Shown piece after piece: positions 1 through 64,000 of a stretch of 64,000 bases of DNA. Where the stretch lies: the NCBI RefSeq assembly GCF_021379005.1, contig NZ_CP075171.1:868001-932000 (forward strand). The letters run 5' to 3'. Every line of letters begins with the position of its first letter. Positions within the stretch are counted from its first letter, which is position 1. The position numbers were made by a program, and so were the translations under genes. The notes beneath the pieces were generated by a model. It ran no database searches and was not told the origin of the DNA. It saw nothing but the letters and a program-made list of their open reading frames with translations. Origin of the DNA: Leptodesmis sichuanensis A121. Its GTDB lineage: Bacteria; Cyanobacteriota; Cyanobacteriia; Leptolyngbyales; Leptolyngbyaceae.

Positions 1-137
1 TCAACCTGGAGACAGCCATCTTCAGTACAGTGACAGGGAATAGAGAGATCCTGGAGCCGCTGGCAGGCTAACCAGCGATCGCAGCGAGAAATTGTCAATA
101 GAGGGACAGTTAAGGAAGGTGTACAGGACGGTTGCAT
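1..137 (-). CDS. small conserved cyanobacterial protein, N-terminal part
   Basis: An open frame starts at ATG (complement of 135-137) and runs off the left edge without a stop. The visible 45 residues begin MQPSCTPSLT and contain TISRCDRWLACQRLQDL followed by a Cys-rich stretch IPCHCTEDGC. That layout resembles short conserved cyanobacterial proteins with a CDRW-x(5)-RLQ core, but I cannot name the family. Four cysteines fall within about 20 residues, so metal binding is conceivable. The gene is divergent from the DUF1824 gene, with a shared upstream region of about 340 bases. Confidence 0.5.
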   Translation of the reverse strand, partial: MQPSCTPSLTVPLLTISRCDRWLACQRLQDLSIPCHCTEDGCLQV

Positions 138-481
138 GGACGAATCAGATGAGAAGAATTCTTATAGAGGTCAAATACATTTGTGGGGAACTGGTTTCAG
201 GATGCCCTGATCCAACTGGTTCCCGTAATTCAAAATTTGAAGTTTTGGTTTAGTCCATTCACCGTCCTGATCTCGAAACTGCTCGACACATACTTGACAC
301 ACTGTTGACTTGACACACTGTTGACTTGGCACACTGTTGATATAAACCTGGCAAATAATTGAGAATAAGATTCAATAACCTTACTATCTAACATACACTA
401 AAAAGGTTCACTTGCATATTGTTCTCAATAAGTTCTTCCACTCGCAATCAACCCATCGTAGACTCTAGTAGACTCTATTCC
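138..481. other. divergent intergenic region with promoter-like AT-rich DNA
   Basis: This stretch of 344 bases lies between two divergent genes. It holds the three-unit tandem repeat at 293-340 and, after it, an AT-rich tract with TATAAA at 341-346. I see no reading frame with coding character here. It is the likely promoter region for the DUF1824 gene and perhaps for the leftward gene. Confidence 0.4.
293..340. repeat. three tandem 16-bp repeats
   Basis: The unit CTTGACACACTGTTGA occurs three times head to tail at 293-308, 309-324 and 325-340, with one change (A to G) in the third. Each unit contains TTGACA, which matches a -35 hexamer, and the array is followed by TATAAA. It could be a repeated operator, a multi-start promoter or a neutral tandem repeat. 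Confidence 0.75.
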
Positions 482-904
482 ATGACCTCTAACTCCACTG
501 CTCTCACCCTGGAAGCCGCGCAAAAACTCCTGCGGCAGTTCACCTGTCTCGATCTGTTGAGCCAGGAACCCCGGCCAGATTCTGCATGCGTGCGGGAGGC
601 GTTGCTCCTGGTGCGTAAACATTCGGACTATCAAATCTTTGGTATTTGTGCTGAAACGGCAGATCAGGCGATCGCGGCCCTCCACGCTTACTTGCAAGCG
701 TTAGACTATCCAGAAAAGCCTGTACCAAGCGTCTCGGTAGATGGGCCAGTCTATCTCAAATTCAATCCCAAAAGCCAACTGTGCTATCTGAATAGCTATC
801 CTGGACACCATCGCGGCGTTCTCGTTGCCTGCCAGTCTGCCTACGAGGGCGACGTAAATGAGATGTTCGGTCACTTGCCGTTAGATTTGTGGGAGGGATC
901 CTAG
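482..904 (+). CDS. DUF1824 family protein
   Basis: A 140-residue protein of unknown function, of a family seen almost only in cyanobacteria. I recognise the C-terminal signature VYLKFNP, followed by HHRGVLVACQSAYEGDVNEMFGHLPLDLW. The ATG at 482 fits the family length; a TTG 63 bases upstream would add a poorly conserved leader. There is no signal peptide or membrane segment, so it is probably cytosolic. Its last 24 bases overlap the end of the convergent ADP-ribosylglycohydrolase gene. Confidence 0.8.
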   Translation: MTSNSTALTLEAAQKLLRQFTCLDLLSQEPRPDSACVREALLLVRKHSDYQIFGICAETADQAIAALHAYLQALDYPEKPVPSVSVDGPVYLKFNPKSQLCYLNSYPGHHRGVLVACQSAYEGDVNEMFGHLPLDLWEGS

Positions 905-1816
905 GGGGGCAGCATTCGATATAGCGGCATGAAGCCGATCGGCCAGTTCCGTAATCTCCTGCCGCATGGTCAGTTTGCTCAGCCAGCGATCGGGGATCCC
1001 GGATTCACCGTAATAGGCTCCGGCCACCTGACCGCAGATGGCGGCGGTTGTGTCTGCATCATCTCCCAGGTTAGTAGCCGCAAGAATGGCTTCCTCATAG
1101 GTTTCTGTCGTCCAGAAACACCAAAGTGCCGCTTCCAGACTTTCTACCACATAGCCAGTTCCACGCATCTGATGAACGGTCTTCTGTTGATAGTTGCCCT
1201 TGGCGATCGCCCGAATAGAGGACGATTCAATAGCCTCCAGGTCACTGCCCAAGAGAATCTCCGTTTTGCTGGCTCCTGAGAGTGCTCGAAACAGAATATC
1301 CCCGAACAACCGACTGGCATCAATACATTCTGCGGCTCCATGCGTTGTCCGAGAACTTTCTCCAGAAAAATGTAAAATGCGCTCCCGGTCTGGAAAGTAA
1401 AACATGGGAATTGGTGCCAGTCTCATTAAGCACCCATTGCCAGCCGATCGGGGATTGGTAGAACCGCTAAATGGATTGCCGGAAACTTTGTATTGATACA
1501 AAGCCTGACTCACGGTGTTGCCAATGTCAAAACATTTGCCCGTACTGCTGAGATATCCGGACTCATACCAGGCGCAGTAGCGATTCATTTGATCGGCGGC
1601 ATCAAACTCACCCACCTCGACTAAACTGGTCGCCAGACACAGCGCCATTGAGGTATCGTCTGTCCACTGACCGGGCTGGAGATTAAATGGCCCCCCACCC
1701 ACCATGTCTGTTATAGGTAAAAATGTACCATGAGGTTGAAACTCAACCGTTGTCCCTACCGCGTCCCCTGTAGCCAGACCCAGCAGGCATCCTCGAAACC
1801 GCTCCAATGAATTCAT
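881..1816 (-). CDS. ADP-ribosylglycohydrolase family protein
   Basis: A protein of about 311 residues in the ADP-ribosylglycohydrolase/DraG fold, which removes ADP-ribose from proteins or small molecules using a dinuclear magnesium centre. Visible motifs are RFRGCLLGLATGDAVG near the N-terminus, the metal-binding WTDDTSMAL, and the C-terminal NLGDDADTTAAICGQVAGAYYG, which supplies the second acidic cluster. I chose ATG 1816 because the family normally starts just before the RxxGCLLGLA motif; the frame stays open for 45 more codons without recognisable homology. It overlaps the convergent DUF1824 gene by 24 bases. The natural substrate cannot be told from sequence. Confidence 0.88.
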   Translation of the reverse strand: MNSLERFRGCLLGLATGDAVGTTVEFQPHGTFLPITDMVGGGPFNLQPGQWTDDTSMALCLATSLVEVGEFDAADQMNRYCAWYESGYLSSTGKCFDIGNTVSQALYQYKVSGNPFSGSTNPRSAGNGCLMRLAPIPMFYFPDRERILHFSGESSRTTHGAAECIDASRLFGDILFRALSGASKTEILLGSDLEAIESSSIRAIAKGNYQQKTVHQMRGTGYVVESLEAALWCFWTTETYEEAILAATNLGDDADTTAAICGQVAGAYYGESGIPDRWLSKLTMRQEITELADRLHAAISNAAPLGSLPQI

Positions 1817-2031
1817 TGCGCAATGATCATGATTATTTAGCCTAATTCTAGCCCCAGGTACATTGATGCAATAAATTTCAGGTAAGGGTGTCATTCGTCC
1901 TTGGTTCTTTGAATGCCTCGTCTCTCGTGTCTTGTGCCAACTGCCGACCAATGGCCAATGACTAATGACAAATACATCCTGAACTCAATCTCCAGAGCAA
2001 AAATCTCGACAATCTTAACTGTTCACTCTCC

Positions 2032-4296
2032 ATGCAAACTACCTCCCCTCCCCTCTCCATTGATGATCTCCGGGCTTCCCTGCGGCCCGGACAGCGAGAA
2101 CTGGCCGATTGGATAGGTGGGCCGTTAGCAGTAGCAGCCGTGCCAGGAGCGGGAAAGTCCACTGGGATGGCCGTGGCGGCGGCGATCGCGATCGCCCGTC
2201 AACAACTGAATGCCCGTCGGCAGTTGATTGTTGTGACCTTTACGCGATCGGCGGCGGCCAATATTAAAGCCAAAATTCGCGGCTATTTAAAGGATTTGGG
2301 CTTACCGCAGCAGGGTTTTCAGGTGTATACGTTGCATGGGCTGGCCTGGGCGATCGCTCGCACCCATCTGGAACTCACCGAACTGAATTCCGATAGCGTT
2401 CTGGTGACGGTGACGCAAAACCATCGCCTGATTCGCACCTGTGTGGAACAGTGGATTGCGGCCAATCCCCGACTGTATCAGCGATTGCTGGAAGGGCGGC
2501 AGTTTGATGGAGAAGAAACCGAGCGCTTACGCCGACAATCCGTGTTGCGCACGGAGGTGCTGCCGGAACTGGCAACCACAGTGATTCGAGAGGCCAAAAG
2601 CTCCGGATTAATGCCGGACGATTTACAGCGTTTGGGGCAGGAAATGGGCGATGACTATCTGGTGCTGGCAGTCGCCGCTGGTTTGTATCAGACCTATCAA
2701 GAACAACTGCGGCGGCGTAATTGGATGGATTACGACGAGATGATTCTGGCGGCACTCCGGGTATTGCAGGATCCGACGGTGAGGCAGTACTGGCAAACGC
2801 AAGTATTCGCCGTTTTCGAGGATGAAGCTCAGGATTCCAGTCCCTTACAAACTCGGCTGTTGGAAATTCTGGCAGCGGATCCCACGGAGCCAGACAACCC
2901 AGCACGAGCCAATCTGGTACGGGTGGGGGACTCTAATCAGGCGATTAATTCGACCTTTACGCCAGCCGATCCCATTTTCTTTCGCGAATTTTGCAGTCAG
3001 TGCGATCGCCAGCAACGATTAGCCACCATGACCCAGGCAGGCCGCAGTGCCCCCCCCATTATTCAGGCCGCAAACTTCATGTTGCAGTGGGTAAATGAAT
3101 CCAGGCTGGCAAAGAGTGAAATCCCGTTTGAGATGCAACAGATTCAACCCGTCGGTGCGAACGATCCGCAACCGAATCCCGCCCCAGAGAGTCACGGTTT
3201 AACATTGGTCACGCCAACGGATACCTATCAAACCGTTGAACTGATTGGCCAGCGAGTACTCCAACTATTCAAGAAACACCCGCACCATTCTGCAGCAGTG
3301 CTGGTACGCACCAATGAACAGGGGCGGTTTGTGGCCAGGGAATTGCGACGCTGGTACGGGGAAGCGCTCTCCATCTATGAAGTGGGGCAGCAGGAACGCC
3401 AATCCCATGTACCGGCAGAAATGCTAACTCTGTTGCAGTTCTGCGATCGCCCCCACTCTCCCGATTACCTGAAAGCCGCTTTGACGACCTTAATGGAACG
3501 TAAACTGATTCCAACTCAGGATCTGAATGCGTTAGTGCCCTTTCCCGAACAATTCCTTTACCCTGGCCCCCTGGATCCGCCTCAAACAGAACCCGTTTTG
3601 CAGGCTCGCTATTTTTGTACCAGTCTGTTGCGTGCCCGGTTGGAACTGCCTGCCTATCAACTGATTTCCTTCTGTGCCTATACCCTGGGCTACGACCAGA
3701 GTGAATTAGCCACAGCAGATAAACTGTGCGATCGCATAGCCCAACAAACTGGCCATGACAATACGCTGCCTGCGCTGCTGGGAGTGTTGCAGGAAATCGT
3801 CAACTCGGAGCGCTTTGAGGCGATCGACACGGAAAACAACGACGATCGCTACACCCAGCCCGGACGACTCACCATCATTACCATGCACAAAGCCAAGGGA
3901 CTGGACTGGGATTACGTCTTCCTGCCCTTTCTGCACGAAAACGTGATTCCCGGCACCCAGCGCATTCCCCTTCCTGCTCAATTTCTGGGAGACTTTACCC
4001 TGGCAGAGGTGGCCCGTGCCCAGATTCGTGCCCACCTGCACCAACAACCTACCTTTGCCGATGCCTTAACGGCCTGGGAGCGTGCCCAAAACTTGAAAAC
4101 TGCCGAAGAATTTCGCCTGCTCTATGTCGCCATGACCCGCGCTAAGCGTCTGTTGTGGATGTCCGCCGCGGCCAAAGCTCCCTTCACCTGGAACAAACCG
4201 GAGAACGTGGACGATCGCAAACCCTGCCCTGTCTTCCCTGCACTGCAAGAGCGTTTCCCAGCCTCCGTCCTATCTTGTCGTGGAAGTTTTGCCTGA
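2032..4296 (+). CDS. UvrD/Rep-family ATP-dependent DNA helicase
   Basis: A superfamily 1A 3'-5' helicase of 754 residues, longer than the minimal core but shorter than RecB. Seen in order: Walker A AVPGAGKST at residues 36-44, motif Ia VVTFTRSAAANIKAKI, a Walker B variant VFEDEAQDSS, motif III VGDSNQAI, motif V TIITMHKAKGLDWDYV and motif VI LLYVAMTRAKRLLWM. All nucleotide-binding residues are present, so the enzyme is probably active in repair or replication restart. It stands alone, with no nuclease domain and no recognisable partner beside it. ATG 2032 is the first in frame and lies close to the expected N-terminus. Confidence 0.88.
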   Translation: MQTTSPPLSIDDLRASLRPGQRELADWIGGPLAVAAVPGAGKSTGMAVAAAIAIARQQLNARRQLIVVTFTRSAAANIKAKIRGYLKDLGLPQQGFQVYTLHGLAWAIARTHLELTELNSDSVLVTVTQNHRLIRTCVEQWIAANPRLYQRLLEGRQFDGEETERLRRQSVLRTEVLPELATTVIREAKSSGLMPDDLQRLGQEMGDDYLVLAVAAGLYQTYQEQLRRRNWMDYDEMILAALRVLQDPTVRQYWQTQVFAVFEDEAQDSSPLQTRLLEILAADPTEPDNPARANLVRVGDSNQAINSTFTPADPIFFREFCSQCDRQQRLATMTQAGRSAPPIIQAANFMLQWVNESRLAKSEIPFEMQQIQPVGANDPQPNPAPESHGLTLVTPTDTYQTVELIGQRVLQLFKKHPHHSAAVLVRTNEQGRFVARELRRWYGEALSIYEVGQQERQSHVPAEMLTLLQFCDRPHSPDYLKAALTTLMERKLIPTQDLNALVPFPEQFLYPGPLDPPQTEPVLQARYFCTSLLRARLELPAYQLISFCAYTLGYDQSELATADKLCDRIAQQTGHDNTLPALLGVLQEIVNSERFEAIDTENNDDRYTQPGRLTIITMHKAKGLDWDYVFLPFLHENVIPGTQRIPLPAQFLGDFTLAEVARAQIRAHLHQQPTFADALTAWERAQNLKTAEEFRLLYVAMTRAKRLLWMSAAAKAPFTWNKPENVDDRKPCPVFPALQERFPASVLSCRGSFA

Positions 4297-4322
4297 CGCT
4301 TCTCGTAGACCGCAAGCTCTAC

Positions 4323-4535
4323 CTACTCAACAACCTTAATCAGACCCATGTCCAGACGCTGCATGAGTTGTCGCAGGGTTGTCAGATCTTCAGGAGTGAG
4401 AGGATCCTCCGCGACCATTGCCCGCAAGAAAACCAACTCGTCTGCCCGAGTGATTTTTCCAGAGACAATCACCTGTCTCATAATCTGACCAATATTGATG
4501 GCAGAACGAATATTTGTAGCAGGAACATGAGCCAT
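4323..4535 (-). CDS. small conserved hypothetical protein
   Basis: A 70-residue acidic and helical protein, MAHVPATNIRSAINIGQIMRQ at its start, with a central ITRADELVFLRAM and a C-terminal LTTLRQLMQRLDMGLIKVV. I do not recognise a characterised family. The start at ATG 4535 is set by a strong Shine-Dalgarno (complement of CCTCCT at 4546-4551); the upstream ATG at 4559 lies beyond that site. No membrane segment. It is convergent with the helicase gene, 26 bases from its stop. Confidence 0.7.
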   Translation of the reverse strand: MAHVPATNIRSAINIGQIMRQVIVSGKITRADELVFLRAMVAEDPLTPEDLTTLRQLMQRLDMGLIKVVE

Positions 4536-4545
4536 GTTTGAGTAA

Positions 4546-4551
4546 CCTCCT
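4546..4551 (-). promoter_or_regulatory. Shine-Dalgarno site that fixes the start at 4535
   Basis: The minus strand reads AGGAGG, ten bases before ATG 4535 and downstream of the alternative ATG at 4559. This decides the start of the small protein. Confidence 0.7.
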
Positions 4552-4753
4552 AGACCCATTAACTCTATACAGTTCAGTCTCTAAGATTCAGGACGGTTTC
4601 ACATCCCTCAACTATCTCTTCATGGGTCATCTATTTGGATGATTCTTCAGCATGACCGGAGAACCGAATTATCTGCCTTACGGCTTCCGGTGAGTCCTCC
4701 CTCAGCTTGAGAAATGATTGGGCAAGGTGCCGTAATCCAGTAAACATAAAGAC

Positions 4754-4887
4754 ATGGTTGCAGAGAAGATCTTTATGGTTGAAAAAATTCTGGTAGCAGT
4801 GGATGAGTCGGAAGTCAGTCAGCAGATTTTTACGAAAGCTTTATCGCTGGCCATGTTGGGTCGCATTCAAACAGCGTTGCTCTATCT
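4754..4887 (+). pseudogene. universal stress protein (UspA), N-terminal remnant
   Basis: The segment MVEKILVAVDESEVSQQIF, then TKALSLAMLGRIQTALLYL, is the first beta strand, ATP-loop entry and first helix of a UspA-family protein, which normally has about 140-180 residues. After roughly 40 residues the homology stops at the end of the opposite-strand DUF1350 gene, and the frame continues only as antisense of that gene before ending at 4972. The rest of the UspA gene is absent from the window. I read it as the stump left by a deletion or rearrangement. A start at ATG 4775 is as likely as 4754. Confidence 0.65.
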
Positions 4888-5691
4888 AAGAGGTTCCAGG
4901 GGATTGAGCCACAACAGCATGGTTCGTTCAAGTTGGTGCAGTTCACGGTACACTTCCTGCCGCATCCACTGAGCGATCGCATCCCAGGGAGTAAACACAC
5001 TACCAGCCTGCAGTTTCACATCCGGGCCAAGCGGAGTCAGGTGAGTACCAGATAAGGTTTGCGTGGCAATCATGCCTGGAAAGCGGGCTTGTAGAACATC
5101 GGATAATCCTGCCGTCTGGTCGATCGTGTCGTTGGTGAACCGCACCAGAAGATTGCGTCGCACCTGATACTTCTCGGCAATCAGGCGAGTGGTCTCGGTA
5201 GGAGACGGGGTAAATTCCACTGAAAACGCTGGGGCAGATTCTGCAAACAGAGAAGAGAATTGCGAAAACACGGAAGACACCTGCTCTACCAGAGGCACCG
5301 CGTCCCGTGCCGCATAGTTGTTGTAGGAAATCAGAATATTGCCTGCCCGTTCTACCTCAAATAAACTGCCAATCAGCAGATGCAGCTTACAGCCCAGACT
5401 GTGCCCTACTCCATAAACGGGGAGGTAACGCCGCCGCAGTTTCGTTTCAAATAGGGTTTCCAGAGCGCGGTTGAAGTTGCGGTAAACCGTTTGCGCGATC
5501 GCTGTATGGTCAAAGGTGTTGACAAAGGGCGTTGCAACTACCCCATACCCTTCTGCAGCTAACCGTTCCAGCAACCGTCGATAGGTCACTTGAGGAGCCG
5601 TAGCAACAAAAGCTCCCCCCAGAAAGTGAATGATCGCTTTGGGGCGATCGGGAATTAACAGCCAGTTACCGTATAATTCTTGCCAGTCCAT
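4882..5691 (-). CDS. DUF1350 family alpha/beta-hydrolase-like protein
   Basis: A 269-residue protein matching the DUF1350 family of cyanobacteria and plastids. Visible are the N-terminal WLLIPDRPKAIIHFLGGAF, the strand-helix unit YGVVATPFVNTFDHTAIA, and the nucleophile-elbow-like GVGHSLGCKLHLLIGS, with NILISYNNYAARDAVP after it. The GHSLG motif suggests an alpha/beta-hydrolase fold, but the biochemical activity of the family is not established. No signal peptide. Its 3' end touches the truncated UspA remnant on the other strand. Confidence 0.85.
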   Translation of the reverse strand: MDWQELYGNWLLIPDRPKAIIHFLGGAFVATAPQVTYRRLLERLAAEGYGVVATPFVNTFDHTAIAQTVYRNFNRALETLFETKLRRRYLPVYGVGHSLGCKLHLLIGSLFEVERAGNILISYNNYAARDAVPLVEQVSSVFSQFSSLFAESAPAFSVEFTPSPTETTRLIAEKYQVRRNLLVRFTNDTIDQTAGLSDVLQARFPGMIATQTLSGTHLTPLGPDVKLQAGSVFTPWDAIAQWMRQEVYRELHQLERTMLLWLNPLEPLR

Positions 5692-5890
5692 GAATTAGCC
5701 AATCAGCGGTAGAGAATCGGAAATCAGCATCTACCTCCAATCCCATTTTGCCGCACCGCTCTCATCCTGGGAAACGCTCAGAATGCCATCTTGCAGAAAC
5801 AGACACCGGGTTGCTGACAATCTCAAAAAATCACTTGCAAAGGGTTACAGTTGTTTGCTAAGTTGTTTAAGCGTTGAAAATCACGTTCCC

Positions 5891-5963
<73 letters not shown>

Positions 5964-6308
5964 TTACCTTCAGTCATCCTGCTTTACAGGTTGCATCTAC
6001 TGGTTTTTGGTAGGAGTATTTTCCGTTCCTACCAGGACTCGCTGCAACCATCCATTATCGAGAACAGTCATGAACGTACTATAACCTTTCACTTGTATCG
6101 CCTCTGACTATCCATTACGGCTCAGGATTCGGCATGGGTTCCCTAATTTGTGAAATCTGAAAGACTGTGTGTTGTGAGGAATTCCTCCATCCTGATGACG
6201 CGATCGCAAAATCCCATCGCCATTGCGGGTGTGGTATAGCCCCCTAAACCACGAAGGAGCGAACGGCTGTTCGCCCCTACTTTTTCTATTTAGCAGACCA
6301 GTGCCGCA
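5964..6308. other. intergenic region with a GC-rich hairpin
   Basis: These 345 bases between tRNA-Phe and the convergent coiled-coil gene show no coding frame. At 6256-6277 an inverted repeat, GGAGCGAAC and GTTCGCCCC around a GGCT loop, is followed by TACTTTTTC. The motif resembles a dispersed palindromic repeat common in filamentous cyanobacteria and may also act as a rightward terminator. Confidence 0.5.
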
Positions 6309-7103
6309 TTAATGGGCATCGGAAATCTCGGTTTGAGTTTCCTTATGTAACAGGTCTTTTAGGCGCTCTTTTGCTGCCTGTTCTTTCCGGGCGGCGGCGG
6401 CTCCGGCTTCTGCCATTTTGGCTCCGATTTCAACCTGCATCCGCTGTACAGGATCAGGCACTCCGGCTTTTACCTCTTCTTTCGTCTTTTCGTACCAGTC
6501 TTTGGTGTGTGCTAGATATTTCTCAAGTTGTTGCTTCACTTGCTCATAACGATCGCCATAGCGTTCTGCTAAGCGCTCATCCAGCAACATCAGTTGCGAT
6601 CGCAGCTTCACGTACTGGTCTTTCAGAATGGCAAATTGCTTGCTTTCCAGAATCGCTTCTACGGCAGAGGCAAACAGAGATTTGAGATCCGGAGAAGCTG
6701 AAGTAGATTCCTTGGCAGTGGTTTCAATTTCCACCAGGGCACTATTCACTTCTGCATCCAGGGCCTGGGTCTGAGTTGCCAAATCGGCTTGCAGATGCTC
6801 GACCTGCGCCTGAGTCTGGGCGATCGTATCCTGCCGAGAAGCCTTAATGCCATCAATCACACCCTCAATAGAGGCAACGACCTCGGCTTTTGTCTCGTTG
6901 CCCTTATCTTTCAGCAATTCCATCACAGCAGAAATGGCGTCTCTTGCGATCGTGCGAATTTCACTCGATCCTTGCTTAATTTCAGAAACGGCCTCAGCTA
7001 CTGCTTCTTTAATGATTTCCCGAATTCTTTCTGAACGCAAACTGCCTTCTTCTTTGGCTTTTTTCAGGTCAGATGCAATTCTTTCTTTCACAACTTCAGA
7101 CAT
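6309..7103 (-). CDS. long helical coiled-coil protein of unknown function
   Basis: A 264-residue, highly charged protein predicted to be almost entirely helical, rich in Ala, Glu, Lys and Gln, with heptad-like repeats throughout (for example IREIIKEAVAEAVSEI and HLQADLATQTQALDAEV). It has no signal peptide and no membrane segment. Composition resembles LEA-like or apolipoprotein-like amphipathic proteins, but I cannot assign a family. The ATG at 7103 is preceded by a strong AGAAGGAG. The DUF1232 gene lies about 125 bases upstream on the same strand and may be co-transcribed. Confidence 0.7.
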   Translation of the reverse strand: MSEVVKERIASDLKKAKEEGSLRSERIREIIKEAVAEAVSEIKQGSSEIRTIARDAISAVMELLKDKGNETKAEVVASIEGVIDGIKASRQDTIAQTQAQVEHLQADLATQTQALDAEVNSALVEIETTAKESTSASPDLKSLFASAVEAILESKQFAILKDQYVKLRSQLMLLDERLAERYGDRYEQVKQQLEKYLAHTKDWYEKTKEEVKAGVPDPVQRMQVEIGAKMAEAGAAAARKEQAAKERLKDLLHKETQTEISDAH

Positions 7104-7228
7104 GAGTGATTCTCCTTCTAAAACATCAAAACCTTCAACAACGAGGGGCTAATCGTAACGGCGAAGCGTGACGAGAAAGAATGGAAGCTGAATAGACAGT
7201 CGCTGCACGCCTTCACCGGGTGCTTGTA

Positions 7229-7543
7229 CTAGCTCAAGGAAATAGATTGCACGTCAACAACCGTGGAATCAGATTTTGAAATTCCAGCAGAACGGTTACT
7301 CCTCTGATTCTTAAGGCGATCGCTCATCACTTGAGCAACTTCTGCCACCAATACGGTTGTAATCAAACCATCATCAATCCAACCTACCAGTGGCAGTGTA
7401 TCAGGCAATAAATCAAGGGGATTCAACAGATAGACTAGCGTACCAGTAATTAGCCACCAGCGATATTTAGGGTGGCGAATTGAGTTGCGATACCAGTTAA
7501 GCATCCAGGTGGAAAATGCCTTTGCCGGAAAACTTTTTTTCAT
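7229..7543 (-). CDS. DUF1232 (YkvA-like) membrane protein
   Basis: A 104-residue protein with the DUF1232 core: LVYLLNPLDLLPDTLPLVGWIDDGLITTVLVAEV. The PxDxxPD-like motif followed by an Ile-Asp-Asp turn is diagnostic. It has one or two hydrophobic segments and is probably an inner-membrane protein. Function of the family is unknown. ATG 7543 follows an unremarkable leader. Confidence 0.82.
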   Translation of the reverse strand: MKKSFPAKAFSTWMLNWYRNSIRHPKYRWWLITGTLVYLLNPLDLLPDTLPLVGWIDDGLITTVLVAEVAQVMSDRLKNQRSNRSAGISKSDSTVVDVQSISLS

Positions 7544-7689
7544 GGGGTTGCTCCTCCGCTTGCAAATTCATCATCACAAATTCCCCAGCGGAGATCGGGT
7601 GCAGAAAACCCGCCGTTTTGTTGTAACAACCCTACTTTTTGGCGGTGAACCGATCCTGAAAGACGGTTAACTATACCCAGATAAAACCC

Positions 7690-8388
7690 TCAAACTGGGG
7701 CTGTCTCCAGCGTGGATAAATGGCCGTCTTCCATATAGAGAATGCGATCGGCGACATCCAAAATCCGATTGTCGTGAGTTACCAACAAAATAGCGGATCC
7801 CTGTTGTTTCGCTAACCGTTGCATGATATCCACCACATCCCGTCCGGATTGTTTATCCAGGGCTGCGGTGGGTTCATCAGCCAGCACCACTTTTGGGTAA
7901 CTAACCAGGGCACGGGCGATCGCCACCCGCTGCTTCTGTCCACCCGATAATTCGTGGGGGTAATAATCTACAAATTCTCCCAGTCCTACAGCTGCCAGCA
8001 TATCTTCTGCTCTGCGTCGGCGCTGCCTGGGCGATAAATGCTCGTGCAGTTCCACAGACATTTGCACATTCTGGCAAGCGGTTAAGGAATTCAGCAAATT
8101 ATGAGCCTGAAAAATATAACCAATATTGCGTCGTAAATTCACCAGACGGGACTGAGGCGCACCTCGCAGTTCCTGCCCAATGACTTTCATGCTGCCTTCC
8201 TGGGTCGATCGCAGGGCACCAATCAGGGTCAGGAGGGTTGTTTTACCTGAACCGGAAGGCCCCATCATAATCACAATTTCGCCCGGTTGAATTTCAGTAG
8301 TCACGTTAAACAGAATCTGTTTCCGCAAACGGCCATGTCCAAAGTAGTGGTTTACACCGTGGATTGCAATAACGGGTTCCTGATACAT
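7690..8388 (-). CDS. ABC transporter ATPase, DevA/LolD-like
   Basis: A 232-residue ABC ATPase. Seen: Walker A GPSGSGKTT, Q-loop FQAHNLLNSLTACQNV, signature LSGGQKQRVAIARAL, Walker B VVLADEPTAALD and H-loop LLVTHD. The N-terminal IHGVNHYFGHGRLRKQILF and the overall length match the DevA subgroup, whose members work with DevC permeases and DevB membrane-fusion proteins to export glycolipids or other lipophilic cargo in cyanobacteria. No devB or devC lies next to it here: upstream is about 195 bases of noncoding DNA. It may serve permeases encoded elsewhere or be a survivor of a lost operon. Confidence 0.82.
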   Translation of the reverse strand: MYQEPVIAIHGVNHYFGHGRLRKQILFNVTTEIQPGEIVIMMGPSGSGKTTLLTLIGALRSTQEGSMKVIGQELRGAPQSRLVNLRRNIGYIFQAHNLLNSLTACQNVQMSVELHEHLSPRQRRRRAEDMLAAVGLGEFVDYYPHELSGGQKQRVAIARALVSYPKVVLADEPTAALDKQSGRDVVDIMQRLAKQQGSAILLVTHDNRILDVADRILYMEDGHLSTLETAPV

Positions 8389-8584
8389 AAGCGAGTTAGG
8401 GAGAAAATCCAGCAGCGAGAGGTTTTGACGTGATGAATATCACCTGTAAATTTGCAGTAAATCGCAGGTTTTTCGGGTCTCTAAATATTACTCTGGATGA
8501 GGGAGGTGTGCCCAACTACCGCGCCTCTTAGCCTAGCTTGTCTTGATCACCAACTTTTTCAGTTAAAACCTTTCTGCGATCGCC

Positions 8585-9382
8585 ATGAGTCCAGATTCCT
8601 CTTTACTGATTGCTCAAATCACAGATACTCACTTATTTGCAAGCGCTGAAACCAGCCTTTTGGGTCTGCAAACCAGTGAATCGTTTCAGGCCGTTCTAGA
8701 GCAGGTGATGACTTTAGAGCGACGGCCAGATTTGTTCATGCTAACAGGAGATTTGTCTCAGGATGGGACGATCAAGTCTTACAAACAATTGGCGATGCTG
8801 CTTCAGCCTTTGGGCATTCCAGTTTGCTGCATACCGGGAAATCATGATTGTCCGACGACGATGCAGGCACTCCTGACAGGTGCGCCATTTGTGCCCGAAA
8901 AATCTTTGCGGCTCGGTGGTTGGCAACTGATCTTACTGGATTCCTCAGTGCCGGAATGTGTGCATGGCGCTCTTTCTCCTGAAAATCTGGATTGGTTAGA
9001 GCAGGAACTGAGCCAGGTGCCTGACATACCCACCTTAATTGCCTTGCACCATCCCCCCCTGCAGATTGGCTGCCAGTGGATGGATGGAATTGGGTTGACC
9101 AACGCTCAGGATTTTTTAGAGGTCTGCGATCGTCATCCCCAGATCAAACTCATCCTGTTTGGACATATCCATCAAGAGTTCAGCCATGACCGGAATGGAG
9201 TAACTTACCTGGGCGCACCCTCAACCTGTGTTCAGTTCAAACCCAATACTCCTGATTTCACTCTGGATGAGCAACCACCAGGATATAGGTTGGTAAGCCT
9301 CTATCCCAATGGTGACTGGGAAACCCAGATTCAACGAATTGCCTACAGCTGCGATCTGGATCTAGCAGCGGCTGGTTACTAG
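8585..9382 (+). CDS. cpdA: metallophosphoesterase, CpdA-like 3',5'-cyclic nucleotide phosphodiesterase
   Basis: A 265-residue calcineurin-like phosphoesterase of the class III cyclic nucleotide phosphodiesterase type. Metal ligands are visible in order: ITDTHL (DxH), LTGDLSQDG (GDxxxDG), PGNHD (GNHD), HHPPL and GHIHQEF (GHxH). Such enzymes hydrolyse cAMP or related nucleotides in the cytosol with two metal ions; many family members are promiscuous, so the cAMP assignment is by similarity. ATG 8585 follows directly on a GCGATCGCC motif. The gene is convergent with the DUF11 protein, 11 bases apart. Confidence 0.82.
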   Translation: MSPDSSLLIAQITDTHLFASAETSLLGLQTSESFQAVLEQVMTLERRPDLFMLTGDLSQDGTIKSYKQLAMLLQPLGIPVCCIPGNHDCPTTMQALLTGAPFVPEKSLRLGGWQLILLDSSVPECVHGALSPENLDWLEQELSQVPDIPTLIALHHPPLQIGCQWMDGIGLTNAQDFLEVCDRHPQIKLILFGHIHQEFSHDRNGVTYLGAPSTCVQFKPNTPDFTLDEQPPGYRLVSLYPNGDWETQIQRIAYSCDLDLAAAGY

Positions 9383-9393
9383 CCAGCAATGGC

Positions 9394-11454
9394 TTAATTC
9401 ACCCGTACCCGGAAGCGAATAAACCCGAAGTTACTGCCTGCGGCATTAGAAACCGTGCCTAAATTGACGATCGCGGCTCCATTTGGATTTGTCTGAATGG
9501 GGCAGGAGTTGTTATTCGGTAAGGGAGCCAGGGGAGTAAAGAAGTTACCCACCGAAACCGGACTGGCGTTGCCATTCTGCAACTGCAGGCTGTTGGGAAT
9601 AAACGTGGTGCCACCGGGAATCAGGTCACAAATACTGACATCCAAAGCTGGAGTCGTACCATTAGATAGAAAATAGACGGTGTAAGTAACCTCATCACCG
9701 CTCTGTACCGGATTTGTGATGGGCAGCGTAATAATTCCAGCTAGGGGAATTTGTGCCCAACCGGGATCATCATCGTTAGCCGCAGCCGGATCATTAATCA
9801 CCTCTCCAAAATTCACCCCTGGGAGCACCGTACCGCCACGAGTGATGTTGGTAATCCGTTTGACCAACAGCAGATTAGCTGCGCCTGTACCACCGCCTTC
9901 CCCAATTCGTGTGATTTTCAGCACCGTTTGCGGCCGGGGAGTGGCAACGGCTCCTGGAATTCCCTCGCTTACAGCCTGTTGGCGAATCCGCTGATCCATA
10001 AAGGAAATACCAACGATCGTGGTGTTATCTATGGGAGGAGCACCCGGTCTGGGTGTCACACACAGATTCAGATTCCGGGTGCCTCCAAGAGCTGCGAGGA
10101 TGCCCGTATCCACAGCCCCGTCTCCATCCGTATCGGTGAGGACAGTCGTTCCATCTGCATCGCGGAATTCGACCGTGTAATTGGGATCGGTGCCAGTGGT
10201 TGAGAGGTTAATAATATCAGTGGTGAAGAAAAGGTTGGTAACTGAGAACGGGTGACAAACGGTCTGTCCAATTTGGGTTGTCCGGTCTGAGGGAGGCGTA
10301 ATGATAAAGTTACCCGCACGAGTGGGAGGGCTAATGGCAATGGGCAACTGTTGCCCAGGATTGGGTTGAGTGCCAGTATTCACCTCCAACAGGGACTGGT
10401 TAGTGAAATTACTACCATAGCCATTCAATTGAATGCTCCAACGTCCGGCATTGGCCAGACCAACCACTGGTTGCACGTCGCCACCCGTGTTTAGCGTACC
10501 ACTCGCGCCATTCCAGACGGCGTTACCAGAAACCGTACCAGCAATTCCGGTCGTTGTGGGACTGCTGTAGGTAATGGTGTTGTTCTCTCCACCAGGATTA
10601 ACCGCAGCATTACTACTATCCAGGTCAAAGTTACGGAGGAGGAGATCGCTGGTTCCAGGCCCAACCAGGAAGTAGAAGGTAAAGGTTTGAGCTGGAATAA
10701 CGGCATTGTTTTGAAAGGTGCCCTGAAATTGACCGAGCAGCAGATCCTGGACTCCGCTCACGACAATCCGAAAGCCATTGTCGTCGTTATTGAGGGTCAG
10801 GTTAAAAGGGCCAGTGTAGCCCGCAAGCGCATATTCTCCTGTTTCACTGGTAATGATATACGTCCCTGGCTGGGTAATGGGCGCAAATTGAACCGTGCGG
10901 CCAATATCGGCAGGGTTCGTTTGCGGGGTCAGGGTCTGGGAGTCAATAACCGCACCATTTGGGCCCAGCAACCGAAAGCGGGTTGGGTCGTATACCGGGG
11001 CAGCAGGCCCAGCAGTAAAGGGGAAGACAATGCCATCGACCTCATCCAAAGGGCCACCTGTTCCCGCATCTTCAATCGTGACGGTGATAGCTCCCCCCGC
11101 TGTTGCTAAATCTTCTTGAGTAACGGCGATCACATAGCGGTGCAGGCGGTTGGCGACCGGGTTTGTCGTCTGGTTCCCAGGAGGGTCAGTCGGCAAGCAT
11201 AATTCCGTTGCCAGGTTCTGCTGAATTCCTCCTGCTGTGGCTCGAGCATCCCCGTTAGTGGTGTACCAGTCCCCCACATTGGCACAGCGGCCTGGAGCAC
11301 TGGTTTGAAAAGTAATAGGAACATTAAGGGGCGGTAAAACTGTCTGAGCAAAAGCTGGCTTTAATCCTGCTCCCAATGCTGCCAGAGCCAGCCCACCAGT
11401 AGATACGCCCAATCTGACCCACGCTGATGCAGCAACGGAGTTAAACCGTTTCAC
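9394..11454 (-). CDS. large secreted DUF11-repeat surface protein
   Basis: A protein of about 686 residues with an N-terminal signal: KRF, then a hydrophobic stretch through GGLALAALGAGLKPAFAQ, where AFA-Q is a plausible signal peptidase I site. The mature part is rich in Thr, Asn, Gly and Pro, as in beta-sandwich surface proteins. The last 130 residues hold a DUF11-type domain (QSGDEVTYTVYFLSNGTTPALDVSICDLIP), found in cell-wall and S-layer-like proteins. A GTG start at 11454 is favoured because a strong AGGAGG lies six bases upstream; an ATG 45 bases further up has no such site. It is likely exported to the periplasm or cell surface. Exact role unknown. Confidence 0.72.
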   Translation of the reverse strand: MKRFNSVAASAWVRLGVSTGGLALAALGAGLKPAFAQTVLPPLNVPITFQTSAPGRCANVGDWYTTNGDARATAGGIQQNLATELCLPTDPPGNQTTNPVANRLHRYVIAVTQEDLATAGGAITVTIEDAGTGGPLDEVDGIVFPFTAGPAAPVYDPTRFRLLGPNGAVIDSQTLTPQTNPADIGRTVQFAPITQPGTYIITSETGEYALAGYTGPFNLTLNNDDNGFRIVVSGVQDLLLGQFQGTFQNNAVIPAQTFTFYFLVGPGTSDLLLRNFDLDSSNAAVNPGGENNTITYSSPTTTGIAGTVSGNAVWNGASGTLNTGGDVQPVVGLANAGRWSIQLNGYGSNFTNQSLLEVNTGTQPNPGQQLPIAISPPTRAGNFIITPPSDRTTQIGQTVCHPFSVTNLFFTTDIINLSTTGTDPNYTVEFRDADGTTVLTDTDGDGAVDTGILAALGGTRNLNLCVTPRPGAPPIDNTTIVGISFMDQRIRQQAVSEGIPGAVATPRPQTVLKITRIGEGGGTGAANLLLVKRITNITRGGTVLPGVNFGEVINDPAAANDDDPGWAQIPLAGIITLPITNPVQSGDEVTYTVYFLSNGTTPALDVSICDLIPGGTTFIPNSLQLQNGNASPVSVGNFFTPLAPLPNNNSCPIQTNPNGAAIVNLGTVSNAAGSNFGFIRFRVRVN

Positions 11455-11460
11455 AATACG

Positions 11461-11468
11461 CCCTCCTC
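11461..11468 (-). promoter_or_regulatory. Shine-Dalgarno site for the GTG start of the DUF11 protein
   Basis: The minus strand reads GAGGAGGG, then CGTATT and GTG. The spacing of six favours the GTG over the upstream ATG at 11499. Confidence 0.7.
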
Positions 11469-11611
11469 TCACACCAACAACTGCAGGGGCTATACCCAAC
11501 AGTTATGTTTTACCGAATAAAACTTACCAGGAATTGGAGTGAAATTGTGTCAGGAAATTAAATATTAAAGCGTCGTACAGCTAACGGATACTTATTTATT
11601 TTTCCTGTGAC

Positions 11612-12139
11612 TTAATTTTCGGCTGGTTTCGTTACACCCATGCGAATTTCTGAACAGAAGGAGGCAATATTTACGCCATTGGGTTGCCGTAAGATACGAG
11701 TTCGCAATCTTAAATTGGGGCTGGCAAACCAGACTCGCTCCTCGGCATAGAGACTTTCTGACTCAGTGATCAGGGTTAAGGCATCATCGGTTCCCATCAT
11801 GTAACGACTGGTGACGGCTACCTCAGTAGAGCCACTAGCTCGTAGTAGGGTTCCCTCATTTGTCTGGCTGGAACTGGAAATTGGAACCATAACCGTAGAG
11901 CCGGAATATTTTTTTTGTTCCAACTCCATTGAGCCATCCCAACGAATCCGAACGCCACAAAGCGCCTGGGAGGGATCAACGTTGTTTTGTTCACACAACT
12001 GGATCACGACTGGGTCAGTGGCGCTCAAGGCTTCAATATATAGATCCGACCGACCTCCGGGTGAAGCTTTGGTGGCTAGATTACTGCGTTGAGAAAACCA
12101 CTTCCCGTTACTCAGTTGAAAGAACTCTACGATGTCCAT
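11612..12139 (-). CDS. CpcS/CpeS-family phycobiliprotein lyase
   Basis: A 175-residue lipocalin-like protein of the CpcS/CpeS/CpeU lyase family, which attaches phycocyanobilin or phycoerythrobilin to cysteine 84 of phycobiliprotein subunits. Diagnostic parts are the N-terminal MDIVEFFQLSNGKWFSQRS, the central TSRYMMGTDDALTLITE and the C-terminal EERVWFASPNLRLRTRIL, then ASFCSEIRM. The length is typical. No phycobiliprotein gene is adjacent, which is usual for this family. The sequence does not tell which bilin is used. ATG 12139 matches the conserved family start. Confidence 0.85.
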   Translation of the reverse strand: MDIVEFFQLSNGKWFSQRSNLATKASPGGRSDLYIEALSATDPVVIQLCEQNNVDPSQALCGVRIRWDGSMELEQKKYSGSTVMVPISSSSQTNEGTLLRASGSTEVAVTSRYMMGTDDALTLITESESLYAEERVWFASPNLRLRTRILRQPNGVNIASFCSEIRMGVTKPAEN

Positions 12140-12245
12140 TGATTTTGCTGTCTTAGATGGGTATCCAGTCTTCTATTATGGCAAGTTTCGATCGCTCCCC
12201 TGGTATGGGCCTGATTTGCAAGTTTTGAATTTTAAGTTTTGAGTG

Positions 12246-13388
12246 TTAAGTTAGCAAAGCAGTGCCCAAATGGGCCGCGATCGCGCTTCCCGCCAGTACC
12301 AGCATCAGCATTTCTGCCGCCACCCAGATCAGGGGACTAGAGCGCCAGGACTGAATTCGTAAGCGACCAGACGGCAGGAAAGAAACCTCGAACCGGGCTA
12401 CAGGAGATTGCTTGCCATTCATCCCATAGGCTTCGGGAACCGTCAAACTGGGAAGCGGGGTCTGGTCAACTTGCTCGATCGCAGGCAGATTAATCGGGGT
12501 GTAACCGACGATCGCCCCACTCTCGGTTACGCCCACCCGGTAAGTCAGCACTTCTTCATTCAAATGCTCGCTCGTCCATGCCTGATTTAACTGACGCTGC
12601 AGTTGCTTCTTCAGGCTTTTCACCTGGGCATAGTCCAGCATTTCGGGCGCTTGAGCGACGGGGCAGGCTGGAACTTCCAACCGTTCGGGTCGGGCTTGCT
12701 TATACAAGGCGCAGAAGCCAATAGCCTGAGTAATGCCTAAAATTCCTGCCCCCAAAATGTTGGTATCTAAGACCAGATTGAGGGGGGAAGTTGGCAGCCA
12801 GACATTCAAGGTTGTCAGAGCCGCAGACAGGAGGACGGCCAGGGAGGGAATGCCAATCCACCAGAGATTAGAGCGGGTGTAGTAGCGCAAGCATAACCAT
12901 TGGGTTAATCCCAACCAGAGGGCACTCACAGCCGCTAACAGCGATCGCAGTAGCGCAGAGGCGATCGGCACAGTTGCGGCAGGCAGATTATTGGCCCACT
13001 CCATCACTGTTGGTTGACTCAGTACCTGTGCGAACCATCCCCACCAGGATTCCAGCGTCAGGGTGAGCAGAACATATCCCGTTGTAGAGGCGAGAATCCA
13101 CAACCAATCGGGCAGATACCGCCGCAACACCAGCCACTGGCAGGCACTCACCATCAGCCCAGACACCAGACCCGTCACAAAAGTCGCCAGTAAGCCCTGG
13201 TTTTCTACCCCTGGCAGATTGGGAACGGTGTGCAACACCAGACTGATCAGAAACCATCCCAATCCGGTTGCCAGCACAAACAGAACCGTAAATCGGGAGC
13301 GCTCAAAGGGCGGGATCAGTAATTGTTGCGCAGGGGTGTGAACAACAGTTGGCGGAGTTAGCAGGATGGGCGATCGCATCATAGTCAT
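12246..13388 (-). CDS. multi-pass membrane protein of unknown function
   Basis: A 380-residue protein with about six hydrophobic segments in the N-terminal 230 residues (for example FTVLFVLATGLGWFLISLV and LLATFVTGLVSGLMVSACQW). A soluble domain of about 120 residues follows, containing KSLKKQLQRQLNQAW and TYRVGVTESGAIVGYTPIN. One last segment, AAEMLMLVLAGSAIAAHLGTA, lies at the C-terminus. The soluble part has the look of cyanobacterial proteins with a DUF4335-like or TonB-C-like fold, but I cannot name a family. ATG 13388 or the ATG three codons later may be used. Confidence 0.6.
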   Translation of the reverse strand: MTMMRSPILLTPPTVVHTPAQQLLIPPFERSRFTVLFVLATGLGWFLISLVLHTVPNLPGVENQGLLATFVTGLVSGLMVSACQWLVLRRYLPDWLWILASTTGYVLLTLTLESWWGWFAQVLSQPTVMEWANNLPAATVPIASALLRSLLAAVSALWLGLTQWLCLRYYTRSNLWWIGIPSLAVLLSAALTTLNVWLPTSPLNLVLDTNILGAGILGITQAIGFCALYKQARPERLEVPACPVAQAPEMLDYAQVKSLKKQLQRQLNQAWTSEHLNEEVLTYRVGVTESGAIVGYTPINLPAIEQVDQTPLPSLTVPEAYGMNGKQSPVARFEVSFLPSGRLRIQSWRSSPLIWVAAEMLMLVLAGSAIAAHLGTALLT

Positions 13389-13547
13389 AGACGAGCAATC
13401 AGAATAAACAGTTGGTCAAAAACTGTACACCATTTGTCAAGTTTGCAATAGCCCCTAAAACACTCTGTAAACTTAGAACTGTCAGAAGGTAGGATGGCTG
13501 GGTAAGATGAGTTTGTAAGATGGAATAGAGGTCTTATTGCGAAGCGA

Positions 13548-13790
13548 ATGGCTAAAAAAGTGACGATTACTTTGGATGATGAGGTACTGGCCTTTGTCGA
13601 TCGACAGGCTGCAATGACCAGCCATAAAGCCAACCGGAGTGGTTTCATTAATGCAGTTTTGGCAGAGTTGCAGCGGCAACAGTTACAGACCGACTTAGAA
13701 GTGGCCTACCGGAGAGATGCTCAAGATCGGGCCTATCAGGAAGAAGTTTCAACCTGGGACTGTTTAGCAGGCGATGGCTTGGATGCCTGA
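13548..13790 (+). CDS. ribbon-helix-helix antitoxin, MazE/CopG-like
   Basis: An 80-residue protein with an N-terminal ribbon-helix-helix: KKVTITLDDEVLAFVDRQAA, then NRSGFINAVLAELQR. The acidic C-terminal tail (YQEEVSTWDCLAGDGLDA) is the kind of disordered segment that wraps around a MazF toxin. It lies directly upstream of a MazF/PemK-type gene, so it is very likely its antitoxin and autorepressor. Confidence 0.85.
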   Translation: MAKKVTITLDDEVLAFVDRQAAMTSHKANRSGFINAVLAELQRQQLQTDLEVAYRRDAQDRAYQEEVSTWDCLAGDGLDA

Positions 13791-13800
13791 AGGAAACTTA

Positions 13801-14139
13801 GTGTACCGACGTGGAGAAATTCGTTGGGTTAATCTCGATCTAACGATCGGCGCAGAAGCTCAGAAAACTCGGGCCTGTCTAATTGTGCAGAATGATGTTG
13901 GAAATCGTTTTAGTTTGATGACGGTCGTGATCCCGTTGCTCCCCGGAACTAAGGATGCCCCCTATGTCGTGAATGTGGTCGCGAATTCTAACAATGGATT
14001 GGATCGCGATCGCTACCTGGATATTGGACAAATTCGGGCCGTTGATCATCGTCGCATTTTAGGACGGATTGGAGCAATTGAAGAAAACTATTGGATAGCT
14101 ATTCAGAAGGCGTTGAATGTAGTGTTGGGCTTTCAATGA
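13801..14139 (+). CDS. mazF: MazF/PemK-type endoribonuclease toxin
   Basis: A protein of about 112 residues with the MazF signature near the N-terminus, YRRGEIRWVNLDLTIGAEAQKTRACLIVQNDVG. The core has RGEI, KTR and the C-terminal LDIGQIRAVDHRRI; these toxins cleave mRNA at short motifs. I favour the GTG at 13801, which has GAAGGA six bases upstream and gives the usual family length; ATG at 13774 or 13783 would overlap the antitoxin gene. Its TGA overlaps the ATG of the next gene as ATGA, so translation is probably coupled. Confidence 0.85.
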   Translation: MYRRGEIRWVNLDLTIGAEAQKTRACLIVQNDVGNRFSLMTVVIPLLPGTKDAPYVVNVVANSNNGLDRDRYLDIGQIRAVDHRRILGRIGAIEENYWIAIQKALNVVLGFQ

Positions 14140-14705
14140 ATAAAGCGGAATTACGAAAAGCACTGTTACAGAAACGACAAGCGATCGCCCCAGAAGAATG
14201 GCAGCAGAAGAGCTTGCAACTTTGTCACCACTTGCAAAACTCATCCTGGTTCAGGTCAGCCCGAACTATTTTGGCCTACTTTAGTGTTCGCCAGGAGCCG
14301 GACTTGAGTTCCCTATTTGCCCATCCTAAAATTTGGGGCATATCTCGCTGTGTGGGCAAAGAACTGCACTGGCATCACTGGTTACCGGATGGCTCCTTTC
14401 CCTTGCAAACAGGGCCTTATGGCATCCTGGAACCTCATCCAGATGCTCCACTCATCGAACCAGAGGGGGTAGATCTGCTTTTGGTTCCCGCGATCGCCTG
14501 CGACCATCAGGGATATCGATTGGGCTACGGGGGCGGGTTTTACGATCGCCTGCTCAGTGCTCCCGGCTGGTCTACCAAAGTGGCGATCGGGATTGTGTTT
14601 GAGTCTGCCCGCCTGCCCAAGCTGCCTCGCGATTCCTGGGATTGCCCCCTGACCGCTGTATGTACCGAAGCAGGACTATTTTTTGAAAAAAAGCTTGTTT
14701 CTTAA
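14136..14705 (+). CDS. fthC: 5-formyltetrahydrofolate cyclo-ligase
   Basis: A 189-residue enzyme that converts 5-formyl-THF to 5,10-methenyl-THF with ATP. Visible motifs: MNKAELRKALLQKRQAI at the N-terminus, DLLLVPAIACDHQGYRLGYGGGFYDRLL, which carries the phosphate-binding GYGGGFYDR loop, and WDCPLTAVCTEAG near the end. ATG 14136 overlaps the stop of the mazF-like gene by four bases. Being the third gene of a toxin-antitoxin operon is an unusual place for a folate enzyme. Confidence 0.9.
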   Translation: MNKAELRKALLQKRQAIAPEEWQQKSLQLCHHLQNSSWFRSARTILAYFSVRQEPDLSSLFAHPKIWGISRCVGKELHWHHWLPDGSFPLQTGPYGILEPHPDAPLIEPEGVDLLLVPAIACDHQGYRLGYGGGFYDRLLSAPGWSTKVAIGIVFESARLPKLPRDSWDCPLTAVCTEAGLFFEKKLVS

Positions 14706-14784
14706 AAAATGCCTGCTTAAATTGAGCGTTTTTGTGTAGTCAACCAAAACAGGCAATTCACAATTCATACTGCAAAATTCTTAA

Positions 14785-15177
14785 CTAGAAAAAGGAATCC
14801 AGATCCAGTGCTTTAGAGCCTCCCCGTTCTAATTCCACCAGAATCTTACCCAATTGCGACCAGACTAACAGGCCAATGAAAGCGGTGAGTGGAATTGAGA
14901 TGGCATAGGCTAGTTGAGAAGGAAAGCCAAAAATAGCCATGCCAGAAGACAAAAATATACACACTCCCCCTGCAATCCCTAGAAAGGGGAGTAGCAGTTG
15001 AGTGCCTTGTAAGGTTGCCAGACTACGGGTAGAACGGCTCTTAGACCAGTTCTGAACGGATTGTTTTAAGACGGCTTCAAAAGCGGCTCCAGACGCGAGA
15101 CTTGCCAGAAAGCCAGCGATGAATAAGAAGTAAGGAGGGTCAGGAATACTGTACATATCAAAGCGGTAGAAACTCAT
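14785..15177 (-). CDS. small integral membrane protein, unknown
   Basis: A protein of about 130 residues with three hydrophobic segments: YFLFIAGFLASLASGAAFEA, LLLPFLGIAGGVCIFLSSGM and LAYAISIPLTAFIGLLVW. The C-terminus is short and acidic (ALDLDSFF). No family recognised. The frame opens at a TTG at 15216, but ATG 15177 (MSFYRFDMYS) is more plausible; no clear ribosome-binding site decides between them. Confidence 0.6.
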   Translation of the reverse strand: MSFYRFDMYSIPDPPYFLFIAGFLASLASGAAFEAVLKQSVQNWSKSRSTRSLATLQGTQLLLPFLGIAGGVCIFLSSGMAIFGFPSQLAYAISIPLTAFIGLLVWSQLGKILVELERGGSKALDLDSFF

Positions 15178-15540
15178 CAGGGTGGAAGCGTAGCTTTTGG
15201 GAAAGAGAGGAAACAACTTTTCCTCTGGTCTTCACAATTTGAAATTCATAACTCTTCACATTAAACCTTACACCGTTTTGAGAGCTATAGGTTTGAGCGT
15301 TATCAGTTTGGCAATTTGCCTTTCTGCAGACTTTGCATCGGTGAGGCTTACAGTCTTTTTGCTTTTCTGGCTAATCCCATCACAACGGCTTTAAAGGAAG
15401 CAGCTTAAGCTAGAAGCATAGGGGGCAGGAACTTTAGCGATGCTATGGCAAACCAGTTAGAGATCTATCCTGCCTCTGTAGGGTCGGTTTAGTAACCTTC
15501 CTGCTGCTACTCTCCTCGGATTCATTATTGTGAGGTTCAG

Positions 15541-16629
15541 ATGGAAATTGGTGTCCCCAAGGAAACAAAAGATCAGGAGTTCCGGGTCGGCTTGAGTCCC
15601 AGTAGTGTTCGGGCGTTGACTGAACAGGGCCATGCGGTTTTTGTAGAAGCCAATGCCGGCTCAGGGGCAGGCTTCTCAGATGAAGACTATATCCAGGCTG
15701 GAGCAACGATCGTCACGGAGGCCAAAGCTGCCTGGAACCGGGATTTAGTCGTCAAGGTAAAAGAGCCTCTGGAACCAGAGTATGAGTTTTTGCAGAAGGG
15801 ACAGATGTTGTTTACCTATCTCCATCTGGCCGCCGATCGCCGCTTAACTGAACACCTGCTGAACTCTGGCGCGATCGCGATCGCCTATGAAACCGTGGAG
15901 CTACCCGATAAGCGCCTGCCTTTGCTGGCTCCCATGAGCGTGATTGCCGGACGGCTTTCTGTGCAATTTGGTGCCCGTTACCTGGAGCGGCAGCAAGGTG
16001 GACGGGGAGTTTTGCTGGGCGGCATTCCTGGAGTCAAACCCGGAAAAGTAGTGATTTTGGGGGGAGGTGTGGTAGGCACCGAGGCGGCCCGGATCGCTGT
16101 GGGCATGGGTGCTCAGGTTACGATTCTGGACATCAGTGTCGATCGCCTATCCTACCTGGAATCCATTTTGGGTTCCCGTGTGGAATTGTTACATAGCAGC
16201 ACAGCGCAAATAGAAGCCGTCGTCCCAGAAGCTGATCTGCTGGTGGGGGCGGTGTTGGTGTTGGCCCAAAAAGCTCCCGTGTTAGTTTCTCGTGAGTTGG
16301 TGAAGCAGATGCGCACCGGATCGGTAATCGTTGATGTGGCTGTAGATCAGGGAGGATGCATTGAAACGGTGCGGCCCACCTCTCACTCCCATCCCACCTA
16401 CTTAGAGGAAGGTGTGGTTCACTATGGAGTGCCGAATATGCCGGGAGCCGTCCCCTGGACTGCCACTCAGGCACTTAATAATAGTACTTTGCCCTACGTT
16501 CTGAAACTGGCTAATTTTGGGTTGGCGGCCCTGGACAAGGATCCAGTTTTGGCCAAAGGCTTGAATGTCCAAAATAACCACCTGATTCACCCTGCCGTGC
16601 AACAGGTCTTTCCTGATTTAGTGGGCTAG
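15541..16629 (+). CDS. ald: alanine dehydrogenase
   Basis: A 362-residue NAD-dependent L-alanine dehydrogenase, which interconverts alanine and pyruvate plus ammonia. Signatures: [20 protein letters not shown] at the start, the catalytic region [15 protein letters not shown] with the conserved His, the Rossmann loop [21 protein letters not shown] with DIS at the end of the second strand, and [20 protein letters not shown] near the C-terminus. Length and start match the family exactly, and GAGG precedes the ATG. It stands alone. Confidence 0.96.
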
Positions 16630-16720
16630 GTAATTTCAACTCTTTTTAAGGCTGCACAGAGTCAACTGTGACACATGACCAAGGAGGAATGACAGAGGAC
16701 AAGTCCCTTCCTGCCACAAT

Positions 16721-16960
16721 TCAGCCTTTCTCTTCTGGGGAATTACACACTGGAGGAACGGGATCGTAGCCACCGGGATGAAAGGGATGACAACGGCAAA
16801 TTCGGCAGGCAGCTAACCAGCTTCCTTTCAATACGCCGTGCTGATCAATAGCCTCGATCGCATACTGCGAACAAGTCGGCTGAAACCGACAGGTCGGCAA
16901 ATACAGGGGCGAGATAAACGTCCGATAGCCTTTCACTAAACCAATTAATATATGCTTCAT
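16721..16960 (-). CDS. yidD: membrane protein insertion efficiency factor YidD
   Basis: A 79-residue protein with the YidD signature: [31 protein letters not shown], followed by [29 protein letters not shown]. The conserved cysteines and HPGGxDPVP motif are intact. It helps YidC-dependent insertion at the inner membrane. In many bacteria yidD lies with rnpA and yidC; here it stands alone. Confidence 0.95.
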
Positions 16961-17028
16961 AGCTCTATTCTAGGGCCAGAGCAGATTGTGATGGCTATCC
17001 CAGCCGGAGAGCATGTCACCTTTGCAGG

Positions 17029-17125
17029 CCCTCATCCCCCAGCCCCTTCTCCCAACCTGAGAGAAGGGGAGCCGAGTCATCTCAAAGTCCCTCTCCCAAG
17101 TTGGGAGAGGGATTTAGGGTGAGGG
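17029..17125. repeat. dispersed palindromic repeat
   Basis: The sequence begins GGCCCTCATCCCCCAGCCCC and ends GGATTTAGGGTGAGGGC, with inner arms CTCTCCCAA and TTGGGAGAGG-like segments. It forms a long imperfect inverted repeat of about 95 bases. The motif is widely scattered in cyanobacterial genomes and looks like a non-autonomous element. It lies upstream of the aldehyde dehydrogenase gene. Confidence 0.65.
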
Positions 17126-17223
17126 CAAAAGTGATATGCACCCCCCATCCGTCACAACGGATGAGAGAAGCGCAGGTTTCCGGCAATGCGTTAGAGTGAC
17201 TTCAATTGAGTTTCACAAAACCA

Positions 17224-18615
17224 ATGATGATTGCTCAAGCGACAGAAACCCCAATTTCCACTCTGCTTCAACAGCAACGATCGTTTTTCAGCACCGGACA
17301 GACGAAAGACTTGAACTTTCGGTTAGCACAACTACAACGGTTAAAGCAGGCTATTATCGATCGCCAGGATGCCATTCTGCAAGCCGTGAAGTCAGATCTG
17401 GGCCGTCCTGCCTTTGAAGGCTACTTTGAAATTGGCACTTTAGGGGAAATTAACCTGGCGCTGAAGCAACTCAAGTCCTGGGTTAAACCTCGCCGCGTTC
17501 CTACCTCGATCGAGCAGTTTCCGGCCTCCGCCTGGATTCAGCCTGAACCACTGGGAGTGGTGCTGATTATTGGCCCCTGGAACTACCCCTTTCAACTGAT
17601 GATTTCTCCGTTGGTGGGTGCGATCGCTGCGGGCAACTGTGCCATTTTGAAACCCTCAGAACACGCTCCTCAAACATCAACTGTGATCACGGCGTTAATT
17701 CGCTCCACTTTTGATCCTAGCTATGTGGCTGTTGTGGAGGGTGATGCGGCTGTCAGTCAGGCATTGCTGGCCGAAAAGTTTGATCACATCTTTTTCACCG
17801 GAGGAACGGCGATCGGCAAAGTGGTCATGGAAGCGGCTGCCAAACACCTGACTCCAGTAACGCTGGAACTGGGTGGCAAAAGTCCCTGCATTGTAGATGC
17901 GGATATCAACCTGGAACAAACGGCAAAACGGATCGCCTGGGGAAAATTTATCAATGCTGGACAGACCTGCATTGCACCAGATTATTTGCTGGTCGATCGC
18001 GAGATTAAATCTCCGCTGCTGAATCAGATTAAACAAGCAGTGCAAGAGTTTTATGGAGAAAACCCGGCCACCAGTCCAGATTATGGCCGGATTATTAACC
18101 AGCGCCATCTGTCTCGCCTGACGACTTTTTTAAACAACGGAACTTGTATTCTCGGTGGGCAAGTCGATGAAACCAGTCGGTATATTGCACCCACAATCCT
18201 GGATGACGTGAGCTGGCAAGACCCAATCATGCAGGAGGAAATTTTTGGCCCAATTCTGCCCGTCTTAACCTATGACAGCTTGGATGAGGCGATCGTCCGC
18301 ATCAACGAACGTCCTAAACCGTTAGCCCTCTACTTCTTTAGCCGGGATTCCCAGAAACAGCAGCAGATTTTGCAGTCTACCTCTTCTGGAGGAGTATGCC
18401 TGAACGACACCATTATGCAGGTTGGAGTCTGGGGATTGCCCTTTGGTGGAGTGGGGGATAGTGGCATGGGCAGTTATCACGGTAAGGCGAGTTTTGATAC
18501 CTTTTCTCACCAAAAGAGCATTCTGAAGCGATCGACCTGGTTCGATCTGGGTTGGCGCTATGCTCCCTACAAGCCAGAACGACTAAACCAAATTAAACGA
18601 ATTGTGACGGGATAG
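17224..18615 (+). CDS. aldehyde dehydrogenase, class 3-like
   Basis: A protein of about 463 residues, typical for the class 3 (ALDH3) group that oxidises medium- and long-chain fatty aldehydes to acids; in cyanobacteria a member of this type recycles fatty aldehydes. Motifs: GPWNYPFQLMISPLVGAIAAGN, TGGTAIGKVV, the catalytic Glu in TLELGGKSPCIVD and the catalytic Cys in NAGQTCIAPDY, then EEIFGPILPV. The ATG at 17224 or 17227 is the likely start, although the frame is open from a TTG at 17206. There is no C-terminal membrane anchor as in some eukaryotic relatives. Confidence 0.9.
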   Translation: MMIAQATETPISTLLQQQRSFFSTGQTKDLNFRLAQLQRLKQAIIDRQDAILQAVKSDLGRPAFEGYFEIGTLGEINLALKQLKSWVKPRRVPTSIEQFPASAWIQPEPLGVVLIIGPWNYPFQLMISPLVGAIAAGNCAILKPSEHAPQTSTVITALIRSTFDPSYVAVVEGDAAVSQALLAEKFDHIFFTGGTAIGKVVMEAAAKHLTPVTLELGGKSPCIVDADINLEQTAKRIAWGKFINAGQTCIAPDYLLVDREIKSPLLNQIKQAVQEFYGENPATSPDYGRIINQRHLSRLTTFLNNGTCILGGQVDETSRYIAPTILDDVSWQDPIMQEEIFGPILPVLTYDSLDEAIVRINERPKPLALYFFSRDSQKQQQILQSTSSGGVCLNDTIMQVGVWGLPFGGVGDSGMGSYHGKASFDTFSHQKSILKRSTWFDLGWRYAPYKPERLNQIKRIVTG

Positions 18616-18804
18616 ATGAGTCACTCATCTTTGATCATTTGGCCTTCGTTTGCTGATAAACGCCCAGGGACAAATAACAAAGGGCAATCTTGTCTAACCT
18701 AATCTAAATAGGACAAAAAGGTATTTCCTCTTCCACTCTCTCAACTGGAGGACGTATACTAGAATGTCTGTCTGAAAATTTCTGAGCATTTTAGAGGAAG
18801 ATCA

Positions 18805-19413
18805 ATGTCGCGATATCGAGGTCCGCGCCTCCGGATTGTCCGCCGCCTGGGAGATCTCCCCGGCCTGACCCGTAAATCAGCCCGTCGGGCTTATCCACCT
18901 GGACAACATGGTCAGGCCCGCAAAAAGCGTTCTGAATATGCGGTGCGTCTGGAGGAAAAACAAAAACTTCGGTTTAACTATGGGTTAAGTGAACGTCAGT
19001 TGCTTCGTTATGTACGAAAGGCACGACGGGCCTCTGGTTCTACCGGACAGGTGCTGTTACAACTGCTGGAAATGCGGTTAGACAATACTGTTTTCCGGTT
19101 GGGGATGGCTCCTACCATCCCAGCCGCCCGCCAACTGGTGAATCATGGTCATGTGACCGTTAACGGACGAGTCGTAGACATTCCCAGCTACAACTGCCGT
19201 CCCGGTGATGTGATCAGCGTGCGTGATCAGGAACGTTCTCGCAAAATGGTGGAAACGAACCTGCAATATCCTGGTCTGGCCAACCTGCCCAGTCACCTGG
19301 AATTCGATAAATCCAAACTGGTGGGCAAAGTTAATGGTGTGGTAGAGCGCGAGTGGGTGGCTCTCCAAATTAACGAACTACTGGTGGTTGAGTACTACTC
19401 CCGTCAGGCGTAA
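18805..19413 (+). CDS. rpsD: 30S ribosomal protein S4
   Basis: A 202-residue primary-binding protein of the small ribosomal subunit. [20 protein letters not shown] is the cyanobacterial/plastid S4 start. The S4 RNA-binding domain follows from about residue 90: [20 protein letters not shown], then [19 protein letters not shown]. Family length is exact. GAGGA precedes the ATG, and a strong terminator follows at 19470. As usual in cyanobacteria the gene is monocistronic. Confidence 0.98.
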
Positions 19414-19469
19414 ACGTTCAGAGGTTATCGAATCGATACGATCGACCGCGGCATTTAAACATTTTTGGC

Positions 19470-19505
19470 AAGCCTCCTGAATCCGTCAGTCAGGGGGCTT
19501 TTTTC
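19470..19505 (+). terminator. intrinsic terminator after rpsD
   Basis: The arms AAGCCTCCTGA (19470-19480) and TCAGGGGGCTT (19490-19500) form a stem with a nine-base loop and one mismatch or wobble position, followed by a T-run. It separates rpsD from smpB. Confidence 0.85.
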
Positions 19506-19519
19506 GCTAGAGTGGGAGT

Positions 19520-19987
19520 ATGGCTGATAACAGTAATGGATTTAAGATCGTTAGCGATAATCGACAGGCCCGGTTCCTGTACGAGATTCTGGAGACTTAT
19601 GAGGCAGGCATCGAGTTGTTGGGGACGGAGGTGAAGTCAATTCGAGCAGGTAAGGTGAATCTCAAGGATGGGTTTGCCCTCATTCGGAATGGGGAAGCGT
19701 TGCTGATGAACGTTCACATTTCGCCACACCATACCACCAGTCAAGTCTTTAACCATGACCCCCGTCGCACTCGCAAGCTATTGCTACATCGCGATGAAAT
19801 TCGCAAGCTAACGGGTAAGGTGGAGCAACAGGGACTGACGCTGGTGCCGTTGAAGATGTATCTCAAGCGGGGGTGGGTCAAGGTAGACATTGCCCTGGCA
19901 AGAGGTAAGAAGCTACATGATAAACGAGAAGATGTCCGCAAACGGCAGGATCAGCGGGATATGCAGCGAGCATTGAAAAATCGATAA
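19520..19987 (+). CDS. smpB: SsrA-binding protein SmpB
   Basis: A 155-residue tmRNA-binding protein for trans-translation. Motifs are clear: NRQARFLYEILETYEAGIEL, GTEVKSIRAGKVNLKDGFA, DPRRTRKLLLHRDEI and the basic tail KLHDKREDVRKRQDQRD. Length and start match the family. The gene encoding tmRNA is not in the window. Confidence 0.97.
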   Translation: MADNSNGFKIVSDNRQARFLYEILETYEAGIELLGTEVKSIRAGKVNLKDGFALIRNGEALLMNVHISPHHTTSQVFNHDPRRTRKLLLHRDEIRKLTGKVEQQGLTLVPLKMYLKRGWVKVDIALARGKKLHDKREDVRKRQDQRDMQRALKNR

Positions 19988-20182
19988 AAGCTTTCCAGAA
20001 AGCTGAGAGATTAATTTACTGAGTTTGTTCAGTCTGTCGCTGTTTGGGATCTTGAGTCATAGGTTTACTGGCTCAAACTGGCTCTCCGGGATTATAGACG
20101 AGAGCAGATGCTGGCCTTAATAAATTTTTTGTTTTGTTCTTTCGTTCCTGTGTTAAAAAGTTGGCGATAGTTTTGTCGTGGG

Positions 20183-22456
20183 TTGGACGTGAAAGAACAG
20201 GCATCGGCTGAGCAAAAAGTAGTTAGTCAGGAACTGTCTCCGTCTGATCGTCCATCTGTTGCAGAGCAAGTACCTTCGCAGGGTCAACACAAGGCTTCAG
20301 GAACGAAGGGACAACAGGGTGGTAAGCGACGTAGAGGACGATTGTTAGGCAGGGTGGCGATCGCGCTGGGCAAACTCGGATCCGGGTTGGGTGACAGTAT
20401 CTCACAGATCAGTCGGCAGGGATTTAGAGGACACTCGATCTGGCTGCTATCCCTGGCTGCCGCCGCTTTTAGCTTCATCATCGGGCAAGGGCTAGGAGGG
20501 TTTTTAGGCGGCATACCGCGATCGCCCGGATTCTCCTTCTTTTCCTCTGGCCCCTGGCAACAAGCCTCCATCATTCGCCCCCAACTCTCTCCCCTGCCAG
20601 CCCCCAAGGAAACGTGGAAATGTGAAGTGGTGGTGGTTGGGGGATCGCTGGGAGGGATTGCCGCCGCGTCCCATGCCATGCAATCCGGGGCGACAACCTG
20701 CCTGATTGAACTTACACCCTGGCTGGGAGGACAGATCACCTCTCAGGGCGTTTCGGCGTTGGATGAATCGCAAATGTTGCGCTATGAAGAAACCCTGTCT
20801 CAAAGCTGGACAGAGTTCAAAGCGGCGATCGCCCAGCAACCCGTTCAACTCCCAGCCTGGACAAATTTGCCACCGGGACGCAAAGCCGCCGATGTCAATA
20901 GCTGTTGGGTAGGGATGTTATGTTTCCCACCCCAGGCTGGAGTGGTCGCCTCCCAGCAATTACTGCAGGCTGCATTGAAAAAGTCTCCCGCCAGCCGCTG
21001 GAGTACGTCTACAGCCTTCAAGGGGGCAGAATTTGATGCCACAGGCCAGGAAATCACAGCCATTTACGCCGTCCGTCGCATTCCGCGCAACCCCAATTAC
21101 AAGCCTAAAGGTCGCTTTTCCAGCGAGATCTCCAACTGGTACTCCTGGGACAGTGACAGTGAATTTGAAAAAGTGCCAATTCGACTGCAACCGCCTGCAG
21201 GTCAGCGCTTACTGGTCATTGATGCCACGGATACAGCGGAACTGGTCGGTTGGGCTGGCATTCCGCACCGTCTGGGGTCTGATTCCCTGGCGACAACAGG
21301 TGAGATCAATGCATCCCGAAAAGATAATTCAGACTGTACCCAGGCGTTTACCTATCCCTTTATTCTGGCGATTCGGGATGATCAAGGAGCCAGTATCAAG
21401 GCGCTGGAACGGCTGGAATCGGAATATCCCAAGGAAGAGCACCGCAGCGATTATGATTTACAGGGCTTTCCGATGTTTTACGGACATAGCTTTTTCAACT
21501 ATCGACGGATTGTCAGCACCGTTCCAGACGATCCCCGCACCGCAGATCCTCGTCCCGGTGATATGACAATGGTGAACTGGAACCGGGGCAATGATTGGAC
21601 CTTTATGGATCCGCCCTTGATCCTCACCGCAGAGCAAATTGATCAATCTGGGCAGCGAAAGAACTGGATGGGTGGGTTATCGGCGGTAGCCCTGCGCCAT
21701 GCGGAAAACCATGCCCTGCTGTTTGCCCACTGGTTGATCGAGAAGTATGGCAAGGAGAAACCCCTTTCTTATCTATCGGGGGAGGAATCGCTGCTGGGAA
21801 CAGAATCGGGATTAAGCATGGTACCCTATATCCGGGAAGGACGACGATTGGCCGGTCGTAGGGCTTATGACCAGCGAGAATTCGCCATCCGGGAGGCAGA
21901 TTTGCGAGTCGATATGCCAGGAGGACGAGATTTTAGTAAAACTGCGATCGCCCGCATTCACTACAGCATTGATATTCATGGTTGCCGCTATCGTTCTCCC
22001 GCTGAACTGGAAGGAGAAGCAGCTAGTGCGGGAACGTTAGAAAACAATGTCCGCCCGACGCTGGTTCCTTTGGAAGCCTTGATTCCTCAGGGGGTGAATA
22101 ATTTGCTGATGGGTGGCAAAGGGATTGCTGTTACCCATATTGCTAACGGCATGACCCGCATTCATCAAAGCGAGTGGCATATTGGGGCGGCGGCTGGAGC
22201 GATCGCAGGCTGGATAGCCGTTCGTCCCCAGCTCCACCTGACTCCTGCTGATATTCCCAGAAAACGGTTAATGGCGCAAATTCGTCAGCATTTGACAAAA
22301 CAGGGTCTGGGATTAGACTGGCACGATGAATCCCGTCCTGCAGCTAAACCTGGGTCGTCGCCAGCCCCCAATAAAGTCTCGGTACACAGACCGCCTGTAG
22401 AAGCACCTCACCTTTCTGCCTATGAGTCGGAGGATGCATCGGAGGAAGAGAATTGA
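20183..22456 (+). CDS. membrane-anchored FAD-dependent oxidoreductase
   Basis: A protein of about 757 residues. The first 80 residues are polar and basic, then one hydrophobic segment (SIWLLSLAAAAFSFIIGQGLGG, about 85-110), then a large flavoprotein domain. The FAD Rossmann loop VVVGGSLGGIAAASHAM sits at about residues 150-167, followed by IELTPWLGGQITSQGV. The C-terminal part has LLMGGKGIAVTHIANGMTRIHQ, as in FAD-dependent oxidoreductases of the PF12831 type. The substrate is unknown. The likely start is TTG 20183 or GTG 20189, because no ATG precedes the membrane segment. It would face the membrane with the enzyme on one side. Confidence 0.78.
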   Translation: MDVKEQASAEQKVVSQELSPSDRPSVAEQVPSQGQHKASGTKGQQGGKRRRGRLLGRVAIALGKLGSGLGDSISQISRQGFRGHSIWLLSLAAAAFSFIIGQGLGGFLGGIPRSPGFSFFSSGPWQQASIIRPQLSPLPAPKETWKCEVVVVGGSLGGIAAASHAMQSGATTCLIELTPWLGGQITSQGVSALDESQMLRYEETLSQSWTEFKAAIAQQPVQLPAWTNLPPGRKAADVNSCWVGMLCFPPQAGVVASQQLLQAALKKSPASRWSTSTAFKGAEFDATGQEITAIYAVRRIPRNPNYKPKGRFSSEISNWYSWDSDSEFEKVPIRLQPPAGQRLLVIDATDTAELVGWAGIPHRLGSDSLATTGEINASRKDNSDCTQAFTYPFILAIRDDQGASIKALERLESEYPKEEHRSDYDLQGFPMFYGHSFFNYRRIVSTVPDDPRTADPRPGDMTMVNWNRGNDWTFMDPPLILTAEQIDQSGQRKNWMGGLSAVALRHAENHALLFAHWLIEKYGKEKPLSYLSGEESLLGTESGLSMVPYIREGRRLAGRRAYDQREFAIREADLRVDMPGGRDFSKTAIARIHYSIDIHGCRYRSPAELEGEAASAGTLENNVRPTLVPLEALIPQGVNNLLMGGKGIAVTHIANGMTRIHQSEWHIGAAAGAIAGWIAVRPQLHLTPADIPRKRLMAQIRQHLTKQGLGLDWHDESRPAAKPGSSPAPNKVSVHRPPVEAPHLSAYESEDASEEEN

Positions 22457-22473
22457 GGGGACGATCGCAATTT

Positions 22474-22551
22474 AAACCTTGTCCAAGTCCAGAACCGGAG
22501 CTTCTCTGATCGAAAAACGACCGTTCTGGACTTGGACTTGGTTTATTTTTT
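22474..22551. terminator. bidirectional terminator between convergent genes
   Basis: Two long arms, AAACCTTGTCCAAGTCCAG (from 22474) and its near-perfect complement ending at 22544, flank a loop of about 20 bases and are followed by TTTATTTTTT. It lies between the FAD oxidoreductase and the excalibur gene, whose stop falls inside it. Confidence 0.85.
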
Positions 22552-22800
22552 CTTGGATTCGCAGCCAATGCCATCTTTATCCCGATCGAAGCGATGGGGA
22601 TCCGGAGGCAGGACTTTGAAATTGCGGTAGGGAGTGTCCTTACAGTCCAGGTCAGGAGGGGGAGGGGCAATGCAAACGCTGGGATAGGAACGATCGCAAT
22701 TAGAGGCGGCCTGTACAACTGAAGGTTGCCCAATTTGCACGATCATCACAGTGGTCAACGTGGCGATCGCTAAACCCAGGAGCAACAAGAATCGTTTCAT
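22543..22800 (-). CDS. secreted excalibur-domain protein
   Basis: An 85-residue protein with an N-terminal signal (RFLLLLGLAIATLTTVMIVQI) ending in VVQAAS, then an excalibur domain: NCDRSYPSVCIAPPPPDLDC, then HRFDRDKDGIGCE. The DxDxDGIGCE loop resembles an EF-hand calcium site, and three or four cysteines likely pair. Such domains are often attached to surface nucleases; here it is alone. The role is unknown. Confidence 0.85.
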   Translation of the reverse strand: MKRFLLLLGLAIATLTTVMIVQIGQPSVVQAASNCDRSYPSVCIAPPPPDLDCKDTPYRNFKVLPPDPHRFDRDKDGIGCESKKK

Positions 22801-22836
22801 GAAGTACTATCTCTATGAAGTGACAAAGTGAAGGGT

Positions 22837-22878
22837 GGTCACTGGTCATTGGTCACTGGTCATTGGTCACTGGTCATT
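22837..22878. repeat. three tandem 14-bp (two-heptamer) repeats
   Basis: GGTCACTGGTCATT occurs three times head to tail, at 22837-22850, 22851-22864 and 22865-22878. The period is a multiple of seven, as in the short tandemly repeated sequences of cyanobacteria. A shorter run of ACACAGG follows near 22911. Confidence 0.8.
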
Positions 22879-23006
22879 GGTATTGAGTAGCTGCTGTTTA
22901 CCCAGGACACAGGACACAGGACAAATGATGAATAACCGTCTTATCTAACAATTATTCCCGCCAATCTACCGATTTTCAGGAACAAATTTGGTTCTATCGA
23001 ACTGTG

Positions 23007-23870
23007 ATGATGTCCAGCAATGCCTCCCGTCGAACTTTAAATCTGCTTGATGTGCAGTTGTCCTATTTGGAGTGGCACCGGGGAGAAGAACCTGTATTGT
23101 TGCTGCATGGCATGGCTGATCACGCGGGTGTGTGGCAGAGTTTAGGAGAGTATTTGAGCGATCGCTACCACGTTCTGGCTCCCGATCTGCGAGGACATGG
23201 GGACAGTAGTAAACCCGCTGCAGGCTATCAGTCCAGCGATATTATTCGAGATTTAGCAGCACTCATGGATGCCGTTGGTTGGCCGTCTGCTCATGTGGTG
23301 GCGCATTCCTGGTCAGCCAAGGTGGCTGCCTTGTGGGCAACTCGGCAACCGCAACGATTTCGCAGCTTGGTGCTGATTGATCCCTTTTTTATCGATCGCA
23401 TCCCCGTCTGGCTCACCCCCACCTTTCCCCTGCTCTATCGCGTGCTGCCCTTTTTGAAGATGATGGGGCCATTTGAGAGTTATCAGCAGGCGGAACACCA
23501 GGCCCGTCAACTCAAGCAGTATCGGGGATGGAGTGAACTGCAACAGTCTGTATTTCAGAATGCGCTGGAACTAAAATCGGATGGGCGGTGGGGCAGTAAG
23601 TTTGTCATCCAGGCCAGAGACGAAATCTTTGCTGATGTGATGCAGGTGGCCGGACTGACCGTACCGATTGATGTTCCGACCCTGTTTGTACAACCAGAGA
23701 AAGGCCTGAATCGTACCAACTGGCAATTGCAGCCCTACAAAACCTACCTGAAAAGCTTGAATATCGTCCAGGTTCCTGGCAATCACTGGTGTTTTTTAGT
23801 GGAACCAGAGGCTTTTAATCAGGCGATCGCTACCTTCCTAGACACCTTCAACCCAAAATCCAAAATCTAA
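23007..23870 (+). CDS. alpha/beta hydrolase
   Basis: A protein of about 287 residues with the alpha/beta-hydrolase fold. Seen: oxyanion loop VLLLHGMADHAGVW, LAPDLRGHGDSSKP, nucleophile elbow VAHSWSAKVAA (Ser), a lid of about 90 residues, then DVPTLFVQPEKG and the terminal His in PGNHWCFLVEPEAF. The catalytic triad is therefore complete. The substrate is unknown. The frame opens at GTG 23004; ATG 23007 or 23010 is the more likely start. Confidence 0.88.
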   Translation: MMSSNASRRTLNLLDVQLSYLEWHRGEEPVLLLHGMADHAGVWQSLGEYLSDRYHVLAPDLRGHGDSSKPAAGYQSSDIIRDLAALMDAVGWPSAHVVAHSWSAKVAALWATRQPQRFRSLVLIDPFFIDRIPVWLTPTFPLLYRVLPFLKMMGPFESYQQAEHQARQLKQYRGWSELQQSVFQNALELKSDGRWGSKFVIQARDEIFADVMQVAGLTVPIDVPTLFVQPEKGLNRTNWQLQPYKTYLKSLNIVQVPGNHWCFLVEPEAFNQAIATFLDTFNPKSKI

Positions 23871-23963
23871 AATCCAAAATCCAAAATCCAACCCAAATGG
23901 TGCGTTAGGCTGCGCTAACAGCACCCTACCAATCCAAAATCTAAAATCCAAAATCCAAAATCT
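23853..23963. repeat. heptamer array with an embedded hairpin repeat
   Basis: CCAAAAT-type heptamers repeat from 23853 to 23891 and again from 23932 to 23963. Between them at 23899-23926 lies a different element, GGTGCGTTAGGCTGCGCTAA followed by CAGCACCC, a palindrome-like dispersed repeat common in cyanobacteria. It appears to have landed inside the heptamer array. Confidence 0.75.
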
Positions 23964-24007
23964 CCTCCCCGCCTACAATAAGTGGGTGCCCAAACTCCGA
24001 TACACCT

Positions 24008-24730
24008 ATGGATGGGAATGAAATCTTAAAGCGCTACCAGATGGGAGAACGCCGTTTTCCTAAAGTCAATTTACAGGAAGCAGATTTAACCAATATCTGC
24101 CTCAACCACGCCGATTTCAGCCACAGTGACTTACGCCAGTCCCGCTGTGGAAAAAGTGATTTCAGCCACGCCACATTCAATGCTGCAGACTTAAGTGAGG
24201 CAATCTTCTGGGGAACCAATTTGATGCAGGCCGATCTGCAGCACGCCCAATTACGCGAAGCCGACTTGAGTGGAGCAAATTTGCAGCAGGCGAATCTGGA
24301 ACAGGCGAATTTGAGTAAAGCCAGTTTGTGTGGAGCCAACTTAAGCCATGCTCGGTTATCTCATGCCCTGCTATTTGAAGCGGATTTCCGTGCCAGTACG
24401 GATCAGCAAACAAATTTAAGCCATGCTCAATTAACCGGAGCCGACCTGAGTTATGCCAATTTAAGCGAAGCCCTGTTGTGTCATGCCAATCTGGATGCAG
24501 CCAAATTGTGTCGCGCCAAGCTACAGCAGCGAAATCCTCAGATTCCCTGGGTCACAGATTTAACTCAGGCCAGTTTACGCTATGCCGACTTGAGCTACGC
24601 AGATTTGACGGGAGCTATTCTGCGAAATGCTGATCTGACGGGAGCCGACCTCACCGGAACCATTCTGACCAATGCGGATTTAACTGGTGCAATCCTACCA
24701 GATGGCACGCTTCATTGCCCATCTCAGTAG
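24008..24730 (+). CDS. pentapeptide-repeat protein
   Basis: A 240-residue protein made of tandem A(D/N)LxX pentapeptides, for example ADLSGANLQQANLEQANLSK, which form a right-handed quadrilateral beta helix. A short non-repeat insert (REASTDQQTN-like, near residue 135) and a break at QQRNPQIPWVTDLTQ interrupt the solenoid. No signal peptide, so it is probably cytosolic. The function is not predictable. The frame lies right after the heptamer array. Confidence 0.92.
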   Translation: MDGNEILKRYQMGERRFPKVNLQEADLTNICLNHADFSHSDLRQSRCGKSDFSHATFNAADLSEAIFWGTNLMQADLQHAQLREADLSGANLQQANLEQANLSKASLCGANLSHARLSHALLFEADFRASTDQQTNLSHAQLTGADLSYANLSEALLCHANLDAAKLCRAKLQQRNPQIPWVTDLTQASLRYADLSYADLTGAILRNADLTGADLTGTILTNADLTGAILPDGTLHCPSQ

Positions 24731-24844
24731 TCCAGCTTAGCGCTCTGCCATCAGTGTCGCTAATAAAACTATACAAAAGACGGCTCGTTTAGCGCGACCT
24801 CGATCTACTATGGGAGATTGGTAACGCCGGATGGGGAATTGCCC

Positions 24845-25831
24845 ATGATCGAAGTTGAGCATTTGAGTAAGGTTTACGGCACCACCTCTGCGATTGAGGA
24901 TGTGACCTTTGCCGTGGAACCCGGAGAAATTCTGGGTTTCCTGGGGCCAAACGGAGCCGGAAAAACCACAACCATGCGAATTTTGTCCGGCTATTTACCG
25001 GCTACTTCAGGAACGGCAAAGGTGGCAGGGTATGAAGTGCATGACCAGTCTATGGCGGTGCGAAAACGGATTGGGTACTTACCAGAAACGCCGCCGCTGT
25101 ATCCAGAAATGACGGTGGAAGGATTTTTGCATTTCGTGGCCCGGATCAAGGGTGTAAGTGCGGGCGATCGTCCCCGGAATGTCGAGTCGGCCCTGAAGAA
25201 AACCAGCTTGACCGACAAGCGCAACACCCTGATTCGCAAATTATCCAAAGGTTATCGGCAGCGGGTGGGCATTGCTCAGGCGATCGTTCACGATCCTCCG
25301 GTGATTATTCTGGATGAACCAACCGTCGGCCTGGATCCGCGTCAGATTATTGAAGTACGCCATTTGATCAAGAGTTTGGCGGGTAATCATACCGTCATTC
25401 TCTCCACCCACATCCTACCGGAAGTCAGTATGACCTGTAACCGGGTCGCCATCCTCAACAAAGGGCGGATTGTGGCCACCAACACTCCAGAGGGACTGCT
25501 GGCTCAACTCACCAGAGGTTTTGGCTACGAACTGGAAGTGGCGGGAGATGAAACCATGCTGCACCAAACGCTGCAAACTATTCCCAGCATCCAGACGATT
25601 GATCCAGTAGACACAGAGCTACCCCCCGATCGTCACAAAGTCCGAGTGATGGGAGAGTCAGGAACATCCCTGGCCGGCCAGGAGATTGCCGCTGCGATCG
25701 TCAAAGCAGGTTTAGGCTTACACGAAATGCGCCGCATTCAAGCCAGCCTGGAAGACGTATTCCTGCAACTCACCACCGAAGAACCCCCCCTCCCCGAAGA
25801 ATCTCCCGAAACCCCACCCCCCAATCCCTAA
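24845..25831 (+). CDS. ABC transporter ATPase, GldA-like
   Basis: A protein of about 328 residues, first gene of a three-gene ABC exporter operon. Motifs: Walker A GPNGAGKTTTMRIL, Q-loop IGYLPETPPLYPEMTV, signature LSKGYRQRVGIAQAI, Walker B VIILDEPTVGLDP and H-loop LSTHIL. The C-terminal extension (about 100 residues) resembles GldA and NatA-type ATPases. ATG 24845 (MIEVEHLSKVYG) matches the family; the frame is open nine codons further up. Next comes the permease, 48 bases downstream. Confidence 0.9.
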   Translation: MIEVEHLSKVYGTTSAIEDVTFAVEPGEILGFLGPNGAGKTTTMRILSGYLPATSGTAKVAGYEVHDQSMAVRKRIGYLPETPPLYPEMTVEGFLHFVARIKGVSAGDRPRNVESALKKTSLTDKRNTLIRKLSKGYRQRVGIAQAIVHDPPVIILDEPTVGLDPRQIIEVRHLIKSLAGNHTVILSTHILPEVSMTCNRVAILNKGRIVATNTPEGLLAQLTRGFGYELEVAGDETMLHQTLQTIPSIQTIDPVDTELPPDRHKVRVMGESGTSLAGQEIAAAIVKAGLGLHEMRRIQASLEDVFLQLTTEEPPLPEESPETPPPNP

Positions 25832-25879
25832 TTCCTAACCCCTAATTCCCAATCCCCCATCTCCACCCCCATTCCCCCA

Positions 25880-26713
25880 ATGACCAACCTATTCACGTCC
25901 CTCCGCACTGTAGCTGCCAATATCATCGCCATCTATCGGCGCGAGTTACAGAGCTATTTCGTTTCCCCCCTCGCCTATTTGGTAGCCGGAATTTTCTGGT
26001 TGCTGGCCGGGTTTTTCTTTGTCGCGATTCTGCTGGGGCCGGAAGGACTGATTCAACAGGCTGCTGTCAATGAGCAGCAAGCCCAACAGTTGGGAATTCC
26101 GATGCCTCCCGTGGATGTCGCCTACCGATTTCTGCAACTTTACCTGGGCGTATTGAGTTCCCTGGCATTGTTTATTTTGCCGATTCTATCGATGGGATTG
26201 TATGCCGAGGAACGCAAGCGGCGCACTCTGGAACTGCTGGCCACCTCCCCGGTGACTAACTGGGCCGTTGCCGTTGGGAAATTACTCGCCGTCGTCACCT
26301 TCTTTGTCACCCTGATTCTGCCTTTGATGGTGTATCAGGCGATCGCCCTGAGTGCCAGCAATCCACCCATGAGTCCTGCCGTGATGCTCTCTGGCCATCT
26401 GGGACTGATCCTGCTTGCTGCTGCCATCCTCTCCCTGGGGATGTTCATCTCCTCCCTCACCGAAAGTACGATCCTGGCCGCAATCTTCACCTTTGCCCTG
26501 GTACTGTTTTTGTGGGTAATTGATCTGATTGCCAAAAGCGCAGGCGGCTGGCTGGGAGATGCGCTCGCCCACCTCTCCCTCCTAAAGCACTACAACAACC
26601 TCGTCCAGGGCGTGATTGACAGTAGCAGCCTGCTCGTCTTCGCCAGTTTCATCTTTCTGGGCATCTTCTTAACGGCCCAATCGATCGATGCCTTGAGGTT
26701 TCAGCGATCTTAA
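25880..26713 (+). CDS. ABC-2 permease, GldF-like
   Basis: A 277-residue ABC-2 type permease with six hydrophobic segments, beginning AIYRRELQSYFVSPLAYLVAG, the classical GldF start. After the first segment is a polar loop (QQAAVNEQQAQQLGIPMPPV), then LALFILPILSMGLYAEERKRRTLELLATSPV, the conserved cytosolic coupling loop. It forms the membrane pore of the exporter with the upstream ATPase. Confidence 0.9.
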   Translation: MTNLFTSLRTVAANIIAIYRRELQSYFVSPLAYLVAGIFWLLAGFFFVAILLGPEGLIQQAAVNEQQAQQLGIPMPPVDVAYRFLQLYLGVLSSLALFILPILSMGLYAEERKRRTLELLATSPVTNWAVAVGKLLAVVTFFVTLILPLMVYQAIALSASNPPMSPAVMLSGHLGLILLAAAILSLGMFISSLTESTILAAIFTFALVLFLWVIDLIAKSAGGWLGDALAHLSLLKHYNNLVQGVIDSSSLLVFASFIFLGIFLTAQSIDALRFQRS

Positions 26714-26715
26714 GT

Positions 26716-26838
26716 AGTTTGAAGTTCGAAGTTTTAAGTTCTAAGTTCGGAGTTCAACTTAAAACTCAACACTTAAAACTCTTAAATCTCAACTTTCTGC
26801 TTAACTTAAAACTCAAAACTTAAAACTCAAAACTTAAC
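26716..26838. repeat. heptamer tandem repeats within the gld-like operon
   Basis: The gap between the permease and the GldG-like gene is filled by drifting heptamers such as AAGTTCT and AAAACTT/AAAACTC, repeated many times. No reading frame is present. The array lengthens the operon spacer to about 135 bases and may form hairpins in the message, since both AAGTT and AACTT orientations are present. Confidence 0.7.
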
Positions 26839-26851
26839 CCCCTTGCTTCCC

Positions 26852-28408
26852 ATGAAAAAGTTGCCTGCATTTAAATACCTGAAATACCTGATCTGGCTGG
26901 GGCCGATGCTGATGATTGCGGGCGTATCAGCAGGGGTGGTTTCTGGGGGATGGACAGCAGTGCCGATCGCGCTCATCCTGGTGGGTCTTGCCTTGATCGG
27001 CGTGGGACTGATTGTCATGGGACGGGTAGACATGGGGGGACAACCGGGTGCCTGGAACCAGCGATCGCTGGAAACGGGTGCCAATGCCCTGGTTACAACC
27101 CTGGCGGTGCTGGCGATTCTGGGATTGATTAATTTCCTGGGGGCAAAGTACGTCTGGCGGGTGGATCTGACGGAGAATCAGCAATTCACGCTGTCGCCGC
27201 AGACACAGAACGTGGTACGGAATTTGCAAGAACCCGTCAAAGTCTGGGTGTTTGACAAGCAGCAAAATCCCCAGGATCGAGCTTTGCTGGAAAATTACCG
27301 CCGTGCGGGAAACAAGTTTAGTTTTGAGTATGTCGATCCGCAGGCTGAGTTGGGGTTGGCCAAGCAGTTTGAAGCCAAGAATTTTGGCGATGTGGTGCTG
27401 GAGCTGCAACCGAATAATAAACGCAAGCAGTTTGTGCAAACCGTGAGCGATCGCGATCGCCTGTCAGAAGCCAAACTCACGAATGGGTTGGAGCAAATTC
27501 TCAGCGATCGTCGTGCCAACGTTTACTTTTTACAGGGTCATGGAGAACGGCCTCTGGAAGCCGGACAACCGGGAGCCATGTCTCAGGCGGTGAAATTACT
27601 GGGTGAGAAAAATCTGGTTGCCAAACCGCTGACACTGGCAGCAAGTAAAGAGTTTCCCCAGGATGCGGCGGCAGTTGTCATTGCTGGCCCTCAGAAGCCT
27701 CTACTGGATGGGGAAGTGCAGGCGTTAAAGAATTACCTGCAACGGGGTGGTCACCTCCTGCTAATGGTTGACCCGACCAATACGGATCCCAAGCTGGACA
27801 CGCTCTTAAAAGACTGGGGTATCACCCTGGATAAACGAGTCGCGATCGATGGGTCGGGGGGCGGCAAGTTAATTAATTTGGGGCCAGCGGATGCGATCGT
27901 GACCCGCTATGGCGACCATCCCATTACTAAAGAGCTACAGGGAAATCTTTCCTTTTTCTCCCTGGCGCGTCCGGTGCAATCCACATCTGTTAAAGATGTC
28001 AAAGAAACTCCCCTTCTGTTTACCAGCGACAACAGTTGGGCAGAAAGTAACCTGCAAACTCAGCCCCTGGAGTTTAATCCGCCTGCTGATTTGCAGGGGC
28101 CACTGGTGTTGGGCATCGCGCTGGAAAAGCAAACCGCTCCCAAATCGCGGTTGGTCGTCATTGGCAATTCTACCTTTGCCACCGATGGCCTATTTGATCA
28201 GGTGGTGAATGGCGATGTATTTCTGAACTCGGTACGTTGGCTAGAGCAACCGGAACAATCTACGCTCTCGATCCGCCCGAAGGATACTAAAAATCGCCGG
28301 ATTAATCTGACGGCTCAACAGGCTAATTTATCCAGTCTGTTAGCCCTGATCCTCTTGCCATTACTGGGCTTTGGTACTGCAGCTTATGTCTGGTGGCGCC
28401 GCCGCTAA
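26852..28408 (+). CDS. GldG-like ABC transporter auxiliary protein
   Basis: A protein of about 518 residues. Two or three hydrophobic segments in the first 110 residues (LIWLGPMLMIAGVSAGVV, LILVGLALIGVGLIVMG, LVTTLAVLAILGLINFLGA) are followed by a large soluble domain of the GldG/DUF4350 type. That domain starts DLTENQQFTLSPQTQNVVRNL and includes VYFLQGHGERPLE and YLQRGGHLLLMVDP. A C-terminal anchor, LLALILLPLLGFGTAAYVWWRRR-like, ends the protein. It probably works with the preceding ATPase and permease. ATG 26852 is the likely start. Confidence 0.85.
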   Translation: MKKLPAFKYLKYLIWLGPMLMIAGVSAGVVSGGWTAVPIALILVGLALIGVGLIVMGRVDMGGQPGAWNQRSLETGANALVTTLAVLAILGLINFLGAKYVWRVDLTENQQFTLSPQTQNVVRNLQEPVKVWVFDKQQNPQDRALLENYRRAGNKFSFEYVDPQAELGLAKQFEAKNFGDVVLELQPNNKRKQFVQTVSDRDRLSEAKLTNGLEQILSDRRANVYFLQGHGERPLEAGQPGAMSQAVKLLGEKNLVAKPLTLAASKEFPQDAAAVVIAGPQKPLLDGEVQALKNYLQRGGHLLLMVDPTNTDPKLDTLLKDWGITLDKRVAIDGSGGGKLINLGPADAIVTRYGDHPITKELQGNLSFFSLARPVQSTSVKDVKETPLLFTSDNSWAESNLQTQPLEFNPPADLQGPLVLGIALEKQTAPKSRLVVIGNSTFATDGLFDQVVNGDVFLNSVRWLEQPEQSTLSIRPKDTKNRRINLTAQQANLSSLLALILLPLLGFGTAAYVWWRRR

Positions 28409-28432
28409 GAAATCAGAATTCAATGATCCGTC

Positions 28433-29281
28433 ATGCTGAGTTGGCTTCTGGAACCACTGAATTATGAGTTTATGCGCCACGCGATCGCGATCGGGATCGT
28501 CGTCGGCATCTTGTGTCCAGTGGTCGGCAGCTACCTGATCGTGCAACGGATGGCGCTATTGGGGGATGTAATTGCCCATTGTGTGCTGCCTGGGCTGTCT
28601 GTCTCTTTTTTCCTCGGCATTGATATTCTGATTGGAGCCTTTGCTTCCGGCATCCTGGGAGCTTTGTTGATTGCCTGGATTCGTTCCCAGTCACGGGTAA
28701 AAGTCGATGCGGCGATGGCGCTCACCTTCTCCAGTTTCTTTGCGCTGGGGGTAATGCTGATTACGGTGCTGCGAAACAAAATTGATCTGGATAACTTCCT
28801 CTTTGGCGATATCCTGGGGGTTACGATTACTGACATCTGGCGTACCGGGATCATTGCAGCGGTAATTTTGCTGGTAATCCGGCTGGCTTATAAAGAACTG
28901 CTGTTTTACACCTTCGATCGCACGGGTGCCCAGGCAATGGGATTACCCGTTAATGCGATTTACCTGGGCTTTATGGTGATGATTACCCTGACCATCATTG
29001 CCAGTATGCAGGCTGTGGGAGTAATTCTGGTGATTTCCCTGCTGATTGGCCCTGCACTCACCGCCTACTTGCTGACGCGGGAACTGCATCAGATGATGTT
29101 GCTAGGAGCCGTTATCGGGATGACCGCCAGTGTAACGGGAGTTTACCTGAGTTATTATTACAACCTACCCTCTGGGCCTGCGATCGTTCTGGTTTCTTCA
29201 TTTCTGTTCGTGCTGGCCTTGCTCTTTAGTCCGTCTCAAGGGGTGCTGACCCGTCCCCGGTTGCATCATCCACCCCATTGA
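28433..29281 (+). CDS. metal ABC transporter permease, ZnuB/MntB-like
   Basis: A 282-residue integral membrane protein of the ABC-3 family that imports zinc, manganese or iron. Motifs: AIAIGIVVGILCPVVGSYLIVQRMALLGDVIAH, the GDxxxH motif before CVLPGLSVSFFLG, and AVGVILVISLLIGPALTAYLL. It starts 24 bases after the GldG-like gene, so it may share its message, but it belongs to a different transporter class. No binding protein and no cognate ATPase are adjacent. Confidence 0.88.
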   Translation: MLSWLLEPLNYEFMRHAIAIGIVVGILCPVVGSYLIVQRMALLGDVIAHCVLPGLSVSFFLGIDILIGAFASGILGALLIAWIRSQSRVKVDAAMALTFSSFFALGVMLITVLRNKIDLDNFLFGDILGVTITDIWRTGIIAAVILLVIRLAYKELLFYTFDRTGAQAMGLPVNAIYLGFMVMITLTIIASMQAVGVILVISLLIGPALTAYLLTRELHQMMLLGAVIGMTASVTGVYLSYYYNLPSGPAIVLVSSFLFVLALLFSPSQGVLTRPRLHHPPH

Positions 29282-29389
29282 GCCATCAGGGTGCCAAAAA
29301 CTCCGGATACTGTTACGTGATTTTTGTCACCGAGGGTGTACTGAATTGTCACCTTTTGTAACCTGACTAATCACCCGAAGCGGCCTCAA

Positions 29390-29436
29390 AAATATCGATA
29401 GTAGAAGCATAACTTCCGAAATTACTATCGATATTT
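29390..29436. promoter_or_regulatory. 14-bp perfect inverted repeat ending at a start codon
   Basis: The arms AAATATCGATAGTA (29390-29403) and TACTATCGATATTT (29423-29436) are exact complements around a 19-base spacer, and the second arm ends two bases before the ATG at 29439. Each arm contains the palindrome TATCGATA, 35 bases apart. This could be a double operator or an mRNA hairpin that hides the translation start. No Shine-Dalgarno is evident. Confidence 0.65.
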
Positions 29437-29438
29437 CT

Positions 29439-29675
29439 ATGCCAGTTCAACCAGTTGATCCTATGACTATTCAAAAACATCAGCTAATCCGCTTTCTACA
29501 GGAGGATTTAGCCGTTCCTACAGAAATCATTCCCGTCATTTTGCCCAAATGCCAAAACCTCAACCGCTTACCGGTTATCCTCTGGCAGTACAAACTGGTG
29601 ACGATCGCTGACTTGGATCGAGTTTTTCAATGGATAGAAGGACAGTGTGCAACCCAATACAAAATGACGGTGTAG
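29439..29675 (+). CDS. DUF2949 family small protein
   Basis: A 78-residue cyanobacterial protein with the DUF2949 pattern: HQLIRFLQEDLAVPTEIIPV, then LPVILWQYKLVTIADLDRVFQWIE. The function is unknown. ATG 29439 is in line with the family, though a second ATG eight codons on (MTIQKHQ) is possible. Translation may depend on the inverted repeat immediately upstream. Confidence 0.82.
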   Translation: MPVQPVDPMTIQKHQLIRFLQEDLAVPTEIIPVILPKCQNLNRLPVILWQYKLVTIADLDRVFQWIEGQCATQYKMTV

Positions 29676-29712
29676 TAGGGCACTTCCCAGAGACTTCCCA
29701 GAGAATGTTGAG

Positions 29713-30063
29713 TTAGGGAAGAAAAGGATTTGGATTTGGAAAGGGAGCCACATCTTTTTGAGAAATGCATTCTGTAAGATAGGGCTGAAAGTTAACGTCA
29801 ATAGATGCCTTATTGCCGATGGTCTGTAGCAGGGTTCGACCATTGGAATACTTCATCCCCTCAACTGCCTCTACTGGGAGCAATTCAAACCTGAGATTAT
29901 CCAACCGCATCCAGGCTTTATCTGGAAAATACTGAACTTCAAAGGTTTTCCCATCATTACACTGATATTTAACAAACTGTTGAGCTTGTTGAGCGTTGGC
30001 AGGTAAGGCCATTGCCGTAATCATCAGGGGGAAAACCGCTGAACTTAAGTTGATGCTTTTCAT
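29713..30063 (-). CDS. secreted MliC-like protein
   Basis: A 116-residue protein with a signal peptide (SINLSSAVFPLMITAMALPANA, cleavage after ANA) and a C-type lysozyme inhibitor-like (MliC) domain: KYQCNDGKTFEVQYFPDKAWMRLDN, then GMKYSNGRTLLQTIGNKASID. The two cysteines (YQC and TEC) probably pair. Members of this family are periplasmic; in cyanobacteria an inhibitor role is unproven. Confidence 0.75.
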   Translation of the reverse strand: MKSINLSSAVFPLMITAMALPANAQQAQQFVKYQCNDGKTFEVQYFPDKAWMRLDNLRFELLPVEAVEGMKYSNGRTLLQTIGNKASIDVNFQPYLTECISQKDVAPFPNPNPFLP

Positions 30064-30091
30064 CGTTTCACCTTGTAATGCATTCGTCTTG

Positions 30092-30119
30092 TGTTCTGTG
30101 TTCTGTGTTCTGTGTCCTG
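30092..30119. repeat. four heptamer tandem repeats
   Basis: TGTTCTG occurs three times and TGTCCTG once, head to tail. It is a short heptanucleotide array, different in sequence from the other arrays in the window. Confidence 0.75.
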
Positions 30120-30398
30120 TACAAACAGCAGCTCATCAATACCAATGACCCGTGACCAATGACAACCCAGTTTATCCGTTCATCTAGAGTACCCAACCTT
30201 GCTTCCTGGCTCCGTTGAGTCCAGAGAAATTTTAATTTTTACACAGTCTTTATAAAGATTACGTTAATCCCGTGGTTTTGCGGAACTCCTGGCGATCGCC
30301 CTGATTCGCTCCTCCCATTAAATTTGGCTGCATCATCATCAAAGTGCAGAAGCAAGAACAGTAGAATGGGCTGCGTAGAATTCTGGGCTAGAGATGTA

Positions 30399-31463
30399 AT
30401 GCAGATCGACTTCCATCATGGTGTTACCTACGTTGTGGCTCGTTTGGCGGGCTTTGACCATGACTCTGCCAATATCGTCGCCTACAGTGCCCAATACGTA
30501 GATGATGCCATCAACACCGGGTTGATCCGATTTGATAATGGAGCCTTGTTTAGCCGCATCAGTTCTGCCCACAAAATGCTGGATTACCGCAATTTTAAGG
30601 AACTGGCCAATCATTACGTCTGGGTTCCGTTCCACTTTCTGCCCGGAAATGGAGGACTGCCTGCTGATCAGGATCCACCTGGAACGTTCATTGAAAAGCT
30701 GATTTGTCGCCCCAATAGCTATGTTGCTCAGGATATGGTGCGGGAATGCATTAACCAGCGGCATCATCCCTACGGAATCTATCGGCTGGGTGTCACGATG
30801 CATGTGTATGCAGACACCTGGGCACATCAAGGGTTTGCCGGAATTAGTCATCGAGTGAATGAAGCGACCTGTCTGATTGATCAACAGGGGCAGCCCGATC
30901 ATAAATTGGGAAATCGGCTGAAGAACTTTTTTATTGGGGAAGCACTGCCTCTGGGACATGGCACAGTGCTGAGCAATCCGGATAAGCCCTTTTTGCGCTG
31001 GGGTTATACCAACGGTCGAGGTGAAAAAATTGTCCGGGATAATCCCAGTGACTTTTTAGCGGCGGCGGATTGTATGTGTCAGGCGATGCAACGGTACCGC
31101 CTGGGAAACCCGGAAGCAATGGTACCAGGGTTGCAGGAATTCGATAAACGTCGAATTGCGGAGTTATTTGAAACCATTCGGGATGAGAAGGGAGAAGTCC
31201 GCCACCAGCGATGGTTAGCCGCGATCGCGGACGGTATTTTCAGTTTTGGCCCTGCTACGGTGACGTATACCTCTAAAGGGAAAGGCTCCTGGAAATACGA
31301 AGCCCTGAAAACTGAATCCGAAGTCGATCGCGATCATGAAGTTTTTCCTTACTCTCCAGCGTTCCTGACCAGTCATTGGAAGCTCGTCCACGATGCCCTG
31401 CAAGCTCATCGCTTTCACATCGTGCATGAATTGCTTCCCAAATACAGAATTTGCATTGCTTGA
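30399..31463 (+). CDS. DUF6765-like protein
   Basis: A protein of about 354 residues, starting MQIDFHHGVTYVVARLAGF with AQYVDDA soon after. It has many conserved His and Asp residues, including RLGVTMHVYADTWAHQGFAG and the tract VWVPFHFLPGNGG. The His/Asp pattern resembles metal-dependent phospholipase C/P1 nuclease-like folds, and I place it in the DUF6765 group with moderate confidence. No signal peptide. The ATG at 30399 is favoured because the conserved sequence begins there; 25 open codons upstream look non-coding. Confidence 0.7.
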   Translation: MQIDFHHGVTYVVARLAGFDHDSANIVAYSAQYVDDAINTGLIRFDNGALFSRISSAHKMLDYRNFKELANHYVWVPFHFLPGNGGLPADQDPPGTFIEKLICRPNSYVAQDMVRECINQRHHPYGIYRLGVTMHVYADTWAHQGFAGISHRVNEATCLIDQQGQPDHKLGNRLKNFFIGEALPLGHGTVLSNPDKPFLRWGYTNGRGEKIVRDNPSDFLAAADCMCQAMQRYRLGNPEAMVPGLQEFDKRRIAELFETIRDEKGEVRHQRWLAAIADGIFSFGPATVTYTSKGKGSWKYEALKTESEVDRDHEVFPYSPAFLTSHWKLVHDALQAHRFHIVHELLPKYRICIA

Positions 31464-31464
31464 C

Positions 31465-32619
31465 TTATCCCACTTTGGCTTGACGATTTTCTCTCATCGC
31501 TTGCACAAAGCGCTCAAATAGGTAGTCGGCATCATGGGGGCCAGGACTGGCTTCGGGATGGTATTGCACGGAAAAGACGGGCAGTTTTTTGTGACGCAAT
31601 CCGGCAACGGTGCGATCGTTTAAGTTCAGGTGGGTAATTTCCACATCCGCATTGGGCAGAGAATCAGCGCTGATCGCAAACCCATGATTCTGGCTGGTAA
31701 TTTCTACCTGCTGATGCAAACCACAGGGCTGATTTAATCCGCGATGGCCAAATTTCAATTTGAAGGTTTCCGCCCCCAGAGACAAGCCCAGGATCTGATG
31801 ACCCATGCAAATCCCGAACATGGGCTTCTGGCTGCTCAATAACGCCTTGGCGGTTTGAATTCCTTCCTGAACGGCAGCCGGATCACCAGGGCCATTCGAT
31901 AGAAAAATGCCATCCGGGTTGTAGCTGAGAATTTCTTCGGGAGAAGTGGTGGATGGTACGACAATCACCCGACATCCGTAGCTGGCCAGACGGCGGAGAA
32001 TATTGCGCTTGACTCCAAAATCAAGGGCAACCACAACGAGCGGATCACCATCCAACTCCGCCGGAGAACTGAATTCCCACACGGGATCGGTTGTCTCAGA
32101 CCATTCATAGACGGTTGGGGTCGTCACTTCTCGCACCAGATTCAATCCGGCCATGCTGGGAGCCTCCTGTACCCGTTGCAGTAGCTCGTGTGGATCCAGA
32201 ATTTCTGTAGAAATGGCCCCATTCATTGCGCCCACCGATCGAATTCTGCGAGTCAGGGCACGGGTGTCGATACCGTAAATTCCCAGGACGTTGTGCTGCT
32301 TCAAATAATCGGGCAGGGATTGGGTCGATCGCCAGTTGCTGGGTCGGCTACAAATGTTGCGGGCGATCGCACCCCGTACCTGTGGCCGCAGGGATTCTTC
32401 ATCATCGGGATTAACCCCCGTGTTGCCCAATTCAGGATAGGTAAAGGTAACAATCTGGCCACAGTAGCTGGGATCGGTTAAGACTTCCTGATAGCCTGTC
32501 ATACCTGTATTGAATACTACTTCGCCAATTGTCGTACCTGATGCACCAAAAGACCATCCCGGATAGGCGGTTCCATCGGCTAGAACTAATAATGCAGGCT
32601 GTGCAGAAGCAAGGGACAT
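31465..32619 (-). CDS. carA: carbamoyl-phosphate synthase small subunit
   Basis: A 384-residue glutamine amidotransferase subunit, which feeds ammonia to CarB for arginine and pyrimidine synthesis. N-terminal domain: [16 protein letters not shown] and [24 protein letters not shown]. The class I GATase domain has FLSNGPGDP, the catalytic Cys in [15 protein letters not shown] and the His-Glu pair in [18 protein letters not shown]. Length is normal. The stop is one base from that of the convergent DUF6765-like gene; carB is not in the window. Confidence 0.97.
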
Positions 32620-32828
32620 AGTGACCTGAAAAGAACGAATTGAGACGACTTATTATGGCACGCCTGTCCCATAGGCGGGTGTTAGGCTTAAGCAAATTGT
32701 TAGCTCAGCGTCAAGCTGCGGAATTCTATCGATACGGCTACGGCAGTCAGGCTAGCCTGGATCCAGGCCATCTCAGGTCTGCTCGTTCTGCTCTCGTATT
32801 CCATTTTCCAAAGTCCTTAACTCTCTTT

Positions 32829-33710
32829 ATGGTGAAGTTCGCTCGATCGCAAACCCCTTGGCTCCTGGCCAGTGCTCTCCTCCTGGGAAGTGTTGCCTGT
32901 AGCAGCAGGCCATCCTCACAACAAAATTCTCTGGTTAGTGCTCCAGCCTCCCCTGCTCCGGCTACGGTTTCCAGTAGTGCGCCGGCTGCTACACCAGCAT
33001 CACCCACTCCGGCTGCGGCTCAGGTGGATGCCTATAAGCTGGCCGAGGAGAAGGCCAATAGCGCCCGCAACCTCAGTCAATCTGCCCTCACGGAGGATGA
33101 TTGGAATCTGGTGAGTAGCCGCTGGCAGCAAGCGATCGCTGCACTGCAGTCAATTCCACCAACCAGTCCTTATCAGGCGATCGCCAAGACCAAACGGTCT
33201 GAATTTGAAAAGGAATTGGCGGCTGCCAGACAACGAGCCAAGCAGGCCAAAGCTAATACCAGTCAGGCTCCCCTGATCAGCAGTAAGGCCCAACCCTTAA
33301 ATGTTTCCAGTGCGGTGATTCGTTCTTCTTCAGGGGCGGGAACGGTTTATCGAGCACCCATTAAACGCCGGGCAGGAGGAACGCCAATTATTGATGTCAC
33401 CTTCAACGGCAATCAAACCTTTGACATGATTGTAGACACGGGAGCCAGCGGCACAGTCATTACGCCTTCCATGGCACAGGCACTGGGCGTGCAAGTCGTT
33501 GGCAAAACCAAGGTGAACACGGCCAGCCAAACCGGAGTTGAGGTGTCGTTAGGATATGTTCATTCGATCGCGGCTGGCGGGGCTGTGGTCAAGGAGGTGA
33601 TCGTGGCGATCGGCAGTGATGCCCTGGATGTAGGGCTACTGGGCCATGACTTTTTCGATGATTTTGATGTCACCGTTAAGCAAGACGTGGTGGAATTTAG
33701 GCGACGGTAG
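32829..33710 (+). CDS. retropepsin-like aspartic protease lipoprotein
   Basis: A protein of about 293 residues. The start at ATG 32829 gives a lipoprotein signal (PWLLASALLLGSVACSS, lipobox GSVAC), then a Ser/Ala/Pro-rich linker, a helical tract with WQQAIAALQSIP, and a C-terminal clan AA retropepsin domain with MIVDTGASGTVIT (catalytic DTG), then GLLGHDFF. Single-domain retropepsins of this kind act as dimers. It is likely anchored in the periplasm. The frame is open upstream to 32640 but that part looks non-coding. Confidence 0.85.
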   Translation: MVKFARSQTPWLLASALLLGSVACSSRPSSQQNSLVSAPASPAPATVSSSAPAATPASPTPAAAQVDAYKLAEEKANSARNLSQSALTEDDWNLVSSRWQQAIAALQSIPPTSPYQAIAKTKRSEFEKELAAARQRAKQAKANTSQAPLISSKAQPLNVSSAVIRSSSGAGTVYRAPIKRRAGGTPIIDVTFNGNQTFDMIVDTGASGTVITPSMAQALGVQVVGKTKVNTASQTGVEVSLGYVHSIAAGGAVVKEVIVAIGSDALDVGLLGHDFFDDFDVTVKQDVVEFRRR

Positions 33711-34557
33711 GAGGAATAACGGTACGAGGGTGAGGGGTAAGGCCATTCCTCCGCATTGCCGCAATAAGCCTTAAATTAAAAACCGACGGTTTCGTGAGAA
33801 ACTGTCGGCCAGTCGTGTGTTCCCTGTTGATGACTCAGCATTAGTTGAGCCTCCTTAAGTATGGCGGCTTTGCGGATTCAAGGTTGCGATCGTGATCAGA
33901 GCGATCGGAGATCTTCATCACCTTTATCAGTGATCCATATCACATTGAATAGATAGCCTCAAGATAGCCTCATGCCTACTAAAAAGGCCATTGGGTATTT
34001 GTTGTATGGTCCCCTCTCCTGTAGGCTACTGCGTACACACATCTTGGTACAACCCCAAGTCTAGATCCGGGGGACTTCTCCCCGGTTCCCCGCTGCGTGG
34101 GGTGGGGCGGTTTGGACAGAATCTCAAAAGATCTGTCAGTCAAGCAGGGCTTTAAAGTAGATCAAACATAGGCCATCTGGATAGCTCTTGTTCAGCATCT
34201 TTTAGAAAAAAATGACTTTGGATTGGAAATTATATGGTCAGGCAATCACAAGACTATTTAGATACAATTAAGCACTTTTATCTAAATCTTAATTTGACCA
34301 AAATTTGAAATTTATAAGCTTCTTTATAAAGAATGAAATCACAAGGATATGTTAGGCATAGCTGTAACGCATTAATCCCTCGAGCAGCATGGATTATGCG
34401 ATCGCTAACCTATCCTACAGATGAGCAATGTTGATTATAGCGACCTACTGATATTCCGACTAAATTTGTCATTTCTATTGACAAAAATTCAAAATTTTGA
34501 ATGACTCTTTTCAAGTACCTTATATTAAAGAGTACTTAAGCTTAAGATTAATTACTT
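33711..34557. other. 847-base noncoding region with hairpins
   Basis: No convincing gene lies here. At 33783-33808 CCGACGGTTTC and GAAACTGTCGG form a stem around GTGA, but no T-run follows. At about 34065-34115 come two adjacent GC-rich hairpins (CCGGGGGA/CTCCCCGG and CCCCGC/GTGGGG-like). From 34200 the DNA becomes AT-rich up to the DUF3611 start, with AAGTAC and GTACTT in inverted orientation at 34514-34537. A structured RNA or the end of an IS200/IS605-type element is possible for the hairpin tract. Confidence 0.4.
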
Positions 34558-35115
34558 ATGTCTGATCTCCATTCTTCGTTTGATATAAGACAACGGGTTG
34601 CTGGTACTTTACGATTGGGGGGAGCGATCGCCTTTTGGGTGCAACTGGTGTTGGTAGTTGCCAGTGTCATCATTTTGCTTTTCGCCCTTGCAGATCCCAG
34701 TTTTAATATCAACCTGGGTTCATTGTTTCGCCTCATTCCCACAGTCGGTGCGGTGGGAATGCTGGGATATAGTGTGTATTGGTCGTGGCATTATATTAGT
34801 CTGTCAAAACAACTGCGATCGCTGGAGCCTCGTCAGTATCCCAGTCGCACTAAGGTGGCTCAGAGTCTGGAGCTAGGCATGACAATGAATATAGTCGGAT
34901 TAGTTCTAACGTTGATTGCATTCCAGACCATTGTGACTGCTTTATTAATTAAGACCTTAACGATTCCTGGTGGAATTGCCGTTACTAAACCCGGTCTGTT
35001 GATTGACTCTTTAGATATTTTTGTCATCCAAGCCTGTTTATTTCTGATCATTGCGGGGGTATTCGGGATTGCGATCGCCTTCTGGCTGCTCAAATCCCTA
35101 CACTATCCTCAATAA
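34558..35115 (+). CDS. DUF3611 family membrane protein
   Basis: A 185-residue protein with four hydrophobic segments, matching the cyanobacterial/plastid DUF3611 family: RVAGTLRLGGAIAFWVQLVL, LIPTVGAVGMLGYSVYWSWHY and VAQSLELGMTMNIVGLVLTL, with ACLFLIIAGVFGIAIAFWLL near the end. Function unknown, probably a plasma- or thylakoid-membrane protein. It ends 96 bases before the RarA fusion gene. Confidence 0.85.
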   Translation: MSDLHSSFDIRQRVAGTLRLGGAIAFWVQLVLVVASVIILLFALADPSFNINLGSLFRLIPTVGAVGMLGYSVYWSWHYISLSKQLRSLEPRQYPSRTKVAQSLELGMTMNIVGLVLTLIAFQTIVTALLIKTLTIPGGIAVTKPGLLIDSLDIFVIQACLFLIIAGVFGIAIAFWLLKSLHYPQ

Positions 35116-35211
35116 CGAAAAAATCCCAGAAAGTTTAAGCGCTGCGGCGTTTTCCAGGGTTTTGCACCCGAAAAATAACACGCAGACGACGACAACAGTC
35201 AAGATGGGACT

Positions 35212-37464
35212 ATGGATCTCTTCCACCATCACCTGCAGGATACGATCGAGGCCGAAGCTCCCCTGGCGGCTCGAATGCGTCCCCGTACTCTGGATGAGTT
35301 TGTGGGACAGGATGCGATCGTCGGGCCGGGACGATTGTTACGACGGGCGATTCAGGCAGATCAGTTATCTTCGCTCATCTTCTATGGGCCACCCGGAACC
35401 GGAAAGACAACCCTGGCACGGATTATTGCCAACACGACGAAGGCTCACTTCATTGCTATTAATGCAGTTTTGGCAGGTGTGAAGGAAATCCGGGAGGCGA
35501 TCGCCACTGCTCAGGAAAAGCGAGCAATGCACCTCCAGCGCACCATTCTGTTTGTGGATGAGGTGCATCGGTTTAACAAAGCGCAGCAGGATGCCTTGTT
35601 ACCCTGGGTGGAAAACGGCACCGTGATCCTGATTGGAGCAACGACAGAAAATCCCTATTTTGAGGTGAACAAAGCGCTGGTGTCGCGATCGCGCCTGTTT
35701 CAGCTCAAACCTCTGGATGAACATGATTTGCGCAAAGTGATACAGCAAGCCCTGACGGATAAAGAACGGGGGTACGGCACGCGCAAAATTAAGCTGGATC
35801 AGGATGCCCTGGATCATCTGGTGAATGTGGCGAATGGGGATGCTCGTGCCCTGCTGAATGCGCTGGAACTGGCGGTTGAAACGACCCCTGCCACTAAAAA
35901 AGGTGTGATTCATCTAACGCTGGCCATTGCCGAAGAGTCGATTCAGCGTCGCGCTGTCCTCTATGACAAAGAAGGAGATGCTCACTTTGATACAATCAGC
36001 GCCTTCATTAAAAGTGTGCGCGGCTCTGATCCAGATGCGGCACTTTACTGGCTGGCACGTATGGTCTATGCGGGAGAAGATCCCCGCTTCATCCTGCGGC
36101 GGCTCCTGATCCTGGCGGGAGAGGATGTGGGACTGGCAGATCCGAATGCGGTGGTAGTAGTGAATGCCTGTGCTGAAGCGTTCGATCGGGTGGGAATGCC
36201 AGAAGGCCGCTATCCCCTGGCTCAGGCGACCCTCTATCTGGCGACCTGTCCAAAATCTAATAGTGTCATGGGCTTTTTCGATGCTTTATCTCTTGTGGAG
36301 CAGGAACGGGAAGGGGAAGTTCCTAATCCCTTGAAAGATGCCAACCGGGATCAGCAAGGTTTTGGACATGGAGCGGGCTATCTCTATCCCCACGCCTATC
36401 GGGATCATTGGGTGGAGCAACAATACTTACCCAGCCGCTTACAGGGCCAGGTATTTTATCAACCGTCTAACCAGGGCTATGAAGCACAGATTCAAACTCA
36501 AGTGGCGCAACGTCGAGAGGCCCAACTGGCGGCAGTGGTGGAAGGTATGGGTCTGGATGGGCCGGAAGCACTCACTTTCAGTCCTCCTAATTCGGCTCAG
36601 GAGCGCTGGTTACAACGAACGCTAAGCCAGACAGGGGAACGGTTAGCCCAGGTGCGCGATCGCCTGTTTGCCCTAGCTCATTTACAACGACATCATCTTG
36701 TTCTGGACTTGAATGCCAGCAGCGGACTATTGACCTGGGAAGCCGTACGTCAGGTCCCGGAGGGAGGGGTATATGCCTGGGTGCAAAATTCAGCCGATGC
36801 TGCTGCTCTCACAGAACAAAGTGCTGCCCTACCTGAATTGTCCCGTCCCCAGATCCTGCAATCCTCTCTGGCAGAATTACCGTCTGTGTTAGCCGCGATC
36901 GCCCCTGGAGTTCATTTCGATCGGGTAATTGGTCGGAATGTGTTAGCTCATCAACCCGACCCAGCAACAGTACTCGCTACCTTGGCTGACATTCTCCAGG
37001 CCAACCTGAAATTCCGTCAAGCAGCCACACCTCCCCAACTCGTGCTGGCAGAAGCGATGCTGAGTCGGGCGCAACGGTTATATCAATTGATCCCTGCCGA
37101 CAGCCTCAGTGGGGAGTTGTTCCAGCGCTGGAGACAGGCCGAGGAAGCGATCTATACTCAGATGCTGCCGCCAGAATTGACCTGGGACATTCCTCACCTG
37201 CAAACCCTATTTCAGACTGCTGGATTGAGCGTCACAATTGATCGAACTTCGTTCCGCAGTGATCTGGTCATTACTGCCGCTCTCCTGGATCGCTGGTTCA
37301 CCCCCGGATTATCAGAGCATCCCAGCTATGCAGATCACCTCAGCCATCAGTTAAGCCAGGATGAAATTAGGACGATTCGTAGCTGTTTTCTGCGCTACGT
37401 TAACCAGACCGTGACCTGGAACAGCACGATCGCCTTCATTTCCGGAGACTGCTCATTCAGTTAA
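35212..37464 (+). CDS. rarA: RarA/MgsA AAA ATPase fused to a methyltransferase-like domain
   Basis: A 750-residue protein. Residues 1-430 are a full RarA/MgsA (replication-associated recombination protein): [18 protein letters not shown], Walker [17 protein letters not shown], Walker [17 protein letters not shown], sensor 1 [14 protein letters not shown], and the C-terminal [19 protein letters not shown] and [20 protein letters not shown]. The remaining 300 residues have a Rossmann-like tract [20 protein letters not shown] with a weak S-adenosylmethionine loop, then [16 protein letters not shown]. That is the kind of methyltransferase-like tail found on cyanobacterial RarA; its activity is uncertain because the glycine loop is degenerate. 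Confidence 0.88.
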
Positions 37465-37531
37465 AAGCAAAGGGGGTTAGCAGAGATTGTCGCAATCGCA
37501 ACAAACCCCTCTAACCAAGTCCTTTGCTTTT
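37463..37531. terminator. bidirectional terminator
   Basis: AAAAGCAAAGG at 37463-37473 is the exact complement of CCTTTGCTTTT at 37521-37531, with further inner pairing (GGGTTAG with CTAACC-like bases). It lies between the convergent rarA and phasin-like genes. Confidence 0.75.
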
Positions 37532-37551
37532 ATCCAGGAGGGAGGCTGGAA

Positions 37552-37848
37552 TTAGTTGGTATCGTTTTCAGCCTGGCGTTTCCGCACCTGATTGAAATAG
37601 TCTTGCCAGAATTTCTTTTGGGCATCCAGCATCATTCGAGTCGTTTTTTCTTGAGCATCCAGATAGGATCTCACCAGTTCTTCTTGAAAGTCGAGGGCTT
37701 TGTCGAAGCTTTCTGCAAAGTTAACTTCTCCTTTCACATTTGGCAAAGTTTCCAGCCAGTTGTTAAAGAATTGCTTTTGCCATTCACTGGCTTTTTGTTG
37801 CCATTCGCTGAACTGTTTCTGGTACTCGTCAAAATAAGTTGTGTACAT
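37552..37848 (-). CDS. phasin-like helical protein
   Basis: A protein of about 98 residues, all helical: MYTTYFDEYQKQFSEWQQKA, WLETLPNVKGEVNFAESFDKALDF, SYLDAQEKTTRMMLDAQKKFW. The pattern, with LPN-x-K-x-E-x-NF and long amphipathic helices, resembles the small polyhydroxyalkanoate granule protein (PhaP-like) of cyanobacteria, but no other granule gene is nearby, so the call is tentative. The ATG at 37848 is preferred over a TTG at 37881. Confidence 0.55.
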   Translation of the reverse strand: MYTTYFDEYQKQFSEWQQKASEWQKQFFNNWLETLPNVKGEVNFAESFDKALDFQEELVRSYLDAQEKTTRMMLDAQKKFWQDYFNQVRKRQAENDTN

Positions 37849-38079
37849 TTGACGTTTAGCCGCTAGAAAACCCGATCGCAAAACCGATAGGGAGGAGGCG
37901 GGGCGGTCATTACCGTCTCCTTATGAGTAAATACTTATCCATAAACAGTATAGCCCGGTTCCTCAAGACGGTCTGAGTCGTTTTACACAATGTTTCATCC
38001 CGCTGAGAAGAGGCAGAAGCGAGAAGGTGGAGAGGATGGGGAAGTAAAGGAAGATGAGGAAGGATAATTTACCAGTCAA

Positions 38080-38205
38080 AATTCAAAATTCAAACTCATC
38101 ATCCTGCCCCATCTTCCCCACCTCCCTCATCTCCCTCACCCTGATCCCTAATCCCTGATCCCCGATTCCCGATCCCCGATCCCCAGTTCCCAATCCCTGC
38201 TTGAG
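38080..38205. repeat. heptamer tandem repeats
   Basis: The tract starts with TCAAAAT-type units and turns into CTGATCCC/CCGATCC heptamers, repeated about ten times with drift, ending GTTCCCAATCCC. No gene is present. It is another short tandem array of period seven. Confidence 0.7.
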
Positions 38206-38345
38206 TAAATATACTTAGCAATTCATAAACAGATTGCGGCCAAATTCTGTAGTTAATCCACAATAGAGATGGAACCCCCAAAAAAGCAGTTATTTTGATA
38301 AAGCGTCACCTTAGCTGACGATTCCTGAATCCTGAACGAGGTACT

Positions 38346-38696
38346 ATGACAGATCGAGATTTTCACGATTTCTTAAAACGGCGGTTCGTCCATGTAGCGA
38401 TTGGGGAATTTAAGCCCGGTAAGTTTGCAGAAGCCCAAAACCTGTATGAACAGGCTGTAGCGACCTATGATCACGGGTTTAAGAGAGCCTATCTCTTGCA
38501 AGAGCCTGGAACCGATCGCGGGATATCGGTGATTTTCTGGGACAGCATTGATGATATGGATGTTAACCAGACGAAGGAACAACACCAGGCTATCCTGAAA
38601 AAGATGGGGCCTCTGTTTGCCGGAACGCCTACGACAGCCGTTTATGAACTGGTATCGGAACTGCAACCCCCCAATAACGGGGTCAGTAAAGAATAA
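38346..38696 (+). CDS. dimeric alpha-beta barrel-like small protein
   Basis: A 116-residue protein. Its pattern, FVHVAIGEFKPGKFAEAQNLYEQAV, RAYLLQEPGTDRGISVIFWDSI and HQAILKKMGPLF, is that of the antibiotic-biosynthesis-monooxygenase/dimeric ferredoxin-like fold. A specific activity cannot be given. It lies 36 bases upstream of the large synthetase fusion and may be co-transcribed with it. Confidence 0.6.
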   Translation: MTDRDFHDFLKRRFVHVAIGEFKPGKFAEAQNLYEQAVATYDHGFKRAYLLQEPGTDRGISVIFWDSIDDMDVNQTKEQHQAILKKMGPLFAGTPTTAVYELVSELQPPNNGVSKE

Positions 38697-38732
38697 GACC
38701 GACTGGCATTCATTGTTGAATAGATTTCTCCT

Positions 38733-41486
38733 ATGGCAATCAGCCCTTCTGATTTTCCTCCCGATCCCCAGTGTGATCGCCTCTTCCACCGAAGCAATCC
38801 CTTAGATGCGATCTTTGCACCCGCATCAGTCGCGGTGATCGGAGCCACAGAACGACCCGGTAGCGTAGGACGAACTGTATTGTGGAATCTGATCAGTAGC
38901 CCTTTTGGGGGGGTCGTCTTTCCAGTTAATCCCCAACGGCAAAATGTTCTGGGCATTAAAGCCTATCCCAGCATTGATCAGGTTCCCGAACCTGTTGATC
39001 TGGCCGTTATTGCTACGCCCGCCCCCACCGTTCCAGATCTGATTCGTGACTGTGTGGAGGCCGGAGTGAAGGGGGCGATCGTGCTTTCCGTTGGGTTTAA
39101 GGAAACGGGAGCCACTGGAATCGAGCGAGAACGCCAGATTCGGGAACAAATTGCCCATACCAAATTCCGCTTAATTGGCCCCAATTGCCTGGGGGTAATG
39201 AATCCGATCAAAGGACTGAATGCCACCTGTGCTAATGCCATTGCCCGTCCTGGTAACGTAGCTCTTATCAGCCAGAGTGGGGCCTTATGTTCGGCCATTC
39301 TAGACTGGAGCTTTCAGGAGAAGGTGGGCTTCAGTGCCTTTGTGTCAGTGGGGTCAATGGTAGATGTGGATTGGGGAGACATTATTTCCTACTTAGGAGA
39401 GGATCCCCACACCCAAAGCATTGTGGTTTATATGGAAACGATCGCCAATGCGCGATCGTTTTTGTCAGCCGCGAGGAAAGTGGCCCTCAGTAAACCGATC
39501 ATTGTGACCAAGGCAGGCCGCACCGAAGCCTCCGTACAGGCTGTTATCTCCCACACGGGCATTCTTACTGGACGGGATGGCGTTCTGGATGCGGCCTTTC
39601 GCCGTTCTGGGATCCTGCGGGTGAATACGATCAATGAACTGTTTGACATGGCAGAAGTGTTAGCCAAGCAACCTCGTCCTCGGCAGCAACGACTGACGAT
39701 TCTGACCAATGCGGGTGGGCCGGGTCTCCTGGCAACCGATGCCCTGATCCGTCAGGGAGGAGAGCTGGCGAATTTATCTCCGGAAACCGTGGCTGAGCTG
39801 GATCGCCTTCTGCCTGCTGATTGGAGCCATCAAAACCCGATCGACCTGTTAGAAGACGCTGACCCAGAGCGTTATGGGAAGGCGGTTGAGATTGTCGCCC
39901 AAGACCCTAATACAGATGGCATTCTGGTCATCCTAACACCGCAAGTACAAACTCAGCCCACGGCAACGGCAGAGCGATTAAAAGCCTTCGTAGAAATGCA
40001 GCGACACAAGGGATTACGTGGCAAAACGCTGCTGGCCAGTTGGATGGGAGGAGCGGACGTTGCGCCTGGAGAAGCGATTCTCAACGAGGCAGGAATTTTT
40101 ACGCTTCCCTTCCCTGATGTGGCAGCCCAGGTGTTTAACTACATGGGACGCTATAGCTATAACCTGAAGGGCCTGTATGAAACCCCAACTCTCCCTCGTG
40201 GAGAGGGAAAAAATCAGGCTGTGGCTGATTCCATTATTCATACAGTACGGCAGGCGGGTAAAACGTTGCTCACTGAGTACGACTCCAAACAACTGTTGGC
40301 TGCTTATGGAATCCCCGTGGTCGATACGCAAGTTGCCACTACGGAGGAGGAAGCTGTTGAACTCAGCGATCGCCTGGGCTATCCTGTTGTCCTGAAACTG
40401 TTTTCCCACACCATTACTCACAAAACAGCAGTGGGTGGAGTCCGACTCAACTTACCCGATGCAGAGACGGTTCGCAAAGCCTATCGAGCGATCGTCCAAT
40501 CTGTTACTGAAAGAGTCGGTGCAGACCAGTTTCAAGGTGTGACCGTCCAGCCGATGTTGAAGCTGGACGGATATGAATTGATTTTGGGTAGCTCGATCGA
40601 CCCCCAATTTGGCCCGGTGCTACTCTTTGGTACAGGTGGCCCACTGGTAGAAGCATTCCAGGATATTTCTCTGGCTCTCCCCCCGCTCAACACTACCCTG
40701 GCGCGGCGAATGATAGAGCAAACCCAAATTTACAAAGCCTTACAGGGACAGCGAGGATCCCCCCCCATCGATATCTCTGCATTGGAGCAGTTGCTGGTAC
40801 GGTTCAGCCAACTGGTCGCTGAGCAACCCTGGATTAAAGAAATTGACATTAATCCTTTGCTGGCTTCCCCCGATCATCTAGTTGCCCTGGATGCCCGCAT
40901 TGTGCTGCACAACCCCACTACCCCGGAAACTGAACTTCCCAAACTGGCTATCCGCCCCTATCCCTTGCAGTATGTCCAACCCTGGAATCTGAAAAATGGT
41001 CAGATTGTCATCATTCGTCCGATTCGCCCCGAAGACGAACCCCTCATGGTGAAGTTCCACGCCACCCTGTCAGAGCAAAGCGTGTATTTCCGCTACTTTC
41101 ATCTGGTAGCCCTAAAACAACGCACGTCCCACGATCGCTTACTCAAAATTTGTTTTGCTGACTACGATCGAGAAATGGTATTGGTGGCTGAAGGGGCGGA
41201 TCCCAAAACTGGGGAAGCTGAAATTTTTGGCGTGGCCCGACTCAGTAAGCAGACTGGCACCGATAGCGCAGAATTTTCCTTATTGGTCAGCGATCGGGTT
41301 CAAGGACAAGGCTTAGGCACCGAACTGATGCGTCGATTGCTGCAGGTCGGTCGAGAGGAGCAGTTGCATCACATTTGGGGTGAAATTCTGGCTGAAAATA
41401 CCACCATGCAACGCATCTGCGAAAAGCTGGGCTTCCGCGTACAACGAGTTGACGCAGATCTGGTGAATGCGGAAATTGATCTGTGA
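38733..41486 (+). CDS. acyl-CoA synthetase (NDP-forming)/GNAT acetyltransferase fusion
   Basis: A 917-residue protein of the Pat/ADP-forming acetyl-CoA synthetase architecture. Residues about 25-160 are a CoA-binding domain ([37 protein letters not shown]). Residues 170-460 are succinyl-CoA-ligase-like flavodoxin domains, with [14 protein letters not shown] and [19 protein letters not shown]. Residues 500-730 are an ATP-grasp domain ([24 protein letters not shown]). Residues 760-915 are a GNAT domain ([35 protein letters not shown]). Such proteins acetylate lysines of other proteins or make acyl-CoA. The linker [11 protein letters not shown] at about 485 is coded by a CTCTCCCTCGTGGAGAGGG palindrome. 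Confidence 0.88.
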
Positions 41487-41595
41487 TGGGAAGACGTGTC
41501 TGAGGGGCGATCGCTAAGAAGATATCGAAATTTGCCTGGTAGTATGCAAACGGATCCCCAGTTATGCTACCTTGATTAAAGTGATAAATTAGTCA

Positions 41596-41668
41596 GGCTC
41601 AGTAGCTCAGTGGTTAGAGCAGGGGACTCATAAGCCCAAGGTCGCAGGTTCAAATCCCGCCTGAGCCA
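41596..41668 (+). tRNA. trnM-CAT: tRNA-Met (CAT), with mispaired stems
   Basis: A 73-nt cloverleaf with anticodon CAT in loop CTCATAA. The acceptor stem GGCTCAG/CTGAGCC and D stem GCTC/GAGC are perfect. The anticodon stem GGGGA/GCCCA has two mismatches (first G opposite A and last A opposite G), and the T stem GCAGG/CCCGC has one A-C. It may be an elongator tRNA-Met, or a tRNA altered at an integration site: an integrase gene lies 190 bases downstream. No CCA is encoded. Confidence 0.85.
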
Positions 41669-41693
41669 TCAAGAAAACGAAGCATAGAAGTCC

Positions 41694-41732
41694 TTTGGGG
41701 AGGTTCCTTCAAGACCTCCCCAAAAATTTTTT
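41694..41732 (+). terminator. intrinsic terminator after tRNA-Met
   Basis: TTTGGGGAGGT (41694-41704) and ACCTCCCCAAA (41714-41724) form a perfect 11-bp stem with a nine-base loop, followed by six Ts at 41727-41732. Confidence 0.88.
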
Positions 41733-41758
41733 AAGCCATTTTGGATGTTTTTGGGTCA

Positions 41759-41780
41759 AAAACTGGTGTAAAACTGGTGT
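41759..41780. repeat. two tandem 11-bp repeats near the presumed att site
   Basis: AAAACTGGTGT occurs twice head to tail, at 41759-41769 and 41770-41780. It lies between tRNA-Met and the integrase, where integrase arm sites or excisionase sites are expected. The role is inferred from place only. Confidence 0.6.
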
Positions 41781-41855
41781 AAAAATTTGGCACCCTGAAC
41801 TGCTGAAGCGTTATGCTGGACTTTAAGGAGTTCAAAAATACTAAAGGAGCTACCG

Positions 41856-43049
41856 ATGTCCTAATCTACACAACGCCATGCAAAAGGTGCCGTAGCTATC
41901 CTTGTTTCCAACAATCGCTTACAGTTGCGATTCAATTACGGCGGGAAACGACACTATATATCGCTTGGACTTGCCGACACTGTATTGAATCGAAAGATTG
42001 CCGAAGCAAAAGCCAAACTGATTGAATCGGACATCATCTATGAGCGCTTAGATTTAACCCTGGAGAAATATAAACCTCAGACAGCCCTGAGTGTCGTTAC
42101 ACTAGTTACACCACTTCCTACACCACCCAAGCTTTCCCTCCTTGATCTTTGGCAAAAATATACAGACTTTCAGAAAGAGCACTTGGAGGAGACGACAATT
42201 ATTCGGGACTATGGAAAAATCGAAAACCGGATCAAGAAGTTTCCACAGGCTTTTTTGGAGGATGCTGTTGCAATCCAAGCCCATTTACTGAATAACTACT
42301 CTACTGAGGTCGCCAAACGTACCTTGAAGCAACTTAGCGCTTGTTGTAACTGGGCGATTAGGAAAAAGCTGATTTCTGAAAACCCCTTTAAAGAGTTAGC
42401 ACAAGAAATCAAGAGTAGAAAGACAAGCCGGGTATCTAGAAAGCCTTTTTCCAGAGAATGTGTAGCTGCAATCATTGCCGCTTTCGAGCGTGATACTTAC
42501 TCATCTAAATTCGCTCCTGTATCACATTCCTACTATGCACCTTATGTAAAGTTCTTATTCCATACTGGTTGCAGACCAGAAGAGGCGATCGCATTGAAAT
42601 GGAAACATATTGAGAAAAACCGCATATACATTTGTGAAGCGGTAGCAACTGATGTACGCATTAGAAAGGTCACGAAAACTGATAAACCACGTTATTTCCC
42701 TATCAATGAGGAATTGAGAGCCATCTTTGAAGCAATTAAGCCTGAACCATGCCTTCCAGATGCGCTAGTTTTTCCTGCTAAAAATGGAAAAGAACTAGAT
42801 ACTCATAATTTCTTGAACCGGATCTGGAAGCCCATTGTTCAACGGTTAGTTGATGAATGTAAAGTCAAGGAGTACTTGCCGCAGTATAACTGTCGGCACA
42901 CTTTTATCACGCTCTGTCTGGAAGATGGAGTTCCATCTAGGAGAGTTGCCGATTGGTGTGGCACTTCTGTTGCTGTGATTGAGGAACACTACGCAGGAGC
43001 AATTGCCCACATACAAGTTCCCTCATTTGGACTTGGTCCAAATGAATAG
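41856..43049 (+). pseudogene. tyrosine integrase with stop at codon 3
   Basis: A tyrosine recombinase of about 397 codons. The core has HTGCRPEEAIALKWKHI (box I Arg), YNCRHTFITLCLEDG (box II Arg/His) and VIEEHYAGAI (Tyr nucleophile). The N-terminal part (KGAVAILVSNNRLQLRFNYGG) is also family-like. That conserved frame begins at ATG 41856, with AAAGGAG upstream, but codon 3 is TAA (41862-41864). Downstream, the first possible restart is TTG 41925, which would lose the first 20 conserved residues. It may be a real nonsense mutation, a sequence error or a restart. It lies next to tRNA-Met and likely made the insertion. Confidence 0.8.
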
Positions 43050-43080
43050 CAACATTGCTCCACCCAATGTGCTGATGTGC

Positions 43081-43638
43081 TTATTCTTGCACTAAATCTT
43101 GGGAAGTGTTCTGCACAGAGTTTGCCACATAAATTCCTGAATAGGCGATCGCAAACCTGTCCATCAAATTCTCCTGGTGCTCAGGGGAGAAGGTAGAGTT
43201 TACCTGTCCATCTCGGCTAATCGCAAAAAATTCCTGGGCATTCTCTTTGGGTACGACCAAAAGCCAGTTTCCTTCTACCTGGAAATTGTAATCCTGTGTG
43301 CCCTCGAAGGTTTTCTCTCCAGTTTGGTCAAAATAGTTCCAGAGTTGTTCAATAACAGCGGTCGCTTCTGGGGTCAGAGTAAGGTTTGGCTGAACGGATT
43401 GATCTACTCCGGTACTGACTGCGGTCGCACTATAAATTTCTGGGAGATCTTGTAACGCCTCTTCTAAATCTCCCTCATATTCGTAGAGATAGGTTTCCTG
43501 GTCAGGCAGGCTGAAATAGATGGTTCCCTCTGAGATTTCCGACATTTGTTCATGGAGAAGCATGATGTATTGCTCCTGTTCCAGAGGAACCAGAGTGTCT
43601 GACTTGTAACTGTTCTCAGTAAAAGGTTCTGGCTGCAT
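43081..43638 (-). CDS. acidic hypothetical protein of the mobile element
   Basis: A 185-residue acidic protein with no recognised domain. Segments are NLTLTPEATAVIEQLWNYFD and NFQVEGNWLLVVPKENAQEFFAISRDGQ. A similar layout (helix, then V-G-x-x-LL with acidic flanks) is seen in the 245-residue protein at 53953-54690, so the two may share a domain. GGAG lies seven bases before ATG 43638. Probably cytosolic. Confidence 0.55.
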   Translation of the reverse strand: MQPEPFTENSYKSDTLVPLEQEQYIMLLHEQMSEISEGTIYFSLPDQETYLYEYEGDLEEALQDLPEIYSATAVSTGVDQSVQPNLTLTPEATAVIEQLWNYFDQTGEKTFEGTQDYNFQVEGNWLLVVPKENAQEFFAISRDGQVNSTFSPEHQENLMDRFAIAYSGIYVANSVQNTSQDLVQE

Positions 43639-43718
43639 AAATTTACTCCAAAATCACAACTGTCAGGGCTGGTGAATATTTTCTGAATGTTGTTCCAAGT
43701 TGTCGAGGCATAGCTTTC

Positions 43719-43985
43719 TCACTGCTTTGGTTTTCGGGTTGATTTTTTCTGATTGCTCAGTAAAGTCTCCTGGTACGCCTCGATCGCCCGAAAATGGGCA
43801 ACCGGGTCATGTTGATTATGGAACCAATCCTGGATCAGTTCCAGATTGTAGCGAACGCAGCGACTGTTGAGCCGAACCCAGTGAATTCCTTCAATCCACT
43901 TGCCTTCCAGTCGGTAGCGCTTGAGGGTTTCACCGCTCAAATCCAGGGTTTTAGAAGCCTGTTGTTTGCCAACAAATGTGACCAT
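43719..43985 (-). CDS. excisionase-like DNA-binding protein
   Basis: An 88-residue protein with an N-terminal helix-turn-helix-like tract, GKQQASKTLDLSGETLKRYRLEGKWIEGIHWVRLNSRCVRYN, similar to MerR-type winged helices of excisionases. Its place, on the far side of the integrase with one gene between, fits a recombination directionality factor. The C-terminus is basic (KKSTRKPKQ). ATG 43985 lies 20 bases from the IS982 left end, so the insertion has replaced its upstream region and may have cut its promoter. Confidence 0.65.
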   Translation of the reverse strand: MVTFVGKQQASKTLDLSGETLKRYRLEGKWIEGIHWVRLNSRCVRYNLELIQDWFHNQHDPVAHFRAIEAYQETLLSNQKKSTRKPKQ

Positions 43986-44004
43986 CGGTTTAATCTCATT
44001 GATT

Positions 44005-44996
44005 ACGCGATGTGCGACTAAAACTACTGTGACACAAGCTGGTCGAACTGCAAGGGGTCAGCACTGTGACGGTTGAGCCATCGACAAACGGTATGAGCTA
44101 GAAGCTTGCGATTGATGCGACTGGTCAAATGCCATAAATCTCGTGCCCAGACCTTCTCAATTGAGAAGCGTTCGACTAATTGCCCAATCACCGTTTCAAT
44201 CAGTCGTCTAATTCGTTGGAGTAACGCCACCCAAGCAGGCTCACGAGTATCCTGCATATTGGAGCGCAGGGCAGTTTCTAGTTCAATCCCCACAGCTCGA
44301 AGCTCTTGCTGGAGAGCGGCAGAGAGGTAACCTTTGTCGCCAATGAGCCAACCATGAATCGTCTGCACCATGTCCCACAATGCCTCGCGTTCACTGCCAT
44401 TGGCTGGGGTGAGGCTAAACCCTGTAATCACCCCTGTCGCACTGATGAGCAAATGACCATGAAAGCCATAATAGAACTGCTTTTTAGCCGCGCAGTAACC
44501 GTAAGCAGCAATCCCCTTGAAACTGCGACACTCCGGGGCACGACTAAACCCACACAACGGGATAGGAATGCCATCGACCAGATGCACCTCATCGGCAAAA
44601 GCCCCTAACTCAGTGGACAGGTGCTGCTGGAGTCGTTGCTTGTACTGCCAGAGGTTTGCAGCCTGACGGACAAAGGCAGAACGACTGCCCAAGCCAGGAA
44701 ACCACTCCAACCAGTGCCGACGGAAATAGCGCCAAATTGCCTGGTCTGTATCAATCCCTTGGTACTCTGCCACAATTTCCATCGTCATTACCTCACTGTC
44801 GGACAAGGCAGGGGCAAATCCTTTGGCTCGGATGGGTTGCCCTTGAGTGATTGCCTTCAGCAAATCATCCACACAGCAAAAAACTGCAATGATAAACTCT
44901 TCGATAGTAAACATAAGTCCCACTCGCGCTAGATAGGTTGTACTTCTAGCATCGTTCAGTGGGGCTTTCCTTTGCCAAACTTAGTTGCACATCGCG
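44005..44996. mobile_element. IS982-family insertion sequence, copy 1
   Basis: An element of about 992 bp with terminal inverted repeats ACGCGATGTGCGACTAA on the left and ACGCGATGTGCAACTAA as the complement of the right end (one mismatch). A direct repeat TTGATT flanks it at 43999-44004 and 44997-45002. It differs from copy 2 at one silent base (44867 A, 46642 G), so the two are recently related. Confidence 0.88.
44024..44923 (-). CDS. IS982 family transposase, copy 1
   Basis: A 299-residue DDE transposase. It starts MGLMFTIEEFIIAVFCCVDD, includes LSDSEVMTMEIVAEYQG and the IS4-like DDE tract with VDGIPIPLCGFSRAPECRSF, then GWLIGDKGYLSAALQQEL and RRLIETVIGQLVERFSIEKV (third acidic residue E). 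The frame is open end to end and the element ends are intact, so it is potentially active. Confidence 0.92.
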   Translation of the reverse strand: MGLMFTIEEFIIAVFCCVDDLLKAITQGQPIRAKGFAPALSDSEVMTMEIVAEYQGIDTDQAIWRYFRRHWLEWFPGLGSRSAFVRQAANLWQYKQRLQQHLSTELGAFADEVHLVDGIPIPLCGFSRAPECRSFKGIAAYGYCAAKKQFYYGFHGHLLISATGVITGFSLTPANGSEREALWDMVQTIHGWLIGDKGYLSAALQQELRAVGIELETALRSNMQDTREPAWVALLQRIRRLIETVIGQLVERFSIEKVWARDLWHLTSRINRKLLAHTVCRWLNRHSADPLQFDQLVSQ

Positions 44997-45017
44997 TTGA
45001 TTACTTTTGGAAATGCT

Positions 45018-45674
45018 TTACGGTTCGTTTTGGATAGCTGAGTTTGCCACCCCTACAACTGTCTTTTTAGAGGCGTAACGGATACCTACTTTGTAGCGAT
45101 AGCCATTTTGCTCCCAGATGACTTTTGAGGTGTCACAGTTGGCTCCACAAATAAAGGGAACAAAATAACCTGTGATGCCTCTTGCCAGAGCGACTGTCCT
45201 CATTGCTTCTGGAGAACGTTCCGTGGGTCGGAAATCAGGAGATTGTTCAAAGGCATATTCTGCCTGGATGGACGGATCTCCCTGGTGGAGTAGCTGACCT
45301 GAGAGCAAGCCAAAGGAACAGCTATCTTGGCCTCGGCAAGTTGAGGTGGCATCGAGGGAAATTTCATATCGGTTTTGCTGAGCCTCAATAATATGGGCAA
45401 AAACCTGTTGGAATTTGCCTTCTGGAGTGATGGGAACCTTGATGTATGCCTGAGGTTTGCCAGTGGAATTCGGCATGAGGGCTTCAGTTGGAATGTTAGT
45501 GGGAAGTACGACTGGAATGGGAGTTTGGTGTTGAAGCTGCTCGACAATGGGTTGGAAGATTGGCAGCACGGTTCTGGCTCCCGGAATGGGCGTGGGTTCC
45601 TGGGCAGCGGCGGAACAGCCCAGGAGTAAACTGCATAGAAAGCAGATGAGCGATCGCCGGATGGTCAACGTCAT
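45018..45674 (-). CDS. secreted or lipid-anchored hypothetical protein
   Basis: A 218-residue protein with an N-terminal signal ending in a lipobox-like LLLGCSAAAQ, then a Pro-rich stretch and a domain with CRGQDSCSFGLLSGQLL and FVPFICGANCDTSKVIW, whose cysteines could form two disulfides. The Shine-Dalgarno GGAGG lies six bases upstream of the ATG. Its stop is 15 bases from the end of IS982 copy 1. I do not recognise the family; an envelope location is inferred. Confidence 0.65.
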   Translation of the reverse strand: MTLTIRRSLICFLCSLLLGCSAAAQEPTPIPGARTVLPIFQPIVEQLQHQTPIPVVLPTNIPTEALMPNSTGKPQAYIKVPITPEGKFQQVFAHIIEAQQNRYEISLDATSTCRGQDSCSFGLLSGQLLHQGDPSIQAEYAFEQSPDFRPTERSPEAMRTVALARGITGYFVPFICGANCDTSKVIWEQNGYRYKVGIRYASKKTVVGVANSAIQNEP

Positions 45675-45779
45675 GGCGAACCTCCAGAATCCGAGAAGGT
45701 GTTGGGCCGCAACAAGCGGTAGGTTTTAGGGGTTTGCAATTAAATAATATCCCAATCAATCGGGGAGAATAGTAATATC

Positions 45780-46771
45780 ACGCGATGTGCGACTAAAACT
45801 ACTGTGACACAAGCTGGTCGAACTGCAAGGGGTCAGCACTGTGACGGTTGAGCCATCGACAAACGGTATGAGCTAGAAGCTTGCGATTGATGCGACTGGT
45901 CAAATGCCATAAATCTCGTGCCCAGACCTTCTCAATTGAGAAGCGTTCGACTAATTGCCCAATCACCGTTTCAATCAGTCGTCTAATTCGTTGGAGTAAC
46001 GCCACCCAAGCAGGCTCACGAGTATCCTGCATATTGGAGCGCAGGGCAGTTTCTAGTTCAATCCCCACAGCTCGAAGCTCTTGCTGGAGAGCGGCAGAGA
46101 GGTAACCTTTGTCGCCAATGAGCCAACCATGAATCGTCTGCACCATGTCCCACAATGCCTCGCGTTCACTGCCATTGGCTGGGGTGAGGCTAAACCCTGT
46201 AATCACCCCTGTCGCACTGATGAGCAAATGACCATGAAAGCCATAATAGAACTGCTTTTTAGCCGCGCAGTAACCGTAAGCAGCAATCCCCTTGAAACTG
46301 CGACACTCCGGGGCACGACTAAACCCACACAACGGGATAGGAATGCCATCGACCAGATGCACCTCATCGGCAAAAGCCCCTAACTCAGTGGACAGGTGCT
46401 GCTGGAGTCGTTGCTTGTACTGCCAGAGGTTTGCAGCCTGACGGACAAAGGCAGAACGACTGCCCAAGCCAGGAAACCACTCCAACCAGTGCCGACGGAA
46501 ATAGCGCCAAATTGCCTGGTCTGTATCAATCCCTTGGTACTCTGCCACAATTTCCATCGTCATTACCTCACTGTCGGACAAGGCAGGGGCAAATCCTTTG
46601 GCTCGGATGGGTTGCCCTTGAGTGATTGCCTTCAGCAAATCGTCCACACAGCAAAAAACTGCAATGATAAACTCTTCGATAGTAAACATAAGTCCCACTC
46701 GCGCTAGATAGGTTGTACTTCTAGCATCGTTCAGTGGGGCTTTCCTTTGCCAAACTTAGTTGCACATCGCG
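45780..46771. mobile_element. IS982-family insertion sequence, copy 2
   Basis: The 992-bp element sits inside the ISAzo13 transposase gene. A 7-bp duplication TAATATC flanks it at 45773-45779 and 46772-46778. Removing the IS and one TAATATC rejoins the host frame exactly. Terminal repeats are the same as in copy 1. Confidence 0.92.
45799..46698 (-). CDS. IS982 family transposase, copy 2
   Basis: A 299-residue transposase identical at the protein level to copy 1 (one silent base differs). Open end to end with intact element ends, so it may still transpose. See the copy 1 entry for motifs. Confidence 0.92.
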   Translation of the reverse strand: MGLMFTIEEFIIAVFCCVDDLLKAITQGQPIRAKGFAPALSDSEVMTMEIVAEYQGIDTDQAIWRYFRRHWLEWFPGLGSRSAFVRQAANLWQYKQRLQQHLSTELGAFADEVHLVDGIPIPLCGFSRAPECRSFKGIAAYGYCAAKKQFYYGFHGHLLISATGVITGFSLTPANGSEREALWDMVQTIHGWLIGDKGYLSAALQQELRAVGIELETALRSNMQDTREPAWVALLQRIRRLIETVIGQLVERFSIEKVWARDLWHLTSRINRKLLAHTVCRWLNRHSADPLQFDQLVSQ

Positions 46772-48147
46772 TAATATCCCATTTGGGCAGAGCTTCAGAC
46801 CGTTGCCAGAAAGGGAGATAATCTGCTAGCTCCTCAGCCAATACCTTGACCCCTTTTTCATAAATGCCTTCAACCAGATAAACGACTGGATTCATTGCTT
46901 TCCAGGTCATGTGACTGGCCCATTGAACTGCCGCTTCTACCGAATCCAAGATGGCTCCATTCCAATACTGCTCAAGCGCTGCCCAGCATCGTTCAATGGC
47001 ATTGTATTTACTGTGATAAGGCGGGTAGTAAATCAATCGAATCGGGAGCATGATCGTTTGGGCGAGTTCAACCATGCGTTTGATGAACTGAGTGCGGTCA
47101 CTGCGAGTGGCGGGTCCTCCATCTAAATTGATCACCCATTCCTCAATCTCCGGGTAATGGTCTTGATTGTCCTGCCACCACCACTCCAAACAATCGGCTA
47201 TAAAATCGCTGGTTTCAGCCGATTGACCGAAGTAAATCGACAACTCGTCGTTGTCGAGATTGAGAATGCCAAAGGCACTAACACCGACTGCCACTCACTA
47301 TCGTGGTCGTCGGCTTTTCTGGCTTCTAGAGTGCGATCCTTGCCATTACGCGATAGATTGCCGATCTTAACTTTGGCTTTGGTGTCAATCGAGAGCCTCA
47401 AGGACTTCGGATTGGCATCAGCCCGTTGATTCTCTTGAGCAACATTGTCAAAGATGGCATCGGTTTGAGCGATCTTCTTCAACGGTTTGACTTTTTGTGT
47501 TTTTTTAGGCGATATCCCATGCGATTGAGAATTGCCCCAATGGTCTGACGCGAAGGCAGTTGTTCCTCGTCGTAGCCCTTCTGCTCACTTAAGGCATCTC
47601 GGACGGCTTGGGCACTGATACGAGCATATAAGAAGGTCGATTGAAATTTCGGATCAGCTTGGGCTTGCCTGTCCACTAAACTGGCAATATCGGCTTCCAA
47701 ATTGACCAACACCACTTCGCTTTTATGCCGCCCTCTAGCTCGATAGTTATCAACACAGGTGATTCCACTGCGGCGTTCATGCAGACCCAGTTGCACACTG
47801 GCGCGATTCCACCCTAAAACCGTTTCCGTTTTCCGGGCTGAACCGTCAAAATAGTCCTCTGCAACTTTTGCGATAAAATCTCGCTTACGGTGTCCAGTCA
47901 GCTTTCGAGCAGCATCTTTCAGGCTTGCTTTAATCTTGTCGTCGAGCATGGTAAGGAGAGTGTTGTTCTAGAGATTCTCAGCCAGGAGAGGGATATTTCC
48001 GCTCTGCTCCCGCTAAAATGACTGGTATTTTATTTATTTGCAAGCTCCTAATTCCTCAAAAAATTGAAATTGGTTGTCAATTTCCACTCAAGTGATGAAT
48101 CAATGGTGCGTCTACCGAATGTCAAATCAACTTGACGAAGATTGAAC

Positions 48148-49332
48148 ATGACGAGACGACAATCCTGGCTGTATATGCCGTTGAGTTTACGACTGCGACT
48201 GCTACTGGTAAACCTGACGGTGATGGGAATTACACTGCTTTCAGTCACCCTTATTTCGGATCATTACAAAGCTCAAGTCTTTCTTACGCGGCTCTCGAAG
48301 CTGGGGATTTCAGCGGAGGCTCTTCCAGAAAATTTTTCCAATGGCACGATCGTTGACTTGTTTCATCAGGTCAACAATGAAGGCACCTGGGTGGCTTTAG
48401 GGGTTACCCTCATCGCAGCACTCCTATTGAGTTGCTGGTTCATTCAGTCCATCCATCAGCCCTTGAAAAGTTTGGAACAGGTGATCCAGAAATTTAACGA
48501 GGGGGATCTTAGCGCCCGAGTGCCACCCAATCCCATTCCTGAACTGCACCAGCTCGGATTAACCCTCAATAGTGCAGCCGCCCGACTCCAGAATGTTGAG
48601 GAGCGCAGGCAGGAAATAGTCAGCGATTTAGCTCATGAGTTGGGAAATCCTCTAACCGTAATTCGAGGTTATCTGGAGATGATCCAGGAGGGCAAGCTGG
48701 ATTACAGCCTAGTAGTGACCCAACAAATGCTGGAAGAAGCAAAACGAATGGATCGTTTACTGGACAGTGTGCAAACGATTTCTAAAGTGGAAGCAGGGTC
48801 TTTACCGCTTCATTTGCAGGTGCTGGATCTGCTGCCAGATTTGAGGGGTACCATCAATAACTTGACTGCTCAGGCTCAGGAAAATCATTGCCATCTGAAT
48901 TTAGATTGTCCCAATAGGGTACCATCTGTGTTTGCGGACCCGGATCGAGTCAAGCAAATTTTGAACAATTTGATCAGCAATGCCATTCGTTATGCTCCCG
49001 GAACGACGATTAGCATTCGTGCATGGGTGACACAACCCTTTCTCTGGCTTGCGGTCAGTGATGCAGGGATAGGAATTGCAGCAGACGAGGTGCCGTTTAT
49101 TTTTGAGCGCTTCTGGCGTTCTGAGCGTATTGCGGAGAATGAGGGCAGTGGACTCGGATTAGCGATCGCCAAGCGATTAGTAGAAGTACAGGGCGGACAG
49201 ATCGAAGTCGAAAGCGAACTGGGAAAAGGCAGTACGTTTCGTTTCTCGCTGCCATTGGCGAATGGGCAGAGTTCCTCTAAATCAAGTCAAACCGAGGTGG
49301 AAGGGACAGACGGAGAGCCGAATGACCCATGA
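48148..49332 (+). CDS. sensor histidine kinase
   Basis: A protein of about 394 residues. A first membrane segment ([18 protein letters not shown]) is followed by a short periplasmic loop, a second ([19 protein letters not shown]), a HAMP domain ([20 protein letters not shown]), HisKA with the phospho-accepting His in [21 protein letters not shown], and HATPase with [13 protein letters not shown] (N box), [20 protein letters not shown] (G1 and F) and [14 protein letters not shown] (G2). All catalytic boxes look intact. No response regulator is adjacent; just upstream is the ISAzo13 end, which may have removed one. ATG 48148 is preferred over the TTG 48142. Confidence 0.92.
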
Positions 49333-49375
49333 TGGTTCGGTGAGTTTTTCGTCTCATCCTCTTTTTGGTCAATCG

Positions 49376-49672
49376 CTAAAGTCGCTGCTGCCAGGATTTT
49401 GGATTCCGTTTGCCGTGAAAGCAAGCAACGACGAAAATGGTTTCCTGCTCAAAGACGTAAAGGATGCCGTAAGGGAAGCGCCGGATGAGTGCTCGTCGGG
49501 CTTGGCGATAGATGAGCGGATAGGCAAGGGGATTGCGTCCAATACTAGACAGACAGGCATCAACAGCTCGGACAAATTCGGAGCCTAGTCCGGGAGATTG
49601 AGCTTCATACCACTCGAAAGTATCTTGAATATCCAGTTCTGCTTCGGGACGGATAATGAGGGTATAGCTCAT
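49376..49672 (-). CDS. ParE/RelE-family toxin
   Basis: A 98-residue protein of the RelE/ParE superfamily: YTLIIRPEAELDIQDTFEWYEAQSPGLGSEFVRAV, then YRQARRALIRRFPYGILYVFEQETIFVVACFHGKRNP. The pattern is that of ParE-like toxins (gyrase or ribosome-directed). Its ATG overlaps the antitoxin stop as ATGA. Such pairs stabilise mobile elements. Confidence 0.9.
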   Translation of the reverse strand: MSYTLIIRPEAELDIQDTFEWYEAQSPGLGSEFVRAVDACLSSIGRNPLAYPLIYRQARRALIRRFPYGILYVFEQETIFVVACFHGKRNPKSWQQRL

Positions 49673-49905
49673 CGGGGAAAGCCCAATCGTTGCTTAACTT
49701 CTTCCCAGGTTGAGCCAATGGTTGGGTCTTGCTGATAGCTTTCTAAGCGGCGATCGAGTTCCTGCTTCTGAGCATCGGTTAGAGGCAGCTCGTCTGGTTG
49801 TTCCAGGATGCTATCCCATAAATCTTCTGCCAGTTGGATCCGTTCAGCAATGCTAAGCTGTGAAATTTCAACTTTAAGGAGAGGATGATCGCTCATGCCA
49901 GTCAT
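49669..49905 (-). CDS. antitoxin, addiction-module component type
   Basis: A 78-residue (or 75 with the ATG at 49896) protein: LLKVEISQLSIAERIQLAEDLWDSIL, then LTDAQKQELDRRLESYQQDP and WEEVKQRLG. This is the typical small helical antitoxin paired with ParE/RelE toxins (putative addiction module component family). It is the first gene of the pair with a four-base overlap. Confidence 0.88.
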   Translation of the reverse strand: MTGMSDHPLLKVEISQLSIAERIQLAEDLWDSILEQPDELPLTDAQKQELDRRLESYQQDPTIGSTWEEVKQRLGFPR

Positions 49906-50013
49906 TTTGGGTGGGTCAATTCTGTAATTTTAAACGGTCTGATGCGGCGATCGCTATTTTTTACAGGTAATCGCGGGAAGTTCTGAGAAACCGAGGTCGG
50001 TGGAAACGCTTTT

Positions 50014-50562
50014 TTAGATTGCTCCAAACCGAGGTAGAGGCGACAGACGCAGAACTCCGTGACCGATGATGTTTTGGCTTGGGACAAATCCCCAGAAATG
50101 GCTATCGTAGCTATGGTTTCGATTGTCGCCGAGCACAAAGTACTGGTTGCCTGGAACGGTTACAGGACCGTAGTTATAAGTGGGTGAGGCTTGAATATAA
50201 GGCTCGACGATCGCGCTTCCATTCACATACACCCGTCCATGTTTGACGGCGACAACTTCCCCAGGTAAGCCAATAATGCGCTTAACGAAATCATCGTGGA
50301 TATTCTGAATCGTCAAGTCAGGTGGCGCTTTGAACACGATGATGTCTCCTCGCTGAGGGGCATGGAAATGGTAGCTGATCTTTTCGAGAATCAGCCGATC
50401 TCCGACCTGAAGGGTAGGAGTCATGGATTCCGAGGGAATGGAGCGAACTTCAGCAAGGGCGTGGAGTCCAAGGGCGATGAATAAGCCAACACCAACCGTT
50501 TTGGTGGCAGTGAGCCATTCTCTGGATATGGGATTGATCGATGAGAGAATTCGGGCATTCAT
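50014..50562 (-). CDS. lepB: signal peptidase I-like protein (LepB/TraF type)
   Basis: A protein of about 182 residues. An N-terminal hydrophobic segment (TVGVGLFIALGLHALAEVR) is followed by the catalytic Ser in IPSESMTPTLQVGDRLILEKI, box C RGDIIVF, the catalytic Lys in FVKRIIGLPGE and box E FVLGDNRNHSYDSHFWGFVP. All catalytic residues are present. In an element with a relaxase, a signal peptidase could be a TraF-like maturase, but the sequence looks like ordinary cyanobacterial LepB. ATG 50562 is favoured; the frame is open from TTG 50613. It lies downstream of the split nuclease gene on the same strand. Confidence 0.9.
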   Translation of the reverse strand: MNARILSSINPISREWLTATKTVGVGLFIALGLHALAEVRSIPSESMTPTLQVGDRLILEKISYHFHAPQRGDIIVFKAPPDLTIQNIHDDFVKRIIGLPGEVVAVKHGRVYVNGSAIVEPYIQASPTYNYGPVTVPGNQYFVLGDNRNHSYDSHFWGFVPSQNIIGHGVLRLSPLPRFGAI

Positions 50563-51992
50563 AAAGCGATCGATGAAGTGTGCTGGGGAACCAGATATTA
50601 CGACTTTCCCCAAAGGTTTTTGTGTTGCTGCTGGGCTGATCTCTGTGCCTGCTGAAGCGAGGTCAGCACATCCGGTGGTAGGCTGGAGACCTGTTGGCTA
50701 TCGAGCTTTGCCAGTCCCTCAGTCAGCAGGATTGTCTGGATCAGCGTTCCGTTCGGCAGTTTTACCAGGGCTAAAATTTGTCTAGATGGAGGGTAAGCGA
50801 TGGTGGTGACAGAGACTTGCCTACTGGAGGCTTGCAGGAGTGTTGCCAAAACGCCTGTCGCTTCGTGCTGCCAATGAGCAGGCGGGTGTGACTAAAATTT
50901 GATGTAGCTATTCTGCAAAAGTGAAGCCATAGCGATTAATCTTTGACCAAAATTGCTGCCATCGTCCTTGACTGTAACTCAAGGTTCGTAAGCTCAAAAC
51001 AATCCCCGCTCCATGTTCTTTCCACTTCATTCCAGAGCCACACAGACGTGCTTTGACAATGACTTTACATCCCGCTTCGGTGACTCCTGAGCCAATGGGT
51101 AAATGAGCAGCAATCGCCTCGGCATAGCGCATCTGATGGTGGTGATTGCGAAAGTAAGTGATGGCATCTTGTAATCCCTTTTGCACCGATTGACTCACCC
51201 GTTTCGGCACAATGGTTTCCATTTCTGTCAGCAGTCGTTGAGCGGCACCCACCTCGTGCTTCAGCAGATGACAATGCTCATCCATCCAGCTTTTTTGATG
51301 TTTAGGATTGCGGGGATGGATGGCTTTAGCAACGTTGTCGAGATACTGAGTGGCATGAAAGAAATCCAAAACTTGACTATCCGTGACGGGTTCGAGAAAC
51401 GTCCAATTCTCCGGTGCTCCATCGGCTAACCCTTGATAATGGGAGTTGGGATACAACCGTTTGATGTGTTCAATTTCTCGTCGCATTCGATCTAAAAAGG
51501 TTTGCCGTCCCTGTTCGGGTGCGGCGGCGACATAGGTGGTGTGGAGCCTTTCCCCTTGAGCATCATAGAGACTGAGGGTCCCAATCATGGCTTGGCGAAA
51601 TCCGTCTTTGCATAACAACAGGCAGGTGCCATCGACACCGAGACTGACCGTTGCCACCTCTACAGGTAATTTTGGTGTCTGATAGTGCCAATCCTCTTCC
51701 TTGAGCAAGGCAATCTCACCGACCGCTTCGGCTAACGTTTGCACAAACGAACGGTGGATCACTCGTCCATGATTTTCCCGCAAATCTTCTACCACTCGGA
51801 CACTACTCATCTCCGCATATTTGTGGGAGATTTGTTTGGCCAACCGGGGGGTTGAAGTCATGATGATCCGAGCATCGACTTCCAGGGGACAAAAGGTGGG
51901 TCCACCCGCGCTCGTTTGGTACACATGCCGATGTACTTCTACTGTTCCATAAGGGGTTTGATAGGTTTTGGGCAATTGTCCTTTACTCGTCC

Positions 51993-53381
51993 GGGTGTGA
52001 CTAAAATTTGATGTAGCTATTCTGCAAAAGTGAAGCCATAGCGATTAATCTTTGACCAAAATTGCTGCCATCGTCCTTGACTGTAACTCAAGGTTCGTAA
52101 GCTCAAAACAATCCCCGCTCCATGTTCTTTCCACTTCATTCCAGAGCCACACAGACGTGCTTTGACAATGACTTTACATCCCGCTTCGGTGACTCCTGAG
52201 CCAATGGGTAAATGAGCAGCAATCGCCTCGGCATAGCGCATCTGATGGTGGTGATTGCGAAAGTAAGTGATGGCATCTTGTAATCCCTTTTGCACCGATT
52301 GACTCACCCGTTTCGGCACAATGGTTTCCATTTCTGTCAGCAGTCGTTGAGCGGCACCCACCTCGTGCTTCAGCAGATGACAATGCTCATCCATCCAGCT
52401 TTTTTGATGTTTAGGATTGCGGGGATGGATGGCTTTAGCAACGTTGTCGAGATACTGAGTGGCATGAAAGAAATCCAAAACTTGACTATCCGTGACGGGT
52501 TCGAGAAACGTCCAATTCTCCGGTGCTCCATCGGCTAACCCTTGATAATGGGAGTTGGGATACAACCGTTTGATGTGTTCAATTTCTCGTCGCATTCGAT
52601 CTAAAAGGTTTGCCGTCCCTGTTCGGGTGCGGCGGCGACATAGGTGGTGTGGAGCCTTTCCCCTTGAGCATCATAGAGACTGAGGGTCCCAATCATGGCT
52701 TGGCGAAATCCGTCTTTGCATAACAACAGGCAGGTGCCATCGACACCGAGACTGACCGTTGCCACCTCTACAGGTAATTTTGGTGTCTGATAGTGCCAAT
52801 CCTCTTCCTTGAGCAAGGCAATCTCACCGACCGCTTCGGCTAACGTTTGCACAAACGAACGGTGGATCACTCGTCCATGATTTTCCCGCAAATCTTCTAC
52901 CACTCGGACACTACTCATCTCCGCATATTTGTGGGAGATTTGTTTGGCCAACCGGGGGGTTGAAGTCATGATGATCCGAGCATCGACTTCCAGGGGACAA
53001 AAGGTGGGTCCACCCGCGCTCGTTTGGTACACATGCCGATGTACTTCTACTGTTCCATAAGGGGTTTGATAGGTTTTGGGCAATTGTCCTTTACTCGTCC
53101 AATTCATCCCGCCCATTGCAATGGCACTGCCATCGGTATCAAACTGTTTGAGCGCTGCTCCACTGGCCAGAGTTCCTGCTTCATTCAGTACTGATTGGAT
53201 GGTTTCTTCGGTGTCTAGAAATGATTGACTCAGAGGAATAGTAATTTGAAGAGTGATTGACTCTGTTGTACTTTGGACAATAGTTGCGGTCATTCCTTGC
53301 CCCTCCACAAGTCTGGGAAAGAGAATCCAGTCTTCAGAGCATATCAGGTCTTACCTCCTACATCAAATTTTAGTCAAACCC
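51993..53381. mobile_element. ISKra4-family element B inside element A
   Basis: A full 1,389-bp copy with the same ends as element A lies inside it, flanked by an 8-bp duplication ACTCGTCC at 51985-51992 and 53382-53389. It is the same element as its host: sequence appears identical apart from a one-base deletion in an A-run near 52600. Confidence 0.9.
52017..53308 (-). pseudogene. ISKra4 family transposase of element B, frameshifted
   Basis: The transposase begins at ATG 53308 and runs to the lost base near 52600, where element A has five As and this copy four. The second part then starts afresh at MRREIEHIKRLYPNSHYQGL and runs to 52017. Neither A nor B therefore encodes a whole transposase. 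Motifs are as in element A. Confidence 0.88.
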
Positions 53382-53952
53382 ACTCGTCCAATTCATCCCG
53401 CCCATTGCAATGGCACTGCCATCGGTATCAAACTGTTTGAGCGCTGCTCCACTGGCCAGAGTTCCTGCTTCATTCAGTACTGATTGGATGGTTTCTTCGG
53501 TGTCTAGAAATGATTGACTCAGAGGAATAGTAATTTGAAGAGTGATTGACTCTGTTGTACTTTGGACAATAGTTGCGGTCATTCCTTGCCCCTCCACAAG
53601 TCTGGGAAAGAGAATCCAGTCTTCAGAGCATATCAGGTCTTACCTCCTACATCAAATTTTAGTCAAACCCGAGCAGGCAAGGGGGCTAATCCAGCCAGTC
53701 GAATCGATTGGATTGAACCGTTTGGTGCACATACAGTGAGATGATTACCTGTGATCGCCTCAACCACATAAAACGATGAATTTTGTGAGGCGAAGGTACT
53801 TTGCTTCTGGAGTAATGTTGGAACACCCAACTTCAGTCCAATGGGGAGCAATAGCGCGATCGTCCAGAGTAAGTAAACTCGTTTCATAACATCCTGCAAT
53901 TGACTCAGACATTCATTGATAAGCAGTTTGATTTTTCAAAAAGCTCAATTTT

Positions 53953-54690
53953 CTATAGGTCAAAATCTACGATCTGTAACGTCGAGGATGATTTAGTGGA
54001 TTTAGTCACATCAAAAAATCCTTTTGAATCTGTATCCCAACCAAAATCCTCTGAGTAAGAGTCCAGTTTGATTTGTGCCGAAAGCCATTTCTCAATTTCC
54101 AGCCAGGTCTGAATGTCTCTGGGAGTGATACCTTGATGCGATCGCAAATCTAAATCACTTTCCTCTCGCTGCAAGTTGTATTCACCTGTGGCATCATCTC
54201 GACTCAGCAAATAGGTGATGCCATCCACTTCCACTGAATAGTAGTGAATGGTGCTGTCCTCAGAAAGCTTATAGGCAGAAATTTCCTGGCTGGCGTAATA
54301 CTCAAAGAGTTGGGCTGCTGTCGATTCGAGGGCAATTATCTCTTCTGAAGAGGGCGATCGCACAGTGCCAATCTCAACGGATTGCGGAACCTCCTGGGAA
54401 TCCAACCATTCACTCAGTTCCTGGAATTCTGCCCATTGATCAGTGGTCAATTGAATATTGCCAATCAGCTCTCCGTTTTGCCAGGAGAGCGTTTCATTGG
54501 TCTGAGTATTGATAAACTGCAAGCCCTCTGTAGCTGGATTGTAAATCAGTAGATGTTCATGATCCTGGTATCGCCATTCCTGTTCTGTGGCGGAAACCAT
54601 ACCCCATTCTTGAGCGAGGGCAAACGTCCGCTCCAGGATGGAATGAAGTTGATCGGACGGTATCGGGTCAATGTCTATTGTTTGTGTCAT
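53953..54690 (-). CDS. acidic hypothetical protein of the mobilization operon
   Basis: A 245-residue acidic protein (MTQTIDIDPIPSDQLHSILE at the start) with no recognised domain. Parts: LLIYNPATEGLQFINTQTNE, IALESTAAQLFEYYASQEIS, YYSVEVDGITYLLSRDDATG and PRDIQTWLEIEKWL. The central part resembles that of the 185-residue protein at 43081-43638. ATG 54690 overlaps the stop of the coiled-coil gene as ATGA, so translation is probably coupled. Confidence 0.65.
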   Translation of the reverse strand: MTQTIDIDPIPSDQLHSILERTFALAQEWGMVSATEQEWRYQDHEHLLIYNPATEGLQFINTQTNETLSWQNGELIGNIQLTTDQWAEFQELSEWLDSQEVPQSVEIGTVRSPSSEEIIALESTAAQLFEYYASQEISAYKLSEDSTIHYYSVEVDGITYLLSRDDATGEYNLQREESDLDLRSHQGITPRDIQTWLEIEKWLSAQIKLDSYSEDFGWDTDSKGFFDVTKSTKSSSTLQIVDFDL

Positions 54691-55337
54691 GGCTTTTGAT
54701 GCTCCTGCTGATGGGTCAGTTGAAGCTGAAGGTCATTGATCTTGGCATTGAGATGATTTAACCCCTGGGGATTATGTTGGATTAGGGCAGCAGTAAAGGC
54801 TCCGGTAAACCCAGCGGTGGCGATCGCCAGTACCGTAATTTCCAGAATCTTGGTCAAATCAAAGGCTTGGTTCCCAATCAGCAACCGAATTCGGTTGGAA
54901 CTGGGTTGCTGCTGATTCATCTGCTGAATTAAGTGCTGCATCTCCTCGATCTGAGTTTGCAGTTGTACCAGGTTGGGTATGAGCTTGATCAAAGGTTGCA
55001 GATGCAAATCCAGGTTGCTCAAGGAAGTCGTCAGTTCCGAGTGCGTTGCCATCAACTGCTGGTACAGCATCGTCATGCCCCTGGGTAATGGCTGAAGCTG
55101 TTTCGTCAATTGCTTGATTTGCTCCTGGATCGCGGGATTCACCGCAATCAACGTTGCTTGCTTCCCTGTCGTTGTGGGCAATGGCTTGACGGTTGAGCTT
55201 GACGTGGAGGGCGGCGAAGAGCCTGCGGCTTGGGGTTTGGGCTGGCTGGCGATCGTTCCCAGCGGTGCTTTCCCCAGGGTGGGTGGATAGACGGTGGATT
55301 GGGGTTTGCCCCGGTGGAGAGTCTTGAAGGTGGTCAT
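54687..55337 (-). CDS. coiled-coil protein with one membrane segment
   Basis: A 216-residue protein: a Pro/Ser/Thr-rich N-terminus (MTTFKTLHRGKPQSTVYPPT), a long helical part with QEQIKQLTKQLQPL and LQTQIEEMQHLIQQMNQQQ, then a hydrophobic segment ILEITVLAIATAGFTGAFTAAL and a short coiled tail. The start at ATG 55337 is set by AAGGAG at 55347-55352. Its first 479 bases overlap the end of the relaxase frame. The product may be a membrane or dimeric partner of the mobilization operon. The family is unknown. Confidence 0.72.
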   Translation of the reverse strand: MTTFKTLHRGKPQSTVYPPTLGKAPLGTIASQPKPQAAGSSPPSTSSSTVKPLPTTTGKQATLIAVNPAIQEQIKQLTKQLQPLPRGMTMLYQQLMATHSELTTSLSNLDLHLQPLIKLIPNLVQLQTQIEEMQHLIQQMNQQQPSSNRIRLLIGNQAFDLTKILEITVLAIATAGFTGAFTAALIQHNPQGLNHLNAKINDLQLQLTHQQEHQKP

Positions 55338-56499
55338 CGAAACTATCTCCTTGAGTGGTGTATCGTAGACGCTGTTTTTTATCTCGGAAAGAAATGAGTT
55401 CAGGCGATTGGTCAATTGCTTTCGCAATCGCAGCAAAACTGGTTTGCCCCATTCCTTCTCGCACAGCGGCTTTTTCCAAATCTTCACGCCGAAAGACTTG
55501 AGCGATGCGAGAACAGAAGGAGATCGCTTGATGCACCAACTCTTGAGCCATGTTCCAAAGTCTCTTCAGAGGATGAAGTTGTGGTTCACCCGGTGTGATT
55601 GCCTGAAGCCCTACTGCCTCGGCTTGCTGCTGCCAGGACTCTGCAAGATTGTCAGAGGACACCGTTTGCTTTTTAGCTCGACCAGAAAAGATGGTGGCTT
55701 TTGCCTTTCGCTCACTACTGGCCTCTTCTCCAGTCGCTGCTTTGATTTGTTCAGCCCGTTTGGAAAACTGGGTCAACTGATGATTAGAAAAGCCCTGAAG
55801 CTCCCACAATCCATGACCAGGGTGGGTAATGCGAATCGAATAGCCCAACGCCTGCACTTCTCGTGCCAACTCATTGCGATAAATCATGCCCAGCAGCATT
55901 TTTGTGCGATAGATGGCTTCATTGTCTAGGCACTGCCATTTGCCATCGGGTCGTTGCGTCAGATTGAGAATCAGATTGTGAGTATGTAGTTGTGGGTCAA
56001 GAGCACGGCTGGTTGTGTGCTGGAACTGAGCGATCAACAGTTTGCCCGTGATGATTTTCTGACGTTCACCGTTTACGGTGATACGGGTCATGGCGTAACG
56101 CTCTTCCAGGATTTGGAGCATCTGAGCGATCGCCTGCTGATGAGCAACTTCAAGGGTGCGATCGCCAAAGATGAGGGCCTGAATACTGACTGATTTAGGA
56201 GCACTTGCCGTTAAATCAATCCCGGCTCGTTCGAGGCTGGCTAACTGACCTTTGGCTGTAGCATTCTGCTGCTTTTGATGAACGCGCATTTTACTGATCA
56301 AGGTACATCCAGTCGAATCTTGACCGTGCAGGAGTAATCCTAACGTTTCAGACTGGATGGGTTGCCCAGGTTTCAAGCCCAATGGCATCGTCAATTTGCC
56401 ATGCCAGCCAGAGGATTGTTCCGTCTCACTGGTATTGCCTTCCTGAGCGTAGTAGCGACTGCCGTGGGTTGGCGTCACGTTGGTAATCGAGATGACCAT
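54859..56499 (-). CDS. MobF-type relaxase
   Basis: A 546-residue TrwC/TraI-like relaxase, which nicks oriT and leads the strand into a recipient. The N-terminal Tyr pair is in SRYYAQEG (residues 16-17), the conserved DLTASAPKSVSIQAL is at 95-109, and the His triad is at H161 (FQHTTSRALDP), H172 and H174 (LHTHNLILNL). The helicase domain of full TraI is missing. From about residue 388 the sequence overlaps the coiled-coil gene in another frame and looks non-globular, so the true protein may end earlier or be extended by this overlap. It starts six bases after the stop of the RHH-like gene. Confidence 0.88.
   Translation of the reverse strand: MVISITNVTPTHGSRYYAQEGNTSETEQSSGWHGKLTMPLGLKPGQPIQSETLGLLLHGQDSTGCTLISKMRVHQKQQNATAKGQLASLERAGIDLTASAPKSVSIQALIFGDRTLEVAHQQAIAQMLQILEERYAMTRITVNGERQKIITGKLLIAQFQHTTSRALDPQLHTHNLILNLTQRPDGKWQCLDNEAIYRTKMLLGMIYRNELAREVQALGYSIRITHPGHGLWELQGFSNHQLTQFSKRAEQIKAATGEEASSERKAKATIFSGRAKKQTVSSDNLAESWQQQAEAVGLQAITPGEPQLHPLKRLWNMAQELVHQAISFCSRIAQVFRREDLEKAAVREGMGQTSFAAIAKAIDQSPELISFRDKKQRLRYTTQGDSFDDHLQDSPPGQTPIHRLSTHPGESTAGNDRQPAQTPSRRLFAALHVKLNRQAIAHNDREASNVDCGESRDPGANQAIDETASAITQGHDDAVPAVDGNALGTDDFLEQPGFASATFDQAHTQPGTTANSDRGDAALNSADESAATQFQPNSVADWEPSL
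55347..55352 (-). promoter_or_regulatory. Shine-Dalgarno inside the relaxase gene
   Basis: The minus strand reads AAGGAG nine bases before ATG 55337, inside the relaxase frame. It supports a separate translation start for the overlapping coiled-coil gene. Confidence 0.7.
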
Positions 56500-56505
56500 C
56501 TGCCC

Positions 56506-56985
56506 TCACTGTTTTTCTTCTAGAATTTGTTCCAGCGTGGTTTGGATCTCCTCAACGACGGCTTCTCGTTCTTCGAGATCAGAAGTGACATCTATAGCAA
56601 TGCGCTCCACCAACACATGGATGCCATCCAGGATGGCTTCCAGTCGTTCCATGCGATTGAGAAACCGGGGTAGTTCCACACAGTTTGAACCCGGAATATC
56701 TTCCTTGAGAATCTGCTGCACCATATTCTGTAGGGTTGCAGAGGTCTGTTCCAGGTTTTCCAGGCGCTCCACTCCTGTTTTCAAAAGCAGTGTGCCGATG
56801 TCGGAGGGTGGAAGTTGGGTTAAGGGTGAGTTGGCCGATGGTGCCGTTTGCTGCTTCCATTCCGCCAGCCGCTCTCGAATGATTTGTGGTGCGGGAACCC
56901 CTCGCAGGAGGGCCGCCTGCTCAATTTCTTCTCCTTCGACCAGAGGTAGAGTCACGGTAATCTTTTTGGAAATATTGCTGGGCAT
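56506..56985 (-). CDS. relaxosome accessory protein, ribbon-helix-helix-like
   Basis: A protein of about 159 residues, start MPSNISKKITVTLPLVEGEE. The first 45 residues fit a ribbon-helix-helix (ITVTLPLVEGEEIEQAALLRGVPAPQIIRERLAEW); the rest is coiled-coil, with VERLENLEQTSATLQNMVQQ and RMERLEAILDGIHVLVERIA. That is like small accessory proteins of mobilization systems that bind DNA near oriT. The frame is open for 61 codons upstream of the chosen ATG but that part holds the repeat array. First gene of the relaxase operon. Confidence 0.68.
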   Translation of the reverse strand: MPSNISKKITVTLPLVEGEEIEQAALLRGVPAPQIIRERLAEWKQQTAPSANSPLTQLPPSDIGTLLLKTGVERLENLEQTSATLQNMVQQILKEDIPGSNCVELPRFLNRMERLEAILDGIHVLVERIAIDVTSDLEEREAVVEEIQTTLEQILEEKQ

Positions 56986-57054
56986 GGGTTTGAAGACTCC
57001 ATATCGGATGGATGATGAATGCAGAAGGTAAAAGATGGCGATCGCCATCTGGGA

Positions 57055-57168
57055 CGACCATAAATGACCGTAAGCGACCATCAGATGGCTGTAGACGACC
57101 ATAAATGGCGCTGGCTTAGGCGTTAGGTGTGGCACCGGATGAGATGGCGATGAGTGGTAACCGACCAT
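57055..57168. repeat. four CGACCAT boxes upstream of the mob operon
   Basis: CGACCAT occurs at 57055-57061, 57075-57081, 57096-57102 and 57162-57168. The first three are spaced 20 and 21 bases, about two helical turns. The box is the reverse complement of ATGGTCG, the core of the partition iterons. Confidence 0.75.
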
Positions 57169-57399
57169 TCAGGAACGGGGCGGATTCCATTGCCCATGTT
57201 TGCCATCACCGTTACTGTATCGCGGTGATCCGACATTCATCGGCAATTGATCGGAAATCCATGTGACAGCCCAGAATTTTGTCAAAAAAGTGGTCATTGT
57301 CACACGGATTGCTGATGGATGTCCGCTCAATGACCGATCGCACCCCTAAGCTGTCAGGCGAGTAGGTTCAGATGCCTGCTCTGCAAGGATTTCAAATTG

Positions 57400-57491
57400 A
57401 TGGTCGGATCATGGTCGGATCATGGTCGGGGTTGCTTCTCCCGAACGCTCTCTGCCCGAAAACATGGTCGGATCATGGTCGGATCATGGTC
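57400..57491. repeat. 11-bp iterons, presumed partition centromere
   Basis: ATGGTCGGATC occurs four times: 57400-57410 and 57411-57421, then 57464-57474 and 57475-57485. Each pair is followed by a partial unit (ATGGTCGG at 57422-57429, ATGGTC at 57486-57491). The clusters start 64 bases apart. It lies just upstream of parM, where the ParR binding site of ParMRC systems is expected. Confidence 0.85.
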
Positions 57492-57515
57492 ACCCAAAAA
57501 GGATAAAACATTGAT

Positions 57516-58655
57516 ATGGTCAAGATTCTAGACGTTCACTCTACAGCTGAAACAAAATCTAAACCTACCCTTTATCTAGCCGGGGATTTAGGTAAATCAG
57601 CCTGCAAGTTCTTGTACTGGGTCAAGGATGGAGACTTCCAACCCCTCTGGCTTGGCTCGGATGTGGTGGAGGGAGTTAGTGATGCCATTCTCAAGAAGTT
57701 TGAGGTGGGGGGGGATTTATCGGAATCCGCCTGGCTCAAGGTTGGCGAGCACAACATCCTGGTGGGCAATTCAGCGACCAGTTACAGTTCCAGCTTTGCC
57801 GCAGACAAGGTGCAGATTGCGGCATATCAAGTGGCAACCGCTCTGGGACTGGCGGCGATCTCATCTCAACTCTTGGAGTACAGCGCCGTTATCTCTCTGG
57901 CCATTCCTTTGAATGAGTTCCGCCATCGAGCCGAAATTGAGACCCAATTGAAAGCGATCGGCGAAGGGGTGACAGTGTGCGATCGCTCCCAACAGTTCAC
58001 CGTCAAAATCTCCTTTTATCCCGAAGGAACTGGACTGTATCTGCTGCATCGAAAAGAACGGGAACACCAGATGTCTGCTCCTTACACCAGGCGAGTTGTC
58101 GTCTTGATGATGGGGCATCGCAATTTGTCACTGCTGGTTTTCGAGGGCGGGAAGTTGAATGCGAACCTCTCTCAAACCAGCGATCGCCTTGGCTTCTGGA
58201 ACGGCTTCAAGACCGATGCTTCGAGTGCAGGGGTGCGAGAGCGGGATTACCACTCTCTGCTGGCGGCGGTTGTCAGTGGGAGTGCCGAGCAACTGTCTGC
58301 GGTCGAAGGGGGAGTCAAGGATTTTTCGGGAGCTGTTGATGTGATTCGTCAGGGTGAGATGAAACGATTGGATGCCTTCTGTCGCGACAATGTCATCGAT
58401 CTATTGGTGAATTCTACGCAAACCGATGTTCTGATTGGTGGTGGAGTGGCTCATGTGCTGCGTTCTGACCTCAAAGACTACTTTGCTGGATTGGGATTCT
58501 TAGAGCATCTGTATTTTGCGGATGCGATCGGGGGGCGGTTGCTGCTGTTGGCTGAACAAACTCGCAATGCTCAAGCCGATTTAGCTCGTCCGATGCGAAT
58601 GGCGGATGTCTACGGACTGGCACAGACATTGCTGGGTAAGATTCAGCGACCATAG
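57516..58655 (+). CDS. parM: ParM/StbA-like actin-family partition ATPase
   Basis: A 379-residue actin-like protein. Phosphate 1 loop LYLAGDLGKSACKFLYW at about 24-40, phosphate 2-like VVLMMGHRNLSLLVFEGG and the adenosine motif VLIGGGVAHVL are visible. Size and motifs match StbA/ParM-type plasmid proteins, which form filaments that push plasmid copies apart. ATG 57516 itself reads ATGGTC, like the iteron core. The ParR-like partner follows 11 bases later, and the iterons lie directly upstream. Confidence 0.85.
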   Translation: MVKILDVHSTAETKSKPTLYLAGDLGKSACKFLYWVKDGDFQPLWLGSDVVEGVSDAILKKFEVGGDLSESAWLKVGEHNILVGNSATSYSSSFAADKVQIAAYQVATALGLAAISSQLLEYSAVISLAIPLNEFRHRAEIETQLKAIGEGVTVCDRSQQFTVKISFYPEGTGLYLLHRKEREHQMSAPYTRRVVVLMMGHRNLSLLVFEGGKLNANLSQTSDRLGFWNGFKTDASSAGVRERDYHSLLAAVVSGSAEQLSAVEGGVKDFSGAVDVIRQGEMKRLDAFCRDNVIDLLVNSTQTDVLIGGGVAHVLRSDLKDYFAGLGFLEHLYFADAIGGRLLLLAEQTRNAQADLARPMRMADVYGLAQTLLGKIQRP

Positions 58656-58666
58656 GAGAGTGAACA

Positions 58667-59164
58667 ATGGTTTCTCCCAAGAAAATAGAACCCAAAGTCC
58701 GCAATCGCTCCGAGTTCTCCTACAAAACGGATGCTCAGACTCCATTAGCCACTGTCTTTGCCTATCTGAACGGCAAATTCTCTAAAACCTTTACTCAGCG
58801 GGAAGGCAAGCAGCGGGCGATCGATGCGTTGCTGGCGTTTTGGAGACCTTATGCCTTGAGAGCGAATAAATCTGCATCTGAGGAAGTCAGAGAAGCCGCG
58901 ATCGCATCGGTAGAAACCCTGTTTCGCCAGTTGCAACGAATTTGTGTCGATTTTGATGTGGATTCTCCCTATTCCTCGAATGAACCAATGGACTTCAGCG
59001 ATCTACTGGCAGCACTGACAACTCGTACCGAACAGATGACTTTTCCGCCTGAACCAGGATCTCAAGCTCAAACACCATCTCATCCTTCACAAACCAGAAA
59101 TGAATCACCCCCATCCGAAGTGATTTTTGTAAATGACGAAGAACTATTGGGAGATTTACTCTAA
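58667..59164 (+). CDS. ParR-like partition adaptor
   Basis: A 165-residue protein downstream of parM. The N-terminal half is basic and helical (KKIEPKVRNRSEFSYKTDAQ, REGKQRAIDALLAFWRPYAL); the C-terminal half is acidic and disordered, ending VIFVNDEELLGDLL. Position, size and the acidic tail fit ParR/StbB proteins, which bind the centromere and touch the filament with their tail. No strong motif is seen, so the call is partly from context. GGAGAG precedes the ATG. Confidence 0.72.
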   Translation: MVSPKKIEPKVRNRSEFSYKTDAQTPLATVFAYLNGKFSKTFTQREGKQRAIDALLAFWRPYALRANKSASEEVREAAIASVETLFRQLQRICVDFDVDSPYSSNEPMDFSDLLAALTTRTEQMTFPPEPGSQAQTPSHPSQTRNESPPSEVIFVNDEELLGDLL

Positions 59165-59182
59165 TCCAAATTAAAACTCAAG

Positions 59183-59720
59183 GTGGTACTGGATGAAATG
59201 ATGAATGAACAAATACTGGACATAATTCCGCAACATTTATCGGACACTAAATCTGACCTGATAGACTACTGGAGCCAACAACCCCTCTCGGATGCCGATT
59301 ATTATTCCCTGATGCTCGGTCGCTATGTGCCCTTTCTGCTGGCACTGCAACAGTCGCCTCCAACTACTCCAGATGCTCTGGAGTGGAATTATATCCTGAT
59401 TCAATCAAGCCCGCTTTCTCATTACCCACGGTAGTCCTGACGTTTTGAGTCGTGCTGAGCGAATCGCCCGATTCGGGGATGATCCCTACATTGCCAGGAT
59501 GATTGTGCTGTGTCAGCAACATCACCCGGATACCAACCATTGGAATGAATTGCTCTGGCGCATTGGCTCCAATGCAAACCTGTTTGATTCTGCGATCGCT
59601 CAACCGGGACTCAATACCAGTAAAACCGTGATTGAATTCGTACAACGACGGTTTGATGTTACCCTGGGACATCCGATGAATCACAGCGGCAGTGATAGGG
59701 GATGCTTGCCAATTCGCTAA
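59183..59720 (+). pseudogene. hypothetical protein with a probable frameshift
   Basis: Two reading frames join as one protein: MNEQILDIIPQHLSDTKSDL to DALEWNYILIQ, then (from 59400) FNQARFLITHGSPDVLSRAE with FGDDPYIARMIVLCQQHHPD. The second frame is open and protein-like for 16 codons before its first possible start (TTG 59445), which argues for a shift near 59400-59410. The sum is about 170 residues. I do not recognise it; it may be part of the par operon. Confidence 0.55.
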
Positions 59721-59996
59721 AGCTCAACGGAGCCTGAGTTTAAGATTTCTAGTTCGACCTCAGTCAGTTCTTTGCTGGCATCCACCAATCGAATTCGAGG
59801 ATCATCACTCAACTGATAAACAATTTCCTGAGGACGGGTATAGCGAGAACGGCCAGATTCAGCTTGACGGGAATCAGGCTGTGGCAATCCCCAAACAAAC
59901 AGTACCAATTCAGACCAAACGGTTAAGGGGTCAGATGAGATTAAATCACCGGCCACCGCAATGCGATCGATGGGGTAATGATTCCGCAAAAAAGTC

Positions 59997-61394
59997 GAGC
60001 TATGTTTAATTCTGGTGTACGGCAAGAATGAAAAAACGGCGTACCCTGCTGGATAGAAACAAACACCAGCAAACAGGAATACACCGATGACTCAAGATAA
60101 ACTGGTTTCATTCAAAACACCAGATGAGCCTGGAACATTTAGCGATGCGCTGACTGAACTGGTTCGTAACGGTGCGCGTCAAATCATTGCCCAAGCAGTT
60201 GAAGTCGAGTTGCAGGAGTTTTTAGCCCAATACCAGAGCCTCAAAGATGAGCAAGGACGACAGGCGGTCGTGCGCAATGGCTACTTGCCTGAACGAAGCA
60301 TTGTGACTGGGGTTGGAGCGGTTGAAATTCAAGTTCCGAAAGTGCGAGACCGAAGCGGACAGGGGATTAAGTTTAATTCGCTGTTGTTGCCGCCGTATTT
60401 GAAGCGCGCTCAAAGTGTTGAGGAGGTGTTGCCCTGGTTGTACCTCAAAGGAGTCTCGACTGGGGATTTTTCAGAAGCTTTGGCATCGTTGCTGGGCACC
60501 CAGGCAGACGGGTTATCTGCGAGTACCATCAGCCGCCTCAAAGCGAAGTGGACTCAGGAGCACCAGCAGTGGCAACAGCGAACGCTCAGTGGCAAGCGGT
60601 ATGTGTATGTTTGGGCAGATGGGATTTACTTCAACATCCGCAACGAAGATGACCGACAATGTATTTTAGTCCTGATCGGAGTGACGGATACGGGCAGCAA
60701 GGAATTGCTCGGACTCGAAGCTGGATTTCGCGAGTCCGAGTTGAGTTGGAAACCGTTGTTGTTACGCTTACAAGACCAGGGACTCAAGCAAGCACCAGAG
60801 TTGGCGATTGGAGATGGTGCATTGGGATTTTGGAAAGCCCTCGCGCAGGTATTTCCGTCCACCCGCATCCAACGTTGTTGGGTGCATAAAACGGCGAATG
60901 TCCTCAACCACTTACCTAAAAGCCAGCAACCCCACGCCAAGTCGGCTTTACATCAAATCTACCTGGCAGCCACCAAAGATGAGGCAGAAAAGGCTTTTGA
61001 GCGATTCATCAAAACCTACGCAGCCAAGTATCCTAAAGCCACGGAGTGTTTAGCCAAAGACCGATCCGCATTGTTGGCATTCTATGATTTCCCGGCTGAG
61101 CATTGGGTGCATCTGCGCACCACCAATCCAATTGAATCCACTTTTGCCACGGTGCGCTTGAGAACCGATAAAACGCGAGGCTGTGTCTCCCAGGACAGCA
61201 TTCTGTCGTTGGTCTTCAAGCTTGTCCAGAGCGCTCAGAAGCGATGGTTACGGATTCGAGGCTTCAAACGATTAGGGGAGGTGATTGAAGGAGTCAAATT
61301 CAAGGATGGAATTCGCGTTGATTTACATCCCGATTCAGGAGTCAGTCAGGACGCTGCTTGATTCTTCTTCATACACCACATTTGACAATAACTC
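59997..61394. mobile_element. IS256-family insertion sequence
   Basis: An element of 1,398 bp with ends GAGCTATG and (complement) GAGTTATT, both continuing to a shared GGTGTA core. The 8-bp duplication AAAAAGTC flanks it at 59989-59996 and 61395-61402. It splits the Uma2-type gene in frame. Confidence 0.88.
60087..61361 (+). CDS. IS256 family transposase
   Basis: A 424-residue transposase of the IS256/MutA type. Motifs: VRNGYLPERSIVTGVGAVEIQVPKVRDR, LYLKGVSTGDFSEALASLLG, YVWADGIYFNIRNEDDRQCIL (first Asp), LAIGDGALGFWKALAQVFPSTRIQRCWVHKTANVL (second Asp, C/H box), and NPIESTFATVRLRTDKTRGC (Glu). The frame is open end to end and the ends look intact, so it may be active. Confidence 0.95.
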   Translation: MTQDKLVSFKTPDEPGTFSDALTELVRNGARQIIAQAVEVELQEFLAQYQSLKDEQGRQAVVRNGYLPERSIVTGVGAVEIQVPKVRDRSGQGIKFNSLLLPPYLKRAQSVEEVLPWLYLKGVSTGDFSEALASLLGTQADGLSASTISRLKAKWTQEHQQWQQRTLSGKRYVYVWADGIYFNIRNEDDRQCILVLIGVTDTGSKELLGLEAGFRESELSWKPLLLRLQDQGLKQAPELAIGDGALGFWKALAQVFPSTRIQRCWVHKTANVLNHLPKSQQPHAKSALHQIYLAATKDEAEKAFERFIKTYAAKYPKATECLAKDRSALLAFYDFPAEHWVHLRTTNPIESTFATVRLRTDKTRGCVSQDSILSLVFKLVQSAQKRWLRIRGFKRLGEVIEGVKFKDGIRVDLHPDSGVSQDAA

Positions 61395-62661
61395 AAAAAG
61401 TCGCCGTGTCTTGCGCCAACTTCCAGGCTGCTGCCTTATGGTTTGGGTCTAGGATTTTCGCGTGGTGTTCTAATAGCGCAGTTACCCAGGCACGGGGATG
61501 AGCCAGTTTGACGGCTTCCTTCAGCCCAAAGGTCATCAACAGCATTCCTGCCAACCCCTTAATCCCGTCCCGTCCACCAATATCCGGTCGTCCATTCACA
61601 AATTCAAACTTTGCTTCTGGGCACCAGTAAATATAATCGTCAAAGGCGATCGCAACTGGATCTAAGGCGATCGGAAACTTCAATAGTGCTTTGCTCCAAT
61701 CGACCCCTTCACCGACTGGTTTAATGCGGGTCAGTCGAGGCGCATCCGTTGCGACTTCAAACCAGGTTTCTTCGAGGGGATAGTCCCAATCGCTTTTGTC
61801 CTGCCAAATCCGGTCTGGAAAAAAAGTTAAGCCAGGAACACTGGAAACGGCATAACGCCCAGTGGCATCGGGGGACTGCAACTGGTAAGCTCCTTCAATC
61901 AACCGGAATAACTCAATTCGACGCTGTGCCACATCAAAAATCCACAGTTCAGGAACTCCAGCAGCCTCGTAAATCGGCTTCTTGACGGTATAGATGTAAT
62001 CCTCACAACCGGGTTGAATGAATTCCACGACAATATCCGCTGCGCCATCCAGGTAGTATTCGTACAAGCGATTGCGGGGTTCCCCTCGAAAGAACAGAAC
62101 ATCGGGCATGAAGCCGTTATTTCCTAATCGGTTGACGAATCCTCCTCCCAGGGACTGCCCCAACTTTTCATAGCGCATTCCTAATCCAAAGAGTGCCATG
62201 CGAATCGCCTGACGGAGCTGAGAGTATGACCACGTCCAACTGCCAGTGTGGGAAGGAACGTCCGGCTCATAGTCAATAGCATCTGCCCATTGCCATATTG
62301 TGCTCGCATCCATCCCATCTAGATTTGTGACTGTGGGTGCAGCAAAGGTCTGGGATAATGCCTGCCACCACAGCAACTCTGGTGCCAGCGCCACGATCGC
62401 TTCAATCTCCCAACCCCGAAGAATTTGACTCAGCAACCTGAGGCTGTGGGATAAGCAGTCTCCCACGACCAATTGCCCATTCACTAACTCAATTTTGGTT
62501 CCAGAAGACCACGCATGATAGTCATCCAACAAAGTTGTCATGAGGGAACCCTCCAGACGTACAGCAAGATTTCAGTATGGTAGTTTTTAACGTAGAGCCT
62601 TTGTACTATAAATTTTAATCTCATGGACAAAGTAATGCAGCCAAGGCACCCGGAGTAGCAC

Positions 62662-63387
62662 ATGGTGGACACAAAACGGCACTGTCTCATCCTGCACCAA
62701 GCGGCAACAAAATTTCATTTCTGGCGGCTATCGGAGGATGAGTTTCGGCAGCTTCGGAGCCGTAGTGTTCCGATCAGGACGGACGGCATGTTTCTCCTTC
62801 AGATCATGCTATCTGAGCGCAACAATCCCAATCGATTAACCTTACCTAAAGCACTGCTGATCCTGGAGCGACTGTTTGGCAAGAGTTCAGATTGGATTGA
62901 TGACTGGAAAGGGTCATTTAGTTTTCCGCTACTCATGAAGATACAGAAGCCCGATTCAGCCTTTTTCTACCTGTTGCGGATTGAAGATCATCGCGGCTCT
63001 TTAGAGTACCGCCTCTATCGAGTTTTAGAAGATGGTACCGCTGGAGTGGATGCCTATATGTTTCAATCACCCGTCGAATCAGAGTTTTCTAACCAGGAGA
63101 TCAACGAGTTTATTAGCTTGGTACATGGGTTTCTAACCGATGCAATCTACTTCTTCTGTAAGCAGCAATTTGAACCTTTCTTCAAACGGATTGATTCCAA
63201 TCACATCCTATATGGCTACCGGGATGGAGCCTTCTTTGAGGAAGAGATTGATTCTCCAGAAGACTATCAGGCAGCAGTTCGTACCCTTGAAGAACGTTTT
63301 GGCTCTGCTGAACAAATGGCTCAAAAGCAAGACGTACAATTGCTTTTGCATAGCATCACAGGTGAGCTTCTAGAAGAACGTTCCTAA
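62662..63387 (+). CDS. hypothetical protein
   Basis: A 241-residue protein with no recognised domain. Segments: CLILHQAATKFHFWRLSEDE, LPKALLILERLFGKSSDWID, LEYRLYRVLEDGTAGVDAYM and HGFLTDAIYFFCKQQFEPFF. ATG 62662 follows an open upstream region of 120 bases after the divergent Uma2-type start. No signal peptide or membrane segment. Confidence 0.65.
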   Translation: MVDTKRHCLILHQAATKFHFWRLSEDEFRQLRSRSVPIRTDGMFLLQIMLSERNNPNRLTLPKALLILERLFGKSSDWIDDWKGSFSFPLLMKIQKPDSAFFYLLRIEDHRGSLEYRLYRVLEDGTAGVDAYMFQSPVESEFSNQEINEFISLVHGFLTDAIYFFCKQQFEPFFKRIDSNHILYGYRDGAFFEEEIDSPEDYQAAVRTLEERFGSAEQMAQKQDVQLLLHSITGELLEERS

Positions 63388-63455
63388 ATTGAGGTAAAGC
63401 TTGAGTCATGGCTGGTAAGTTGCAAATTTTTGGTTGGCAGTTTGCTGCTTTCAAC

Positions 63456-64000
63456 TCATTCTTTGTGTGCTTCTAGCCAAGCCTCTAGTTCCGCAAGGGT
63501 AGAAAGATTCAGCAGAGCGATCGCGAGAGCTTCCAGTTGAGTCAGATTTAATTGGGCAATCTGATCGTGAAGGGAAGACGGTAGCTGGCCCACTTTTTGC
63601 TCTAGCTGAAGCGAGATGAGCGATCGGCGTTCCTCCTGCCGTCCCTGTTGGAGACCTCGCTCGAAACCAATTTCTTCCACACTCGTAATGTAGGTCACCT
63701 TTTGCTCCTCCTCGAACGCTTTCAATTCCAGCCAAAACGCTTGCTTCACTCCCTCTGGCAAGATCATAACCCAATCGATGAACTTGAACAGATTCAGAAC
63801 ATCTCGACGGCTTGAACCTGCTTCATACAAGCCCCGTATCAGATTCAGCTTCCATTCCTTGCGCTGGTTGGAATTGCGTTTAGTCTCTTGGGCTTTCAAG
63901 TGGGCCATTACAACGGTAGCAAAGGGATTTGGGCTGGCTTCTAATTCCTGCCATCGCTCCTGATATTCCAGCAGTTTAACGGTACCGAACTGAAACAACA
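63456..64000 (-). CDS. Rpn-family PD-(D/E)XK nuclease, C-terminal part
   Basis: The frame runs to the right edge, where no real start is visible (TTG 63998 only), so the gene is cut by the window. The visible 181 residues hold WQELEASPNPFATVVMAHLK, a tract with KLNLIRGLYEAGSSRRDVLN, and a C-terminal DUF4351-like tail LGQLPSSLHDQIAQL-like, ending LNLTQLEALAIALLNLSTLA. That is the C-terminal half of cyanobacterial Rpn/transposase-like nucleases of about 300 residues. Confidence 0.78.
   Translation of the reverse strand, partial: LFQFGTVKLLEYQERWQELEASPNPFATVVMAHLKAQETKRNSNQRKEWKLNLIRGLYEAGSSRRDVLNLFKFIDWVMILPEGVKQAFWLELKAFEEEQKVTYITSVEEIGFERGLQQGRQEERRSLISLQLEQKVGQLPSSLHDQIAQLNLTQLEALAIALLNLSTLAELEAWLEAHKE

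Follow-up and report, generated by a model that had tools for sequence, protein, structure and literature searches.

Adjoining putative oriT and parC sites between divergent MobF relaxase and ParM-type operons in Leptodesmis sichuanensis A121

The ParMRC partition system of plasmid R1 has clusters of 11-bp repeats upstream of its genes; to our knowledge it and oriT have no common intergenic region, nor do we know of a core sequence present in both. ParM and ParR of R1 stimulate TraI (PMC4949242). On R388, the MobF relaxase operon and a stability operon diverge across oriT; upstream of the stability operon, two sets of direct repeats recur every 11 bp (9 bp plus 2), and StbA acts on conjugation as well as on stability (PMC3098194, PMC3937220). 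SXT/R391, a chromosomal element, has an actin-type system, srpMRC, whose centromere occupies the same intergenic region as oriT, beside a mobilization gene; here SrpR is specific for srpC, and the neighbouring oriT is bound only non-specifically (PMC4489591). The partition proteins of NAH7 bind at transfer promoters and at oriT (PMC12421886), and an oriT oligonucleotide of the F plasmid contains the nic region GCGTGGGGTGTGG (PMC5422253). The original prediction for the locus described here took an array shared across a mobilization promoter to be new; a control region common to partition and transfer is already documented in R388 stb, NAH7 parS and R391 srpMRC.

The locus lies in a stretch of 64,000 nucleotides from Leptodesmis sichuanensis A121, referred to as the window; positions are those of the window unless another locus is named.

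Genes and genomic setting

The locus is carried on the single contig of a 5.35-Mb genome, and is thus chromosomal and not on a plasmid record. The relaxase, which is encoded beside a putative oriT (Table 1), matches Pfam TrwC (1.1e-74) and NCBIfam MobF (1.8e-75), and the motifs GSRYYAQEGN and LDPQLHTH were recognised in it by eye. The relaxase operon begins with a gene, situated between the relaxase gene and the sequence boxes discussed below, for a ribbon-helix-helix (RHH) accessory protein. Residues 5-52 of its predicted model match CopG, Arc, NikR and AmrZ, with modest scores and with low model confidence outside this segment, which is thus predicted to have the RHH fold of a TraY/TrwA-like relaxosome protein. 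Homologues are present in the related loci L031, L104, L105 and L106; on plasmids, none was found at E 0.01.

The ParM-type protein of the window has no Pfam match when searched alone, and 4 of 15 aligned members of its family match ALP_N. In the PDB, a profile of 15 ParM relatives finds CorM (3.7e-24) and, with values of 9e-5 to 4e-4, structures of ParM; relatives found on plasmids by tblastn are mostly annotated as ParM or StbA. By these sequence comparisons the protein is a distant actin-like protein, with the features expected of the ATPase of a type II ParMRC system. The nearest solved structure to the family is that of CorM (PDB 9rmi); no paper on CorM in cyanobacteria was found in the literature collection searched. 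More than 20 loci have conserved the ParR-like gene downstream of parM. Its product has no significant match in the PDB by sequence or by structure, and the helices of its predicted model (26-34, 44-67 and 72-95) fit an RHH-like or ParR-like layout. All four reading frames (relaxase, RHH, ParM and ParR) are intact.

Other features of the window surround this locus. A tRNA-Met followed by a tyrosine integrase gene (41925-43049) occupies 41596-43049 and may mark where an integrated element starts on the left; a search of the window for an att repeat found the 3' end of the tRNA only once. Transposase genes (ISAZ013-like, DDE_Tnp and Mutator) lie around the locus in the regions 45799-47294, 50908-53597 and 60087-61361, as does a duplicated gene, one copy of which is partial.

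Table 1. Positions of genes and sequence features at the mob/parM locus (numbering of the window)
Feature	Coordinates	Strand	Remarks
MobF/TrwC-type relaxase	54859..56499	-	546 aa; no helicase part detected
RHH accessory protein	56506..56985	-	start at MPSNISKK
Perfect 18-nt palindrome AGATGGCGATCGCCATCT	57033..57050	.	between boxes and RHH gene
oriT-side box ATGGTCG	57055..57061	-	CGACCAT on +
Weaker oriT-side box	57065..57071	-	TGACCGT on +; 10-bp register
oriT-side box ATGGTCG	57075..57081	-	
Weaker oriT-side box	57086..57092	-	TGGCTGT on +
oriT-side box ATGGTCG	57096..57102	-	
Predicted nic site	57120..57132	+	GCGTTAGGTGT followed by GG; cut predicted between 57130 and 57131
Fourth oriT-side box ATGGTCG	57162..57168	-	past nic
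Three degenerate 11-bp units; left arm of imperfect inverted repeat	57227..57268	+	
Right arm of imperfect inverted repeat	57298..57339	-	74% over 42 nt
Putative parC, cluster 1	57400..57432	+	three 11-bp units, ATGGTCGGATC consensus
Putative parC, cluster 2	57464..57496	+	three 11-bp units
ParM-type actin-like protein	57516..58655	+	379 aa
ParR-like protein	58667..59164	+	165 aa; predicted N-terminal RHH-like arrangement

The intergenic region and its conservation

On the parM side, ATGGTCG is found on the forward strand at 57400, 57411, 57422, 57464 and 57475, and ATGGTCA at 57486. The full 11-mer ATGGTCGGATC starts at 57400, 57411, 57464 and 57475, with partial units at 57422 and 57486, so that the four perfect and two partial iterons of the original prediction are indeed present. 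The 11-bp periodicity is strong (z = 9.0 against dinucleotide shuffles), and the arrangement of three plus three units directly upstream of parM looks like a parC, the direct-repeat centromere of type II ParMRC systems. The parM start codon also reads ATGGTC, as had been pointed out, but it lies 30 bp past the last unit and off the 11-bp register, and the resemblance is probably due to chance. An additional CGACCAT at 58647 is likewise within chance expectation (7.4 occurrences expected per window, 14 found, 9 of them in the arrays).

On the other side, CGACCAT occurs four times on the forward strand before the divergent RHH-MobF operon (Table 1). The spacing of 20-21 bases originally given applies to the first three copies only; the fourth follows 66 bp on, beyond a nic-like motif. 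Weaker boxes lie between the strong ones, which gives this array a period of about 10 bp, versus 11 bp at parC; the 10-bp periodicity has a z of 3.3 against dinucleotide shuffles, and a lag of 7 scores similarly (z = 3.2). The nic-like motif reads GCGTTAGGTGTGG and matches the F nic at 11 of 13 bases, and the cleavage position given in Table 1 is predicted by analogy with F. If it is right, parM and parR would be transferred to the recipient ahead of the other genes, with the relaxase gene coming last. Boxes are found on both sides of nic in the window and in L031 and L104. Because they flank an F-type motif, which is moreover kept across families of loci, the relaxase-side boxes are read here as a probable part of oriT as well as of the promoter region.

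Between nic and parC there is an imperfect inverted repeat with 42-nt arms 29 nt apart, possibly a TraM-like site; L031 has an inverted repeat of other sequence in the same place (3107-3137/3165-3195). The degenerate inverted iteron that had been reported at 57227 was confirmed; it belongs to a set of three degenerate 11-bp units, GATCCGACATT, CATCGGCAATT and GATCGGAAATC, at 57227-57259. The palindrome AGATGGCGATCGCCATCT includes the HIP1 core GCGATCGC and is terminator-like on the reverse strand. A scan for sigma-70 promoters gave results at chance level.

Relaxase and ParM searches over up to 390 related genomes yielded 108 relaxase places. A listed parM was found within 4 kb for 52 of these, in 39 genomes, and in all 52 the two genes are divergent. 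The divergent MobF-oriT-parC-ParM order is thus widespread in cyanobacteria, and Picosynechococcus PCC 7003 and Leptolyngbya boryana carry the same arrangement on named circular plasmids. The motif GYRTNNNGTRTG was found in 41 of the 46 divergent mob/parM intergenic regions examined, many of which are related to one another and do not represent independent cases; it often follows directly upon an inverted repeat, as in F. It is kept across families that differ in their surrounding sequence, as is expected of the nic of a MobF oriT. The back-to-back placement of the putative oriT and parC is therefore a conserved feature. As to shared control, the original prediction stands in that relaxase and ParM/ParR-type operons have an intergenic region in common, but is not supported, as worded, in that one core marks both sites.

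Close relatives of the region itself are few. No nucleotide match was found in plasmids, nor any close relative in viral contigs or in a first scan of genome contigs, and a second scan returned only the contig of L031 (Leptolyngbya sp. ULC077bin1). In L031 (2820-4200) and L104 (2200-3300) the arrays on both sides change fast while the gene order and nic stay the same, which suggests rapid co-evolution of RHH-type proteins with their sites. The loci of family C have a gap of about 320 bp; no RHH gene was seen in them, and the same array test detected no clear array on either side.

One or two readers of the arrays

We consider it fairly probable that the intergenic region holds two sites read by two proteins, oriT by the RHH protein and parC by ParR, forming a back-to-back control hub of a mobilizable element. 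This reading builds on the boxes and their periods, the nic-like motif, the protein families, the divergent gene order and the differing cores in related loci. The MobF relaxase would nick between GCGTTAGGTGT and GG in an oriT on the left of the intergenic region. In the systems that have been studied, RHH accessory proteins organise the relaxosome and repress their own operon. The TraY/TrwA-like RHH protein of the window would bind the CGACCAT-type boxes, spaced by about 10 bp on both sides of nic, help to build the relaxosome, and probably repress the RHH-relaxase operon. ParR, in turn, would bind the 11-bp ATGGTCGGATC units of parC on the right and seed ParM filaments.

The sequence common to both arrays bears directly on this reading. 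ATGGTCG is present five times on the parM side and four times on the oriT side of the window, each array reading toward its own operon, and a matrix made from the parC of the window matches its own oriT side with p = 0.005. The original prediction was that one core marks both sites, with the same region in related elements as a test of it. In three relatives that have parC arrays of their own, the matrix made from each parC finds no match on the oriT side (p = 0.42, 0.41 and 0.56 for L031, L104 and L107, respectively). The cores differ accordingly: L031, in which parM is 71% and the relaxase 55% identical to that of the window, has GTTCCAT at parC versus GCATCTG/GCAACTG around nic, and L104 has TACCTTC at parC versus TGTGGGC on the oriT side. 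A shared core as a conserved rule is thus rejected; the sharing was seen in the window alone. The parC of family B (AAGTCGT) is strong, but the resemblance near the RHH start is weak and inconsistent; a shared core there (CGTGAAT) was considered and rejected, as the matrix matches are mixed, with p between 0.005 and 0.79 over 16 related loci. Since the cores of relatives are unrelated, the shared 7-mer is a feature of the genome of the window and not of the module. As a rule, then, each array changes independently of the other, consistent with recognition by two proteins that differ in specificity, and the relatives have the same kind of 11-bp parC array with other cores.

Not all observations favour two readers. 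In two family B loci, L041 and L114, sequence upstream of the RHH gene matches parC (p = 0.005 and 0.03), the ParR model lacks a significant fold match, and the exact sharing of a 7-mer in four and five copies is rare by chance. When the two halves were shuffled 3000 times by mononucleotides, no 7-mer ever turned up four times on both sides. The chance that a random 7-mer array matches some register of the parC unit is about 0.5-1.2% per comparison, before allowing for selection of the finding, and the shared core was picked out because it looked striking. Among 382 non-cognate pairs of loci, most of which lack strong arrays on both sides, none has a 7-mer at least three times on both sides; by a softer matrix measure, one non-cognate pair (z = 3.3) exceeds the window (z = 2.8). 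The identical core, seen only in the genome of the window, might be due either to chance or to a recent local change.

In an alternative reading, one protein, ParR or the RHH protein, would read ATGGTCG on both sides in the lineage of the window, coupling segregation to relaxosome assembly and operon repression. Assembly and repression of the MobF relaxosome and of the actin-type segregation machine would then depend on a single protein. R388 StbA and NAH7 ParB/ParR are precedents, and the orientation of the copies, the cognate matrix and the comparison with non-cognate pairs are all in its favour. We regard it as a tentative and on the whole doubtful possibility, because in the closest relatives both arrays persist but their cores are unrelated, the periods of the arrays differ (10 vs 11 bp), the predicted DNA-contact strands of the RHH protein and ParR differ (SKKITVTL vs RSEFSYKT), and SrpR of R391 does not bind oriT specifically.

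The locus might also be a decaying chromosomal relic whose arrays have no present function, which would be compatible with the anatomy proposed above. It does occupy a chromosomal site among several transposases, and a search of the whole genome for a TrwB/VirD4-type coupling protein (PF10412, PF02534) found none, despite the intact MobF relaxase; the element may thus need a helper or be inactive. Helpers can, however, mobilize elements that lack a coupling protein of their own, none of the four frames is disrupted, and neutral decay would have blurred the parC units, which are near-perfect. We regard a relic as unlikely. It is highly improbable that the CGACCAT boxes act solely as an operator for the promoter of the RHH-relaxase operon and that the nic-like motif is there by coincidence: the boxes do lie directly upstream of the RHH gene, and RHH relaxosome proteins commonly autoregulate, but the motif is close to the F nic, has boxes on both sides, and is kept in 41 of 46 loci though most of the surrounding sequence is not.

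Relation to known systems

A conserved cyanobacterial MobF-oriT-parC-ParMR unit would place vertical and horizontal inheritance under one control region of 0.3-1.4 kb. It would offer dozens of natural variants in which the array sequences have changed and the order is kept, allowing an interaction between segregation machine and relaxosome, as reported for R1, to be tested without dependence on a single model plasmid. Predicted oriT sites for cyanobacterial elements are a further gain.

The locus resembles R388 in its divergent MobF layout, in the 11-bp repeat period and in the presence of two sets of repeats. StbA and StbB are, however, not an actin-type ParM and ParR; the genes found here encode ParM and a ParR-like protein, and the locus is thus not of the R388 Stb type. 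A shared regulator was established by experiment in R388 and is here suggested by sequence alone. With SXT/R391 the locus has in common the actin-type partition genes, the placement of oriT and the centromere in one intergenic region, and the chromosomal location, but the neighbouring gene there is MobI, whereas here it is a MobF relaxase. Like R1 ParMRC, it has upstream clusters of 11-bp repeats, together with a ParM-type and a ParR-like protein.

The putative oriT resembles that of the F relaxosome (TraI, TraY and TraM), with a similar nic (GCGTGGGGTGTGG in F versus GCGTTAGGTGTGG here) and an RHH-type accessory protein with sites, here predicted ones, near nic. It differs from F in its small relaxase without a helicase, in candidate RHH sites on both sides of nic, and in the adjoining parC. 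NAH7 par/oriT likewise links partition to transfer, through a system of the ParA/ParB type and not the actin type. CorM is the best solved relative of the ParM profile; the gene described here has retained an array resembling parC and a relaxase gene next to it. In the literature collection searched, no paper combined ParM, cyanobacteria, plasmid and relaxase. The linkage of partition and transfer is itself known, but the cyanobacterial MobF-oriT-parC-ParMR unit looks new in its make-up.
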